Shown here: positions 1-64,000 of the stretch, piece after piece
Layout of the letters: each line of letters opens with the position of its first letter
Position numbering within the stretch: position 1 is the stretch's first letter
NCBI GenBank assembly: GCA_902522825.1
Contig: CABYXE010000001.1
Coordinates: 186,001 to 250,000, forward strand
Length of the DNA stretch: 64,000 nucleotides
Reading direction: 5' to 3'
Source of the DNA: an uncultured SAR86 cluster bacterium
GTDB lineage: Bacteria > Pseudomonadota > Gammaproteobacteria > Magnimaribacterales > AG-339-G14
The notes under the pieces: model-generated
Database searches by the model: none
Told to the model about the DNA's origin: nothing
The model's input: only the letters and a program-made list of their open reading frames with translations
Position numbers and translations under genes: made by a program

Positions 1-896
1 GAAGTATAACTTTGATTATATTTAAGGTTTTCATACATGGACTTAACGGCTGTTTCAGATTCCTTTACAAAGTCTTCCGATTTTCCTTTAGGAACCATTA
101 CATAATCTGGAGCCAAGCAAATTTGTCCAGCATTCATTGTCTTTCCCCTCATGACTTTTGTAGCTGTGTTTTTTAGATCAGCATCTTCATCTACTATCAC
201 AGGTGATTTTCCTCCTAATTCCAAAGTGACTGGTACCAAATTTTCAGAAGCAGATTTCATAACGAGCTTTCCAGTTTGAGTACTTCCTGTAAATAACAAG
301 TGATCAAAAGAAAGAGCGCTAAATGCTGCTGCAACATCAGGTCCACCAGTAAAGACAGCTGCCTCCGCAGGATCAAAAAACTCTTTGAACATTTTTTCTG
401 TAAGGTCAGAAGTAACAGGAGTAAATTCTGACGGTTTAATCATAACTCTATTTCCAGCAGCAAAAATTGTTCCTAATGGAGAAAGAACAAGATTGATTGG
501 AAAGTTCCAAGGACTAATAACTCCAACAGTTCCTAATGGCTGATATTTAATCCACGATTTTGCACCTAGCAGGGACATAACTGATCTAATTGCGAAAGGC
601 TGAGAAGAATTACTTTTTCTTTTTTCGTCTTTCATCCATTTTTTTACATTCTCTTTAGCATGATTGATAGAACCAATTGTTGACATAATTTCTGACATGA
701 ATCCTGCTTTATAGTCTCTGTTGCCAAAATCTTCTTGAATAGCATCTAGAATTTCAACATTATATTTTTTAAGCATTTCTACACATCTAGTCAATCTATC
801 TTGTCTAATCTCTAGGCTTGGCGTACTTTCTTCAATATATAATTTTTTTTGAAGTTCTAAGACTTTTTCCATTTCTTGGATTTTTTCATTTGACAT
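1..896 (-). CDS. Aldehyde dehydrogenase (coniferyl aldehyde dehydrogenase-like), 3' part outside window
   Basis: Reverse-strand reading frame open to the window edge, absent from ORF track; translation MSNEKIQEMEKVLELQKKLY...PLGTVGVISPWNFPINL...LLFTGSTQTGK...VTLELGGKSPVIV...NAGQICLAPDY has ALDH active-site motifs. Confidence 0.92.
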   Translation of the reverse strand, partial: MSNEKIQEMEKVLELQKKLYIEESTPSLEIRQDRLTRCVEMLKKYNVEILDAIQEDFGNRDYKAGFMSEIMSTIGSINHAKENVKKWMKDEKRKSNSSQPFAIRSVMSLLGAKSWIKYQPLGTVGVISPWNFPINLVLSPLGTIFAAGNRVMIKPSEFTPVTSDLTEKMFKEFFDPAEAAVFTGGPDVAAAFSALSFDHLLFTGSTQTGKLVMKSASENLVPVTLELGGKSPVIVDEDADLKNTATKVMRGKTMNAGQICLAPDYVMVPKGKSEDFVKESETAVKSMYENLKYNQSYT

Positions 897-919
897 AATT
901 TTCTCCCTTTTTTAATTTA

Positions 920-1810
920 TTAAGTATTTCTTAAATTCTTATCTTTCTCGTTACTTTTTTTAATAGTATCTCTGATATTTGTCCAATCTTCATCTTTTAG
1001 TTTTCCTAAACTCGAAAAAGTACCTCCGGCTGAAAGATAAGCAGCCCCATCTATGGCAATGGTTTGTCCAGTCAAATAATCACACCCATCTGACATCAGA
1101 AATGTAGCTAAATTACCGAGCTCACTCATTTCTCCAACTCTACCCATAGGGTTTGATGACATAGAGCTTTGGTCTAAAGATCCCTCATTATTATCTGTTT
1201 CAGGACTCAATCGTGACCAAGCCCCTTCAGTAGGAAAAGGTCCTGGAGCAATACAGTTTAATCTTATATTATGAGGACCCCATTCCACTGCTAAAGATTT
1301 GGTCATCGCATTTATACCTGACTTTGACATAGCAGATGGCACAACAAAAGGTGATCCTGTCCAAACCCATGTAGTTGTTATAGATAAAATGCTTCCAGAT
1401 TTATTTTGTTCAATCCATTTTTTACCCACGCTGTTGGTCATATTGAAAGTGCCATGAAAAACTATGGAGGCGATTGCATTGAAAGCATTTGGAGATAAAT
1501 CGTTAGTCCTGCTAATGAAATTTCCCGCTGCGTTATTTACCAATCCATCCAATGGCCCATCAGCAAAGACATTGTCAATTGCTTCTTCTATTGCTAAAGA
1601 ATCTCTTATATCTAAGCTAAAGGACGAAATTTTACCTTGAGTATCTTTTGATAGCTCCTCTACCGTTTCCTTTAAAACAACATCTCTTCTTCCACAAATA
1701 ATAACTTCCGCACCGTATGATAAGAAATATTTAGCCATTTCTTTACCTAAACCGCTTCCACCTCCGGTAACTAAAATTCTTTTCCCTTTTAATAAGTCTT
1801 CTTTAAACAT
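920..1810 (-). CDS. SDR family oxidoreductase (2,4-dienoyl-CoA reductase-like)
   Basis: ILVTGGGSGLGKEMA Rossmann motif, NNAAGNF, C-terminal DGGAYLS-like region. Confidence 0.9.
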   Translation of the reverse strand: MFKEDLLKGKRILVTGGGSGLGKEMAKYFLSYGAEVIICGRRDVVLKETVEELSKDTQGKISSFSLDIRDSLAIEEAIDNVFADGPLDGLVNNAAGNFISRTNDLSPNAFNAIASIVFHGTFNMTNSVGKKWIEQNKSGSILSITTTWVWTGSPFVVPSAMSKSGINAMTKSLAVEWGPHNIRLNCIAPGPFPTEGAWSRLSPETDNNEGSLDQSSMSSNPMGRVGEMSELGNLATFLMSDGCDYLTGQTIAIDGAAYLSAGGTFSSLGKLKDEDWTNIRDTIKKSNEKDKNLRNT

Positions 1811-1822
1811 GATTTCCTTTGA

Positions 1823-3034
1823 TTAATAATAAAAATATTTTTTTTGAGTTAAAAGTATAAATATTATTAATAATAATGCCAGAAAACTAATAGCTAAATA
1901 AGGTAAATTTGGACTTAGCATGTAAAGAGGCATTATTGAAAATGGAGTTATTAAATGTCCAATTGGAAAAACAGTACCCATCCATCCGCTAGCTGCTCCC
2001 TGCTCTTTCGGGCTAACAGAAAGAGATAAAATAGTTACATTGCCAGGCCTGATTAGACCAGATCCTAATCCGAACATTATTAGAGATAAATATAAATTAG
2101 ATATTGAGGTTGCATTTGCTAAAAACAGATAGCTCACAAGAATTAAAGAACATCCCCACTTAATAAGATTTAAGGGTCTTATCTTAAACTTATCAACAAT
2201 AAATAAATTCGCAAACATTCCTGACATTGCAACTAGTGAAAAGCCAATGGCAACTACTGCATAAACGCTCTCTCCACTCGTAACTATTACATCTTTTGTA
2301 TAGAGCGCAGAAGTTAAAACTAAGCATGCATTTGATATTCCCATAAATGAAGCAACTAATAGTGACGGCCAAACTCTTGAGTCATAAAATTTAAGCTTTG
2401 TTGTATTTTCATAATCTTGAGGTTGAGCAGTTTCATTCATATTTTTAAAATTATAAAAACCAATTAATAGGCCTAATAAAGCAATAAATAAAAAAGGAGC
2501 TAAAAGGTTTTCATTAAAAATAGATAAAAGAACTCCCACTACTATAGGCCCTATGACGACACCAAACTGCCAGCCAGCATCAAATCTAGCAAAACCTGCT
2601 GTCCTAGTTGTTGGCGAAGTTAAATCTGCAATTCTACCTCCGGCAGCTGGCCTCACAGCACTTCCAAGAAGTCCATTGATTAATCTCGTTAAAATTAATA
2701 AGGGAAAAACTAAGGCCAAAGGTAAAAGAAGATTCTGAGCCGAAATCAAGATAGCAGCAAATGATGCCATAGAAAAGGCGAAGCCAATCATGCCTAATAA
2801 GAAAATTGAACCTCTTCCAAACCTATCACTTAATCTTCCCCAAAATGGGCTAAATATCATCCAAGCTAAAGCTGAAATTGAAAAAATTAAACCCACTTCA
2901 AATTCACTAAATCCCAAACTTCTTACTTCAGATGGAATTAATATGAAGACAGTTGATTGCCCAGCGCCAACGCAAGCTAATGCTGCAGAAAGGAGCCATA
3001 TAGATTTATGTGGTTTTTCCTGTTCATTAATCAT
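1823..3034 (-). CDS. MFS transporter
   Basis: About 12 hydrophobic segments, MFS motif FSPFWGRLSDRFGRG; likely start at internal MINEQEKPHKS (track ORF begins 3067). Confidence 0.85.
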   Translation of the reverse strand: MINEQEKPHKSIWLLSAALACVGAGQSTVFILIPSEVRSLGFSEFEVGLIFSISALAWMIFSPFWGRLSDRFGRGSIFLLGMIGFAFSMASFAAILISAQNLLLPLALVFPLLILTRLINGLLGSAVRPAAGGRIADLTSPTTRTAGFARFDAGWQFGVVIGPIVVGVLLSIFNENLLAPFLFIALLGLLIGFYNFKNMNETAQPQDYENTTKLKFYDSRVWPSLLVASFMGISNACLVLTSALYTKDVIVTSGESVYAVVAIGFSLVAMSGMFANLFIVDKFKIRPLNLIKWGCSLILVSYLFLANATSISNLYLSLIMFGLGSGLIRPGNVTILSLSVSPKEQGAASGWMGTVFPIGHLITPFSIMPLYMLSPNLPYLAISFLALLLIIFILLTQKKYFYY

Positions 3035-3587
3035 AAGCCAGAATGATAGAAAAACATTCGTCTGCATCTAGGGAAAAAATAATATATTCGTGATATTCAT
3101 TTAAGGCATGAGACCATTCATGTTCAAATTTCATATTATTTTTTTCATCATTAATTGATCTATTAAGAAAGAAACAAATTGATTTTCTTTTTAAAATTAC
3201 GTCAATGAAATATTTAAATCTTGTTAAAACCTGATCGGAAATTTGAGGAGTATCTTTTCTAGGTTTGTTCAATTCATCTAATAATTTTATTTCTATTTTT
3301 CTACTTTCCAATTCTAAATAATCTTCACTAGAAAGGTGCTTGCAAGAATAAGGTCCATGAAAATCAGGTGCTCTTAAAAACATAAAATCTGTTAACTGAA
3401 AATTATTAAAATCTTCAGATAAAAATTTGTTAATAATAAAAGGAAAGCCATGTTTTTCTATTGAATGCGAACATTTAGATCTGGAAATAATCGCTTGACC
3501 ATGTTCATGCAGCCGCATAAATTCCAAACCTAAGAATTCGAAATTAATATTTTTTGGATAAGTTAAAATATTTTTTTTATTTTTCAT
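3027..3587 (-). CDS. Hypothetical protein, 186 aa
   Basis: ORF packed between MFS gene and trpS with short overlaps on both sides; no family recognised. Confidence 0.65.
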   Translation of the reverse strand: MKNKKNILTYPKNINFEFLGLEFMRLHEHGQAIISRSKCSHSIEKHGFPFIINKFLSEDFNNFQLTDFMFLRAPDFHGPYSCKHLSSEDYLELESRKIEIKLLDELNKPRKDTPQISDQVLTRFKYFIDVILKRKSICFFLNRSINDEKNNMKFEHEWSHALNEYHEYIIFSLDADECFSIILAYD

Positions 3588-4584
3588 CTAAAGATCTAAT
3601 GCCAATTTTTTTTCTTATTTCCACTAATTTTTTTTCCGCAATAGTTAATACTTGTTTTTCTCCATCTATCAGTATGGATTCAACAGTCTTTTGGTTCTCT
3701 AGATAGAAAAAATATTTATTTCTAAAACTTTCTAATTCTGTATTTATTAAGATAAAGAGTTCATTTTTTAGTTCGCCCCAACCTTTGCCTTCAGAAAACA
3801 TAATTTCCACTTCTTTTAATAAATCTTTAGAAGCAAAGGCTTTGAAATAAGAATAGAGAATAGAGTTATTTGTTTCTTTTGGTTCTCCAGGCAACAGAGA
3901 ATCAGTAACTATTTTATTAATACTCTTTTTTAAAGTTTTTTCATCGGAAAATAATTCAATATAGTTTTTGTATGATTTACTCATTTTTCTGCCGTCTGTT
4001 CCCAACAATAATGGAATGCTCTTAGAAATATGAGCCTGAGGTATTGTAAAAATTTCGCCATAAATATGATTAAACCTGAGCGCAATATCTCTCGTCATTT
4101 CAATATGTTGCTTTTGATCACTTCCAACCGGAATAAAATCTGCATCAAATATTAAAATATCTGCGGCCATCAATACTGGATAATTAAATAATCCTGCTGT
4201 AATTCCCTTATCTAAATCCTTGATTTTTTTCTCTGCATTTAAGTCTTGAGCTGCTTTATAGGCATGTGCTCTATTAAGAAGTCCTTTTGATGTTGTGTTG
4301 GATAAAATCCAATTCAGCTCCATTATTTGTGGCACCCTTGATTGCCTATAAAAAAAAGTCTTTTTGGGGTCAAGACCACAAGCTAACCAAGCCGATGCAA
4401 TCTCTAAACTAGATTTATGAGTTAATTCTGGATCTTGCTGCTTAATCAATGAATGATAGTCAGCTAAAAATAAAAAAGATTTCTGGGATTCTTTTATTTT
4501 ACCAAGGGAAGGTTTTATAGCCCCAACATAATTCCCTAAATGGGGAGTCCCACTAGTTGTAATGCCGGTTAAAATTGAAGACAT
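3577..4584 (-). CDS. trpS: Tryptophanyl-tRNA synthetase
   Basis: GITTSGTPHLGNYVGAIKP and KMSKSYKN class I aaRS motifs. Confidence 0.97.
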   Translation of the reverse strand: MSSILTGITTSGTPHLGNYVGAIKPSLGKIKESQKSFLFLADYHSLIKQQDPELTHKSSLEIASAWLACGLDPKKTFFYRQSRVPQIMELNWILSNTTSKGLLNRAHAYKAAQDLNAEKKIKDLDKGITAGLFNYPVLMAADILIFDADFIPVGSDQKQHIEMTRDIALRFNHIYGEIFTIPQAHISKSIPLLLGTDGRKMSKSYKNYIELFSDEKTLKKSINKIVTDSLLPGEPKETNNSILYSYFKAFASKDLLKEVEIMFSEGKGWGELKNELFILINTELESFRNKYFFYLENQKTVESILIDGEKQVLTIAEKKLVEIRKKIGIRSLDEK

Positions 4585-4591
4585 GAATGTA

Positions 4592-4622
4592 GTATAAAAA
4601 AAAACACCACAAAGTGGTGTTT
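4592..4622 (-). terminator. Rho-independent terminator of the candidate ncRNA / trpS leader
   Basis: Minus strand AACACCAC-TTT-GTGGTGTT followed by a T tract, ending about 10 nt before the trpS ATG. Confidence 0.75.
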
Positions 4623-4780
4623 TATTAACGAAGTTGAAGGGGTCTAGTGGGTTATCTAGTGCAGGCGAATTACCCTTCTCCCTGCAGGTGGCGAAATTTC
4701 TTCCGTCTTCTCACCCTTCTTCTTCTATCCCTTAGCTTCTTCCTCACCGTCTCGAGTTATTGAAGCTCCTACCAAGGTAT
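4592..4780 (-). ncRNA. Candidate ~185-nt GGA-rich structured RNA (stand-alone sRNA or trpS leader), family unknown
   Basis: No ATG on the minus strand between about 4625 and 4780; upstream TTGAAA-N17-TAAGAT; complementary arms (AGCTTC/GAAGCT, TGCAGG/CCTGCA); terminator at 3' end; five GGA motifs. Confidence 0.5.
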
Positions 4781-4786
4781 GAATTT

Positions 4787-4815
4787 ATCTTAATGAAATG
4801 GAATATTTTTTTCAA
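4787..4815 (-). promoter_or_regulatory. Putative sigma70 promoter for candidate ncRNA/trpS
   Basis: Minus strand TTGAAA-17 nt-TAAGAT. Confidence 0.4.
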
Positions 4816-4891
4816 TAGCTAATTTACGGTTTTTTAGACTAAGTTTGAATTAAAAAAAAATTTTTTATAAAAAAATGATTTAAAATTTTTT

Positions 4892-5671
4892 TTAGAGTAT
4901 TTTGTCTAAGTAATTGAGCATAATTTTTTTAAATTCATCTCTTTTTGATAATTTTTTTAGATGATTGAAAGATTTTGGATAGTCCTTTTCAAAATCTTTG
5001 GTTATTAATTCAAATCCTTGTTCTTTAATTATTTTTTTGTTGTCTCTCTCTCTAAGAAATTGTGCTAAATCACAAACAAATGAAACATCCGCAATAGTAA
5101 GCTCGTTTCCTACAATAAATTCATTTGCTGATAGGGATCTTTCTATGCCATCCAGATAAAACAAATAAGCTGACTTCATTCTGTTATGCAAATATGGCTT
5201 TAGAGAATTAATTTCCAATACATATACTTGAAATTCTCTTGCAAATACTAAGTTAGCATCAAGAAAGCTATCGATCCTGGATTGAATAAATGGGTCTTCG
5301 CCCCCGTATAGAGATTTCTTAGATGAAACTCTGGCAATTGCTCTCATGATACTATTGGATTCAAAAATTCCTTCGGATCCATCTGAATTGAAACCTGCAG
5401 GAACTGTACCAAATGGATGCTTCTTTAAAAATTCATCAGTTTTATAAAGAGTCCCCTTAAACCCTCTTTTGCTTAATCTTTTAAAATGGTCTAGTTTATT
5501 TAAATTTAAAGAATCAATTTTCTTAGGTTCAAAGTCCCATAACCAATTTGCTAAATTTGAAGGTTTATCGCCAATGACTTTAAGATCTACATCACCTAAT
5601 TCGGCAGTGATGATAGATTTCCATACTCTCGGATTTGGTAAATATGAAAATATTCTTACTTGTTCAGACAT
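4892..5671 (-). CDS. Glutathione S-transferase family protein
   Basis: GST C-terminal motif NEFIVGNELTIADVSFVCDLAQFL; N-terminal thioredoxin-like region. Confidence 0.75.
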   Translation of the reverse strand: MSEQVRIFSYLPNPRVWKSIITAELGDVDLKVIGDKPSNLANWLWDFEPKKIDSLNLNKLDHFKRLSKRGFKGTLYKTDEFLKKHPFGTVPAGFNSDGSEGIFESNSIMRAIARVSSKKSLYGGEDPFIQSRIDSFLDANLVFAREFQVYVLEINSLKPYLHNRMKSAYLFYLDGIERSLSANEFIVGNELTIADVSFVCDLAQFLRERDNKKIIKEQGFELITKDFEKDYPKSFNHLKKLSKRDEFKKIMLNYLDKIL

Positions 5672-5684
5672 TTTTAAAAGAATG

Positions 5685-5776
5685 TGGCGGAGGGGGTGGG
5701 ATTCGAACCCACGAGGCCATTTCTGACCTGCTGGTTTTCAAGACCAGTGCATTCAACCAAGCTCTGCCACCCCTCC
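5685..5776 (-). tRNA. tRNA-Ser (TGA)
   Basis: GGAGGGGTGGCAGAGCTTGG...CTGGTCTTGAAAACCAG...GGTTCGAATCCCACCCCCTCCGCCA; long variable arm; encoded CCA. Confidence 0.96.
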
Positions 5777-5826
5777 GAAACCAAGAATTATACAGTTTTT
5801 TTTATTGTATTTATTTGTTTAAAAAT

Positions 5827-6498
5827 TTAATCAATTAGTTTAATTGCTTCATCAAAACTACAGAGAGGTAATTTATCTAAGATTTCGAGAAATTTATCAA
5901 ACTCTGATTTTAATAAACTTTCAGAAAGATCAGGGACAGAGTAATCATTAGAAATCTTTCTCATTAAGCCAACTCCTCGATCTATTTCTACAATTTTAAA
6001 TTCTAATCCTTCTGCCTGACTTAATTCATAAGCAAGTTTCCAACAATCTCCAGTCCATGGCCATCCTTTTCCAACTCTAGGCATATGTTGTTCTAAATAA
6101 TTTGCAGGCAAAAAGTCATGAAATGCGATCCAGCCTTCGTCATTTAAATATTTCAAACTATTTAAAGCATCTCTACGCACTTGTTGGTATTCGTGAAGAC
6201 CGTCTATAAAAACTACATCAAATTTTTTGGTATTCTTTTCGAAGAAATCATCGGAAGCCATTTTGTGAGTTCCTCCTGATGCCGGATCCACGCCAATTTT
6301 GTTGTAACTTGCTACAGAATGGAATAACTCATTCTGATCGCATCCTATTTCTAGGTAATTACAATTTAATCCGCCAGTTTTTGAAACAAGTTTATTCACC
6401 AAAGCAATTCTATTAAAACCTTTCTCACTCCACTTCCAATCAATTGAGCCGTCTTTAGAATTATAAATTTTTTTATATATGCTTCTTTTTAAATCCAT
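5827..6498 (-). CDS. Class I SAM-dependent methyltransferase
   Basis: NYLEIGCDQNE...FDVVFIDGLHEYQQVRRDALNSLKYL, Methyltransf_24-like. Confidence 0.75.
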   Translation of the reverse strand: MDLKRSIYKKIYNSKDGSIDWKWSEKGFNRIALVNKLVSKTGGLNCNYLEIGCDQNELFHSVASYNKIGVDPASGGTHKMASDDFFEKNTKKFDVVFIDGLHEYQQVRRDALNSLKYLNDEGWIAFHDFLPANYLEQHMPRVGKGWPWTGDCWKLAYELSQAEGLEFKIVEIDRGVGLMRKISNDYSVPDLSESLLKSEFDKFLEILDKLPLCSFDEAIKLID

Positions 6499-6726
6499 TT
6501 CTACATTTAAAATAATTATAAGTTCTAATAAAGTTTTTTGTAATTTATTTCTTTAAGTGTTCAAAATTCAAAAAATTTGGCAAATTTTAACAATTGTGCC
6601 CTTATATTATTACTTTGTTTGACAGAAACTATAAAAAGTTGTTCCCCGCTTACTAATTAATAGATTTTATTGTTTTTTATATGATTAAATTTATTTGCTA
6701 ATAACATAAACTCTGGGGAGGAAATT

Positions 6727-6948
6727 ATGGAAAATGCATTTAATATGATACGTGACTTGGTTTCAGGTTTAACTGGAATTTTAGTTGGAGTGATTGGGTT
6801 GGGAGTTGTTGCTGGGATAGTTTTCGGCGGGAACTCTTTTTTCTTTGGTGATGTCTTGAACCAGCTTATAGCTGTTATTCAAACATTAGGTGATAATGGA
6901 ATTGTTGGGCTTTTAGCTGCAGCCATTCTTATTCAGCTGCTTAGATAG
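6727..6948 (+). CDS. Small hydrophobic protein, 73 aa, paralog of the next ORF
   Basis: Strong SD (GGGGAGGAAATT-ATG), two hydrophobic helices, shared G-I-V/I-F-G...FFG motif with 7000..7227. Confidence 0.75.
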   Translation: MENAFNMIRDLVSGLTGILVGVIGLGVVAGIVFGGNSFFFGDVLNQLIAVIQTLGDNGIVGLLAAAILIQLLR

Positions 6949-6999
6949 CTAAAGATATAGGTTTAGGGACCTTTTAGGGGTCCCTTACCTTAAAAAAAT

Positions 7000-7227
7000 A
7001 TGGACTGGTTAAACTTAGAAACAATAAAAAACTTTCTTTATAAGATTACTGAAGTTTTAGCTTTATTTGTAGCAGTATCTTTGCTCGTTGGTATTATTTT
7101 TGGTCCTGAAACTGCTTTTTTTGGATCTGTTGTCTTAAATTTTTCTTCGATCCTTTCTATTGTTGGAGAAGAAGGCTTGATAGCCCTGATATCTATATTA
7201 ATTATTGCCGCAATAATTAAAAAATAA
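7000..7227 (+). CDS. Small hydrophobic protein, 75 aa, paralog of preceding ORF
   Basis: LVGIIFGPETAFFG...IVGEEGLIALISILIIAAIIKK aligns with the previous ORF's VAGIVFGGNSFFFG...LGDNGIVGLLAAAILIQLLR. Confidence 0.7.
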   Translation: MDWLNLETIKNFLYKITEVLALFVAVSLLVGIIFGPETAFFGSVVLNFSSILSIVGEEGLIALISILIIAAIIKK

Positions 7228-7328
7228 TTTAGGTTTTTCTTTTTGGAGGCTGGAAAGTCTGCAACGACACATCCCAGCCCTAAATTGGGTGGCTGTATAA
7301 AGGGCTAATTCTCTAAAACAGCCTAAAA

Positions 7329-7568
7329 TTAAGTTTTAGGTCTAGCTTCGTTTACAATAACTTTTCTACCATCAACTTCTGATTCGTTCATCGCTTCAAT
7401 AGCTTCTGGGCCACCAGAGTCCAGTTCTACAAAACCAAATCCTCTAGATCTTTTTGTGTCTCTGTCTGTTATTACATTTGCAGAAGTTACTGTTCCATAG
7501 CTTGAAAATAAGTCTTCTAATTCTTGATTACCGATACTCCAAGGGAGATTTCCTACGTAAAGTTTCAT
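7329..7568 (-). CDS. RNA-binding protein, single RRM domain
   Basis: KLYVGNLPW (RNP2) and RGFGFVEL (RNP1). Confidence 0.95.
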   Translation of the reverse strand: MKLYVGNLPWSIGNQELEDLFSSYGTVTSANVITDRDTKRSRGFGFVELDSGGPEAIEAMNESEVDGRKVIVNEARPKT

Positions 7569-7710
7569 ATGTTCCTATAAGTGAATTGTTTCAAAGTGTG
7601 TATTAAATACTAATTTGATAAAACTACTAGCTATATTTTAATAAATTTTTTTTTTGCTAAATCAGATAAAGCTTTCTTGCAAGTTTTTTTGTTAAAAAGT
7701 TTCTAATATT

Positions 7711-8094
7711 CTAGCTTTTTTGTTTTGCAATCAAATATGCTCCCACCAAAGATAAAATAAGTATTGCTACTTCAGGGAGAAACATTTGCATAATAAAGCC
7801 AGTACCATGAATCGTTGCAGCAACTATATGAGCAATAACAACTATAAAAAATAAAATGGATACAGAAAAAACCCAAATATAGTTAAGCGTTATTGCGCTA
7901 ATCAAGCATAAGATTGGAACTAATAAGAAAAATGCAGTTAAGTCTCTAATCAAAGCATTTTGAGCTGCCAAACTTAAATCATTAAAAATAAAACCGAAGC
8001 CAACGCTTGTTTCGGCTGGATTTAAAAGCCAACCTATGCCGCTTGGCAAAAGCATTAATCCGGGTAATAAACAAACTATTCTAGCTAAAATCAT
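7711..8094 (-). CDS. Membrane protein, DUF4345-like
   Basis: Four predicted TM segments, 127 aa; family assignment tentative. Confidence 0.55.
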   Translation of the reverse strand: MILARIVCLLPGLMLLPSGIGWLLNPAETSVGFGFIFNDLSLAAQNALIRDLTAFFLLVPILCLISAITLNYIWVFSVSILFFIVVIAHIVAATIHGTGFIMQMFLPEVAILILSLVGAYLIAKQKS

Positions 8095-8105
8095 TTCTAC
8101 CTCTC

Positions 8106-9119
8106 TTATTTAAATCTGTTTTTATTGAGGGTATCGTTCAAAGTATTTATTGAGTCTTTGAGCAAGGTATTTAAAAATCTACTCAACTTGTCCTGAATTT
8201 TTTTCTTTGTTTCAAATTTAATTTCATAAACATCATGTTTTTTTGAAAAGTTCATTAAATACTCATCACTTGTTTGAATTTCATCTACTAATCCTACTTC
8301 TAATGCTTTGCTGCCTTCCCAAATTTCACCTGTAGCTACTTTAGAGATATCTAGATTAGGCCTATATTTGGATACATGCTCTTTGAACAGATCGTGTATC
8401 TCTTGAAGATCTTTTTTAAACTTCTCTCTACCTTCTTCAGACGTCTCGCCAAAAGTTGTAATTGTTCTCTTGTATTCTCCAGCAGTATGTAGCTCATAAT
8501 CAACATCTAGTTTTTTAAGAATTTTACTGAAATTAGGTATTGCTGCTACAACTCCAATTGATCCTATTATTGCAAAGGGGGCTGAAACAATTTTATTTGC
8601 TACACATGCCATCATATAACCACCTGATGCAGCTACTTTATCGACACAAGCAGTAAGTTTAATGCCTGCATCTCTAATTCTTTTTAACTGAGCAGCCGCC
8701 AAACCGTATCCTATAACTGTGCCTCCGGCACTTTCTAAATTTAATACTATTTCTTCACATTTAGTTTCGCTCTGAAGGATTGCACTAATCTCTTCTTTAA
8801 GATTCTCTACATTAGATGCCTCAATATCACCTTGAAAATTCAATACATATACTGGTTTCTTTTTAGATTTAACTTTTGATTTTTTTTCTTTCTTTAAAGA
8901 TTTTCTTAATTTTTTCTTTTCATCTTTATTCATCGTCAAGACCTTCAATGAGTTAGCCATTGATTGGTATCGCTTTGTTAAGTTTTTTATTTTTAAAGAT
9001 TCGCCTGTTTCAGGAGCTTGGCGCATCGAAGACACAAGAAAAAAAACAGGGATAAAGATTAATACAATTATAGTAATTGCCTTTAAAACAAAAAAACCGT
9101 ACGAGATTAATAATTCCAT
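8106..9119 (-). CDS. sohB: SohB-type S49 inner membrane peptidase
   Basis: N-terminal TM, NLESAGGTVIGYGLAAAQL, DKVAASGGYMMACVANKIVSAPFAIIGSIGVV. Confidence 0.93.
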   Translation of the reverse strand: MELLISYGFFVLKAITIIVLIFIPVFFLVSSMRQAPETGESLKIKNLTKRYQSMANSLKVLTMNKDEKKKLRKSLKKEKKSKVKSKKKPVYVLNFQGDIEASNVENLKEEISAILQSETKCEEIVLNLESAGGTVIGYGLAAAQLKRIRDAGIKLTACVDKVAASGGYMMACVANKIVSAPFAIIGSIGVVAAIPNFSKILKKLDVDYELHTAGEYKRTITTFGETSEEGREKFKKDLQEIHDLFKEHVSKYRPNLDISKVATGEIWEGSKALEVGLVDEIQTSDEYLMNFSKKHDVYEIKFETKKKIQDKLSRFLNTLLKDSINTLNDTLNKNRFK

Positions 9120-9182
9120 AATATTAGAAGTTAAATTGAGGTTTGATTCTATCAGTATTAATTAATTTTTGAATTAAAAAGA

Positions 9183-10451
9183 CTAAAGCAATTTTTTATT
9201 ATTCATATAAGGTTTAAGAACATCAGGAATAGAAACAGTTCCATCTTCGTTTTGATAGTTTTCTAAGATTGCAGCCATGGTTCTTCCAATTGCTAAACCA
9301 GATCCATTCAGCGTATGACAAAGAACATTTTTTTTATTCTTTTTAATCCTAATTTTCATTCTTCTAGATTGAAAATCTCTAAAATTACTACATGATGAAA
9401 TTTCTCTATATTTATTTTGACTTGGAAGCCAAACCTCAAGGTCATAGGTTAAATTCGAAGAAAAGCCAATATCCTTTGAACAAAGAATTACTTTTCTAAA
9501 TGGCAATTTAAGCAAGCTAAGGATATTTTCAGCATGAGAAGTAAGAATTTCCAGTTGCTCGTCGGAATCTTCCGGATCTGTGAATCTTACAAGCTCAACC
9601 TTTTCAAATTGATGCTGACGTATAATGCCTTTTGTGTCTAAACCGTAACTTCCAGCTTCGCTCCTAAAGCAAGGAGTATGGCAGACATATGAAATAGGAA
9701 GCTTATTGGATTCAAGAATTTCATTTCTGTGATAGTTTGTAACAGGAACTTCGGCAGTTGGAATAAGATATAAATCCTGCTCCTCGTCATCAATTTTGAA
9801 TTGATCTTCTTCAAATTTTGGTAATTGTCCTGTGCCAGTTAAAGATTCAGAATTAACTATCAAAGGAACGTAAATTTCTTTGTAGCCATGCTCCCTAGTG
9901 TGAATATCTAACATAAAATTAATTAGAGCTCTATTTAAAAGCGCAAGTGAATCTTTAAAAACTACAAATCTTGATTTAGCAATTTTTGAAGCAGCTTCAA
10001 AATCCATTCCATCACTAAGCAACCCAAGCTCTTGGTGATCTTTAATCTCAAAACTAAAATTTCTTATTGATCCATTTTTTTTAATTACCTTATTATCTGC
10101 CTCAGAACTTCCTAGAGGAACTTTTTTATTTAGGAGGTTGGGGATAGTTAGCAGAAAACGATTTAATTCAAGTTGAATTTGATCTAATTCATTTTTTTTT
10201 AATTTCAAATCTCCAGAGTTTTTGGAAGCTTGTGCTTTAACTTTAGAAATGTCCTTTTTATCTTTTTGTAATTTTCCAATTTCGCGAGCTAACTTATTTT
10301 GCTCTTCCTGTAATTGCTCGGTTTCAACCTGAACTTTCTTTCTTTTTTTTTCAGCTTTTAACCAGAATTTTTCATCGAGTTCAAAACCTCTTTTAATTAA
10401 ATTTTCTCTAGTATCTGAAAAATGTTTTTTTAAATTCTGAATATCAATCAT
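9183..10451 (-). CDS. serS: Seryl-tRNA synthetase
   Basis: MIDIQNLKK coiled-coil N-term, LTGTGQLPKFEEDQF, FRSEAGSYGLDTKGIIRQHQFEKVELV, NGSGLAIGRTMAAILENYQ. Confidence 0.97.
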   Translation of the reverse strand: MIDIQNLKKHFSDTRENLIKRGFELDEKFWLKAEKKRKKVQVETEQLQEEQNKLAREIGKLQKDKKDISKVKAQASKNSGDLKLKKNELDQIQLELNRFLLTIPNLLNKKVPLGSSEADNKVIKKNGSIRNFSFEIKDHQELGLLSDGMDFEAASKIAKSRFVVFKDSLALLNRALINFMLDIHTREHGYKEIYVPLIVNSESLTGTGQLPKFEEDQFKIDDEEQDLYLIPTAEVPVTNYHRNEILESNKLPISYVCHTPCFRSEAGSYGLDTKGIIRQHQFEKVELVRFTDPEDSDEQLEILTSHAENILSLLKLPFRKVILCSKDIGFSSNLTYDLEVWLPSQNKYREISSCSNFRDFQSRRMKIRIKKNKKNVLCHTLNGSGLAIGRTMAAILENYQNEDGTVSIPDVLKPYMNNKKLL

Positions 10452-11047
10452 TTTAATCCAAGGAAATAAGATCTTTCACTTCGTAATTATAACTAAATAC
10501 AGACGACGATAGTTTTGGATTAGCAACAAAATTAGAAATTGAGATAGTACTTTTTTTTCCAAATGCATCTTGATATTCAACTTTTTTTAAAAAAATTTCA
10601 TCAAAAAAAATTTCGATGTTAGAAATGTAAGTTTTATCTTTGGGTTCAATTTTACAAGAATCAATATCGCAATCGAATTTGGAAAAATTTAGACATATGC
10701 TTTTTTCATCTTCAAGAAGAAAAGCTGCAGGAATCTGATTAATTATTTTTTCCTTCTTATATTTAACTGCTTGATCTAAGTCATAATCAATCCGGTATAC
10801 CGAATTTTTATTTATTAAAATTTCTGATTCAATAAAAGTAGGATTTAAATTAGAAACTTTTAAAAAGAATGGTTTTTTTAGAATAATTTTTCCAAAAATT
10901 GTTTCTCTTTCCTTGCTCTCAAATGTTTGGGAAAAATCTGCGCTATAAAATGTTTTCTTAGAAAAATTTGATAATTTATTGTTCTCCCCTAAACAACTTC
11001 CAAAAAGATTAAGTGTAAAAATAAAAAAAAATAAAGATAAATAGGAT

Positions 11048-14405
<3,358 letters not shown>

Positions 14406-14426
14406 ATTTCATCAGTCAAAAATAAA

Positions 14427-15146
14427 ATGAATAACTATAAAAATATTTTAGTTAATACAAAATCTAGTGTGTGCTTTATATCTTTGAATAAGTCAAAAAA
14501 ATTAAATGCTTTAAGTTCTCTTGCCTTGAAAGAAATTACCAAGGTGTGTAATGAAGTAGCTAAAAATAAAAAAATAAAGATCGTTGTAATTTCCTCTACT
14601 TCAGAAAACTTTTCAGCGGGTGCTGATATAGCAGAAGCAAACAAAAATAAATCTTTTGAGGATCATTGGCATGAAAATGCTGGTAGAAATTGTGTAGACT
14701 CGATAATAAATTTACCTCAACTATCAATTTGCTTGATTGAAGGTTATTGCCTTGGAGGTGGAGCCGTAATTGCTAGCGCGTGTGATTTTAGAATAGCCAA
14801 TGAAAATTCTTCCATAGGTTATCCCGAAATCGAACTTGGTATGAATTTAAGTTGGCTTGGCTTGCCCTTGGCTATAGAAGCAGTTGGTCTTTCTGAAGCG
14901 AAGCATATGATTTTAAGCGGAGAAAAATTCAGTGCTAAAGAAATGTTCAGTAAAGGTTTTTTAAACGAAGTTTTTAAACCAAGCGAGAAGGATGCATGTT
15001 TAAAAAAATGGGTTAATAAATTTAAGAATATGCCTGGTTTACAACTTAAGATGATTAAGAAAAGTGCCAACGAGTTAGCTTATGCGGAGGCAAAAGCGAC
15101 AATGCACATGGAATTCGATCAGTTTTTACTATCTAGAAAAAATTAG
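14427..15146 (+). CDS. Enoyl-CoA hydratase/isomerase family protein
   Basis: Crotonase fold motifs ENFSAGADIAEA, EGYCLGGGAVIASACDFRIA. Confidence 0.9.
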   Translation: MNNYKNILVNTKSSVCFISLNKSKKLNALSSLALKEITKVCNEVAKNKKIKIVVISSTSENFSAGADIAEANKNKSFEDHWHENAGRNCVDSIINLPQLSICLIEGYCLGGGAVIASACDFRIANENSSIGYPEIELGMNLSWLGLPLAIEAVGLSEAKHMILSGEKFSAKEMFSKGFLNEVFKPSEKDACLKKWVNKFKNMPGLQLKMIKKSANELAYAEAKATMHMEFDQFLLSRKN

Positions 15147-16120
15147 AAGCTTTCTAATCTTGACTTCGCTTCATCGTATTCAGATACCATTTGGTTTACT
15201 GCATCTTCTACTGAAGGAGCATCCTTAATTGATCCAATACCTTGACCGGAACCCCAAATATCTTTCCATGCTTTGGATGAGTTATCCTTCTTTGCTATAG
15301 CTGAGGTACTAAAATTCATATCGTCTTTACTTCCGGACATATGTTCATCTGGATTTAATCCTGCCGCCTCGACGCTAGGTCTTAAATAATTTCCGTTTAC
15401 GCCTGTAAAAGTAGCACTATACATAATGTCGTCTGCGGTGCTATCAATAATCATTTGTTTGTAACCTGGAGAAGCATTAGCTTCCTCTGTTGCAATAAAC
15501 TTGGTTCCAACGTAAGCAAAATCTGCGCCGAGAGCCAATGCAGACAAGACAGATGATCCCTCGGAAATACTTCCTGAAAGAGCGAGTGGTCCATCAAAAA
15601 ATTCTCGCACCTCTCGAACTAATGCAAAAGGACTCAAAGTACCAGCATGTCCTCCTGCTCCTGCACAAACTAAAATTAATCCGTCAGCTCCTTCGGATAG
15701 AGCTTTTTTTGCATGGCGAATATTAATAACATCATGCATTACCACTCCTCCATAGCTATGCACTGCTTCCGTTACGAATCTTGGGGCTCTTAGACTTGTA
15801 ATTATTATTGGAACTTTATGTTTTACACAAACTTCCATATCGTGTTCTAAACGATCGTTGGAACTATGACATATTTGATTTACTGCAAAAGGGGCAACTT
15901 TTTTTTCAGGATTAGCCTTTTTGTATTCTTCTAATTCTTTAGATATCTTTTCAATCCACACCTCTAACTGGTCTGCAGGTCTTGCATTTAAAGCCGGAAA
16001 AGAGCCAACAATTCCTGCTTTACATTGAGCTATTACTAGCTCTGGATAAGAAACCGTAAAAAGCGGAGCGCCTATTACAGGAATTCTTGTATTATTTTTT
16101 AAAAGTTCTCTAATATCCAT
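15143..16120 (-). CDS. Nitronate monooxygenase-like flavin oxidoreductase
   Basis: IPVIGAPLFTVS, VCAGAGGHAGTLSPFALV, ALGADFAYVGTKFIATEEA. Confidence 0.88.
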   Translation of the reverse strand: MDIRELLKNNTRIPVIGAPLFTVSYPELVIAQCKAGIVGSFPALNARPADQLEVWIEKISKELEEYKKANPEKKVAPFAVNQICHSSNDRLEHDMEVCVKHKVPIIITSLRAPRFVTEAVHSYGGVVMHDVINIRHAKKALSEGADGLILVCAGAGGHAGTLSPFALVREVREFFDGPLALSGSISEGSSVLSALALGADFAYVGTKFIATEEANASPGYKQMIIDSTADDIMYSATFTGVNGNYLRPSVEAAGLNPDEHMSGSKDDMNFSTSAIAKKDNSSKAWKDIWGSGQGIGSIKDAPSVEDAVNQMVSEYDEAKSRLESF

Positions 16121-16251
16121 TATTGTGATGCCACCCAGAAAACAACCATTGCTGTAACAGTAAGCATGATAATTACCGCAACTAAAGCATCGACTTTACT
16201 GTCTGCATTTGCGGCTTTTTCGTCAAACTTTACTTCTTGATTTTCTTCCAT
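16120..16251 (-). CDS. Small single-TM protein, 43 aa
   Basis: MEENQEVKFDEKAANADSKVDALVAVIIMLTVTAMVVFWVASQ*; sits between acuI-like and NMO-like genes with TAATG stop/start overlap; absent from ORF track because of its size. Confidence 0.7.
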   Translation of the reverse strand: MEENQEVKFDEKAANADSKVDALVAVIIMLTVTAMVVFWVASQ

Positions 16252-16253
16252 GA

Positions 16254-17237
16254 TTAATTTTTTATTCTTATTCTACCGACTTGTTCGCCTTTAAGAATTT
16301 TTTCTATTTCTAAATCTAATTCGTCAAGACCAATATCTTTTATTTGATCATTTATTTTTTCTAGTTTCCAGTCAGTGGCAAAATTATGCCATATTTCTTT
16401 TTTTACTTCGATTAATGTTTCAGCGGAATCGATACCAAGAAGAGATAATCCTCTCAAGATAAATGGAAAGATACTTGTATTCAAATTAATGCCACCTACC
16501 ATTCCACAGCATGCAATTGCTGCTCGTTGATGAGTCGCAGTGATTAGATTAGATAAAATATCGCTTCCGACTGCGTCAACTCCACCTGCCCATCTGGGTT
16601 TAGATAAAGGACTTTTCATCTCACCTTCAAATTCTGATCTATTGATTACTTCTTTTGCTCCTAAAGACAAAAGAAGATCTGTTTGATTTTCTTTTCCTGT
16701 AATTGCGATTACATCAAATCCAAGTTTAGATAAAAGCATGACTGCTACGGTACCAACTCCACCAGTTGCTCCAGTTACAAAAATATCACCATCTTCAGGT
16801 TTAATTCCATTGAGTAATATTTTTCTTACGCAAAGTCCAGCTGTTAACCCAGCTGTTCCAAATGCCATTGACTCTTCTAAACTAAAATTATCGGGTTTTT
16901 TAATGATCCACTCTTTGGGCACTCTAATATATTGTGAAAATCCCCCTGAGGTGTTCATGCCAAGGTCATAGCCGGTAACAATGACTTCGTCACCATTTGA
17001 AAAATGATCAAGATTTGACTCTTCCACTATGCCTGCAGCATCAATGCCAGGAGAGTGAGGGTAATTTCTTGATACTCCTTTATTACCCGAAGCAGAAAGA
17101 GCATCTTTATAATTTAAAGACGAGAAAAGAACCTTTATTAAGACGTCTCCAGCAGGTAGATCGTTTAAAGAACGTTCTTGTATGCTTGAAGTGAAACCTT
17201 TTTCGGTTTCTTCGGTTACAAATGCTTTGAAATTCAT
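16254..17237 (-). CDS. acuI: Acrylyl-CoA reductase AcuI/YhdH family oxidoreductase
   Basis: SSLNYKDALSASG, HSPGIDAAGIVEES, FGTAGLTAGLCV, VTGATGGVGTVAVMLL. Confidence 0.88.
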   Translation of the reverse strand: MNFKAFVTEETEKGFTSSIQERSLNDLPAGDVLIKVLFSSLNYKDALSASGNKGVSRNYPHSPGIDAAGIVEESNLDHFSNGDEVIVTGYDLGMNTSGGFSQYIRVPKEWIIKKPDNFSLEESMAFGTAGLTAGLCVRKILLNGIKPEDGDIFVTGATGGVGTVAVMLLSKLGFDVIAITGKENQTDLLLSLGAKEVINRSEFEGEMKSPLSKPRWAGGVDAVGSDILSNLITATHQRAAIACCGMVGGINLNTSIFPFILRGLSLLGIDSAETLIEVKKEIWHNFATDWKLEKINDQIKDIGLDELDLEIEKILKGEQVGRIRIKN

Positions 17238-17455
17238 GATTTAAATTTTTAAGGGCTCATTTAACATTAAATAAAAAAAATAAGATACTTTAAGTTTATC
17301 TATGCTTTAAATTAGATCACGTCCTTAAATCAAACTATCTAAACGCACTTAAATTGAGCATTTAATAAATCAAATTTATTTTTTGGCAAAATATAAGGTT
17401 CTATTTTCTCCGGTTTAATTGACTCTTATTTATTAATTAATAAACAGGAGATGTA

Positions 17456-18070
17456 ATGAATAAATTTAAACTATTAATAGTTAGTATCTCTTTGATTCTT
17501 GCTTCAGGAATTGCATCAGCAGCATCAGTTTCTGCTAATGCGACTTTACAAAGCGACTACACATGGAGAGGAATGACTCAAAACAATGGAGATGCATCTA
17601 TAAACGGTGGATTAGACGTTGAGTTTGATTCTGGTTTTTACGTTGGAACTTGGGCTGCAGCAGTTGGATCAGGTGCTGAGGTAGATTACTACGGTGGTCT
17701 TGCAGGTGAAATGGGCAATATTTCTTATGACATTGGTTATATCAAATTTGACTATCCTGCTTTAACAGGTACTGACAATGTTGACTTTGAAGAAGCCTAC
17801 TTAGGTCTTGGTATTGGTGATTTTGGATTTTCTTTCGCATCAGGACAAGATTCAGCTAGTGATAACATTGAGATATCCTATGGTTTCGGTGATTTTGGAT
17901 TTGCTTACGGTGAATACGATGACACAGGCGACTATTTTTACTTAACTTATGGTTTCGAACTTGGAGATTTTGCTTTAACGGTTGGTTACACGGAATTTGA
18001 TGACGATCCTGATACTGCAGCTATGACAGCAGATGAAGACGCCTTCTTCCTTGACATAACCCTTCTGTAA
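17456..18070 (+). CDS. TorF family putative porin (paralog 1)
   Basis: Signal peptide; VSANATLQSDYTWRGMTQNNGDASINGGLDVEF...FYVGTWAA (Gcw_chp/TorF type). Confidence 0.88.
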   Translation: MNKFKLLIVSISLILASGIASAASVSANATLQSDYTWRGMTQNNGDASINGGLDVEFDSGFYVGTWAAAVGSGAEVDYYGGLAGEMGNISYDIGYIKFDYPALTGTDNVDFEEAYLGLGIGDFGFSFASGQDSASDNIEISYGFGDFGFAYGEYDDTGDYFYLTYGFELGDFALTVGYTEFDDDPDTAAMTADEDAFFLDITLL

Positions 18071-18090
18071 ATTTAAGTTTCATAATACCT

Positions 18091-18121
18091 AAAAACCCCC
18101 TTTTTTAAGGGGGTTTTTTTT
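18091..18121 (+). terminator. Rho-independent terminator
   Basis: AACCCCCTTTTTTAAGGGGGTTTTTTT downstream of the first TorF gene. Confidence 0.92.
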
Positions 18122-18290
18122 AAATAATTATTTATAAACCACAATATGTAGTGGTTTTCCGCATTTTTAAGTAGCACATTTGCTTGCAGAATGACAAAAA
18201 AGAGTATAACCATGATTACTGAATAACCCTTTTATTATAAATTTTATGTTTTAATAGCGACTTATTTATAAATTTATAAATGGAGAAGAT

Positions 18291-18947
18291 ATGAATAAAC
18301 TTAAATTAACGTTAATTGGTTTAGCTTTGGTATTTGTTTCCACATTTACTAATGCTATTTCAGTCTCTGGAAATGCGGCTATACAGACCGACTACATTTG
18401 GAGAGGAATGACTCAAAACGATGGACAAAACTCTGTCAACGTTGGCTTAGATGTCGACTTTGAAAATGGATTTTACGTCGGTACTTGGGGTGCAGCAGTC
18501 GATGTAGGTGCATCTACTCTTGAATTAGACTACTACGGTGGTTACACATTTGAAATGGGTGGCATTGGAGTCAATATTGGTGCTATTCAAGTTAAATACG
18601 ACCAAGAAAATACTAAGGATTTCTCGGAAAATTACGTAGCTTTATCTCTTCCAATGAATGTCGGACTTCATTATTCTGAAGGAGACGAATTGGGTGATTA
18701 TGCTGAGATAAGCTGGGGCATGGACCTTGAAACAGGATCAATTTCATTGGCTTATGGCGATATGGATAGCTCTAATGGTTCAATTGCTGCAAATACAGCT
18801 GATGGTGGATCTCATACTACTGTAGGTTACAGCATACCAGCTGGAAACTTTACAGTTGATCTTTCCTACAGTGACTTTCATGGAGACACTAACGCAAATG
18901 GAACTACGAATAACCAAGATGCAGTTGTTTTAACAATAAGCATGTAA
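18291..18947 (+). CDS. TorF family putative porin (paralog 2)
   Basis: Signal peptide; VSGNAAIQTDYIWRGMTQNDGQNSVNVGLDVDFENGFYVGTWGAAVD, clearly paralogous to 17456..18070. Confidence 0.88.
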   Translation: MNKLKLTLIGLALVFVSTFTNAISVSGNAAIQTDYIWRGMTQNDGQNSVNVGLDVDFENGFYVGTWGAAVDVGASTLELDYYGGYTFEMGGIGVNIGAIQVKYDQENTKDFSENYVALSLPMNVGLHYSEGDELGDYAEISWGMDLETGSISLAYGDMDSSNGSIAANTADGGSHTTVGYSIPAGNFTVDLSYSDFHGDTNANGTTNNQDAVVLTISM

Positions 18948-18966
18948 GTTAGTCTTATAACTTTTT

Positions 18967-18996
18967 AAAAACCTCTCTTCGGAGAGGTTTTTTTTC
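18967..18996 (+). terminator. Rho-independent terminator
   Basis: AAACCTCTC-TTCG-GAGAGGTTTTTTTT. Confidence 0.92.
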
Positions 18997-19002
18997 TCCC
19001 GC

Positions 19003-19938
19003 CTACTTAATAAAATCAAATAAATATTTAGCTACTTCAGTGGGTTGTCTGTATGTAATGTCATGCGTGCCCTCTTTAATTTCCCTAAAATGTACTTGAG
19101 GAACATCATTTTTTAAACTCTCATATCCAGAAATTGGAACCACTCCATCTAAGTCACCCCATATTACTTGTGTATTTATTTTATCTTTACCAATTTTTTT
19201 AAAAGCATCCGAAGAATCAGTCATATCAAAATTTCTAGCAGTAGATAATAAAGATTCAACAAAACCTTTATATAGGGTTTGTGGGATAAAGAAATCTTCA
19301 AACTCTTCTTGATTTATAGCTTTCGGATCATCGCTATTTTGGGTCTCTGATGCCGAAATTTTTTTATAAATTGATGGAAAAGCTTTGAATAAATAATCTC
19401 CTAATAGAGGAAACATAAAGAGTTTCATTACCCAATGAGGATCAGGAATATAACCAGCAGGGGCAATTAAATTTAAAGTTTTAATCTTTTCTTTATTTTG
19501 GTGAGCAAACATTGCTGCTATTGGGCCTCCCATAGAATAGCCAACTAGGTGAATATCTCCTGGCTCTTCTAAGAATTCTAATAACTCATTTAAAGTATCT
19601 ACGTAAAAATTTAAATTATATTTCTGATTTGGTCGATCAGAAAAACCCCTACCAAAATGATCGTAAGCTAAAACTCTCCTACCAGTCTTCAAGAGGTCTT
19701 CCATTATTCCATTCCAAACAAAACTTGGAGTAGAGAACCCATGAATCAAAACAATTATTTCATTAGAAGATAAAACTTCTGGTTCGTGCCAACGATAATA
19801 TATTTTTCCTTTAGATAATTTTGCATGATTTCCATAAAGAGGAATTTTTATCTTTTCTGGATTCTTCAGTTTTAAACTATTAAAAGCATAGGGAAAAATT
19901 ATTAAAGTGATAAAAATTATTATTGCTGTTAAAGTCAT
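19003..19938 (-). CDS. Alpha/beta hydrolase
   Basis: IVLIHGFSTPSFVW, VGYSMGGPIAAMFA, DG..P / GTHD catalytic region. Confidence 0.9.
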   Translation of the reverse strand: MTLTAIIIFITLIIFPYAFNSLKLKNPEKIKIPLYGNHAKLSKGKIYYRWHEPEVLSSNEIIVLIHGFSTPSFVWNGIMEDLLKTGRRVLAYDHFGRGFSDRPNQKYNLNFYVDTLNELLEFLEEPGDIHLVGYSMGGPIAAMFAHQNKEKIKTLNLIAPAGYIPDPHWVMKLFMFPLLGDYLFKAFPSIYKKISASETQNSDDPKAINQEEFEDFFIPQTLYKGFVESLLSTARNFDMTDSSDAFKKIGKDKINTQVIWGDLDGVVPISGYESLKNDVPQVHFREIKEGTHDITYRQPTEVAKYLFDFIK

Positions 19939-19976
19939 AACTCCTCCCCAGAAGACAATACAAGTAAAATTATTTT

Positions 19977-20702
19977 ATGCATTCATTTTTAAAAAGCAAA
20001 TTTCAAGGTTTTGTTCATAGAGGTGATACATCAAATTTTATTGAAAATACTTTGGAAGCTTTTAAATCTGCAAATGAGCTAGGATATAAATATTTAGAAA
20101 CTGATTTAAGAGAAACGAAAGACGGAAAAATAATTACATTTCACGATCCAAATTTAAAAAGAATTACCGGCTCAAATGTAACAATAAATCATACAAGTTT
20201 ATCTGAAATAAGAATGAGACGATTACCTGCTAGAGAATTTATTCCAACTATAGATGAGGTGCTAGAAGAATTTCCTAATTCTTTTTTTAATATGGATCTT
20301 AAAGTAAAAGGTATTGAAGAAAAGGTCCTAAAAAAGATTAAGTTCCATAATGCTATGGATAGGATATGTCTGGGCTCTTTTAATGCCAACGTAATAAGAA
20401 AAATTAATGCCCTTGAGCCAAAAATACTCACCTCAATGGGTTTATCGCAAGTTGCGATGTATAAATTTTTTAAAAAACCAAATAACTCAAAATTAATTCA
20501 AGTTCCTACTTCTTGGAAAGGAATAAAAATAATTACAAAAAAGTTTATCGAAAGACTTCATAATGATAATTTAAAAGTTCACGTTTGGACAATTAACGAT
20601 AAAATTGAAATGCAAAATTTAATCGATATTGGTGTCGATGGAATTATGACAGACAATGCCTCAGGGTTGATGGATGTAATGCGGAAAAATAATTTAGTTT
20701 AA
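19977..20702 (+). CDS. Glycerophosphodiester phosphodiesterase
   Basis: VHRGDTSNFIENTLEAF, ETDLRETKDGKIITFHDPNLKRIT, VWTINDK...GVDGIMTDN. Confidence 0.93.
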   Translation: MHSFLKSKFQGFVHRGDTSNFIENTLEAFKSANELGYKYLETDLRETKDGKIITFHDPNLKRITGSNVTINHTSLSEIRMRRLPAREFIPTIDEVLEEFPNSFFNMDLKVKGIEEKVLKKIKFHNAMDRICLGSFNANVIRKINALEPKILTSMGLSQVAMYKFFKKPNNSKLIQVPTSWKGIKIITKKFIERLHNDNLKVHVWTINDKIEMQNLIDIGVDGIMTDNASGLMDVMRKNNLV

Positions 20703-21955
20703 TATTTTGGAACCATCCAAAGTACCAATAGCCCAGGTATAAATAATAGTAACAAGCTTAAAATTCCATAATCAGGATTATCAAAAGTATAAGCAACCCA
20801 CCCTACTAAAATAGGCCCCAATACCACTGCAGATTTACCTACAAGATTATAGAAACCAAAAAATTCTGCTGATTTTTCTGCCGGAATCAATTGCGAAAAA
20901 ATAGTTCTGCTTATGGACTGAACTCCACCTTGAAAAAGGCCTATCGTGAAAGCTAGGAAGTAGAAACCTGAAATGTTAGTTATGAAGATACTAAAGATGG
21001 TTACAAAAATATAACCAATAATTCCGATAGAAAGCATTAGTTTTAAGCCAAACCTGTCACCAAGAATTCCATATAAAATTGTAGCTGGAAATCCGACAAA
21101 TTGAGTGATGATTAGAGCTAAAATCATATCTGATGCTTCTAAGCCAATATCTGCACCATAAGCCAAAGCCATTCTTACGATCGTATCGACGCCATCCATG
21201 TAAAGCCAATAAGCTAAAAGGAATAAAGATAATGTTTTATATTTTCTGATGTCTTTGAATGTTGAAAGCACTCTTTGAAAAGACTGTGTAATGAGATAAG
21301 TAATTTTTATCTCAATTTTATCCGATGAATTTTCCTTTACATATTTTAAGATTGGAATAGAAAAAAATCCCCACCAGACAGATACACTCAAAAAAGAAAA
21401 TAGCACCGCTTCCGTTATTGATTTAAGTCCAAAAAACTCTGGACTTTGATACATAGCAACATTTAAAACAAATAGAAAACCGCCTCCTAAATAACCTAAC
21501 GAGTATCCTAATGCTGAAACTCGATTTCTATTCTCAGTAGAAGAGACATTTATTAAAAGTGAGTCATAAAAAACATTTCCACCAGAAAATCCAATACAAG
21601 CAAAAATGTAAACTGACATTGCCGTTAGCCACATGCCTTGAGCAATAAAAAATAATGAGCCGGTTGTAATAATTCCCAAAAAGGCAAAAAGACCTAAAAA
21701 AAGTTTCTTTTTGTTAGTTATATCTGCAAGAGCGCCTAAAAAAGGCGCGATACAAACAATAGCTAATCCTGAAATAGAATTTGCTGTTCCAAGCCATGCT
21801 GAGCTTTCAGGACCTGACAACTCTCCAGCCCAATAACTTTTAAAAAAAATAGGAAAAAATCCAGCCATAACTGTTGTTGCAAAAGCGGAATTCGCCCAAT
21901 CATAAAGAGCCCAAGACAAGACTTCTTTGTTTATTATTTTTTTTTTAGAATTCAC
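20699..21955 (-). CDS. MFS transporter, UMF1/Atg22-like
   Basis: SWALYDWANSAFATTVMAGFFPIFFKSYWA N-terminal signature; 12 TM. Confidence 0.9.
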   Translation of the reverse strand: MNSKKKIINKEVLSWALYDWANSAFATTVMAGFFPIFFKSYWAGELSGPESSAWLGTANSISGLAIVCIAPFLGALADITNKKKLFLGLFAFLGIITTGSLFFIAQGMWLTAMSVYIFACIGFSGGNVFYDSLLINVSSTENRNRVSALGYSLGYLGGGFLFVLNVAMYQSPEFFGLKSITEAVLFSFLSVSVWWGFFSIPILKYVKENSSDKIEIKITYLITQSFQRVLSTFKDIRKYKTLSLFLLAYWLYMDGVDTIVRMALAYGADIGLEASDMILALIITQFVGFPATILYGILGDRFGLKLMLSIGIIGYIFVTIFSIFITNISGFYFLAFTIGLFQGGVQSISRTIFSQLIPAEKSAEFFGFYNLVGKSAVVLGPILVGWVAYTFDNPDYGILSLLLLFIPGLLVLWMVPKY

Positions 21956-21989
21956 TTTTGTTTTATTTTTTCTTAAGTATCATAATCCG

Positions 21990-22157
21990 ATGTCAAAAGA
22001 TCTTAACGATTCTCAAATTACAAAAAACTTAATCATTTTCTTTCTAATCATTGCAAGTTTAACAGTTGCCCTTGCCTATCTAGGGATTTATATTCAGGAA
22101 TCTGAGTATAGAAAGAATATAGAAATTGAAAATAGAGAATCTTTAAAGGAAGATTAG
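21990..22157 (+). CDS. Small single-TM protein (~55 aa)
   Basis: MSKDLNDSQITKNLIIFFLIIASLTVALAYLGIYIQESEYRKNIEIE...; start after the divergent MFS gene rather than the longer track ORF. Confidence 0.5.
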   Translation: MSKDLNDSQITKNLIIFFLIIASLTVALAYLGIYIQESEYRKNIEIENRESLKED

Positions 22158-22164
22158 CCTTAAC

Positions 22165-23502
22165 TTATCTATCAAACTTAAGCTTTTCTGAAACTGTTTT
22201 ATCAATAACAAGTTTTCCGTCAATCACTATTGGTTGCCCATTAATAATTGTTCCATAAACTGATGAACTAAAAGTTTTGCCATTAAATGGTGTCCATCCA
22301 CATTTTGTTAACTCTGTTTCGTTGGAAACAAGAGTTTCTTTATTGAGATCAAAAATCATAAAATCTGCTTTATATCCTTCCCTTATGTAACCGCGATCTT
22401 TGATAGAAAAACGATCAGCAACTTTATGACTCATATAAGAGATAACTTCGCTGAGTGAATAATAACCTTGTTTGTGAAGCTCTATCATTATTTGAAAAGA
22501 ATGTTCTATTAATGGAATACCTGCAGAAGCTTCCAAATAAGGAAGTTTTTTATCCTCAAAAACATGAGGAGCATGATCAGTTGCAACAAAGTCAATGTAG
22601 CCCTCCTTTAAAGCTTCTCGCAATGCATTTCTATCTGATTCTTTTTTTATTGCAGGATTGCATACTATTAAATTACCCAGCTCCCCATAATCTCTCTCGT
22701 CAAACCAAAGATGATGAACACAAACTTCGCAAGTAATTTTTTTATCTTTTGTAGCAATATTGTCAAATAATTCTATTTCTTTCTCAGTGGTTAAATGAAG
22801 GACATGTAAATCAGAACCGTGTTTTTTAGCTAGATCAATTACTTTAGATGACGATCGATAACAACAAATATCATCTTTTATAACAGGGTGAAAACTTGCA
22901 TCGATTTCTTCATTTTCAAGCTTAACTTTTTCTAAATTTGCTTTCATTGTGTCGTTATCTTCACAGTGAGTCACTATCGTTACTGGACAGTGCTTAAAAA
23001 TTTGCTCTAAAGCATTGTCATCTTCAACTAATAAAGTTCCTGTCGAAGTTCCCATGAAAACTTTTAACCCACAAGTTTCTTTGGGATCGAGTTTTTTTAT
23101 TTCTTCCAAATTTGTTTCAGTTGCTCCGAAATAATAAGAATAATTAGTCCACGATTTTTCAGCGCCTAACTGATTTCTCTCAGCAAGCAATTCCATTGTT
23201 GTTGTGTTTGGATTTACGTTGGGCATATCAAAAGTTGAAGTAACTCCTGAATGCACAGCTGCCAAAGATTCAGAGCGAATATCTCCTTTTTCGGTTAACC
23301 CCGGATCTCTAAAATGCACCTGATCATCTATAATTCCAGGCGCAGTGTGTTTACCTTCGAGATCTATAACTTGCTTTGACCCTTCTCTTATTTCACTGGC
23401 AATTTTTTCTATTCGATCTTTTTTGATACCAATATCTACCGCAGATTCTTGCCCCTCATTTATCAGAAGACAATTTTTAAGTACCAAATCGAAGTTGCTC
23501 AT
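22165..23502 (-). CDS. pyrC: Dihydroorotase
   Basis: APGIIDDQVHFRDPGLTEKGDI, ATDHAPH, VHHLWF, LKVFMGTSTG. Confidence 0.9.
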   Translation of the reverse strand: MSNFDLVLKNCLLINEGQESAVDIGIKKDRIEKIASEIREGSKQVIDLEGKHTAPGIIDDQVHFRDPGLTEKGDIRSESLAAVHSGVTSTFDMPNVNPNTTTMELLAERNQLGAEKSWTNYSYYFGATETNLEEIKKLDPKETCGLKVFMGTSTGTLLVEDDNALEQIFKHCPVTIVTHCEDNDTMKANLEKVKLENEEIDASFHPVIKDDICCYRSSSKVIDLAKKHGSDLHVLHLTTEKEIELFDNIATKDKKITCEVCVHHLWFDERDYGELGNLIVCNPAIKKESDRNALREALKEGYIDFVATDHAPHVFEDKKLPYLEASAGIPLIEHSFQIMIELHKQGYYSLSEVISYMSHKVADRFSIKDRGYIREGYKADFMIFDLNKETLVSNETELTKCGWTPFNGKTFSSSVYGTIINGQPIVIDGKLVIDKTVSEKLKFDR

Positions 23503-23503
23503 T

Positions 23504-23839
23504 TTATTTTATAGTCGTTAATAAAAGAATAATTTTAGAATTCTTAGAATCAATTTCAAAATTAGACCTTTGAGAAATATCATCAAAAACTCTATATAGA
23601 TCAAATATAGATAAATTTAAAAATGATGCAAGTGAAGATGTTGATCGACAATACTTTGATTTAAAAAAAACTTTAAAACAAACCTTTATTGAATTTTTTT
23701 TTATTGAAAAAATATTTTTTAATAATCCTTTGAGACAAAATAAATCTACAACCAAATACTCTTCCAAATCAAGATCATGCTCAAAAGAGTCGATAATTTC
23801 GCCGTTAGAATTTATTGCTAAAGCATCTTTAATATCCAT
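23504..23839 (-). CDS. Hypothetical protein, 111 aa
   Basis: ORF abutting the neighbouring genes in a tightly packed minus-strand cluster; no recognised family. Confidence 0.55.
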   Translation of the reverse strand: MDIKDALAINSNGEIIDSFEHDLDLEEYLVVDLFCLKGLLKNIFSIKKNSIKVCFKVFFKSKYCRSTSSLASFLNLSIFDLYRVFDDISQRSNFEIDSKNSKIILLLTTIK

Positions 23840-24064
23840 TTATATTTTTCTCACTATTACCGTGCCGTAATTATGCCCTTTTCCTACTTCAAAAATACAT
23901 CCTACTCTTTTTAAAACAATTTCTACTAACGAAATCATTTTTTGGCTATTGCCACATATTATTAATAAAGGACAATCTTCCTGATTCTTAAAAATAAAAT
24001 TCTCAACTACCAAATCTACTTCGTGGTGTCTTTTGCCATGTAAATCTAAAGTTGTTAACTTCAT
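23840..24064 (-). CDS. Small stand-alone Smr-like protein
   Basis: TTLDLHGKRHHEVDLVVENFIF...LLIICGNSQKMISLVEIVLKRVG; LDLHG motif of Smr/MutS2 C-terminal domains. Confidence 0.6.
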   Translation of the reverse strand: MKLTTLDLHGKRHHEVDLVVENFIFKNQEDCPLLIICGNSQKMISLVEIVLKRVGCIFEVGKGHNYGTVIVRKI

Positions 24065-24822
24065 AACTTATAAATTGATATCTCTACTCCATCAGGATGT
24101 GATTTGGAGTATTCTCTTAAGGTGGGAATAAATTTACTAGAGTAATCAGATGAAGTTCTTACATAGTCTAAATAATCTTCTAAGTTAAACAAAACGACAT
24201 TATCGGCAAATATCCATGCGCCTTTTTTTAATAAACCCGTTGTTTCTAGAAGTTTTAAATCACTCAAATAAAGGTCTTTCCAGTGATCAATAAAAACAAA
24301 GTCAAACGGGTCGTTAAGCTCGGTTATTAAATTACTAGATGTGCCAATTTTAAGATCATGATTCTTGGATAAGCCAGCTATCGAGATATGTTCTTTTGCT
24401 ATTCGGGCAAATTTTTCGTTAGCTTCTATAGAAGTAAGTTTGGAATCTTCTCTCAGACTATTTAATATCCTTATGGATGAGTACCCAAGATAAACACCTA
24501 ATTCTAAAATATTTTTTGCATTTGAATCTTTGATGGCCTGTTCTAATAATAGTCCTTTTTGGTCTCCAATATTCATCAAAAAAGTTTTTCTGTACGCGTA
24601 AGCATCGATTATTTTTAGAATTGATTTGGGGTCATTTTTAGTTGCTTTTAATCTAACTAAGTCTAAAACTTCTTCTTCTTTAGGTTTTTTAATTTTTGTT
24701 TTAGTTAAAAAACTATCTATAATTTCTTGATAAGCTAAACTCAACACACCCAGAAAACTCTTTCTGTTGATGTTAAAAGGCATTTTAGATTTTTTATTTA
24801 ATTTATTTTTTGTCGAGTTCAT
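24061..24822 (-). CDS. Catechol O-methyltransferase-like SAM-dependent methyltransferase
   Basis: KNILELGVYLGYSSIRIL...LTSIEANEKFARIAKEHI...FDFVFIDHWKDLYLSDL. Confidence 0.85.
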   Translation of the reverse strand: MNSTKNKLNKKSKMPFNINRKSFLGVLSLAYQEIIDSFLTKTKIKKPKEEEVLDLVRLKATKNDPKSILKIIDAYAYRKTFLMNIGDQKGLLLEQAIKDSNAKNILELGVYLGYSSIRILNSLREDSKLTSIEANEKFARIAKEHISIAGLSKNHDLKIGTSSNLITELNDPFDFVFIDHWKDLYLSDLKLLETTGLLKKGAWIFADNVVLFNLEDYLDYVRTSSDYSSKFIPTLREYSKSHPDGVEISIYKL

Positions 24823-24859
24823 GCAGATAAAAGTAAAGAAGTAATTTTAAATTAAAAAT

Positions 24860-25906
24860 ATGATTAGAGCATTTTATAAATCTGAAGAATGGGCCTTGTG
24901 GGCCTATGGAGGATTAGTCCTTTTAATATCGTCTCTTTGGGTTCAAGTTCAGCTGACTGTCGCTATTAATTCTTGGTATGGTGGATTTTATGACCATCTT
25001 CAAAAAGCAGCAGAGTTTGTAGATGACCCTCAAGAAGGAATTGATATTTTTTATGATTTTCTAATTTCTACTGACTACTTGGTAAATGGATTTGAAGGAC
25101 AGCCAAGCTTTTTAGTTATAGCCATGCCTTATGTAATATTGGCGACTTTTACTGCGTGGTTTACTAGAATTTATGGTCTACGATGGCGTCAAGCTATCAC
25201 ATTTAATTACATTCCTAGATGGCAGGCAGTAGAAGAAGAAATAGAAGGAGCAAGTCAAAGAATACAAGAAGACTGCAACAGATTTGCTCGAATAGTTGAA
25301 AGTTTAGGATTGCAGATTGTAAGAGCAATCATGACCTTGGTAGCTTTTGTTCCAGTCTTATGGACACTTAGTGAATCTGTAACCATTCCTTTCTTTAGCA
25401 ACATAGAAGGCTCTTTGGTTTGGACAGCTCTTTCGGTATCTATCGGAGGATTGGTTATTTCATGGTTTGTGGGATATAGACTTCCAGGGCTAGAGTATAA
25501 CAATCAAAAAGTAGAGGCAGCTTTTAGAAAAGATCTAGTTTTGGGAGAAGACGATAAGGTAAATTATGCTCAAACCGACACTCTTTGGGGCTTATTCACA
25601 GGTATAAGATTTAATTATCAAAGGCTTTACATGCATTATGGTTATTTTGATATTTGGATTGAGAGTTATGGGCAATTTATGGTGGTAGTGCCTTTTCTAA
25701 TTATTGGTCCAAGTCTATTTACAGGCGCAGCTTTATTGGGAGTGGTAATACAAATTTCTAATGCATTTGATAGAGTTCATAGTGGTTTTGCATTGTTTTT
25801 ATTTAATTGGACAACAATCACTGAACTGAGGAGTATTTGGAAAAGACTAAGTGAGTTTGAAATTAATTTAGACAAATACTCAAAACCTGATGAAATTACT
25901 ACGTAA
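24860..25906 (+). CDS. sbmA: SbmA/BacA-like peptide transporter
   Basis: INSWYGGFYDHLQKA, FTRIYGLRWRQAITFNYIPRW, IEGASQRIQEDCNRFARI; SbmA_BacA family. Confidence 0.88.
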   Translation: MIRAFYKSEEWALWAYGGLVLLISSLWVQVQLTVAINSWYGGFYDHLQKAAEFVDDPQEGIDIFYDFLISTDYLVNGFEGQPSFLVIAMPYVILATFTAWFTRIYGLRWRQAITFNYIPRWQAVEEEIEGASQRIQEDCNRFARIVESLGLQIVRAIMTLVAFVPVLWTLSESVTIPFFSNIEGSLVWTALSVSIGGLVISWFVGYRLPGLEYNNQKVEAAFRKDLVLGEDDKVNYAQTDTLWGLFTGIRFNYQRLYMHYGYFDIWIESYGQFMVVVPFLIIGPSLFTGAALLGVVIQISNAFDRVHSGFALFLFNWTTITELRSIWKRLSEFEINLDKYSKPDEITT

Positions 25907-26885
25907 TTTTTTCCAAAAAATTTAATAAGTGTTTGTTAACTTCTTCTGGTTTTTCCTGCTGAACCCAATGTCCAGCGCCTTCAATCATTTGAATATCAAT
26001 TAAGTTTTCATAGTAACTTCCAATAGTATTTTTAATATCATCAGCATCCTTATAGCCAACGCCATTAAAAAAATTCACTGGATCTAGTGAGCCAGTAATA
26101 AATGAGGCAGGTTGTTTCAATTTAGCATCTTTAAAATCTATTAAATCTTCAAAATCTATTTCTAAGGCACGATATCTGTTTATTGGCCCTCGCATTCCAC
26201 TCATTTCAAACTGACTAACAAAATAATCCATTTCCTCTTTGGTAATCCAATCCGGATAACTATCAAACTCAAAGGTACCTTCCAAAAACTTAGCATTCGG
26301 ATCTTTGTCTAAAGTCTCTTCTGTATATTCGAAACGCCTAAGCATGCCTCTAGCATCCCCAGAAAAATAAGTCAGCTCCAATCCTTTTCTTAAATCTTTC
26401 TCAAATTCTGCTTCCGCTTCTCCTTCTTTTTGAAAATAGAGAATATAAAAAAACTTGCCTTCAAAAACCATTTTGAATAATTCTATTTGAGACATTTCTC
26501 CCCTGGGAGTGTATGGAACTGAAAGACCAGCAACAGCACTAATTCTATCTTCATTAAATAATGCTGTGGTATGAACAATAGGTCCTCCCCAATCATGTCC
26601 TACCAAAACTGCTTTTTCAAATCCAAGAGAATCAATTACACCAATTACATCATTACTGATATTTTTAAGTGAGTAAGCATCAATTTCATGAGGTTTATCA
26701 GATTCACCATAGCCCCTGACATCAATGGCTGCTGCTGTATAACCAGCCTCAGCAATTTTTGGTATTTGGTAACGCCAGCTATACCAGCTTTCGGGCCATC
26801 CATGCACCATCAATACTAAAGGGCCCTCTCCTTCAATAGCGGTTTTAATTTTTACACCGTTTGCATCTAAAACTTTGAACTCCAT
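25899..26885 (-). CDS. Epoxide hydrolase-like alpha/beta hydrolase
   Basis: LMVHGWPESWYSWRYQIP, DVRGYGESDKP, VGHDWGGPIVH. Confidence 0.92.
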   Translation of the reverse strand: MEFKVLDANGVKIKTAIEGEGPLVLMVHGWPESWYSWRYQIPKIAEAGYTAAAIDVRGYGESDKPHEIDAYSLKNISNDVIGVIDSLGFEKAVLVGHDWGGPIVHTTALFNEDRISAVAGLSVPYTPRGEMSQIELFKMVFEGKFFYILYFQKEGEAEAEFEKDLRKGLELTYFSGDARGMLRRFEYTEETLDKDPNAKFLEGTFEFDSYPDWITKEEMDYFVSQFEMSGMRGPINRYRALEIDFEDLIDFKDAKLKQPASFITGSLDPVNFFNGVGYKDADDIKNTIGSYYENLIDIQMIEGAGHWVQQEKPEEVNKHLLNFLEKIT

Positions 26886-26914
26886 CAGTTATAATATCAA
26901 CATAAATTAATAAA

Positions 26915-27580
26915 ATGGCAATACTTAAAGCTGCAATCATCACTGTTACTCCTTTTCAGCAAAATTGTTCAGTAATTTGGAAAGAAGATACTAAAATAGC
27001 TGCGGTCAATGATCCAGGCGGAGATTTAGAGATAATAGAAAAATTTATTGATGATCAAGGCTTGACACTGTCTAAAATATTTATCACCCATGGACATTTG
27101 GATCATGCTGCTGGAGCAAGAGAATTAGCAGATAATTTTAAAGTTGATATAGAAGGCCCTCAAATTGAAGATGAATTTCTAACTTCAACATTAGAAATGC
27201 AAGGCAAATCCTACGGAATGGATAGTGCACAAAATTTCACTCCTGATAGATGGTTAAATGAAGGAGATCAAATCGAATTAGATGGAGAAAAATTAGACGT
27301 TTATCATTGTCCAGGTCATACGCCTGGACATGTTATTTTTCATCACAAGGAATCTAAATTAGCTATCGTCGGAGATGTTTTGTTTCAAGGCTCTGTGGGA
27401 AGGACAGATTTACCTGGCGGAAGTATGGATGCTTTAATTGCAGCTATAAGGGAAAAAGTTTTGCCGTTGGGTGATGACATCACTTTCATTCCTGGTCATG
27501 GGCCAATTTCAACAATTGGACAAGAACGTTTAACCAATCCTTATGTAGCAGATCAATTATTTAAAGAGAGCTCGAATTGA
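26915..27580 (+). CDS. MBL-fold metallo-hydrolase (glyoxalase II-like, YcbL type)
   Basis: ITHGHLDHAAGARELA, CPGHTPGHVIFHH, GDVLFQGSVGRTDLPGG. Confidence 0.93.
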   Translation: MAILKAAIITVTPFQQNCSVIWKEDTKIAAVNDPGGDLEIIEKFIDDQGLTLSKIFITHGHLDHAAGARELADNFKVDIEGPQIEDEFLTSTLEMQGKSYGMDSAQNFTPDRWLNEGDQIELDGEKLDVYHCPGHTPGHVIFHHKESKLAIVGDVLFQGSVGRTDLPGGSMDALIAAIREKVLPLGDDITFIPGHGPISTIGQERLTNPYVADQLFKESSN

Positions 27581-28881
27581 AAAAAATTTTTTTAATATAT
27601 ATTTTTTTATCTTCGTCTTTTCTGATTTCAGATTCGTCAGAAATAGTTAATTTATATGAAAATCAAGCTGATGAGTTGCAAGAAAAAATAACTAAATGGA
27701 GACGTCATCTTCATGAATTTCCTGAGCTTTCAAACAGAGAATACAAAACTGCTAAATATATTGAAAGTCATTTAAAGGAAATTGGCTTAGAAGTAAAAAC
27801 TGGGATAGCTAAAACAGGCATTATTGCCATTTTAGAAGGTTCTGAACCTGGGCCTTTTGTTGCTCTGAGAGCAGACATGGATGCTTTACCAGTAGTTGAA
27901 AGAACAGGCTTACCTTATGCTTCAAAACAAAAAGCTAAGTATAATGGTTTGGAGGTTGGCGTCATGCATGCTTGTGGTCATGATGCGCATATGGCTATTT
28001 TAATGGGCGTCGCAGAATTTTTTACGGCAAATAAAGATAAAATTCCTGGATCAATTATGTTTATTTTTCAGCCCGCCGAAGAAGGCCCTCCTGTAGGGGA
28101 AGAAGGTGGTGCAAAACTTATGCTGAAAGAAGGCATTTTTGATGAACGCAAACCCGACGTTATATATGGTCTTCATGTAAATCCAGCACCCCATGGTGTA
28201 ATAGCCTATAGAGAAGGTCCAACTATGGCTGCTGCTGATTCTTGGAAAATCATTATAAAAGGAAAACAAGCACATGGCTCGACTCCTTGGGCTGGCATTG
28301 ATCCAGTTATGATCAGCTCTCAAATCGTCAATAGCTTTAATACAATAGTTTCTAGAAAGTTGGATATAAGAAATTTACCAGCTGTAGTTTCTGTTGGGAG
28401 TGTTCATGGCGGAGTGAGAAGTAATATCATCCCTGATGAAGTTGTCTTAGAAGGAACAATCAGAACTTATGATCCAAAAATGAGAGACATAATCATTAAA
28501 GAAATGACTACAATTGCAGAGAGCATTGCAGCTATGAACGGAGGCTCAGCAGAGGTAACTATTCCTAATGGCGCAAATTATCCTCTGACCATTAATGATG
28601 AGAATTTAACAGCTAGGGTAATACCCATATTGGAAAATGTGGTTGCTTCTAAAGAATTTCTTGTAAGAACCGATAGATCAACTGGAGCGGAAGACTTTTC
28701 TTATTATGCTCAGCAAGTACCAGGTTTCTTTTTCTTTCTCGGAGTAACTGAAGAAGGAAAAGATTGGACAAAAGTAGCAGGAAATCATTCTCCTTATTTT
28801 GAGGTAAGTGATCCTTCTCTAGAATTGGGAGCAAAAGCTTTTGTTCATCTAACTACAGGATTTTTATTTCAAGAATATTAA
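27577..28881 (+). CDS. M20 family amidohydrolase with signal peptide
   Basis: WRRHLHEFPELSNREYKTA, MHACGHDAHMAILMG, STGAEDFSYY. Confidence 0.92.
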   Translation: MKKIFLIYIFLSSSFLISDSSEIVNLYENQADELQEKITKWRRHLHEFPELSNREYKTAKYIESHLKEIGLEVKTGIAKTGIIAILEGSEPGPFVALRADMDALPVVERTGLPYASKQKAKYNGLEVGVMHACGHDAHMAILMGVAEFFTANKDKIPGSIMFIFQPAEEGPPVGEEGGAKLMLKEGIFDERKPDVIYGLHVNPAPHGVIAYREGPTMAAADSWKIIIKGKQAHGSTPWAGIDPVMISSQIVNSFNTIVSRKLDIRNLPAVVSVGSVHGGVRSNIIPDEVVLEGTIRTYDPKMRDIIIKEMTTIAESIAAMNGGSAEVTIPNGANYPLTINDENLTARVIPILENVVASKEFLVRTDRSTGAEDFSYYAQQVPGFFFFLGVTEEGKDWTKVAGNHSPYFEVSDPSLELGAKAFVHLTTGFLFQEY

Positions 28882-28897
28882 TTAAACTTAATTAATA

Positions 28898-30055
28898 TTA
28901 AATAGATTTATAAATGGCTTCTTCAAATCTTTTAAGTACCTGCTTGGGTTTTTCATGATAACAGGGAGCAATTTGCATCATAATAGTTCCGCCAATATCT
29001 TTTTGTTGATCGAACCAAAAGAAAGTATTCATAATCCCTGACCAAGCACATGAGCCTTTGGTCCTTCTATTTGGCACATCTTCTGAGTTAATCATAAAAC
29101 TATAGCCCCATTTTTTTTCAATTCCTGGAAACCATTCGTTTGGAGCGATAATACTAGGGTTAAATGTTGGTTGAAAAGGTACGTTGAGTTCACCAATTTG
29201 GTTAGTAGTCATTTGTTTGACTGTTTCAATGCTTAATACATTCTCTCCATTGACCTTGCCACCATTTAGGAACATTCTTAAGAATTTTGCATAGTCATTG
29301 GGACAAGAAAATACCCCACCACCGCCGTAAGCAAATTTGTCTATTTGAGGAGACGACATTAGCTCACTAATGTCAATTAAGCTCCCTTCTTCTTCAATTG
29401 AGTAAATTTTAGGCAATCTATCCTCACCAATTGTTGATATGTCAAAGGAGGTGTTGCTCATCTCTAGAGGTTTAAATAATTTATCTGTCATGTAATCATT
29501 CAATGATTGTTCTGATAAAGTTTCAATAATTCTACCAATCCAACCCAATCCAATACCGTAATGCCAGTATTTACCAGGTTGTTCTATTAGAGGAGCCTCT
29601 AAGAACTTTCCTTCTTTATCTAACAGATCAACTATTTTTTCATCCAATAAAAGATGAGAAAGTGTTTCATGATGAAAATCATATCCAAATCCTGATGTAT
29701 GAGTTAATAATTGATGCAAAGTTACTTTTGTTTCCGGTTCACTATAAATAATTTCATCATTTTCGACAGAGGCAACCTGAAGGCTCTTTAAATTATCGAT
29801 GTAATTTTCAGCTGGAGAATGAAGATCTAATTCTTTCTCCTTAGCAAGTATCATAAAGGCTGAGGTGGTTAAAGCTTTGGTCATTGAGGCAATTCTAAAG
29901 ATTGCATTAGTTTCAAGAGGTTTAGTTTTCTTTAAGTCTTCGTAACCTACTGAACCTGAAAATAAGGTTTCTTTGGAATTAGTCACTGCATAAGCCGCAT
30001 AAGGGATATTACTTTCTTCTAAAGCAGCTTCTAATACTTGGTTTATTTTTTCCAT
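28898..30055 (-). CDS. Serine hydrolase, beta-lactamase class C / esterase family
   Basis: IASMTKALTTSAFM (SxxK), LLTHTSGFGYDF, YGIGLGWIGRIIE. Confidence 0.92.
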   Translation of the reverse strand: MEKINQVLEAALEESNIPYAAYAVTNSKETLFSGSVGYEDLKKTKPLETNAIFRIASMTKALTTSAFMILAKEKELDLHSPAENYIDNLKSLQVASVENDEIIYSEPETKVTLHQLLTHTSGFGYDFHHETLSHLLLDEKIVDLLDKEGKFLEAPLIEQPGKYWHYGIGLGWIGRIIETLSEQSLNDYMTDKLFKPLEMSNTSFDISTIGEDRLPKIYSIEEEGSLIDISELMSSPQIDKFAYGGGGVFSCPNDYAKFLRMFLNGGKVNGENVLSIETVKQMTTNQIGELNVPFQPTFNPSIIAPNEWFPGIEKKWGYSFMINSEDVPNRRTKGSCAWSGIMNTFFWFDQQKDIGGTIMMQIAPCYHEKPKQVLKRFEEAIYKSI

Positions 30056-30073
30056 AACACTCTCCTATGTTGA

Positions 30074-30148
<75 letters not shown>

Positions 30149-30209
30149 AAATCTTAATTTGAAGTGAAATTATACATAAAGCAGAAATTAATTTTATACT
30201 TCTTGGTAT

Positions 30210-31154
30210 ATGAATAAAAACGGCCTATTATTTTTTTTATTTTTGTATTCTCTTAATTTTTTAGGAGAAAGTTATATGACAGAAGAACAACAAATATTTG
30301 AAGTTTTTAAAAAAAATACTATTCAGAGATTAGAATCTGAAAGCAAACTAATTAAAACTAGATTTGGAATAATTGAGTACGCAGAAATTGGCTTCTCTGG
30401 TCCTGCTATTTTAGAAATTCATGGAAGCCCTGGTGGTTATGATCAAATTATAGAAACCGCTGGCTTTAGGACTATAGCTCCAAGCAGGCCCGGCTATCTA
30501 AGAACTCCACTTACTTCTGGAGAAAGCCCCAAAGATCAGGCTAAATTATTCAGTGCATTGCTAGATGAATTAAATATAGATTCTGTGATTATCAAGGGTG
30601 TTTCTGGAGGTGGTCCTTCAGCCATTGAGTTTGCAGCTAATTATCCTGAAAGGACCAAAGGTTTGATCCTCTTTGAGGCTCTCACTCACTCTTGGACTGT
30701 AGCCGAAGATCAGTCTGGAGATATAGGAGATTTTTCTGACCTTGATATGTGGAAATTATTATCTAGTCTTGAAAAAAACGGAACTGAGGCAATGGTTTCT
30801 TTTTTAATACCGGATATCAATAATCAAAAATCTGTTTTGAAAAGCGAAAAAAATACTGAAAATTTAAAAAAATTATTTTGGTCTATTTGGCCGCTAAGTT
30901 TAAGAATAGACGGCTGGGAAAACGATAAAGATAAATTTAAAGACATATCTCTCCCCTTAAATGAGATTAAAAGTCCAACTTTGATTGTCCATGGAACGAA
31001 AGATATAAATGTCGATATGCGACATGCTAAAAAGGCTTTCCAGGAAATCTCAAAATCAGAGCTGTATGTTGTAGAGGGCGGAGATCACTATATGAGCTTC
31101 AGCCATGATGAAGAAATAGAAAAAATAATTTCAAATTTTATAGACTCTCTATAA
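30210..31154 (+). CDS. Alpha/beta hydrolase with N-terminal hydrophobic segment
   Basis: EIHGSPGGYDQ, KGVSGGGPSAIEFA, GGDHYMSF. Confidence 0.88.
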   Translation: MNKNGLLFFLFLYSLNFLGESYMTEEQQIFEVFKKNTIQRLESESKLIKTRFGIIEYAEIGFSGPAILEIHGSPGGYDQIIETAGFRTIAPSRPGYLRTPLTSGESPKDQAKLFSALLDELNIDSVIIKGVSGGGPSAIEFAANYPERTKGLILFEALTHSWTVAEDQSGDIGDFSDLDMWKLLSSLEKNGTEAMVSFLIPDINNQKSVLKSEKNTENLKKLFWSIWPLSLRIDGWENDKDKFKDISLPLNEIKSPTLIVHGTKDINVDMRHAKKAFQEISKSELYVVEGGDHYMSFSHDEEIEKIISNFIDSL

Positions 31155-31161
31155 AAAATTA

Positions 31162-31689
31162 TTATCTTCTAGTTTTAAGAGCAATTTTTTTGAAATTAAG
31201 ATTTTGAAAAGTAAAAGACGTCTCTTTAATCAAATCACCAAATTTTTCATTCCAGTCAAAATGAACTCCCAAAACTTCTTTTCTGGGAGGTGATATTTTG
31301 AAAGTCACATCATAAGAATCATCTATACTGCCCGGCAATTTTATATTCTGCGCATAATGCAAATTATCAATTAGGTTTAAATGTGGAGTTAGGTTTACTT
31401 TGTTAGTTGTACCATTTATATTTTTTATAAGTGCCTCTACTTCTAAATAAGCTACAAAACTACCAGGAGGAGCTGACGCTAGATTGTCTTCCTTCCAACT
31501 CGCGAGCATTTCAATATGAATATCTGTCTCGTTTTCTGATAGATACAAACTATTCGGAAATATTATATCTTTCGGAGCTGCTTCAAAAATAAACTCTATC
31601 CCTGGAGATATAGACTTCTTCCCAATAACCATTTCTTCTCCGGACAAAGAGCCTAAAAACAGAACAAGGATTATGAGTAAGTGTTTCAT
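31162..31689 (-). CDS. Exported protein, possible divergent P19/Tp34-family iron-binding protein
   Basis: Signal peptide; DIHIEMLASW... and LTPHLNLIDNLHYAQNIKLPGSIDDSYDVTFKISPP resemble the P19/Tp34 pattern. Confidence 0.5.
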   Translation of the reverse strand: MKHLLIILVLFLGSLSGEEMVIGKKSISPGIEFIFEAAPKDIIFPNSLYLSENETDIHIEMLASWKEDNLASAPPGSFVAYLEVEALIKNINGTTNKVNLTPHLNLIDNLHYAQNIKLPGSIDDSYDVTFKISPPRKEVLGVHFDWNEKFGDLIKETSFTFQNLNFKKIALKTRR

Positions 31690-31708
31690 TCGTTTACAAT
31701 TATTTTAC

Positions 31709-32011
31709 ATGAAAAAGATATTATTTTTGATTTTCATTTTTAGCTTAAATACCTGGTCGGGCTTTAATGATATTTGTTTAGTTCCTAACCTTGACCTAAC
31801 AACTATTAAAAGTGAACTTGAGGAAAAAGGCTGTGAAAAGAACGATATTCTTTACGTTATGACTGAAAAACAAACAGATTTACCCTTCATGATGGCCAAT
31901 TTCTGTATGTATAAAAATCATGAGATCACTCAAAATGTTACTCAGGAAGTTTCAACTGTTTATCATCTAACTTGCGTTTTTAGAGGAGAAAGAAGAGAGT
32001 TTAGAAACTAA
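31709..32011 (+). CDS. Small exported hypothetical protein (~100 aa)
   Basis: MKKILFLIFIFSLNTWSGFNDICLVPNLDL...; signal peptide, four cysteines; start moved from 31673 of the track. Confidence 0.65.
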   Translation: MKKILFLIFIFSLNTWSGFNDICLVPNLDLTTIKSELEEKGCEKNDILYVMTEKQTDLPFMMANFCMYKNHEITQNVTQEVSTVYHLTCVFRGERREFRN

Positions 32012-32014
32012 TAT

Positions 32015-33067
32015 TTAGTTTAGCGAATCGAACTTAATTAAACTATCAGCCGCAGCTTTAATTGCTTCTTTAGCTGGTCTAGGTTTCCAACCTAGCATTT
32101 CTCTTGCTCTGGATGAATCCAATTTTCTATTTTTTCCAAGTTCGGGAGAAATCATTTTTAAAGGTGGTCTCAAAAAAGCAAAAAGTTTTAAAAGCCAAGT
32201 AGGTGCTTCGCGAGATGGAATTTTATTTTGAAATTCTGGAAAAGCATCTCTTAGATAGTCAGTTTGCTCTTTCATCATCATGTTGCTTTCTGAACAAACA
32301 AATCTTTTCCCTGCTGCTTCAGGATGGGTCATTGCAAGCAATTGAAGATCTGCAACATCTCTAACGTCTACCACTCCCATATCCATATTTGGCACCATAG
32401 GGTAATTGCCTGACATCAATTCAAGAATTACGCCAACACTGGTCCCATAATCTTCTTCAAGAACAGGTCCAAAAACCATTGCTGGATTAACAACAGAAAG
32501 TTCCATGCCGCTAGAATCCTTCTCTATAAATTCCCAAGCAGCTTTTTCTGCTAGTGTTTTGGATTTAGCATAAGCACTTGTATTTTTATGATTTACATCG
32601 GTCCAATGTTCTTCATTAAATGAGAACTCTTCATCAATTTCATCATCTCTCCCATAAAGTATTGCTGCAACAGAGGATGTCACTACAATTCTTTTAACTC
32701 CAGCCTCAGAAGCTGCTTTTAAGACATTTTTTGTGCCTTCAAGCGCAGGAGTGATTAATTCATTTTCATCTTTGGGGTTTTCCATCATAACTGGCGAAGC
32801 GACATGAAGAACATAATCACAGTCCTCCATAGCCTCCTTCCAGCCTTCTGAGCTAGTTAAGTTCGCAACTTTCCAATCTATGGCTAAGTTTGATTGCCCT
32901 TCATATTCTTGCAGTCCATCAGAGATAATTTGATTTAGTTTGTTAGTTCTACTCAAGTCTCTTACCGTTGATCTCACTTTAAAGCCTGCTGCAGTTAGTT
33001 TAATAATGCAATGAGTAGCAATAAATCCTGACCCGCCAGTGACTAAAACTGTTTTTTGATTTTCCAT
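32015..33067 (-). CDS. NAD-dependent epimerase/dehydratase (dihydroflavonol reductase-like extended SDR)
   Basis: VLVTGGSGFIATHCIIKL, VLHVASPVMMENP, SAYAKSKTLAEKAAWEF. Confidence 0.92.
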   Translation of the reverse strand: MENQKTVLVTGGSGFIATHCIIKLTAAGFKVRSTVRDLSRTNKLNQIISDGLQEYEGQSNLAIDWKVANLTSSEGWKEAMEDCDYVLHVASPVMMENPKDENELITPALEGTKNVLKAASEAGVKRIVVTSSVAAILYGRDDEIDEEFSFNEEHWTDVNHKNTSAYAKSKTLAEKAAWEFIEKDSSGMELSVVNPAMVFGPVLEEDYGTSVGVILELMSGNYPMVPNMDMGVVDVRDVADLQLLAMTHPEAAGKRFVCSESNMMMKEQTDYLRDAFPEFQNKIPSREAPTWLLKLFAFLRPPLKMISPELGKNRKLDSSRAREMLGWKPRPAKEAIKAAADSLIKFDSLN

Positions 33068-33120
33068 AAAGTGATTTTAAATGAATTGATATATAAAAAT
33101 AAACGTCTTTTTTAGAAGGG

Positions 33121-33516
33121 TTAAAAGGTAGAAACGTCTTTTTGTCTTTTGTTGTGTGCAATTCTTAGTATTACTGTTACAAATAAAGAAAGCAAAAAGC
33201 TAATAATCAAGGCGATACTAAACGGCGAGGTAAAAAAGGCTATAAATTGTACAAAAGAAAAAGATGCAAACATTACATAAACAGGCCAAACGGTAGAGGT
33301 TGGATTTTTTCCTGTGAAATATCTATAAATAAAATAAATACCTGTCAGGTACAACATAGGTCTAACCGTTTTGGTTCTTAGGGATTCTAATTCGTCGGCA
33401 CTAAGCCCCAAGAGAAGAAAATTCGTATGATAATTAAGTTCAAATACTCCATCTATAGAAAGAAAAATCAAGAAGACAAATAATCCACTCAACAATAATT
33501 TTATAAATGTTTCCAT
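33121..33516 (-). CDS. Small membrane protein, 131 aa (paralog A)
   Basis: YFIYRYFTGKNPTSTVWPVYV...RIAHNKRQKDVSTF shared with next ORF. Confidence 0.8.
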   Translation of the reverse strand: METFIKLLLSGLFVFLIFLSIDGVFELNYHTNFLLLGLSADELESLRTKTVRPMLYLTGIYFIYRYFTGKNPTSTVWPVYVMFASFSFVQFIAFFTSPFSIALIISFLLSLFVTVILRIAHNKRQKDVSTF

Positions 33517-33561
33517 TTCAACTCCCTCTAATTCTTAAAAAGTAGGAAACTATAACAAAAT

Positions 33562-33957
33562 TTAAAAAGTTGAGACTTCTTTTTTTCTTCTGTTATGGGC
33601 AATTCTAAAGATAAATACAGCGGCAACAGTAATTAATAAATTAACCAACATAAATAAATTTACTTTATCAAAAGTAAACAAAGCGACGAATTGAGTAAAA
33701 CTAAAACATATTGTCACTACGTAAACAGGCCAAATAGTTGAGGTTGGATTTTTACCTATAAAATATCTGTATATAAAATACAAAAGCGTTAAGTACATGG
33801 TTGGGTCAATAGTTCTTGATTTCCAACTTGAAAGCTCTTCAACAGAAAATCCAGAACCGGGAAAATTTTGATAATCAAAAAATACAATCCTTAAAACAGC
33901 CATACCTAAAAAAAAGATCGCCGCGGCGATCATTACTGAAGTAACTAACTTATTCAC
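33562..33957 (-). CDS. Small membrane protein, 131 aa (paralog B)
   Basis: YFIYRYFIGKNPTSTIWPVYV...RIAHNRRKKEVSTF; same length as paralog A. Confidence 0.8.
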   Translation of the reverse strand: MNKLVTSVMIAAAIFFLGMAVLRIVFFDYQNFPGSGFSVEELSSWKSRTIDPTMYLTLLYFIYRYFIGKNPTSTIWPVYVVTICFSFTQFVALFTFDKVNLFMLVNLLITVAAVFIFRIAHNRRKKEVSTF

Positions 33958-34066
33958 TTATTAAATTTAACAGTTTTTGTTTTTTTTTAAAATAATTATT
34001 AGAGTCATGTGGTGTTTTTTTATTTTGCCTATAAAATAAATATTAATTGAATTTTAGGAGATAACG

Positions 34067-35314
34067 ATGGATCTTGAATTTGGCTCAGAGTACGACGAAT
34101 TTACAAAAGAAGTTGAAAGCTTTTGCAAAGAATACAGCAACGCAATTATAACTTCTTCAAATGACAAGAAATTTGAAATGCATGATGCACTATCTGGTAA
34201 TTCAAATGAAAAATCAGGAAAAATAGTAAGTCGATCTGACTGGCAAAGACTACTTATAGAAAAAGGTTACTTTGCAAGATCTATTCCTAAAGAATATGGT
34301 GGATATGGTGGCGAACCCGACATAATCAAAAGCCGAATTATCGCTACTGAATTTTCTAAGCATAAAGTTCCAAATGCAATGGGGGGTCAGGGTATTGATA
34401 TGTTGGTACCTACTCTTCTGGAATGGGGAACCGAAGAACAAAAACAAAAATATATTAAATCAACTCTGCATGGAGAAACTATTTGGTGTCAAGGATACTC
34501 AGAACCAAATGCAGGTAGTGATTTGGCTAATCTTCAAACCAAAGGAGAGTTAATAGATGGAAAATGGGTAATCAATGGTCAAAAAATATGGACTAGTACT
34601 GCGCAATTTTCTCAAATGATGTTTTGTTTGATAAGAACTGAGCCAGAAGCATCGAAACATGCTGGTATTAGTTTTATTTTGATACCCATGGATACTCCTG
34701 GAATAGAAATCAGACCTTTGGTTGATATGACTCTTAAAGCAGGCTTTAACGAAGTTTTCTTCGATGATGTTACAGTTCCAGAAGAAAATCTTGTTGCTAA
34801 ACGAGGTGAAGGTTGGTCGGTTGCCAACTCTGTTTTGGGTCACGAAAGAGGTTCGCTTGCAAACCCAAATGCAACAATGAATAGACTCAATACACTAATT
34901 AATCTAATGAAAGAAGAGACTATAGATGGAAGAAGGCTAATTGATGTACCTTCTTATAGGGATAGACTCCTGCAAGTTCAGGGTAAGGTAATGGCTGTTC
35001 AAGCACACTCCTTGCGTTTGCTTTCTTCAAAAATTAATCCAAATCAAAATGTGAAATTAGGTGGAATGATTCAAAAATTAGTTGGAACAGAACTTAGACA
35101 TGAGCTTGAAGGTTTGGCTATTGATATCATGGGAGAGTTAGGAACTCTCTATGAGGACGATCCTAATGTCAGAGACGGAGGATCGTGGCAATTTACTTAT
35201 ATGTACTTCTTGGGATTAATAATTGGTGGAGGGACTAACCAAATTCAGAAAAATATTATTTCAGAAAGAGGATTAGGCATGCCAAGAGAACCAAAAGTAA
35301 CCGCAGAGGTTTGA
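34067..35314 (+). CDS. Acyl-CoA dehydrogenase
   Basis: WCQGYSEPNAGSDLANLQTKG, GQKIWTSTA, GTNQIQKNIISERGLGMPR. Confidence 0.94.
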   Translation: MDLEFGSEYDEFTKEVESFCKEYSNAIITSSNDKKFEMHDALSGNSNEKSGKIVSRSDWQRLLIEKGYFARSIPKEYGGYGGEPDIIKSRIIATEFSKHKVPNAMGGQGIDMLVPTLLEWGTEEQKQKYIKSTLHGETIWCQGYSEPNAGSDLANLQTKGELIDGKWVINGQKIWTSTAQFSQMMFCLIRTEPEASKHAGISFILIPMDTPGIEIRPLVDMTLKAGFNEVFFDDVTVPEENLVAKRGEGWSVANSVLGHERGSLANPNATMNRLNTLINLMKEETIDGRRLIDVPSYRDRLLQVQGKVMAVQAHSLRLLSSKINPNQNVKLGGMIQKLVGTELRHELEGLAIDIMGELGTLYEDDPNVRDGGSWQFTYMYFLGLIIGGGTNQIQKNIISERGLGMPREPKVTAEV

Positions 35315-35315
35315 T

Positions 35316-36413
35316 ATGTATTTTGGTTTATCAGAAGAACAAGAATTTTTTCAAGACAATGTAAAAAAATTCCTCGCGGATAATGCTTCTATTGAAGAGA
35401 TAAGAAAAATAACAAGCGGTGAAGGCCAAGAACTTCAATCAGAAATTTATCAAGGCATTATTAATTTAGGGGTTAACGCCCTGCTCGTTCCAGAAAAATA
35501 TGGCGGATTAGGTTTAAGTTTGCTTCATGCCGTTGCGATATCGCAAGCTTTAGGGAACGGCGTTGGACCAATTCCTTTTTCAGGCTCATATGTAATGGCT
35601 CCTTTGGCAGTAAATCTTGGAGGTAACGAAAGTCAAAGAGAAGAACTTTTACCAAAAATTGCATCCAACGAAATAAGATTTGGTATTGGTCTCAGTGAAT
35701 TTGTTGGAGCTAGAGAGGATGCCGGATTGGAAATAAAAAATAATAAAGTCTCTGGGAGAGCGCTATTTGTAATGGATGCGGAGAACTCAGATAAAATTAT
35801 TTTATCTACTAAAGCTGGCATTTTGTTCTTAATAGATTCAAAAGATAAAAATCTTACAATTAACAAGTTAACTACGGTAGATAAAACTAGAACCTTTCAT
35901 GAATTGATTCTAGATAAGGTCAATTGTGAAGTCTTAGAAGAATCCACAAAGGATATTGAAATTGTAAAAAGAGTTATTGATGCTGGAAGAATAATTTTAG
36001 CAGCTGATACATTGGGAGCTTCTGAATCGATGATCGAAAAGGCAGTCGCTTATTCAAAAGAAAGAAAGCAATTCAACAGAACTATTGGGTCCTTTCAAGC
36101 TGTGAAGCATATGTGTGCCGAAATGGCAGCAGATCTTGAGCCTTGTTATTCTTTAGTTTGGCAAGCAGCTCATTCTTTTGAAGTTGATTCTGTAAATGAA
36201 TCAAGATTATTAGCATGTCAGGCAAAATCTCACTTATCTGAGATCGGAAAATCTATTTCAAAAAAAGCTACAGAGGTCCACGGCGGTATGGGTTTCACTG
36301 ATTTATTGGGATTGCACTATTGGTTTAAGAGGATTGGTCTAAACAGACAAATTTTAGGAGCACCAGAAATTGTTAGAGAAGAAGCTGCTGAAATTCAAGG
36401 CTTCAATCAATAG
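35316..36413 (+). CDS. Acyl-CoA dehydrogenase (second subunit-like)
   Basis: AVAYSKERKQFNRTIGSFQAVKHMCAEMA, KATEVHGGMGFTDLLGLHYWFKR. Confidence 0.93.
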   Translation: MYFGLSEEQEFFQDNVKKFLADNASIEEIRKITSGEGQELQSEIYQGIINLGVNALLVPEKYGGLGLSLLHAVAISQALGNGVGPIPFSGSYVMAPLAVNLGGNESQREELLPKIASNEIRFGIGLSEFVGAREDAGLEIKNNKVSGRALFVMDAENSDKIILSTKAGILFLIDSKDKNLTINKLTTVDKTRTFHELILDKVNCEVLEESTKDIEIVKRVIDAGRIILAADTLGASESMIEKAVAYSKERKQFNRTIGSFQAVKHMCAEMAADLEPCYSLVWQAAHSFEVDSVNESRLLACQAKSHLSEIGKSISKKATEVHGGMGFTDLLGLHYWFKRIGLNRQILGAPEIVREEAAEIQGFNQ

Positions 36414-36414
36414 T

Positions 36415-37413
36415 TTATAAAGAATAAAAGTTCTCAGCTGATTTCATAAAAAGATAATCTTTATCTCCCTGGGAAAATTCCTTTGCCATTTTTTTAAAGG
36501 CATTCCAAATTGTTCGGTAGGAAATGGATTGTTTATCTACAGGAAAATTGCTCTCAAACATACATCTTTCGGGTCCAAAACTTTTAATAGAAAACTCATA
36601 ATATTTTTTTTGTGCTTCTATTAGTTGATCTGAGGAAGGGGGCATGGCTTGTTTATGAAATTCATATCCATTAATAGGCATCGCCAATCCACCTAACTTA
36701 GCGTAAACATTTTGATTTTTTGCTAGCTCATTAATATCTTTTTTCCATATTTCGAAAATTTCATTTTGCTTGCCTCGATAAGGGCCTATTCCCAAAGGCC
36801 CACTAAAATGATTTAAAACAATCTTAAGATTTGGGTGTTCTTTAGCTAAAAGTGTTACTTGTTTTACCTGATGATGGTATTGCCAAGCTTCAAATGACAA
36901 ATTTTTATTCTCTAGTTCATTTAAGCCCTCTGAAAATTCATCTGAAAGATAAAGGTTTTTTTGAGGATGGTGATGTGAATTATCTATTTCATCATGATGA
37001 TCCCAGCCTCCAGCGTGCCTTATTCCTTTAAAAAGGCCTTGTCCTTCTTCTAAGTGCTTTTCAAGAATTGAAGAAACGTTTTCTGAAAGTAAATCTGCAT
37101 GTCCTACAATTCCACAAATTTGAGCTTTGTCAGGTTGTTTTTTTGCTTCTAAAGAAATGTTCCTTACAAAGATAGTTTCACCAACCGGTCGTGAACTTTC
37201 ATCGCCGTCTAATAAATATTCTTGTGAGCACTCTATAAAAACAGTTTTTTTAATATTGTGACCGTCATCTGTATCTTTCCACAAGTCATCTAATAAATAA
37301 TGCAATTCTCCAGGCCATAAATGATGATGTGGATCTACGATTGGCCTCTCTGGCTCTAAAACTTCTTCTTTAACCTGATCTAGCCATGCTAAACGGTCTT
37401 CAAGAATGCTCAC
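36415..37413 (-). CDS. Amidohydrolase family 2 (metal-dependent hydrolase)
   Basis: IVDPHHHLWPG, LNHFSGPLG, FESNFPVDKQSISYRTIWNAFKK. Confidence 0.9.
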   Translation of the reverse strand: MSILEDRLAWLDQVKEEVLEPERPIVDPHHHLWPGELHYLLDDLWKDTDDGHNIKKTVFIECSQEYLLDGDESSRPVGETIFVRNISLEAKKQPDKAQICGIVGHADLLSENVSSILEKHLEEGQGLFKGIRHAGGWDHHDEIDNSHHHPQKNLYLSDEFSEGLNELENKNLSFEAWQYHHQVKQVTLLAKEHPNLKIVLNHFSGPLGIGPYRGKQNEIFEIWKKDINELAKNQNVYAKLGGLAMPINGYEFHKQAMPPSSDQLIEAQKKYYEFSIKSFGPERCMFESNFPVDKQSISYRTIWNAFKKMAKEFSQGDKDYLFMKSAENFYSL

Positions 37414-37414
37414 A

Positions 37415-39580
37415 TTAAGACTTATATTCTATTCTTTTCGAATGTAAGATTGGTTCAGTATAGCCACTTGGCTGATTTCTACCTTCCAAAACTAGATCGC
37501 ATGCAGCATTAAAAGCATATCCAGAATAATCCGGTGCCATATTTTCATAGTTAGGATCGCCTTTATTTTGATCGTCAACTACTTTAGCCATTTTCTTCAT
37601 AGTTTCCACTACCTGATCTTTATTAGTAAGACCATGATGAAGCCAATTGGCTATGTGTTGACTTGAAATTCTGCAAGTTGCTCTATCTTCCATTAAACCA
37701 ACATTATTGATATCTGGAACCTTAGAACAGCCCACTCCTTGATCTACCCAACGAACGACATACCCCAATATACCTTGAGCATTATTATCTAGCTCAGCCT
37801 GAATCTCTTCAGCAGAAAGATTTTCTGGATCTTTTAATAAAGGGATTTCCAGAATATCTTCTAAACTAGCCTTTGCTCTTTTTGTTAAATCTTCTTGAAC
37901 CGAAGGAACATTTAATTGGTGATAATGCAACGCATGCAAAGTAGCAGCCGTTGGGGATGGAACCCATGCACAATCTGCTCCTGCTTCAGGATGCATAGTT
38001 TTTGTTTCATACATATTTAGCATTTCATCAGGCATCGGCCACATTCCTTTTCCAATTTGAGCTTTACCTTTGAATCCAGTTTCCAATCCAGTGTCTACAT
38101 TCCAATCTTCGTAAGCACTTATCCATGGTTGTTGTTTCATTTCAGATTTTTTAATGAAAGGCCCAGCTTCCATACTCGTATGGATTTCATCGCCAGTTCT
38201 ATCCAAGAATCCAGTATTAATAAATATCACTCTGTCTTTAGCAACCTTAATACATTCTTTTAAATTGACGGTTGTTCTTCTTTCCTCATCCATGATGCCG
38301 ACTTTTACTGTCAAAGGATCTAGGCCTACTGCTTTTTCTACTGCTGCAAATAAATCACATGTTAATTCTACTTCTTCTGGGCCATGCATCTTAGGTTTAA
38401 CAATATAAATACTTTTAGCTCTGCTATTTGATAGTTCTCCTGAAGAAAGTACATCGTGTTTTCCTATTGCAATAGTAAACATAGCATCCATGATGCCCTC
38501 AAAAACTTCTTCATTGTTAGCATCTAAAATTCCTGGATTTTTCATCAAGTGTCCAACATTTCTGACGAGCATAGTGCTTCTTCCAGGAAGAGAGAAAGTG
38601 TTTCCAATTAAATCAGTGTACTCTCTGTCTTTATTGAGAGTTCTTGTTAAAGATTGACCATTTTTTGAAAACGTTTCTGATAAATCTCCTTTCATCAAGC
38701 CAAGCCAATTTCCATAGACTTCAGCCTTATCAATTCCATCTACTGCAGCAACAGAATCTTCACAATCTTGAATTGTTGTTATTGCGCTTTCAACCAAGAC
38801 ATCCTTTACTCCCGCCGGATCATCACTACCGATAGAGTCATTTCTATCTATTTGAATTTCTAAGTGCAATAGATTATTTTTAAGCAAAATTCCTGAAGGA
38901 TTTTCAGTTGAGCCTACATAACCGATAAACTTTGAATCATCTTCGATAGTAGTTTGAGTCTGATCAGCTAATGTAATTTGCAATTTACCGTCAAAAATTT
39001 GAAACGCAGTAATATCTTTATAAGAACCCTGAGTTAGAGGGATATTCTCATCTAAGAATTTTTTTGAAAATTCAATAACTTTTGCCCCTCTTTTTGGATT
39101 ATAAGCTCCGGCTTTTTCAGCACCATCTTCTTCAGAAATCACATCAGTTCCATAAAGTGCATCGTATAAACTTCCCCACCTTGCGTTTGCTGCATTTAAA
39201 GCAAATCTAGCATTCATAACTGGCACTACAAGCTGAGGACCGGCTATAGAAGATATTTCTGGATCAACGTTTTGTGTTTCTATGGAAAAGTCTTCTGGTT
39301 CATTTAATAGATATCCTATTTCTTTTAAAAATTTTTTATATTCGGCTTTATCAATTGACTTGCTTTTATTGTTTAGGTGCCATTCATCAATACTTTTTTG
39401 CAGATCTTCTCTTTTTTCAAGTAACGCTTTATTTCTAGGAGTAAATTCTTCTATTATTTTTTCAAAACTTACCCAGAAACTTTCAGGCTCAATATCTATT
39501 CCTACACAAACTTTTTTATTGATTAAGTCGTCTAATTCTTTAGCTACTTTTAGAGAACCATGATTTATATATTCAGTCAT
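37415..39580 (-). CDS. glcB: Malate synthase G
   Basis: 721 aa; [87 protein letters not shown]. Confidence 0.96.
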
Positions 39581-39646
39581 AATATTTTTATATTGATTTA
39601 AGGAAAGATAATTCTAGCAGATGTTTTCAGCTTATAATTACTAAAA

Positions 39647-40771
39647 ATGAATTTAGAAAACTTAACAAAACAACTTATTCAAATCGAATCTATATCGCCA
39701 AATGATGCAGGTTGTTTTGATATTTTGGAATCCGAATTAAAAGAAATGAATTTTTCTTGCGAAAGAATAAGTTATAAAAATGTTGAAAATCTTTATGCTG
39801 TAATAGGATCTCAAGGTCCTACTTTATGTTTTTTGGGCCATACAGATGTTGTTCCGACTGGTCCTGAAGATCAATGGACTCATCCTCCTTTTAGCGGAGA
39901 AACTCATGATGATCATATTTACGGCAGAGGAGCTGCTGATATGAAAGGAAATATTTGTGCTTTCATAGAAGCATTAGATGCTTTCTTAAAAACAGAAAAG
40001 TTGGACTATAGAATAGCAGTACTTCTTACTAGTAACGAAGAAGGCACTCCTGAAGACGGCTTTATTGATGAGCTATTAGAAGAATTAAAAGCTAGAGGAG
40101 AAACTATAGATTACTGTTTAGTAGGAGAGCCGTCTTCTTCATTAAAAATAGCAGATACTATAAGAATTGGAAGAAGAGGTTCATTGAGTGGGAAATTAAA
40201 AATAATAGGAAAGCAAGGTCATATAGCTTACCCGGAAAAAATAATTAACCCTATTTTTTTAGTTACAGATCTAATAAAAATTCTAAAAGAAAAAAAGTGG
40301 GATTCAGGAAATGAACATTTCCAACCAACTTCTTTTCAAATATCAAATATAAATTCTGGAACAGGAGCTGGAAATATAGTTCCTGGTGAATTAATTATGG
40401 ATTTTAATTTTAGATTTTGTTCAGAATCTAGCAGTGAAGATTTAATAAGCAGTTTTGAAGAAATACTTAATTCTTTAGATTTAAATTTCGAGTTGGATTG
40501 GTCATTGAGTGGAAATCCATTTTTAACTACAAAGGACTTTTTTATTAAAAAAATAATTTCAGCAATTAAAAATGTAACTGGTAAGGAGCCCTTAATTAAT
40601 AATGGTGGTGGTACATCCGATGGAAGGTTTATGACTGCTATGAATGCAGAAATTGTTGAGCTAGGCCCTCTTAATGAATCAATTCATAAGATTGATGAAA
40701 ACGTATCCTTAGCCGATTTGAAAACGCTTAGAGATATTTATATAAATTTATTGAAAAATTTATCTACTTAA
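39647..40771 (+). CDS. dapE: Succinyl-diaminopimelate desuccinylase
   Basis: LCFLGHTDVVPTGPEDQWTHPPFSGE, GRGAADMKGNICAFIEA, TSNEEGTPEDG, NNGGGTSDGRFM. Confidence 0.95.
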   Translation: MNLENLTKQLIQIESISPNDAGCFDILESELKEMNFSCERISYKNVENLYAVIGSQGPTLCFLGHTDVVPTGPEDQWTHPPFSGETHDDHIYGRGAADMKGNICAFIEALDAFLKTEKLDYRIAVLLTSNEEGTPEDGFIDELLEELKARGETIDYCLVGEPSSSLKIADTIRIGRRGSLSGKLKIIGKQGHIAYPEKIINPIFLVTDLIKILKEKKWDSGNEHFQPTSFQISNINSGTGAGNIVPGELIMDFNFRFCSESSSEDLISSFEEILNSLDLNFELDWSLSGNPFLTTKDFFIKKIISAIKNVTGKEPLINNGGGTSDGRFMTAMNAEIVELGPLNESIHKIDENVSLADLKTLRDIYINLLKNLST

Positions 40772-41570
40772 GATTTCTAAAATTAGGCTTACGCTTTTCT
40801 AAAAAAGCCATTATTCCTTCTTTAAAAGGAGGAGCATCACATAAAATTCTTTGAGTTTTAGTTTCATATTCTAGCTGATCATCCAGAGTTGAAACCAAAG
40901 CGTTATCATGCGAATGCACTATAGCTTTCAACCCTTCAATTGCTCCATCTGCCATTTGAGATGCAATTTTCATGGCTTCTTTCATCAAATCTTCATCTGA
41001 GAATGTTTTCCATAATAGTCCCCACTCTTCAGCTTTTTCGGCTGATAGATCTTCTCCCAGCATTGCCAATCCATTTGCTCTAGCTCTCGATAAGAGGTTT
41101 GGAACGAACCAAGATGCTCCAACATCAGAAATAATACCAAGCTGATTTCCAAAAACTAATTTAAACTTGGCTGACTTTGAGGCGATTATTATATCCCCAC
41201 TTAAAGCAAGCCCAGCGCCGCCTCCAGCAGCAACCCCATTTATCGCATTAACGACAGGTTTTGGACAATTTACTATCTTTTTAATCATGGGATTCAACCC
41301 TATGATCATGCTATTTGCTGCAGATTCTCCAGCAGACCATCCTGGTTCACCAGGCCACCCGCCGCCAGTTAAATCAGCTCCGGAACAAAACCCTCTTCCT
41401 TCTCCTGTTAAAATGACTGATCTAATATTATCGTTTGAACTCGCTTCGTCAAAAGCAGAAATAACTCCCAATACAAGGTCGTAGTTAAGACTATTCAAAC
41501 TTTCAGGCCTGTTCAGCGTAACGGTCAAAACTCCATTTTCACTCACTTCTCTTTTTACAACATTTTCCAT
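40764..41570 (-). CDS. Enoyl-CoA hydratase/isomerase
   Basis: GRGFCSGADLTG, NGVAAGGGAGLALSGDIIIAS. Confidence 0.93.
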   Translation of the reverse strand: MENVVKREVSENGVLTVTLNRPESLNSLNYDLVLGVISAFDEASSNDNIRSVILTGEGRGFCSGADLTGGGWPGEPGWSAGESAANSMIIGLNPMIKKIVNCPKPVVNAINGVAAGGGAGLALSGDIIIASKSAKFKLVFGNQLGIISDVGASWFVPNLLSRARANGLAMLGEDLSAEKAEEWGLLWKTFSDEDLMKEAMKIASQMADGAIEGLKAIVHSHDNALVSTLDDQLEYETKTQRILCDAPPFKEGIMAFLEKRKPNFRNLK

Positions 41571-41572
41571 TT

Positions 41573-42799
41573 TTAAACCTCTAATTTTACTTTGGTGAAA
41601 CCTTTTGAAATTTTAACAAATTCTTTATCTACAATTCTATTCATTATTCTAAATTTAAATATGAATTTAATTATCGGCAATAATAAATCTATAAGAAATT
41701 TATTTACCAAAATAAATTTTGGTGGCCTTGATTGAATTTGTTGTACTTGCTTAACCTCAATCAGTCTTTCTTTTTCTATCTGATCAAATGCAAAATCAAG
41801 ATCAGAATTAGAAAGTTTTTTACTGTTAAATAAAGGAAGTAAATAATTCGCACACACAACAGCATCCCGCAGCGCGATGTTTAAACCCTGACCTCCGACA
41901 GCATTCATGGTATGCGCTGCGTCACCTAATAATAAGGCGCCTTGTTTATTCCATTTTTTTACTCGGTCAAGAGTCATTTTCAAAACAAAAGGGTCTGAAA
42001 TTTCATTGTTATCTAAACAAAATTGAAGATGTTTGGAAAAGTCTTTAGGTGATTTATCTTTTATAAATTTAATCCATTTTTCTTTTCCTTGTTGTTTTAA
42101 TTCACCATATGATCCAGATGGTATTACCCACCCGACCTGCATTTTTTCATCATAAACAGCTACGCAAACAAGCATAGAATTTGGAAACAAGCTAAAAAAC
42201 GCATGCGAACCAGGAAAAGCTCTTTCAGGATATGGTATTTTGAACCACAAAACATCTGACGGTTGATGATAATTTTTTACGGAAAAATTTAACTTTCTTC
42301 GAACCATAGAACTTCTTCCATCGAAACCTATAACCACCCTTGCCTTGACATCAATTTCTTCATTAGAACCAGATATTTTTACTCCACAAACTCTGTTATT
42401 TTCGTAGATTAAGTCTTGGCCTTTATATCCTCTATAGAAGCTGAAGTTTTTATAATCTGATGATTTCTCAATTACTTTTTCTAGTAATTGAGGTTGCGAT
42501 ACCCAGCGAAATTCGCCATTTTCAATAAAATCGGGTTCTGGGTTGGCAATTAAAGTTCCTTTATAAAAAATATTAAACTTGTTTACTGTTCTATATTTAA
42601 TATTTTCAGTATCTATATCAATACCAATTTGATCTAAAACTTCCTTGCCGCTAGGCATAAGAGCTTCTCCTCTAAACTCCTTAGAAAAATCTTTTTGTCG
42701 TTCTATTAAAGCTACTTTGACGCCTCTAGAAGCAAAAATATTTGCTAATGTGGCTCCACCAGGACCACCGCCAACTATTGCTATATCAAAAACATCCAT
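41573..42799 (-). CDS. FAD-dependent monooxygenase/oxidoreductase (UbiH/PHBH-like)
   Basis: DIAIVGGGPGGATLANIFASRGVKVALIER, GALLLGDAAHTMNAVGGQGLNIALRDA. Confidence 0.9.
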   Translation of the reverse strand: MDVFDIAIVGGGPGGATLANIFASRGVKVALIERQKDFSKEFRGEALMPSGKEVLDQIGIDIDTENIKYRTVNKFNIFYKGTLIANPEPDFIENGEFRWVSQPQLLEKVIEKSSDYKNFSFYRGYKGQDLIYENNRVCGVKISGSNEEIDVKARVVIGFDGRSSMVRRKLNFSVKNYHQPSDVLWFKIPYPERAFPGSHAFFSLFPNSMLVCVAVYDEKMQVGWVIPSGSYGELKQQGKEKWIKFIKDKSPKDFSKHLQFCLDNNEISDPFVLKMTLDRVKKWNKQGALLLGDAAHTMNAVGGQGLNIALRDAVVCANYLLPLFNSKKLSNSDLDFAFDQIEKERLIEVKQVQQIQSRPPKFILVNKFLIDLLLPIIKFIFKFRIMNRIVDKEFVKISKGFTKVKLEV

Positions 42800-42923
42800 T
42801 AGAGCAGGTTAACACTTCTTAAATAAAAGTTCTGTAAATGAAACTTATTACTTAAAAGAATATATAACTAATAATTATGACATAATCCTTAACTTCTAAA
42901 TAAAAGTTATATATAGTTTTCCC

Positions 42924-43571
42924 ATGTTAAGCAGAGATGAGATACCAAATAATTTTGATTCAAATTTAAATCAAAGAACCCAGGTTCATTTACAGCCTGA
43001 AAGTATTTCAGATAGTGTGGCTCTTTTTATAACTAGATCTTTAAGATTTTTTGCTGACACTTTTTTTAAAAAAAGATATGGTCACAGAGCCGTTGTTTTA
43101 GAAACAATCGCTGCTGTCCCGGGTATGGTTGGCGGCATGTTAGCGCATTTCAAGTCTTTGAGAAAAATGATTGATGATGGAGACTTTATCAAAGAGCTTT
43201 TAGAAGAAGCTGATAATGAAAGAATGCATTTAATGACTTTTATTGCTATTGCAAAGCCTTCTGCTTTCGAGAGATTTATTATTATGGCTGGTCAATTCTT
43301 ATTTGGAGCTTTCTACACAATCTTATACATTTTTTTCAAAAGAACAGCCCATAGGATGGTTGGTTATTTTGAAGAAGAAGCAGTTTTTTCGTATACGGAA
43401 TATTTAAATGAAATAGATTCTGGAAAGATACCTAATACCCCCGCTCCTGAAGTAGCTATAAATTATTGGGGATTAGATAAAAGTGCAACCTTAAGAGAAG
43501 TTATAGAAGTTATACGTGACGACGAAGCTGGACACAGAGATAGAAATCACGCTATAGCAGATTCTTTTTAA
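42924..43571 (+). CDS. aox: Alternative oxidase (AOX, di-iron ubiquinol oxidase)
   Basis: RAVVLETIAAVPGMVGGMLAH, EEADNERMHLMTF, YFEEEAVFSYTEYL, RDDEAGHRDRNH: the conserved AOX di-iron ligands. Confidence 0.93.
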   Translation: MLSRDEIPNNFDSNLNQRTQVHLQPESISDSVALFITRSLRFFADTFFKKRYGHRAVVLETIAAVPGMVGGMLAHFKSLRKMIDDGDFIKELLEEADNERMHLMTFIAIAKPSAFERFIIMAGQFLFGAFYTILYIFFKRTAHRMVGYFEEEAVFSYTEYLNEIDSGKIPNTPAPEVAINYWGLDKSATLREVIEVIRDDEAGHRDRNHAIADSF

Positions 43572-43575
43572 AAAA

Positions 43576-44511
43576 TTATCTTATTGCAATAGGATTAACA
43601 ATCATTTGAACGGCTCCCCTCACCTTCGCTGGACCAAGTATAAACAAAAATTCATTTACTTTATCTTCAGCTAATTCTCCTGTATTCATGGCCTCCAAAA
43701 TATATATACCATTATCCTTTAATAAGATTGGATGGACTGGAAAAGGTTCTCTTTCGTCCATAACCGGAACAACGTCTAAAGACCAAGTATCAGCTCCAAC
43801 GGCGATGACCTCTTTTTCTGCAAGAAACAAAGCAACATCTGGCATCATTCCTGGAGCTCCTGCTCCCCACTCTTTTGGTTCACTTAAAAGTTTTGCTTCT
43901 GTCCATCCAGTATGAAATAAAACTACATCTCCTTTCTTAACTGAAATTTTTTGATTGTTCATGGCTTTTTTTACGTCTTCAAGATCAAAAGTATCCCCCA
44001 TATCTAGATAAGGTACTTCGAAAAAGTCAGCCATATTAATTAAAACACCCCTAGCTACCAAAGGAGGAATTTTTTCTATGCCAAGTTTAGTTAAGCCAGT
44101 AATTTGTGCAAAATCCTTTCCTTCATAGCAATTATAAAATATTCCCTCTGGAGAACCTATGTGACCTAATCCATCAATTTGTGACCCCACCCCAAACCAA
44201 CCATTAAAAATATCATCATTAGCAGCTAGATTTGGATAAACATCTTTACCAGCTCCGTATTGCTGAAAAGGCTGAACTATAGTTAGTTCTATTGATCTTG
44301 GAGGATATGCAGGTGTGTCTTTGTCTATTATTAAGCCAAGACTATAAGTTTTACCTTTTGTAATTAATTTAGATGCTTTTAAAACGGATTCAGAACTTAT
44401 CAAATTAGCGTTTCCAATTTCATCATCTTCTCCCCATTTACTCTTAACACAACCTTCTGAAAAACTAAAAGTTGAAAATATAATAAAAATAAAAGCGTAT
44501 AAAAATTTCAT
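43576..44511 (-). CDS. Cyclase family protein (kynurenine formamidase-like), exported
   Basis: Signal peptide; GVGSQIDGLGHIGSPEG, GDVVLFHTGW, AVGADTWSLD. Confidence 0.85.
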   Translation of the reverse strand: MKFLYAFIFIIFSTFSFSEGCVKSKWGEDDEIGNANLISSESVLKASKLITKGKTYSLGLIIDKDTPAYPPRSIELTIVQPFQQYGAGKDVYPNLAANDDIFNGWFGVGSQIDGLGHIGSPEGIFYNCYEGKDFAQITGLTKLGIEKIPPLVARGVLINMADFFEVPYLDMGDTFDLEDVKKAMNNQKISVKKGDVVLFHTGWTEAKLLSEPKEWGAGAPGMMPDVALFLAEKEVIAVGADTWSLDVVPVMDEREPFPVHPILLKDNGIYILEAMNTGELAEDKVNEFLFILGPAKVRGAVQMIVNPIAIR

Positions 44512-44527
44512 TTTTCTCCAAAAAAAA

Positions 44528-44603
44528 TGGAGCGATTGACGGGGTTCGAACCCGTGGCCTCGACCTTGGCAAGGTCGCGCTCTACCAGCTGAGCTACAAT
44601 CGC
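44528..44603 (-). tRNA. tRNA-Gly (GCC)
   Basis: GCGATTGTAGCTCAGCTGGTAGAGCGCGACCTTGCCAAGGTCGAGGCCACGGGTTCGAACCCCGTCAATCGCTCCA. Confidence 0.97.
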
Positions 44604-44772
44604 ATTGAAAGGTTAATTTACATCAATTTAAAGATGACAAACAATAGTTTTGTTAAATTATATTAATTATGTTACCAGTATAAAAAAATAATTTTGACGT
44701 AATCTCTTTTTTTTTATAAATTGAGGTCTGCTTCTTGAGTCTTGGGGGAGAATCTCAAGAAGCTCTTAGAAT

Positions 44773-44806
44773 AAAAAAAACCCCAGCGAAAGCTGGGGTT
44801 TTTTTT
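44773..44806 (-). terminator. Rho-independent terminator of proteorhodopsin gene
   Basis: AAAACCCCAGC-GAAA-GCTGGGGTTTTTTTT immediately after the PR stop codon. Confidence 0.93.
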
Positions 44807-44817
44807 GCTTTTAAATA

Positions 44818-45516
44818 TTAAGCAGTCTGAGAATCAGCTTTTGCTGCCGCCCATATTGCTAAACCAAACGCAGTTTTATTAATTAAATCTGCAAGGTTAT
44901 AAATAATATTCAATGAATTAGCATCTACTCCACCTTCTGAGAAATACCCTATGGCATAACCTATCGGGTAAATTGCCCAACCAACAGTAACAATCCATTT
45001 GATTGTGTTAAACGCTTGTTGACTTGCTGCATTTCCACTTGAAGCATTAGCTGCAGCTGTTTCTCCAAGAAAGATTTCATAAATAATGTAAAGCCAAGCA
45101 ACCATTCCGATTACAAAACCTACAGTTACATTCATTAATCCAGTTTCTCCAAGATAACCAAAGACCAACATCACGATTGATGCTATTAAAAGTCTCCAGA
45201 ATATAGCAGCGCTTACTGCAGTTACAGCAGCAATAACTAAATAAAATTCAATAATTTGAAGTGGCACTGTTATGAGCCAGTCAATATATCTGTATACAGT
45301 TGGAGTATCTCCCATAACAACCCATACTTCTCTCATGTATAAGTAATGCCAGAAAGCTACACCAGTTACTAATCCAGCAACAGTCATCGATGTTTTCCAC
45401 TTGCCTTTAACGTCTGATCTTTCTATGAAGAAAAACACAGTTGAAGCAAGCATAATCGCTGTCGCCAACCAAAATGAAATACCAACATAATCGTTAGTAG
45501 CTAATATATTATCCAT
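44818..45516 (-). CDS. Proteorhodopsin, light-driven proton pump type, predicted blue-tuned
   Basis: RYIDWLITVPLQIIEFYLV (D97/T101/Q105/E108 equivalents), NLADLINKTAFGLAIW (Schiff-base Lys), strong SD GGGGAGGTTTT-ATG. Confidence 0.97.
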   Translation of the reverse strand: MDNILATNDYVGISFWLATAIMLASTVFFFIERSDVKGKWKTSMTVAGLVTGVAFWHYLYMREVWVVMGDTPTVYRYIDWLITVPLQIIEFYLVIAAVTAVSAAIFWRLLIASIVMLVFGYLGETGLMNVTVGFVIGMVAWLYIIYEIFLGETAAANASSGNAASQQAFNTIKWIVTVGWAIYPIGYAIGYFSEGGVDANSLNIIYNLADLINKTAFGLAIWAAAKADSQTA

Positions 45517-45585
45517 AAAACCTCCCCGTTTTATATCTGTAAAATCCTTTTTAAAATATTCTCAGTCTTTAATATATAACAGTTT

Positions 45586-45614
45586 TTTATATTTTTACAG
45601 TGACATTTTGTCAA
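45586..45614 (-). promoter_or_regulatory. Sigma70 promoter of proteorhodopsin
   Basis: Minus strand TTGACA-N17-TATAAA, about 70-100 nt upstream of PR ATG. Confidence 0.75.
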
Positions 45615-46994
45615 TTAAGCTAATTTTTTTACCCACCTTCCAGAGTTAAATCTGTATGTAAACAAAATAGCTTTCACAAAATAATCAATCATTAGGCTAG
45701 AAAAAATATATTCAATTGGCAAGTCAAAATATAAGAAAACAAAAGCTACTGTTAGCCTGAAAAAGACAAGACCTATCATCGTTATTATCAAAGGTGACTT
45801 CGTATCTCCAGCTCCTCTCAGCGCTCCTCCTAATGCAAATTCAATAGCCATTAAAGGCTGCATAGATCCCAAAAACCAAACAAAAATAACAGTTAATCTA
45901 ATGACTTCAGGGTCATTAATTAAAAATCCAGAAATTTCTTTAGAAAAAATTGCAATAGTAAGACCAATAAATGTCATTGAGACTATTGAAAGTCCTGTTG
46001 ATTTCCATCCGCTTTTCTTTGCCTCTCTTGGATTATCGGCACCTAGAAATTGACCTGTTAAAGTTGCTCCTGCGGCAGAGAAACCCTGACCAATCATAAA
46101 AGATAGCATCAGTATGTTGATCCCAATATTGTAAGCAGCAATTGGAGCAGTTCCATATAAAGAAATTATCCAAAAATAAATTAATAAACCCAGCTGGAAT
46201 ATTCCTTGCTCTATAGTTGCTGGAGTAGCAATTTTTAATATCAATTTTATTCTATTGGTATTGAATGAATTAAAATTTGGAAATGGGATGATAGTTAGCT
46301 TTGAAAGCCAAAGAAAAAGGAAAATAATCGTACCAATGGTGAAAGAAATTCCCCACGCCAAAGCCGCTCCTAAAACTCCTAAATTTGGCAATCCAAAACT
46401 ACCGTTAACAAGGCCAATTAAAAGAAATACATTAATAATATTTTGAAAAATCATAATTACTAATGGTGTTTTTGCATCTCCAGCAGCCCTAAGAGCGGCT
46501 CCAAAAATAAAAGAAGCCGAAAACATTGCAGAAAATAACATTGAATACTTTAAATAATCGATTGCTAAATTTTTAGATTGCTCATTTAATCCGAAAAGCC
46601 CAATGATATCTTCTCCATAAATCCAAACGATGAAGGTAGTGCATAATCCTAAAATCACCCCAATCCATAATGAGTCAAATAAGACTTGAGCGGCTTCATT
46701 TTTTTTCCCTGAACCATAAGCTCTAGCAATTAAGGCAGTTGTTCCGGTTGAAACTGCCATAATTAAAGATTGGATAACAAAAAAAATTCTTTGCCCTGTT
46801 CCCACTGCTGCCAATGCTTCTGTTCCTAGGGCTCCTACTGCTTTTAATCCTACTATTCCTACAGCAGCGAAAAGTATATTGGCAATTATTGATGGCCAGG
46901 CTAAACCCCATATAGAAAGGGTTTCCGGACTAGATACCTTTTCAATTACCTCTTCTGAAACTTCAATGTCTAATGACTGGTCAATAGTCGCCAT
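45615..46994 (-). CDS. MATE family efflux transporter
   Basis: 12 TM; GLKAVGALGTEALAAVGTGQRIFFVIQSL, GAALRAAGDAKTPL, GGALRGAGDTKSPLIITM. Confidence 0.93.
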   Translation of the reverse strand: MATIDQSLDIEVSEEVIEKVSSPETLSIWGLAWPSIIANILFAAVGIVGLKAVGALGTEALAAVGTGQRIFFVIQSLIMAVSTGTTALIARAYGSGKKNEAAQVLFDSLWIGVILGLCTTFIVWIYGEDIIGLFGLNEQSKNLAIDYLKYSMLFSAMFSASFIFGAALRAAGDAKTPLVIMIFQNIINVFLLIGLVNGSFGLPNLGVLGAALAWGISFTIGTIIFLFLWLSKLTIIPFPNFNSFNTNRIKLILKIATPATIEQGIFQLGLLIYFWIISLYGTAPIAAYNIGINILMLSFMIGQGFSAAGATLTGQFLGADNPREAKKSGWKSTGLSIVSMTFIGLTIAIFSKEISGFLINDPEVIRLTVIFVWFLGSMQPLMAIEFALGGALRGAGDTKSPLIITMIGLVFFRLTVAFVFLYFDLPIEYIFSSLMIDYFVKAILFTYRFNSGRWVKKLA

Positions 46995-47021
46995 GAAAAA
47001 TCCTTAATTGCCCTAGAAAAA

Positions 47022-49586
47022 TTACAAAATTAATTCAATTCCAAACGCAAATATTCTTCCCCTAGGATCTATTTGTCTTGGATCGTAACTAAATTCTGGC
47101 TGACTATTAACCTTAGGCGCGTCTTCGTCGGTAAGATTTAGTATTGAAAAATTAAGATTGTACTTTAAATTTTTATTTTTGAAATCACGTTTATATCCAA
47201 GGTCATACATTAAAGAAGAATCTACCTTATTGGAATATCCTCCAACAGAAATTGCTCGTGCAAGCAGTTTTTTATGGTTATCGTAACCACTTACATATCT
47301 GGCATTGAAAGTATATTTATTAAGGTTTTTTTCCAATAAGGCAAATAGATTCACTTTGTATTCAGGAAGAGAATATCCATCAATATCATGATTAAATCTT
47401 CCAGCCCTCTCTATTGAAGTGCCTCCTTGAGTAGTTTCATACTTCATTAAATAAGTACCATTTATCTTATAGTCAAACTGTCCAAAACTACTGTTGTATT
47501 TTCCAGATTCGAAAGAAAAATCTATACCAGATAAATCTGTTTTTTCTTCATTAATATATTTTACATTAGCTGCAAAAAGCACTCCTGAATTGTAAGTAAA
47601 AATTGGATTATTAGGATTTGCAGCATAGAGGGTTTTGGCACTTTCAACGGTTAATCGGTCTTTGTAATTTATTTGCCAATAATCTAAAGAAATTTTCCTA
47701 TCCTCATAAAGATAAATAATTCCAAAATTTGAATTTGTTGATGATTGGGGTTTTAGATCTGGATCTCCTACCTTAGAAACTCGAATAAAAGTTCCGGATA
47801 CGTTGCTCAACGATGTATTTGCAGAATACAACTGACCCAAAGAAGGCATAGCAAAAGAAGTTCCAAGAGAACCTCTTAATATTAAATTATTATTTATGTA
47901 TTTTTTTAGAGATATTTTGGGATCAAATGAGGATTCATCGCCAATTTTTTCAAACCTTGCTGAAATTTTTATATCTAAATCATTACTTATCTGAGGATAA
48001 AATTCAGAAAAAACCGCATATTTTTCTCTGTCAGAATTAACATTTGATCCGCCTCCTAAAAATAATAAATCTGCAGATTTTGTCATTTTACCATCAGCAT
48101 CAAATTCAACTCTGGCTAAGTCATTCCAAGTTACATCAAGGCTTTCTAAACCAGCTTGAAAACCTACAACATAGTTAGAATTATTTATTTGACCCTCATA
48201 GAGAAAATCAAAAATAGATAATTTTGCTTTATGAATCGAATCTTCCCTGCCTGAAATATAGTTTTTTAATGTTTCTGAATTTTGAGAGGAGTCAAAGATG
48301 TTCCATGTTAGATCAGAATTTGGGCCTCCAGTATTATTCAAAGCGGCTATCAATCTTGAATTAATGGTATCCGGACGACTCATTGAATTTTCATGCTCAC
48401 TATGAGTGATAGCTAATTTCATTTTGTCGTCTTTATTTAAATCGATATTAAGATTAGTTGAAAAATGGAATTGATCTATTTCTTTTGGTGATAATGGAGA
48501 AGGTGACGAAGCGCCCAATGGTCTGCCATTCCATTTGACAGGATTATTGAATGGGCTACCTGCTTTTCCTACTCCTATTACTGGAAATGACAATGCTGGA
48601 TAAGATGGAGATTGGGGATTATCGTTTACGTCTACACTTGAAAGAATAAAGGTTGAGGAAAAACTATACTTCTCGAAGGATTGATTAGCATTTAAATAAA
48701 TCTTTTCATGATCCTCATCATTTGTGATGTTAAACCTGTCACCGTATAAAAATCCACAATATAATTTTCCATAAGCTGAGAAATTAGGAATACCTCCATT
48801 TTGAAGGCAGTTAGAATCCTGAATAATATCTCCAGAAGAATAGACATTACCTTCATAAGCCCCTGTACCATTAGTACCATCCACTGTTGCTTCAAAACTA
48901 TTTCCAAACATGCTTACTCCAAGTTCAGAGATGCCTTCTATTTTTTTTGAGGGCAAACTAGATCGATTTAAAATCTCTAAACCTAAAACCAAATTGATAT
49001 CGTTCAAACTATTTCCGTAAAGAAACTCTAGTTTCCTTTCATTCTGTCCATAATGTTGCGTCTTTTGGTTTGAAAATTTTAACTTTCCTCCGTCAAAATT
49101 ATTATAGGTTAAGAAATTTACTACTCCAGCAATAGCATCTGAACCGTATAAAGAAGTAGCTCCTTCTTTTAAGACTTCAATTCTTTCAACAGCAATTTGA
49201 GGAATTAAATTTATATCTACATAGCTATCTCCGCTTTCTGCAGGCAATCCGGCTAAAGTGTTTCTCTTAGAATTAATCATTACTAACGTCGCTGATAAAT
49301 TTAAACCTCTGAGATTTATATTAGCCATTCCTTGATCCGTTCCTTCTAAAGAATCGCTTTGAAAATGAGAACCAGATGAAGTATGAATATACTTTCCAAT
49401 TTCTGCTAAAGAAAAGATATTTAAATTTTCTAAATCTGCTGCAGATAAAACATCTACCGGAGAAGATTCAAGAGTTTTATCTTTAAGATAAGAACCTGTA
49501 ACCACGAGCTCTTCATCTGCTGAAATTAAAATTTGAGCAGTTGAAAATAAACCAAGAATGAGTAGAGACTTTAAAAATTTCATCAA
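47022..49586 (-). CDS. TonB-dependent receptor
   Basis: Signal peptide; EELVVTGSYLKD; plug NINLRGLNLSATLVMINSKRN...VERIEVLKEGATSLYGSDAIAGVVNFLT; C-terminal beta barrel ending in aromatic/hydrophobic segment. Confidence 0.94.
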   Translation of the reverse strand: MMKFLKSLLILGLFSTAQILISADEELVVTGSYLKDKTLESSPVDVLSAADLENLNIFSLAEIGKYIHTSSGSHFQSDSLEGTDQGMANINLRGLNLSATLVMINSKRNTLAGLPAESGDSYVDINLIPQIAVERIEVLKEGATSLYGSDAIAGVVNFLTYNNFDGGKLKFSNQKTQHYGQNERKLEFLYGNSLNDINLVLGLEILNRSSLPSKKIEGISELGVSMFGNSFEATVDGTNGTGAYEGNVYSSGDIIQDSNCLQNGGIPNFSAYGKLYCGFLYGDRFNITNDEDHEKIYLNANQSFEKYSFSSTFILSSVDVNDNPQSPSYPALSFPVIGVGKAGSPFNNPVKWNGRPLGASSPSPLSPKEIDQFHFSTNLNIDLNKDDKMKLAITHSEHENSMSRPDTINSRLIAALNNTGGPNSDLTWNIFDSSQNSETLKNYISGREDSIHKAKLSIFDFLYEGQINNSNYVVGFQAGLESLDVTWNDLARVEFDADGKMTKSADLLFLGGGSNVNSDREKYAVFSEFYPQISNDLDIKISARFEKIGDESSFDPKISLKKYINNNLILRGSLGTSFAMPSLGQLYSANTSLSNVSGTFIRVSKVGDPDLKPQSSTNSNFGIIYLYEDRKISLDYWQINYKDRLTVESAKTLYAANPNNPIFTYNSGVLFAANVKYINEEKTDLSGIDFSFESGKYNSSFGQFDYKINGTYLMKYETTQGGTSIERAGRFNHDIDGYSLPEYKVNLFALLEKNLNKYTFNARYVSGYDNHKKLLARAISVGGYSNKVDSSLMYDLGYKRDFKNKNLKYNLNFSILNLTDEDAPKVNSQPEFSYDPRQIDPRGRIFAFGIELIL

Positions 49587-49683
49587 GGACGGATTATATC
49601 TTCTTTGAAGTCTATATCTAGTGTGTATGTCGATAAGTTGTTTATTTACAATTAAATTAAAAATAAAAAATTTTTAAAAAAAC

Positions 49684-49711
49684 TTGAAAAAAAGTACCTT
49701 AACTCTATAAT
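49684..49711 (+). promoter_or_regulatory. Strong sigma70 promoter
   Basis: TTGAAA-N16-TATAAT. Confidence 0.75.
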
Positions 49712-49717
49712 TGCACA

Positions 49718-49917
49718 ATAATCGTTCATTCTTAGTATCAATAAGGTGCAAAGAACGGAAGTAGGAAGATAGGAAAACCTCTTTCTTTAAGATTTAAAGA
49801 AAGGCAAGCAAGTACCGATAAGGGAACGAGACCGAATATCTACCGAAGGAACGCGTTGAGAAGGGTGTGTATCTTAAGATGCATGTACGAAATCGAAACG
49901 AAAACTGGAGGCACGAT
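49718..49917 (+). promoter_or_regulatory. Long (~200 nt) GGA-rich structured 5' leader of the YRG micro-protein
   Basis: Predicted TSS to ATG; ACGGAAGTAGGAAGATAGGAAA cluster; perfect hairpin CTTTCTTTAA-GAT-TTAAAGAAAG; imprecise repeat TACCGATAAGGGAACG / TACCGAAGGAACG. Confidence 0.55.
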
Positions 49918-50082
49918 ATGACTACTTATAGAGGTATCAAAGTTACTCCTGAAAATATCTCAAAGGATGAGAAATCTCCAAAAGCAGGTATTTACAGAGG
50001 TACTAAGCACGATGCTATTAAAAGTGAAAAGTCTAACACGTCAGGTGAAGGAATTTACCGTGGTGTTAAGCACGTAGCTTAA
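49918..50082 (+). CDS. 54-aa protein with three YRG repeats (DUF4278-like)
   Basis: MTTYRGIKVTPENISKDEKSPKAGIYRGTKHDAIKSEKSNTSGEGIYRGVKHVA; SD CTGGAGGCACGAT-ATG; followed by terminator. Track start at 49867 is likely too early. Confidence 0.75.
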   Translation: MTTYRGIKVTPENISKDEKSPKAGIYRGTKHDAIKSEKSNTSGEGIYRGVKHVA

Positions 50083-50097
50083 TTATTGATAGCGATA

Positions 50098-50127
50098 AAA
50101 AGGGAGACTTTAGTCTCCCTTTTTTTA
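50098..50127 (+). terminator. Rho-independent terminator of the YRG gene
   Basis: AAAGGGAGACT-TT-AGTCTCCCTTTTTTT. Confidence 0.92.
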
Positions 50128-50130
50128 TAG

Positions 50131-50162
50131 AAAAAAGGCAGATCTTTCGATCTGCCTTTTTA
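50131..50162. terminator. Bidirectional rho-independent terminator (amtB / YRG)
   Basis: AAAAAAGGCAGATC-TTTC-GATCTGCCTTTTT. Confidence 0.9.
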
Positions 50163-50174
50163 TAGGGGGAGAAT

Positions 50175-51404
50175 TTACTCTGAAAACTCAGGGTAAGCTG
50201 AGACTCCAACTTCTGAAGCATCCATTCCTTCCATCTCATCTTCTAGAGTAGGACGAAGTCCCATAATAGCTTTGATGACAAGAAGCGTTGCTCCTGCAGT
50301 TATAAAAGTCCAAAGGAATATTGAGACAGCTCCAATTGCTTGTGTGCCAAATGCACCAGCTCCTGATAATGGAGTTGCCATGATTCCCCAAACACCTACC
50401 GTACCGTGAGCTGATATTGCCCCAACTGGGTCATCAACTTTAAGTACTGAGTCAAAGAATACGACTGAAAAATAAACTATCACACCACCGACTGCTCCAA
50501 TGATTGTAGCGAGTCCGCCTGAAGGTGTATCTGGAGCAGCAGTAATTGCAACCAATCCTGCAATAGCACCATTAATACCCATGGTTACGTCCATTTTTCC
50601 TGTTAATACTTTTGAAATAATTATTGCTCCTAAAACACCACCAGCAGCAGCTGCGTTAGTATTTAAGAAGACTTGAGCTACAGCGTTTGCGTTATCAACT
50701 GTGTGTACAGCTAATTGAGAACCACCGTTAAACCCAAACCAACCTAGCCATAGGATAAAAGCACCTAATGCTGCAATTGGAATATTTGAACCTCTCATTA
50801 CAGTTACTGATCCATCAGAACCGTATTTACCAGATCTTGCTCCTAAGATAAGAACAGCTGCTAAAGCGGCAGAAGCCCCACAAAGGTGAACAACACCTGA
50901 ACCTGCAAAATCAGTGTAGCCGATAGCGTCTAACCATCCACCACCCCATTTCCAGTATCCTTGTACAGGATAAATAAAGCCAGTCATAACGACTGCGAAT
51001 ATAAAGAAAGGTATTAATCTCATTCTTTCAGCAACAGCTCCTGAAACAATTGACATAGCAGTTGCGACAAAAACTACCTGGAAGAAGAAATCAGCTGCGT
51101 CAGAATAACCCAAATCATAATTTGCGGTTAGTCCAGACAAGCTAATGCCCCAAGTCGTACCCATTCCTGGCAGATAAGCATTTATAACATCATCGCCTGG
51201 GTACATTAAATAAAAACCACATGCCAAATACATTACGCATGCGATTGAATATAGACCTAAATTTTTGGTTACAATTTCTGAAACGTTTTTTGAACGAACT
51301 AATCCTGCTTCCAACATAGTGAAACCGGCAGCCATCCACATAACGAAAGCTCCAGAAAGTACTAAATAAAAAGTATTTAGTGCAAATTCCATCTCAGTCA
51401 TCAT
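50175..51404 (-). CDS. amtB: Ammonium transporter AmtB
   Basis: FVMWMAAGFTMLEAGLVRSKNVSEI, DFAGSGVVHLCGASAALAAVLILGAR, GWFGFNGGSQ; start set behind SD TTGGAGAAAA. Confidence 0.96.
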   Translation of the reverse strand: MMTEMEFALNTFYLVLSGAFVMWMAAGFTMLEAGLVRSKNVSEIVTKNLGLYSIACVMYLACGFYLMYPGDDVINAYLPGMGTTWGISLSGLTANYDLGYSDAADFFFQVVFVATAMSIVSGAVAERMRLIPFFIFAVVMTGFIYPVQGYWKWGGGWLDAIGYTDFAGSGVVHLCGASAALAAVLILGARSGKYGSDGSVTVMRGSNIPIAALGAFILWLGWFGFNGGSQLAVHTVDNANAVAQVFLNTNAAAAGGVLGAIIISKVLTGKMDVTMGINGAIAGLVAITAAPDTPSGGLATIIGAVGGVIVYFSVVFFDSVLKVDDPVGAISAHGTVGVWGIMATPLSGAGAFGTQAIGAVSIFLWTFITAGATLLVIKAIMGLRPTLEDEMEGMDASEVGVSAYPEFSE

Positions 51405-51750
51405 TTTTCTCCAATAATGCATCTTCACCGGTTTCTCCAGTTCTGATGCGGATTACATCTGTAAGCTCGTTTACGAAGATTTTTCCATCACCTATGGATC
51501 CGGTATTAGCCACGTCACGAACAGCCTCGATGATATTAGGAACATCATCATCGTTGCATGCCACCATTAGCATGCCTTTAGGATTTGTATCAGTTACATA
51601 TTCTGAACCTCTGTAGGAACTTGTATGTCCTTTAGAAGATCCAAAGCCTCTAACGTCAAATAAAGTTGCACCATTTATCTTTATTGCAGACAAAGCGCTT
51701 TTCACGACTTCGACTTTTGACGGTCTCACAACTATATAAACAAGTTTCAC
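51394..51750 (-). CDS. glnK: Nitrogen regulatory protein P-II (GlnK/GlnB), GTG start
   Basis: (M/V)KLVYIVVRPSKVEVVKSAL...VRGFGSSKGHTSSYRGSEYV...IGDGKIFVNELTDVIRIRTGETGEDAL; AGGAGG SD before GTG at 51748-51750. Confidence 0.93.
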   Translation of the reverse strand: MKLVYIVVRPSKVEVVKSALSAIKINGATLFDVRGFGSSKGHTSSYRGSEYVTDTNPKGMLMVACNDDDVPNIIEAVRDVANTGSIGDGKIFVNELTDVIRIRTGETGEDALLEKNDD

Positions 51751-51821
51751 AAATCCTCCTAATGAAAATGATTTTACAGAGGCACGATTTCCCACTAAGA
51801 ATGATGATTTGAAAAAATTTT

Positions 51822-51850
51822 AAAAAAAATGCCTTATAAAAAGGCAGTTT
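51822..51850 (-). terminator. Rho-independent terminator of tRNA-Glu transcript
   Basis: Minus strand CTGCCTT-TTTA-TAAGGCATTTTTTTT. Confidence 0.8.
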
Positions 51851-51898
51851 TCAAGAAAAATAAAACTTGTGTGCTCCAAAAATGAGCTTTTGACATAG

Positions 51899-51973
51899 TG
51901 GCGTCCCCTAGGGGGATCGAACCCCTGTTGCCGAGATGAAAACCCGGTGTCCTAACCGCTAGACGAAGGGGAC
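51899..51973 (-). tRNA. tRNA-Glu (TTC)
   Basis: GTCCCCTTCGTCTAGCGGTTAGGACACCGGGTTTTCATCTCGGCAACAGGGGTTCGATCCCCCTAGGGGACGCCA. Confidence 0.97.
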
Positions 51974-52005
51974 TTGAACAGATCAAGGATTGTATCAGAA
52001 TGATT

Positions 52006-52752
52006 TTATTTGTTAAGCATCTCTTCTATTTTGCTTAAAAAACCTCTTAAAATTCCAACTTCTAATTTATCTGGTCTAGCTTTCTTCAATAATCTTTTAA
52101 TTCTGGCTTGTACTTGTCTGGAACTATTTTGATTGTAAAAATCTAAACCAAGGAGGACTTCATCAATATGCTTTAATAGAAATTCGTCTTCCTCATCAGT
52201 GCTTAGAGGAATATCTTCTTTAATTGGAACATCAATATCCGTTAATAATGCATTTCTAAGTTCATAGGAAATAATTTGAACTGCATGAGACAAATTAAGA
52301 GAAGAGTATTCTTCACTTGAAGGAATTTTTAAATGCATGTGACATCTCTGTAATTCTTCATTCGTTAAACCGCTTTTTTCTCTTCCAAAAAGAACAGAAA
52401 TCTTATTGTTACCATCTAAGCCCGAAACCTCTTCAAAAATTTTATTTGTAAAAGTATTTGGCCATGGGATAGTTCTTTCTCTGGCACTAGTTCCTAAAAC
52501 CAAGGTTTTTTCTGCCAAAGCTTCATTTATAGAAGAATAAATGATTGCATTATCTAAGAGATCACTCGCACCTTTCGCTCTGTAAAAAGCTTCATCAGCA
52601 GGAAAATTTACTGGGTTTACTAAGCCTAATTTATTGAAACCCATATTTTTAACAGCTCTTGCGCAAGCACCTATATTTCCAGGATGAGAGGGTTCTATAA
52701 GAACAAATTCTACATCAAATTTATTTTTAAGTATTAAATCAGTTTCATTCAT
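52006..52752 (-). CDS. trmJ: tRNA (cytidine/uridine-2'-O-)-methyltransferase TrmJ
   Basis: FVLIEPSHPGNIGACARAVKNMGFNKLGLVNP, VLFGREKSGLTNEEL, YSSLNLSHAVQIISYEL. Confidence 0.95.
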   Translation of the reverse strand: MNETDLILKNKFDVEFVLIEPSHPGNIGACARAVKNMGFNKLGLVNPVNFPADEAFYRAKGASDLLDNAIIYSSINEALAEKTLVLGTSARERTIPWPNTFTNKIFEEVSGLDGNNKISVLFGREKSGLTNEELQRCHMHLKIPSSEEYSSLNLSHAVQIISYELRNALLTDIDVPIKEDIPLSTDEEDEFLLKHIDEVLLGLDFYNQNSSRQVQARIKRLLKKARPDKLEVGILRGFLSKIEEMLNK

Positions 52753-52783
52753 TGCAATAGTTTACAATTGTTTTTCTTAAATT

Positions 52784-53578
52784 ATGGAACCGAAAATAAA
52801 TATAGCTTTAAAAGCAGCCCGCCTTGCTGGAAAAGAAATAAATAAGTTTGCAAGAAGAAAGGATAAGCTGAAAATTTCTGAAAAAGGCCCTACTGATTTT
52901 GTGACTCAAGTTGATCAAATTGCAGAAAAAATTATTATTGAAACAATTAAATTATCCTTTCCCGATAGTGCTTTTGAAGGTGAAGAATTAGGCAAATCTG
53001 GAAAAGAGGACGCAAAACTTCTTTGGGTCATAGATCCTCTAGATGGAACTACAAACTTCATTCATGGTTTTCCATATTATTCAGTTTCTATTGCATGTTA
53101 TGAAGATGGAGTTTTAGAACATGGTTTGGTTTACGATATTACTAGAGACGACGAATACTATGCCTCGAGAGGTAAAGGAGCTTATTTAAATCAAACGCGC
53201 ATAAGAGTGGCCGATTTACCTAGTTTAAAAAACTCTCTTATATGCAACTCATTTCATTACTCTGACCATTTAGTTCCAAAAATGGATCAGATGAAGGTGA
53301 TTAGAAATTTATATTCTCAGGGTCTTACTTTGAGAAGGACTGGCTCTACCGCGATTGATTTGGCCTATGTAGCATCGGGTAAGCTAGATGCATTTTTGGG
53401 TTATGGAATGAAACATTGGGACTTTGCGGCGGGTGCTTTGCTTGTGAAAGAATCTGGAGGATATGTGACAGATTTATTAGGAAGCGAAAAAATTAGTTCC
53501 AGTCATCATATTGTTGCAGCAAACAAAAAATGCAATGAAGTTATTTTAAAAAATGTTTTAAAAGACTGTTTCGATTAA
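52784..53578 (+). CDS. suhB: Inositol-1-monophosphatase family protein
   Basis: PTDFVTQVDQIAEKII, LLWVIDPLDGTTNFIHGFPYYSVSIA, HWDFAAGALLVKESGGYV. Confidence 0.95.
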   Translation: MEPKINIALKAARLAGKEINKFARRKDKLKISEKGPTDFVTQVDQIAEKIIIETIKLSFPDSAFEGEELGKSGKEDAKLLWVIDPLDGTTNFIHGFPYYSVSIACYEDGVLEHGLVYDITRDDEYYASRGKGAYLNQTRIRVADLPSLKNSLICNSFHYSDHLVPKMDQMKVIRNLYSQGLTLRRTGSTAIDLAYVASGKLDAFLGYGMKHWDFAAGALLVKESGGYVTDLLGSEKISSSHHIVAANKKCNEVILKNVLKDCFD

Positions 53579-54486
53579 GGCATCCCGTCATCTAGAACCT
53601 CAGTCTTTTTAACCATCAAATCTTCAGAAGTAATATTTAAACTGAGTAAAGTATTACAAACTATGTAAATAGAAGAATAAGTTCCAGATATTACTCCTAC
53701 CATCAAAGCTATTGAGAAATTACTAATTGTTTCTCCTCCAAAAATAAACAATGCGAGTAAAACTAATAAGGTTGTTAAAGATGTAATTAAGGTCCTACCA
53801 ATCATTTGGCTTAGAGATCTATTAATAGTGATTTCGGCTTCAGATCTTCTTTTCTTTCTAAAGTTTTCTCTAACTCTGTCTGAAACAACTATTGTGTCAT
53901 TTAGGGAGTATCCAATAACAGCTAAAATTGCAGCAAGAACTGACAGATCAAAATCTAAGGAAAAAATGGAAAAGAATCCCAACACTATAACAACATCGTG
54001 AACTAGCGCTAAAAGCGCCCCTAAAGCAAATTTGTATTGAAATCTAAACATGATGTAAACCATCATGACTGCTAAAGCGGCTAAAAGACCTAATCCACCT
54101 TGATCTCTTAACTCTGACCCAACTTGGGGGCCCACAAACTCTTGTCGTCTTACTTCAAAATTAAAAGACTTTTTTAAATTTACGATTAAAGCATCTTCAT
54201 CTATGGAAGCTTCTCCTCCAGGAACTTTTATACTTATATCCTTGTTGGAACCGAAATAATTAACTTGAAAATCATTAAGTTCCATTGATTGCAAAAAAGA
54301 TCTTATTTCTTCTAAAGAATTAATTTCTTCATCAAGCCTAATTTCTATTAAGGATCCGCCAGTAAAATCAAGTCCAAAATTTAGTTTATTTATAAATAAA
54401 GATGAAATAGAAGCGATGATTAAAATTGAAGACAAAACAGTTGTTTGTCTTCTGATTTTCATAAAGCTTGTATTAGTTAAATCCAT
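53575..54486 (-). CDS. secF: Protein translocase subunit SecF
   Basis: FGLDFTGGSLIEI, GPQVGSELRDQG, IGYSLNDTIVVSDRVREN. Confidence 0.96.
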   Translation of the reverse strand: MDLTNTSFMKIRRQTTVLSSILIIASISSLFINKLNFGLDFTGGSLIEIRLDEEINSLEEIRSFLQSMELNDFQVNYFGSNKDISIKVPGGEASIDEDALIVNLKKSFNFEVRRQEFVGPQVGSELRDQGGLGLLAALAVMMVYIMFRFQYKFALGALLALVHDVVIVLGFFSIFSLDFDLSVLAAILAVIGYSLNDTIVVSDRVRENFRKKRRSEAEITINRSLSQMIGRTLITSLTTLLVLLALFIFGGETISNFSIALMVGVISGTYSSIYIVCNTLLSLNITSEDLMVKKTEVLDDGMP

Positions 54487-56297
54487 AATTTTTCAATTTC
54501 TTTCTTTCTACCATAAATAAAATAAACCATCATTCTTGTAAATAAAATTGCAGTAAACATAGAAGTTAAGATTCCAATAGACAGCGTAATAGCGAATCCC
54601 TGAATGGGACCTGTCCCTACAGCATAAAGAATTACTGCAACTATTAAAGTTGTTAAATTGGCATCGACAATCGTAATAAATGCCCTATCGTATCCAGCCG
54701 AAATTGCATCATGCGGCTTTAGATTATTTTTTAATTCTTCTCGAATTCTCGAAAAAATTAAGACGTTAGCATCAACTGCCATACCAATTGTTAAAACAAT
54801 TCCTGCAATTCCAGGCAAAGTTAAAGTAGCAGAAAGAATAGACATAACAGCAATTATCAAAACTATATTTAAGACTACGGCTAAATTAGCAATCAAGCCA
54901 AAAACTTTATAATAAAAGATCATAAAAAGCAGAACCAAACCTAGTCCTAATAATAAGGATTGAATCCCTAGTTTGATATTATCTGCACCTAAAGATGGCC
55001 CTATAGTGCCTTCTTCGACGAAATCCATTGGGGCTGCTAAGGCACCAGCTCTTAATAACAATGCTAGTTCAGAGGCTTCTTCAGGAGAATCTAAGCCTGT
55101 AATTCTGAATTGACTGGCAAGAGCAGATTGGATTGTGGCTAAACTTATAATTCTTTTATCAAAAAAATTAGTTACCTCTGGAACTCCGTTTATAAGTTCT
55201 GTTTTTGATTTTCTTTCAACAAAGAGAACTGCCATTTTATTTCCAACGTTATTTCTGGTTGATCTGTGCATTTTTGCACCACCCTCAGAATCTAAGCTGA
55301 TATTGACTTGAGGAAATCCATTTTCATCATATCCAACGCTAGCGTCAGATACTTGGTCTCCTGAAATAATTAGTTTTTTTTCTAAGTTTACCTGTCTGCC
55401 GTCGAATAAAAATTTTTCAACTCTTGACGCAAGAGAAACTCTATTAGCTGCTTCTAACCTAAACTCGAGATTTGCTGTTTTTCCAATAATTTTTTTTGCT
55501 TCGGCGGTATCCTGAACACCTGGCAGTTGAATAGAGATTCTTTTAGTCCCTTGCCTTTGAACAACTGGCTCTGAAATACCCAATTCATTTACTCTATTTC
55601 TTAAGGTATTAAGATTCTGCAAGACAGCATAATCTATCATCTGTTCTAACTCATCATCGGATAGTTTTAAAATAAAATCTAAAGAATTTTTTTGCTCTAA
55701 ATCAAATCCACTTAATCTTTGCAAAGCTTCGTCTAAAGACTGTTCGTCTTCTTCTTTATTTAAAGAAACCAAAATATTTGAATTTTCTATCTCTAATGAT
55801 CTTGGTTTAAGAGAAATTTCTCTAAAAATTCTTTTTAAGTTACTAATAGATGATTCTAATTTCGCTTCAATTAATAAGTCTGTGTCTGCCTCAAGCAAGA
55901 AATGTACTCCACCTCTTAAATCTAAACCCAACTTCATAGGAAAGGCACTTAAATTTTTAAGCCACTCAGGGGTATTTGGAGCAAGATTTAGAGCAATTAC
56001 AAAATTTGAGTCCAACGAATCTTCGAAGAACTGTTTAAGTCTAATTTGATCTTCATAATTTTTAGTTCTAAATAAAATTGATTTTGAATCGCTCTCCATA
56101 GAAATAAAATTCAAATTATCATCTTTTGCGTTGTCCTCAATGGAAGCAACTACTCTTTCATTAAAGCTGCCGCCTGAACTATTGAAAGTAATTTGAACTG
56201 CTGGATCAGGAGGAAAAATATTAGGCAAAGAATAAATAGCTCCTATAAATAAGACGCTAATAACTAAAAAAATTTTCCAGAATTGAAAACGTAACAC
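54477..56297 (-). CDS. secD: Protein translocase subunit SecD
   Basis: MKLGLDLRGGVHFLLEAD, LGISEPVVQRQGTKRISIQLPGVQDTAEAK, IGMAVDANVLIFSRIREEL. Confidence 0.97.
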   Translation of the reverse strand: MLRFQFWKIFLVISVLFIGAIYSLPNIFPPDPAVQITFNSSGGSFNERVVASIEDNAKDDNLNFISMESDSKSILFRTKNYEDQIRLKQFFEDSLDSNFVIALNLAPNTPEWLKNLSAFPMKLGLDLRGGVHFLLEADTDLLIEAKLESSISNLKRIFREISLKPRSLEIENSNILVSLNKEEDEQSLDEALQRLSGFDLEQKNSLDFILKLSDDELEQMIDYAVLQNLNTLRNRVNELGISEPVVQRQGTKRISIQLPGVQDTAEAKKIIGKTANLEFRLEAANRVSLASRVEKFLFDGRQVNLEKKLIISGDQVSDASVGYDENGFPQVNISLDSEGGAKMHRSTRNNVGNKMAVLFVERKSKTELINGVPEVTNFFDKRIISLATIQSALASQFRITGLDSPEEASELALLLRAGALAAPMDFVEEGTIGPSLGADNIKLGIQSLLLGLGLVLLFMIFYYKVFGLIANLAVVLNIVLIIAVMSILSATLTLPGIAGIVLTIGMAVDANVLIFSRIREELKNNLKPHDAISAGYDRAFITIVDANLTTLIVAVILYAVGTGPIQGFAITLSIGILTSMFTAILFTRMMVYFIYGRKKEIEKLWI

Positions 56298-56305
56298 GTT
56301 ATTCT

Positions 56306-56617
56306 CTATATAGAGTTAATAGTTCCTTTGGGCAGAATACTGCTAACAGCGTCTCTTTTTATTGTGAATTGAACTTCATTTGCTCTAACTATTAAGAAAT
56401 CTTCAGATATTTTAGATATGGTACATACCAGTCCTCCAGAAGAAATGATTTCGTCACCTACAGCTAAATTTGCAATCATCTCTTGTTGAGATTTAATTCT
56501 TTTGTTTTGAGGCCTTATAATTAAAAAATACATTACTGCTATAAAACCCAGCAATAGTATAAATTGTGGCCCCAAAAAACTTGATGTTTGAGCAGCTAAT
56601 ATTTCAGTTTCAATCAT
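56306..56617 (-). CDS. yajC: Preprotein translocase subunit YajC
   Basis: FIAVMYFLIIRPQNKRIKSQQEMIANLAVGDEIISSGGLVCTISKI; start at MIETEILAAQ, since the longer track ORF runs into a tRNA. Confidence 0.95.
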   Translation of the reverse strand: MIETEILAAQTSSFLGPQFILLLGFIAVMYFLIIRPQNKRIKSQQEMIANLAVGDEIISSGGLVCTISKISEDFLIVRANEVQFTIKRDAVSSILPKGTINSI

Positions 56618-56628
56618 AATAATTCCTC

Positions 56629-56714
56629 TGGTACCGAAGGAGAGACTCGAACTCTCACGCCTTTTGGGCACTCGATTTTGAATCGAGCGCGTCTACCAAT
56701 TCCGCCACTTCGGC
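56629..56714 (-). tRNA. tRNA-Leu (CAA)
   Basis: GCCGAAGTGGCGGAATTGGTAGACGCGCTCGATTCAAAATCGAGTGCCCAAAAGGCGTGAGAGTTCGAGTCTCTCCTTCGGTACCA. Confidence 0.95.
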
Positions 56715-56811
56715 ATAATTAGTTGTAAAATTAAATAACACTTTAATTTTAGTGGTTAAATACGTCAAATCTTGAAGAATATTAACATTTAAACCAGTAC
56801 AAAACTTTATA

Positions 56812-59193
56812 ATGCTAGATTTTCTTATCAGCCCAGAAGCAAATTTTGAGATAGCAGAATCTAAAGAAATACTGCAAACAAAAAAGGTAGTTTATGTTTT
56901 ATCCTCAGAATCTAGCTATGACCTCACTGCATTAAAAAAATGTACGAAAAAAAATTCTTTTTCATTTCCCTCAAGAATCAAAAAAAATTTCTTTCAGCTC
57001 AAAGCAGCTAGAAGACTTTTTCCGTGGCAACGTCCAAGGAGAAGACATCCAAGAGAGTTGAACGAATTAGCGCATTCACCCAAAAAAACAGCGAAACTAA
57101 TAATTATCCCCGTAGATGTTTATTGGGGTAAGGCGCCTGATAGAGAAGATCACTGGGTAAGACTTTTTTTTAGAGATTCATGGGAAGGAGCTTCAAGTGT
57201 TAAAAATTTTTTAAGAGCTATTTTTAATGGAAGACAAGCTATCGTTTATTTTCATAAACCTTTAGAGACTGAGGAGATTTTTTTAAAAAAACATGCAAAA
57301 CCTTCTCAGCTAGTTTTAAAGACTGAAAGACTTTTGAGAGCGAGATTTAGAAAGCACCGTCAAGCTAAATTAGGAATTGATATTTCAAGTAGAAGAACCT
57401 TGATCCATTCGATTATTCAATCTGGATCTGTAAAAAAAATTATCGATAAAGAGGCCGGGGAAAATATAAAAAAAAGAGAAAGATTGAAAAAAACTGCAGA
57501 AAAATACGCTTTAGAAATTTGCTCTAATTTTTCTTATCCAGTAATTTATTTATATGACAAAGTTTTAAATTGGTTTTGGAATTCTCGATATGAAGGCCTT
57601 CATTCAGTGGGCTTAGAAAAAATAAAGGACCTGGCTGCTGAAAATACAATTATCTATGCTCCGTGTCATAGGAGTCATATCGATTACTTAGCACTCTCTC
57701 ATCAGCTTTACTTAAATAACTTAATGATGCCTCAAATAGTTGCAGGCAAAAATTTAAATCTCCCAATTATTGGTCCAATTCTCAGAAATGGAGGAGCATT
57801 TTTTATGCGAAGATCTTTTGGAGATAATAAACTTTATTCAAGAGTTTTTTATGAACATTTAAGAAAGTTGCTTCAAAGAGGAAGTTCGATTGAATTTTTT
57901 CCCGAAGGCGGAAGATCTCGATCTGGAAGATTATTGCCTGCAAGACCTGGAATAATATCTATGTTAGTTAGAGCCTTCCAAGATATGGATGAAAAACCCG
58001 TTAAATTTGTTCCTATTTCAATGAATTACGAAAAAGTCTTAGAGGGCAATTCCTATTTAAAAGAAACATTGGGAGACACAAAGAAAAAAGAAAGTTTGGG
58101 GTCTATTTTAAGAGTTGCAAGAGATTTTAGAGGATACTTAGGAAACGCTTATTTACAAATCGGTGAACCAATAGATTTAAAAGAATTTTTAGATAAAAAC
58201 TGCGAAAATTGGAGAAATAATATTATTTCTGAAGACCTAGATAACTCTCCAAATCAGCAATGGTTATACGATATAACTCCTAAATTAGGCAAGAAAATAA
58301 TGACCAATATTAATAAGGCTACTGTCGTGACGCCAAGTGCAGTTTTTGCTTCAGCAATTTTAAATGCCAACAAATTCAGTCTATCGAGAGAAAAATTAAT
58401 TGCTAGAATTAAACTGTACTTAGAACTTGTTAATTTATCTGAATATTCAGATCAAATTAAAATTTCTGAAACTGATCCGGAAAAAATTATTTTGAAAGTA
58501 GAAAAACTTAAGCTTATTGACGAAATACCTAAATCAAAAAAAATAAAACTAAAATTTCAGCAAGCTGCAATGTTAAGTTTCTATAAAAATAATATTTCAC
58601 ATCTTCTCATATTAGATTCAATGATTTGCGGAATGTTTCAATTTAGAGAATCAATTAAAAAAAGTGAAATCTATGATTTAAGTAAGACTCTTTATCCTTT
58701 CTTCGCGGAAGAATATTTTCTTCCATGGTCTATAGAAAATATTGAGACTCAAATAGAGCAATCATTAAAAAAACTTTATAACAGCAAGCTATTATCAATA
58801 AAAGATGAAGTAATATTTAGACCAGATATTAACTCGGATGAATTTATTGAGTGTCAGGCTCTTGGAAGAATTGCGCAGAGAAGTATTGATAGGTTTTATA
58901 TTTTAATGCTCCAACTATGGCGAAATGAAAAATCTCATATCTCAATAAATGATTTAGAAAAAAAATGCAGAAAAATTTCGAAGAATCTTGAAGAAAGACA
59001 TAGCTGGCTTATGCCTGAATTTTCAGAAAAGTGGACCTTTGATTTATTCATTAATCACTTGATTGAAGCCAAATTTGTTAGAAAAGATGAAAAGGGATTC
59101 GTTTTTCCTTTAGAAATCACAAAAAGAATTGAAGAAGATTTTAAAACCTTTATAACTCCTGAGTGGCGAGAGGAACTATTCAGCCTAGAGTAA
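56812..59193 (+). CDS. plsB: Glycerol-3-phosphate 1-O-acyltransferase
   Basis: APCHRSHIDYLALSHQLY, GGAFFMRRSFGDNKLYSRVFYEHLRKLLQRGSSIEFFPEGGRSRSGRLL. Confidence 0.96.
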   Translation: MLDFLISPEANFEIAESKEILQTKKVVYVLSSESSYDLTALKKCTKKNSFSFPSRIKKNFFQLKAARRLFPWQRPRRRHPRELNELAHSPKKTAKLIIIPVDVYWGKAPDREDHWVRLFFRDSWEGASSVKNFLRAIFNGRQAIVYFHKPLETEEIFLKKHAKPSQLVLKTERLLRARFRKHRQAKLGIDISSRRTLIHSIIQSGSVKKIIDKEAGENIKKRERLKKTAEKYALEICSNFSYPVIYLYDKVLNWFWNSRYEGLHSVGLEKIKDLAAENTIIYAPCHRSHIDYLALSHQLYLNNLMMPQIVAGKNLNLPIIGPILRNGGAFFMRRSFGDNKLYSRVFYEHLRKLLQRGSSIEFFPEGGRSRSGRLLPARPGIISMLVRAFQDMDEKPVKFVPISMNYEKVLEGNSYLKETLGDTKKKESLGSILRVARDFRGYLGNAYLQIGEPIDLKEFLDKNCENWRNNIISEDLDNSPNQQWLYDITPKLGKKIMTNINKATVVTPSAVFASAILNANKFSLSREKLIARIKLYLELVNLSEYSDQIKISETDPEKIILKVEKLKLIDEIPKSKKIKLKFQQAAMLSFYKNNISHLLILDSMICGMFQFRESIKKSEIYDLSKTLYPFFAEEYFLPWSIENIETQIEQSLKKLYNSKLLSIKDEVIFRPDINSDEFIECQALGRIAQRSIDRFYILMLQLWRNEKSHISINDLEKKCRKISKNLEERHSWLMPEFSEKWTFDLFINHLIEAKFVRKDEKGFVFPLEITKRIEEDFKTFITPEWREELFSLE

Positions 59194-59215
59194 TATTTTT
59201 TGTTATATTAAACTC

Positions 59216-59650
59216 ATGAAAATTAATTTTCCGCCCATCATTTTACTAGCAAGTTTATTTTTACAAATAGTACTTTTATTTTCGTTTCCTATATCAACTG
59301 ATTTAAGCTCTTTGCTTGGATTGATTTTATTAATTTCGGGTATTTTCCTGGTAATTTTAAGCTTTAGGTTTATGAGAAAAATGGAAACTACTTTTATTCC
59401 GGACGGAACGCCAAAAAAACTTTTAGCATCTGGTCCATTTAAAATTTCAAGAAACCCCATCTATTTGGGAATGCTGATCATTCTTTTTGGAGTTGCCTTT
59501 TTGATGGCCTCATTATCTGCAATTATCATTGCTTTTGGGTTTGGATTAATAATTAATTTTACCTGGATCTCTCATGAGGAAAAAAAACTTAAGGATTTGT
59601 TTCCAGAGGACTGGGAGAAATATTCTGCGAATGTTCGAAGGTGGATTTAA
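59216..59650 (+). CDS. Isoprenylcysteine carboxyl methyltransferase-like (PEMT/ICMT) membrane protein
   Basis: GPFKISRNPIYLGMLIILFGVAFL...EEKKLKDLFPEDWEKYSANVRRW. Confidence 0.88.
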   Translation: MKINFPPIILLASLFLQIVLLFSFPISTDLSSLLGLILLISGIFLVILSFRFMRKMETTFIPDGTPKKLLASGPFKISRNPIYLGMLIILFGVAFLMASLSAIIIAFGFGLIINFTWISHEEKKLKDLFPEDWEKYSANVRRWI

Positions 59651-60369
59651 ATTGTCCTTCTATCAAAAACCTCGAAAGTTATAACTTTTCCTTTAATGAT
59701 ATAAGAAGGCTTGGTTGCATATTGCGATTTACTTAACTTGTGTCTTTTAATAATTATCAAACCAGCCTTTGAATTCAATGCTGCATCTATAAGCTCTTTT
59801 TCCGGAGCTGAAGGAATACATTTTCTCAAAAACTGAATTTCCTTTTTAGCAAAAGCTTTTGTGTTGAGTTCAAACATTGGATCTAAAAATAAAATATCTT
59901 TTTTTCCTGCCTTTTTAATAGAAAGCAAAGAATCTGAATTGATTAATTTTAATTTTTTTATTTTTGAGTCCAATAAACATCTTTGATTAAACTCGTAAAG
60001 CCAAGACTCTTTTTCGAATGCTATTACTTCAAATCCCATAGAGGCAATGCTAGATGCGTCTTGACACAAACCTGCAGTTAGATCGTATACCAGAAAAGAC
60101 TTATCAAACTTTGAAAAGCATTTATTTAATAAATTTTTATCCCCCTTCTCCTTTTCTAAGGAGTCTAAATCTATAGAAAAAGGTTTAGAGTTTTTATCAT
60201 CTAGGTCTTGGAGAAGGATTTTTTCTTGAGAAATCCAAATAACAGGTTTGATTCCCTTTGCAATTCTTATTTGCCTGGGAGAGGCAAAATGTAGCTCATG
60301 CTCTTCTGCAAAATTTTTTGCAAGATTTTTTTCCTCAACTTTTAAATAAGAAACATAGGGATAATTCAT
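59647..60369 (-). CDS. rsmJ: 16S rRNA (guanine1516-N2)-methyltransferase RsmJ
   Basis: VYDLTAGLCQDASSIASMGFEVIAFEKES, FLDPMFE, KRHKLSKSQYATKPSYIIKGK. Confidence 0.88.
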   Translation of the reverse strand: MNYPYVSYLKVEEKNLAKNFAEEHELHFASPRQIRIAKGIKPVIWISQEKILLQDLDDKNSKPFSIDLDSLEKEKGDKNLLNKCFSKFDKSFLVYDLTAGLCQDASSIASMGFEVIAFEKESWLYEFNQRCLLDSKIKKLKLINSDSLLSIKKAGKKDILFLDPMFELNTKAFAKKEIQFLRKCIPSAPEKELIDAALNSKAGLIIIKRHKLSKSQYATKPSYIIKGKVITFEVFDRRTI

Positions 60370-60371
60370 CT

Positions 60372-61142
60372 TTAAAAAACTAAAATAAAGCCAGCAAGAA
60401 AAATTCTATAAATTCCAAAAGGCACAAATCCAACTTTTTCAATGAGTTTTAAAAAGAAATGTATGCAACAAATTGCTGAAAGAAAAGATACAGAAGCAAC
60501 ATAAATAAGTTCTGAGTAATTTATTTTAAAAATTTCTTGATTTATGCTTACCAATTCTCCAAAAAAAACAATAGATAAAGTTGGAACTGCGAGTAAAAAA
60601 CTAAACTTCGCAGCATTAGATTTCGTATAACCCAAAAATAAAGCTCCAATCATTGTAACCGCAGATCTTGATGAACCTGGCATTAAAGCAAATATTTGAA
60701 AAAACCCTATTAATAATGAGTCTCTTAAAGAAATTTGACTCAAGTCTTTTTGATTGGAAGAAAATTTATCACTAAAAATTAATACTATTCCAAAAATTAA
60801 AGTGCTCCAAAAAATTACCTCTTCTGATCTTAAGTTGATCTCTATAAAATCTTTAAAAATAAAACCTGCAATAGCAATAGGAACTGTAGCTAAAAAAAGA
60901 TTTGCTCCTAAGTTATTTTTTTCAAAAAAATTAAAGTTCTTAATGATTTCTATTAAGTCATCTCGAAAGTAAAATATAACAGCTAATAAAGTTCCAAAAT
61001 GAGCAAAAATATCTATCGTTAAGCCTTGATCGGGCCAATGCATAAAACTGGAAACTAAAATTAAATGAGCTGAGCTAGAAATAGGCAAAAACTCAGTTAA
61101 GCCTTGAACTAAAGATAAAATGGTTAGTTGTAATAATTCCAT
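60372..61142 (-). CDS. uppP: Undecaprenyl-diphosphatase UppP/BacA
   Basis: LVQGLTEFLPISSSAHLIL, FQIFALMPGSSRSAVTMIGALFLGY. Confidence 0.95.
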   Translation of the reverse strand: MELLQLTILSLVQGLTEFLPISSSAHLILVSSFMHWPDQGLTIDIFAHFGTLLAVIFYFRDDLIEIIKNFNFFEKNNLGANLFLATVPIAIAGFIFKDFIEINLRSEEVIFWSTLIFGIVLIFSDKFSSNQKDLSQISLRDSLLIGFFQIFALMPGSSRSAVTMIGALFLGYTKSNAAKFSFLLAVPTLSIVFFGELVSINQEIFKINYSELIYVASVSFLSAICCIHFFLKLIEKVGFVPFGIYRIFLAGFILVF

Positions 61143-61143
61143 T

Positions 61144-61815
61144 TTAGGCTCTTTTCCATTGATTCTCCCCTGACAGATAGTTGATGGTAACTTTTTCAGC
61201 GGGTATAAATTTTTGTAGAGTAATTAAATCTTCTGCTAACTTAAAACTAAAATTTGCTTTAGGGAGAATTTCAGTATAGATATTTTTCTTTAATTCTTTG
61301 TCTATAAGATTTAAAGCATTGCCTGCGAAAAAAAAATTTTTTGGTTTTGAGCTAATTAAATTATTTATTTCTGCTTTGCTGATCATATAATCTGGTTTGC
61401 GGTTAATGGCTAAACCATTATCATTTTTATATTCTCCAATATACAACTCCTCCATGTGAGCGTCATTTATGACTAAAATATCCTGGGTATTCGATTCTTC
61501 AATAATTTCCTGAGCAATGATCCTCAAACTTGAGATAGGAATAATTGGTATTTTGAGGCCATACCCTAATCCTTGAGCAACCGAGCATCCAACTCTTAAC
61601 CCAGTAAAAGATCCCGGCCCACTTCCAAACACAATATAATCCAACTCTTCTTTATTTATTTTGACTTCTTTCATTGCCAATTTTATGTACTTAAAAATAA
61701 CCTCTCCATGAATGTTAGAAGTATTATTTTGGTAAAGCTTGGATTCTTGTTGATCTGTTTTCAGACAAACTGAGCAGGAAGCACTAGAAGTGTCTATCGA
61801 TAAAATATTCGACAA
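61144..61815 (-). CDS. tsaB: tRNA threonylcarbamoyladenosine biosynthesis protein TsaB
   Basis: ILSIDTSSASCSVCL, DYIVFGSGPGSFTGLRVGCSVAQGLGYGL. Confidence 0.95.
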   Translation of the reverse strand: MSNILSIDTSSASCSVCLKTDQQESKLYQNNTSNIHGEVIFKYIKLAMKEVKINKEELDYIVFGSGPGSFTGLRVGCSVAQGLGYGLKIPIIPISSLRIIAQEIIEESNTQDILVINDAHMEELYIGEYKNDNGLAINRKPDYMISKAEINNLISSKPKNFFFAGNALNLIDKELKKNIYTEILPKANFSFKLAEDLITLQKFIPAEKVTINYLSGENQWKRA

Positions 61816-61818
61816 AAA

Positions 61819-62466
61819 TTATTCCTCTAAAGCTTTTTTTATTTCCAAGCTTACATTTTCCATAGTCTTGGAACCATCTATTTCAATATATTTCAAATCT
61901 GTCTGAATAGACTTAGAACGATAATAAACAATTAACGGGTTTGTTTGTTCCCAATAAACTTCTAATCTATTTTTTACCGTGTCTGGCTTATCATCGTCTC
62001 TTTGAATTAAAGTTTCTCCTGTTTCGTCATCAATTCCTTCATTTTTCGGAGGATTAAACTCAACGTGATAGCTTCTACCTGACGATTGATGAATTCTTCT
62101 TCCGGACATTCTATTTATAATAAGTTCATCTTCTAACGTAAGCTCTAAGACAACATCTAAAAATATTTCTTGATTATCAAGCGCATCAGCCTGAGGGATA
62201 GTTCTTGGAAAGCCATCAAATAAGTAACCATTTTTACAATCTTCCTGCTTAATTCTCTCTTTTACTAAATTTATTATGACTTCATCTGGAACAAGGTTTC
62301 CTGCATCCATGATTTCTTTTGCTTGTTTCCCTAGCGCAGTTTCTTTTGCAATCGCTTCTCTCAACATATCTCCAGTCGAGATATGAGGAATAGAGAAATT
62401 TTTACATATAATTTCTGCCTGCGTGCCCTTTCCTGCTCCAGGAGGGCCTAATAAAACTATCTTCAT
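61819..62466 (-). CDS. adk: Adenylate kinase
   Basis: [67 protein letters not shown]. Confidence 0.98.
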
Positions 62467-63147
62467 TTAAAATATTCCGGGTATCAATTTTGCTTTTACT
62501 TTTTCTTTATATCCCATGTATTCATCAAACTCATTCTGTAGTGTCTCTTCCTCGCTTTGAATTCTATAAGCAAGCAAAAGAAATAAAGTAATTGTCAGAA
62601 ATAATGCAGAGAAGATACTTCCGAGCCATAAGGCCATACCAAGAAAAAATAAAAGGAATCCAGAATACATTGGATGTCTCACATATGCATATAAACCACT
62701 ATCTATTATTTTATGACCTCGGTCAGTTTGAATTTCTACTACTGGTTCAATAAAATCGTTTTGATTCTGCGCTTTAGCTACCACCACAAACCCAATTAAA
62801 TAAATTATTAACCCCAAAATTTGGAAGCTAGGATTAGCTTTTTCAAAGACTTCTAAGTAAAAAACATCTGTTGGAATCAATAAAGTTCCTAAAAGCATTA
62901 TTGAAGCTATGCTTGCTAAAATGATTTTATCTTTTTTAGATTGATTTTCAGAGTTCATAACCATCCTTGCCTCCATTCCTTTGGGAAAGTAAACAGCGGA
63001 ATAAATTCCATAAGGAATCGCAATTGCAACATGCAGGCACAAAAAAAAATAAGCTTCAAACCAATATCCACCTGCAATTGGTAATAAGAGAATACCAAAT
63101 AAAAAAGCTTGGAATAAAACTCCAATAATTATCTTAAGTACTAACAT
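62467..63147 (-). CDS. Isoprenylcysteine methyltransferase-like (PEMT) membrane protein
   Basis: DSGLYAYVRHPMYSGFLLFFLGMALWLGS...SEEETLQNEFDEYMGYKEKVKAKLIPGIF. Confidence 0.87.
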   Translation of the reverse strand: MLVLKIIIGVLFQAFLFGILLLPIAGGYWFEAYFFLCLHVAIAIPYGIYSAVYFPKGMEARMVMNSENQSKKDKIILASIASIMLLGTLLIPTDVFYLEVFEKANPSFQILGLIIYLIGFVVVAKAQNQNDFIEPVVEIQTDRGHKIIDSGLYAYVRHPMYSGFLLFFLGMALWLGSIFSALFLTITLFLLLAYRIQSEEETLQNEFDEYMGYKEKVKAKLIPGIF

Positions 63148-63158
63148 TATATGTTCCT

Positions 63159-63542
63159 CTAATTAATTATTGCTTGCGCTACTGCAACAGCTAGTCTGTC
63201 TGTATCACTAAGACTTAATGATATGCTTTCGATTCCTTTCTGAAAAGCCAGTTCCTTTGCCTTACCTTTCAACTCAACTTGAGGAGGACCATATTTTCTT
63301 ATAACAACTATGTCTTTTGGTCTAACACCTTGGCTAAATCCTACACCTAAAACTTTAGAAACTGCTTCCTTAGCTGCAAAATTCTTTGCAAGGAAATTTG
63401 GCTTGGCTCTATTTGATTTTTTATTAAATTGGTCTATTTCAAGCGGATCATAGACTCTATTTAAAAATCTTTCTCCAAAATTTTTATAAGTGCTTTTAAG
63501 TCGATCAACTTCTACTAAGTCTATTCCAGAATTTATTTTCAT
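63159..63542 (-). CDS. acpS: Holo-[acyl-carrier-protein] synthase
   Basis: SGIDLVEVDRLK, FLAKNFAAKEAVSKVLGVGF; start at MKINSGID rather than the longer track ORF. Confidence 0.95.
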   Translation of the reverse strand: MKINSGIDLVEVDRLKSTYKNFGERFLNRVYDPLEIDQFNKKSNRAKPNFLAKNFAAKEAVSKVLGVGFSQGVRPKDIVVIRKYGPPQVELKGKAKELAFQKGIESISLSLSDTDRLAVAVAQAIIN

Positions 63543-63544
63543 TT

Positions 63545-64000
63545 CTAATTTGAACTCACCCAAATTGGTGAAGACCACGCTCTCTCTTGAATTATTTTAT
63601 CAATTCCTTCTCTAGGCGCATAATTATTTTTAACAGCATCCCACGTTGACCACCTGCAAGTAGGATTTTCTAATACCCTCAAATAATAAAAGGTTTCAAT
63701 ATTGGGGTCATATTCTTCATCAACCCATGAAGTTTTGAGTTCACTTGCACCTTTATCTTGAGAAAATTCACAGGTATCTAAATTTACTGACGCATTATTT
63801 GAGGCACATAGTTTTGATACTGGATCTGGTTTAAGTCCGTCGGCACAAATCACGTCAATTAATTGCTCTTTAGTCTCTCTATCTTCTTCGCTGTAATAAC
63901 CTTTAATAATTTGAATTCTTTGAAGTGGTGCTCCATTTTTGTCTTTTTGGGCCCAAACAACGAAAGATGGTTTTTTTGTTTTAGGTAAAATTAAATCACC
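63545..64000 (-). CDS. DUF3604 domain-containing protein, C-terminal part
   Basis: Frame is open to window end: GDLILPKTKKPSFVVWAQKDKNGAPLQRIQIIKGYY...YYLRVLENPTCRWSTWDAVKNNYAPREGIDKIIQERAWSSPIWV. Confidence 0.85.
   Translation of the reverse strand, partial: GDLILPKTKKPSFVVWAQKDKNGAPLQRIQIIKGYYSEEDRETKEQLIDVICADGLKPDPVSKLCASNNASVNLDTCEFSQDKGASELKTSWVDEEYDPNIETFYYLRVLENPTCRWSTWDAVKNNYAPREGIDKIIQERAWSSPIWVSSN

Follow-up and report, generated by a model that had tools for sequence, protein, structure and literature searches.

The window, i.e. the whole stretch of 64,000 nucleotides that was analysed, contains at 49684-50127 on the plus strand a short transcription unit consisting of a promoter, a leader of about 200 nt, an ORF of 54 aa in which the YRG motif occurs three times, and its own terminator, just as a preliminary description made from the letters alone had stated. 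The sigma-70-type promoter TTGAAA-N16-TATAAT (49684-49711, +) scores 11 of 12 matches; promoter-like matches of this quality are common by chance in AT-rich DNA (3.4 expected in shuffles), and congeners carry close variants at the same place. Transcription presumably starts near 49718, so that the leader runs from about 49719 to 49917 and is followed by the ORF at 49918-50082 (+). The Shine-Dalgarno sequence GGAGG (49907-49911, +) is kept, as ACUGGAGG or ACCGGAGG, throughout SAR86 and by numerous phage copies. The intrinsic terminator (50097-50127, +) comprises a hairpin at 50097-50124 with a 12-bp stem (-16.8 kcal/mol) and a subsequent T run; the hairpin was overlooked by a simple terminator scan. 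An in-frame 71-aa extension of the ORF from the GTG at 49867 was rejected, as this start is not conserved and relatives show upstream indels and stops.

On the 51-kb side the unit faces a convergent gene for an ammonium transporter of the marine subtype (50175-51428, -; TIGR03644 with 582 bits against a cut-off of 514), followed by a PII-family, GlnK-like protein (51394-51759, -), which was matched by the NCBIfam PII models with E = 1e-33 and remained under their equivalog cut-offs. Elsewhere in the window, the small RNA IMES-5 (RF02995) was found at 4629-4777 on the minus strand (135.8 bits, cut-off 96.1).

The structured leader

The Rfam model of the glutamine riboswitch aptamer (RF01739) was matched by the leader at 49721-49857 (+) with 45.2 bits, the gathering score being 35, whereby the core was matched and an insert was located in P3. 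In a faster whole-genome search mode the same site reached 28.6 bits in a different alignment, which is below the cut-off. The insert lowers the aptamer score, and the match has to span a stretch of 77 nt where the model has 6 positions; because its P3 is not the short one of the 53-position consensus, the window aptamer was filed as a variant of RF01739. All homologous SAR86 leaders (24/24) lie at or above the gathering score. The elements of the core, namely P1, P2 and the loop-E motif CGGAAGUA..GAAGG, whose halves are ACGGAAGTAGG and CCGAAGGAACG, are matched in the window and are invariant or nearly so in the alignments. Judged by this agreement, the leader is best described as a glutamine riboswitch of an extended form, in which the core would bind glutamine.

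The GGA runs, which had been read as CsrA-type sites, belong either to the aptamer consensus (CGGAAGUAGG...CCGAAGGAACG) or to the conserved insert; most of them sit in the conserved aptamer core and are therefore not free, which renders the CsrA reading unneeded. Likewise, the imprecise repeat noticed before is present (49812-49827 and 49841-49853) and consists of the insert's loop-E-like arm (TACCGATAAGGGAACG) and, subsequently, the 3' half of the aptamer (TACCGAAGGAACG). The preliminary description was right in proposing control via a structured RNA and did not recognise the mechanism, a glutamine riboswitch; for a dual-function RNA, its other proposal, no supporting evidence was found.

Seven elements were counted as structure, comprising 37 pairs: P1, P2, P3, two insert stems, P4 and P5, all on the plus strand. 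P1 (49723-49727, CGUUC, with 49849-49853, GAACG) is invariant in 42 of 42 sequences and thus yields no covariation evidence. RNAalifold favours another P1 using the first GAACG copy, the Rfam model takes the second, and since both copies are invariant, covariation does not choose between them. The P2 hairpin (49729-49755) shows changes on both sides at all five of its pairs, and P3 (49764-49771 with 49838-49844), which closes the insert domain, at five of six, for example from AGAU/AUCU to AAAC/GUUU. The insert itself (49772-49836, about 65 nt) is a conserved nested three-way junction that is not part of the 53-position Rfam consensus; it is composed, in this order, of GAAAACC, a hairpin, GGCAAGCAAGUACC, a hairpin loop and GGGAACGAGACCGAA. 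Its first stem is the perfect 10-bp hairpin described earlier, which is indeed present at 49781-49803 and has both-side changes at four of the five modelled pairs. The second stem (49811-49826, AGUACC..GGGAA) contains invariant AGUACC and GGGAACGAGACCGAA, and its counterparts in relatives frequently end in a GNRA-type loop; by its AGUA/GAA pattern it may be assigned as a second loop-E-like arm. The insert would then repeat the plan of the glutamine core, i.e. a junction, a plain hairpin and an AGUA/GAA arm. Between the aptamer and the ribosome binding site, P4 (49854-49859 with 49893-49900) and the P5 hairpin (49866-49885) follow within 49854-49900, with double changes at 3/6 and 8/8 pairs, respectively.

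In the MAFFT alignment of 25 sequences, which was not fitted to the structure model, 95.9% of the cells were paired, 18 of the 37 pairs changed on both sides and the covariation of 0.307 exceeded that of shuffles (0.133) and, by far, the slid controls. With more divergent phage sequences in an alignment that was fitted to the model, double changes rose to 25/37 and the score to 0.399 (0.143 shuffled). The case for the leader structure rests on this covariation, to which the ordinary single-sequence folding energy (z = -1.06) adds nothing exceptional. A search of solved structures returned nothing meaningful.

The YRG micro-protein and the spread of the cassette

That the 54-aa ORF is coding, as had been supposed, is borne out by comparison of the window with four congeners (dS 0.22-0.34, dN 0.02-0.05), and purifying selection on the ORF is clear in several genera. 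Of 41 related genomes, 25 contain a homologue at E <= 1, and 24 of these homologues are convincing. Leader and ORF, whose separate conservation the preliminary description had proposed to compare, are both conserved, the leader (71-83% nucleotide identity between genera) even above the ORF (55-64%). The three YRG motifs, including their three arginines, are invariant in the 24 SAR86 homologues, and the sequence between them is variable. The suspected DUF4278-type repeat was corroborated through relatives: the window protein reaches 19.9 bits with PF14105 (E = 9.5e-4), below the cut-off of 25.3, and homologues from a phage (25.4 bits) and from SAR86 (L120, 30.2 bits) pass it. DUF4278 is the only Pfam match of the protein, and PADLOC gave none. 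Phage YRG proteins furthermore match the small phage proteins of phrog_5049 (best E 2e-7). The AlphaFold model shows no confident fold (mean pLDDT 57), which fits, without proving it, a short disordered binder.

The neighbouring PII protein retains the T-loop YRGSEY, though it occurs in a family without a detected GlnD domain. The tripeptide YRG recurs in the micro-protein and in the T-loop, possibly by coincidence; the likeness of the two is noted in passing, three residues being too little.

An exact leader pattern searched in one genome per species over 85,462 species matched 37 contigs, 34 of which are named SAR86, two Gammaproteobacteria and one a Halieaceae MAG, which places the window genome in the SAR86 cluster. 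When the extended RNA was searched for with a covariance model of its own, 43 full-length copies turned up in the SAR86 order (43 of 204 genomes) and none in about 365 other gammaproteobacteria. The insert core was additionally detected in 40 marine viral contigs, and wherever the flanks sufficed to judge, the insert lay inside a glutamine aptamer. The viral contigs examined carry T4-like neighbours (major head protein, UvsW-like helicase, DNA polymerase, clamp loader and ribonucleotide reductase); the head protein of one of them has its closest counterparts in Pelagibacter phage HTVC008M and methylophage Melnitz (64%).

RF01739-type elements have been reported from SAR11 and OM43 phages, namely Pelagibacter phage Mosig and methylophage Melnitz (PMC9004378), and glutamine riboswitches from cyanophages such as S-CREM1 (PMC9964418). 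Like those extended-cassette contigs that were examined, these are T4-like marine phages. Compared by nucleotide sequence, the extended cassette had no match in 50,697 phage records, and known phages gave no protein match either. In cyanophages P-SSM2 and DSL-LC02 ordinary RF01739 elements lie about 200 nt upstream of YRG ORFs.

Ordinary glutamine aptamers and nitrogen-control genes in SAR86

RF01739 matches are widespread in the order: at E <= 0.02 they occur in 104 of 204 genomes, 82 of which are over the cut-off, compared to one of 14 control genomes (Synechococcus elongatus) and to none of 299 genomes sampled across the phylum. Often arranged in tandem, ordinary aptamers precede genes for two types of glutamine synthetase, glutamate synthase (gltB), a Gcw_chp porin, a TonB-receptor-like protein and a 477-aa protein whose family is uncertain, as well as micro-proteins that belong to several families. 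Outside the order, one other gammaproteobacterium (G487) has aptamers before gltB- and gltD-like genes.

Some of these loci deserve separate mention. One porin gene (L121) stands behind three consecutive aptamers. SAR86 micro-proteins of about 54 aa with an FFPYYL end, one of which was tested and had no Pfam match, are located behind tandem aptamers (L125, L126, L128, L129, L132), and others ending in NPFYP or NPYYP occur behind aptamers in SAR86 (L122) and in viral contigs (L201, L213, L218, L230, L241, L256). A single aptamer precedes the protein of about 477 aa (RSMGVTFRVYDNN...; L131, L137, L161-L163, L168), whose first 81 aa gave no Pfam match and which may resemble an ATP-grasp type enzyme. 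At least 119 viral contigs carry ordinary aptamers (loci L196-L275), and the ORFs behind those that were read are almost always very short and come from many families, with endings such as STNNW, RQRKHYVD and KLAMAMR.

None of the 41 SAR86 genomes searched yielded a GlnE. PF08335, a domain found in GlnD, was not detected in the window's family (25 genomes, of which 13 are at least 90% complete); it was detected in 10 of 16 other SAR86 genomes, and the E. coli control was positive. NtrC is encoded in most SAR86 genomes examined, which means that classical nitrogen control is not wholly gone. In many SAR86 genomes, and likewise in the Halieaceae MAG, no more than about 4 kb separate the YRG gene from amt-glnK, in differing arrangements; no such linkage was seen in genera g2 and g8.

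Proposed mechanism, rival readings and significance

We consider it probable that the extended two-junction glutamine riboswitch controls translation of a small, disordered YRG protein that restrains nitrogen assimilation, which is our best explanation of the locus. Plentiful ammonium would raise glutamine, and the leader would bind it in the core formed by P1, P2 and loop E. This would free the surroundings of the ribosome binding site and allow the YRG protein to be made. An ON switch at high glutamine is proposed by analogy to gifB and to the Prochlorococcus case (PMC6316151). On forcing the aptamer helices, the predicted accessibility of the Shine-Dalgarno sequence rose from 0.60 to 0.82 in the window, but only slightly on average, from 0.47 to 0.56. 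The protein would act by attaching to a partner, for which glutamine synthetase and PII are the foremost candidates, and in the window's family switch and protein together would take the place of GlnD, the glutamine sensor, and of GlnE, the adenylyltransferase, neither of which was detected there. As for the insert, our guess is that it probably adds a second input or a protein-dependent feedback. A pairing of the P3 3' strand with the start-codon spacer, considered as a general switch, is strong in the window's genus and in some relatives; it was dropped, because elsewhere it is often absent or not above shuffled spacers.

Two readings of the insert are compatible with this explanation, each of them possible though unlikely. 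In the first, the insert is a candidate binding site of the YRG protein, by which protein feedback would be added to the glutamine switch. Among distinct copies with readable downstream DNA, uncorrected for relatedness, a YRG ORF follows the extended RNA in 44 of 44 cases versus 26 of 128 for ordinary aptamers, and the protein is small, rich in Arg and Lys and predicted to lack a stable fold. However, YRG proteins are also encoded behind ordinary aptamers and behind tandem ones without the insert (L119 and L120, with two each), and the coupling could equally be produced by co-inheritance of the cassette. In the second, no likelier in our estimate, the insert would be a putative second aptamer for another metabolite. 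It shares the topology and the AGUA/GAA pattern with the glutamine core, and its junction is nearly invariant across SAR86, phages and the Halieaceae MAG; a scaffold or stability element could look the same, though, and invariance over about 40 sequences does not by itself prove ligand binding.

The SAR86 copies might also be captured phage genes, the cassette serving mainly in phage-host conflict. Besides its presence in the 40 viral contigs, this draws on the g3 genus, whose protein (L012, L013) is 84% identical to phage versions and 29-54% to other SAR86 versions. As these g3-type copies also sit at the genus's usual place between suhB and secF, a transfer of the cassette between phage and host, in either direction, is probable. 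Conservation across several SAR86 families, purifying selection and the frequent proximity to amt-glnK argue against a mainly phage-related role, which we regard as rather improbable. A diverged aptamer class, with a core binding some ligand other than glutamine, is more doubtful still: riboswitch classes do change specificity and the insert adjoins the binding region, but the consensus core positions are matched in the window, and in related genomes it is GS and GOGAT that ordinary RF01739 aptamers control. Control by CsrA/RsmA, for which the GGA repeats and a CsrA gene in the window genome speak, is very improbable, since the GGA motifs fall within the aptamer consensus and the insert core, and since phages retain them, as does genome G029, where no CsrA was found.

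Returning to the proposed translational glutamine switch, one of its closest known relatives is the type 1 glutamine riboswitch (glnA RNA, RF01739; cyanobacterial gifB/DUF4278), with which it shares P1, P2, the loop-E P3 and a downstream DUF4278-like protein. It differs by the additional nested P3 domain of about 65 nt and the P4/P5 region, and by its host, a gammaproteobacterium, whereas a 2018 review restricted glutamine riboswitches to cyanobacteria, in which they stand mainly before DUF4278 genes and activate expression upon glutamine binding (PMC6316151). The type 2 riboswitch (Downstream-peptide RNA, RF01704) of marine picocyanobacteria resembles the SAR86 system in its glutamine sensing, presumed for SAR86, its small DUF4278 proteins and its marine streamlined genomes, but the window leader was not matched by RF01704 with any E of 5 or less. 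On the protein side, IF17 of Synechocystis (gifB) has an N-terminal DUF4278 and is made at high glutamine via a glutamine riboswitch (PMC6316151). With 149 aa it also possesses an IF7-like GS-binding C-terminal part, while the SAR86 protein of 54 aa consists of the YRG region only. The GS-binding region of IF7/IF17 has three essential arginines; the SAR86 protein has three invariant ones in its YRG motifs, with DUF4278 as its sole Pfam match.

Among the papers searched, none was found that names both SAR86 and this riboswitch; an earlier notice is possible. Associations of these riboswitches with GS, PII and ammonium transporters were known from environmental sequences only (PMC6316151), and our results suggest that SAR86 is the owner of at least some of these "uncultured" glnA RNAs with GS or other nitrogen genes. 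A wider picture, in which a two-domain RNA sensor (the glutamine aptamer plus a second sensing or protein-binding junction in P3) serves one micro-protein family in SAR86 and T4-like marine phages, within a regulon replacing the GlnD/GlnE cascade, is offered tentatively and may well not hold in full. Structural studies of RNA gain a concrete new object in the conserved nested domain, and the cassette might help to recognise SAR86 as the host of T4-like phages.

SAR86, one of the most abundant groups of heterotrophs at the ocean surface, has to our knowledge few or no laboratory models. In much the same way as cyanobacteria, it appears to use RNA as a sensor of its nitrogen status. If true, SAR86 would have swapped the textbook proteobacterial glutamine sensing by GlnD and GlnE for RNA sensors and micro-proteins, either in parallel to cyanobacteria or by transfer from cyanobacteria or phages.
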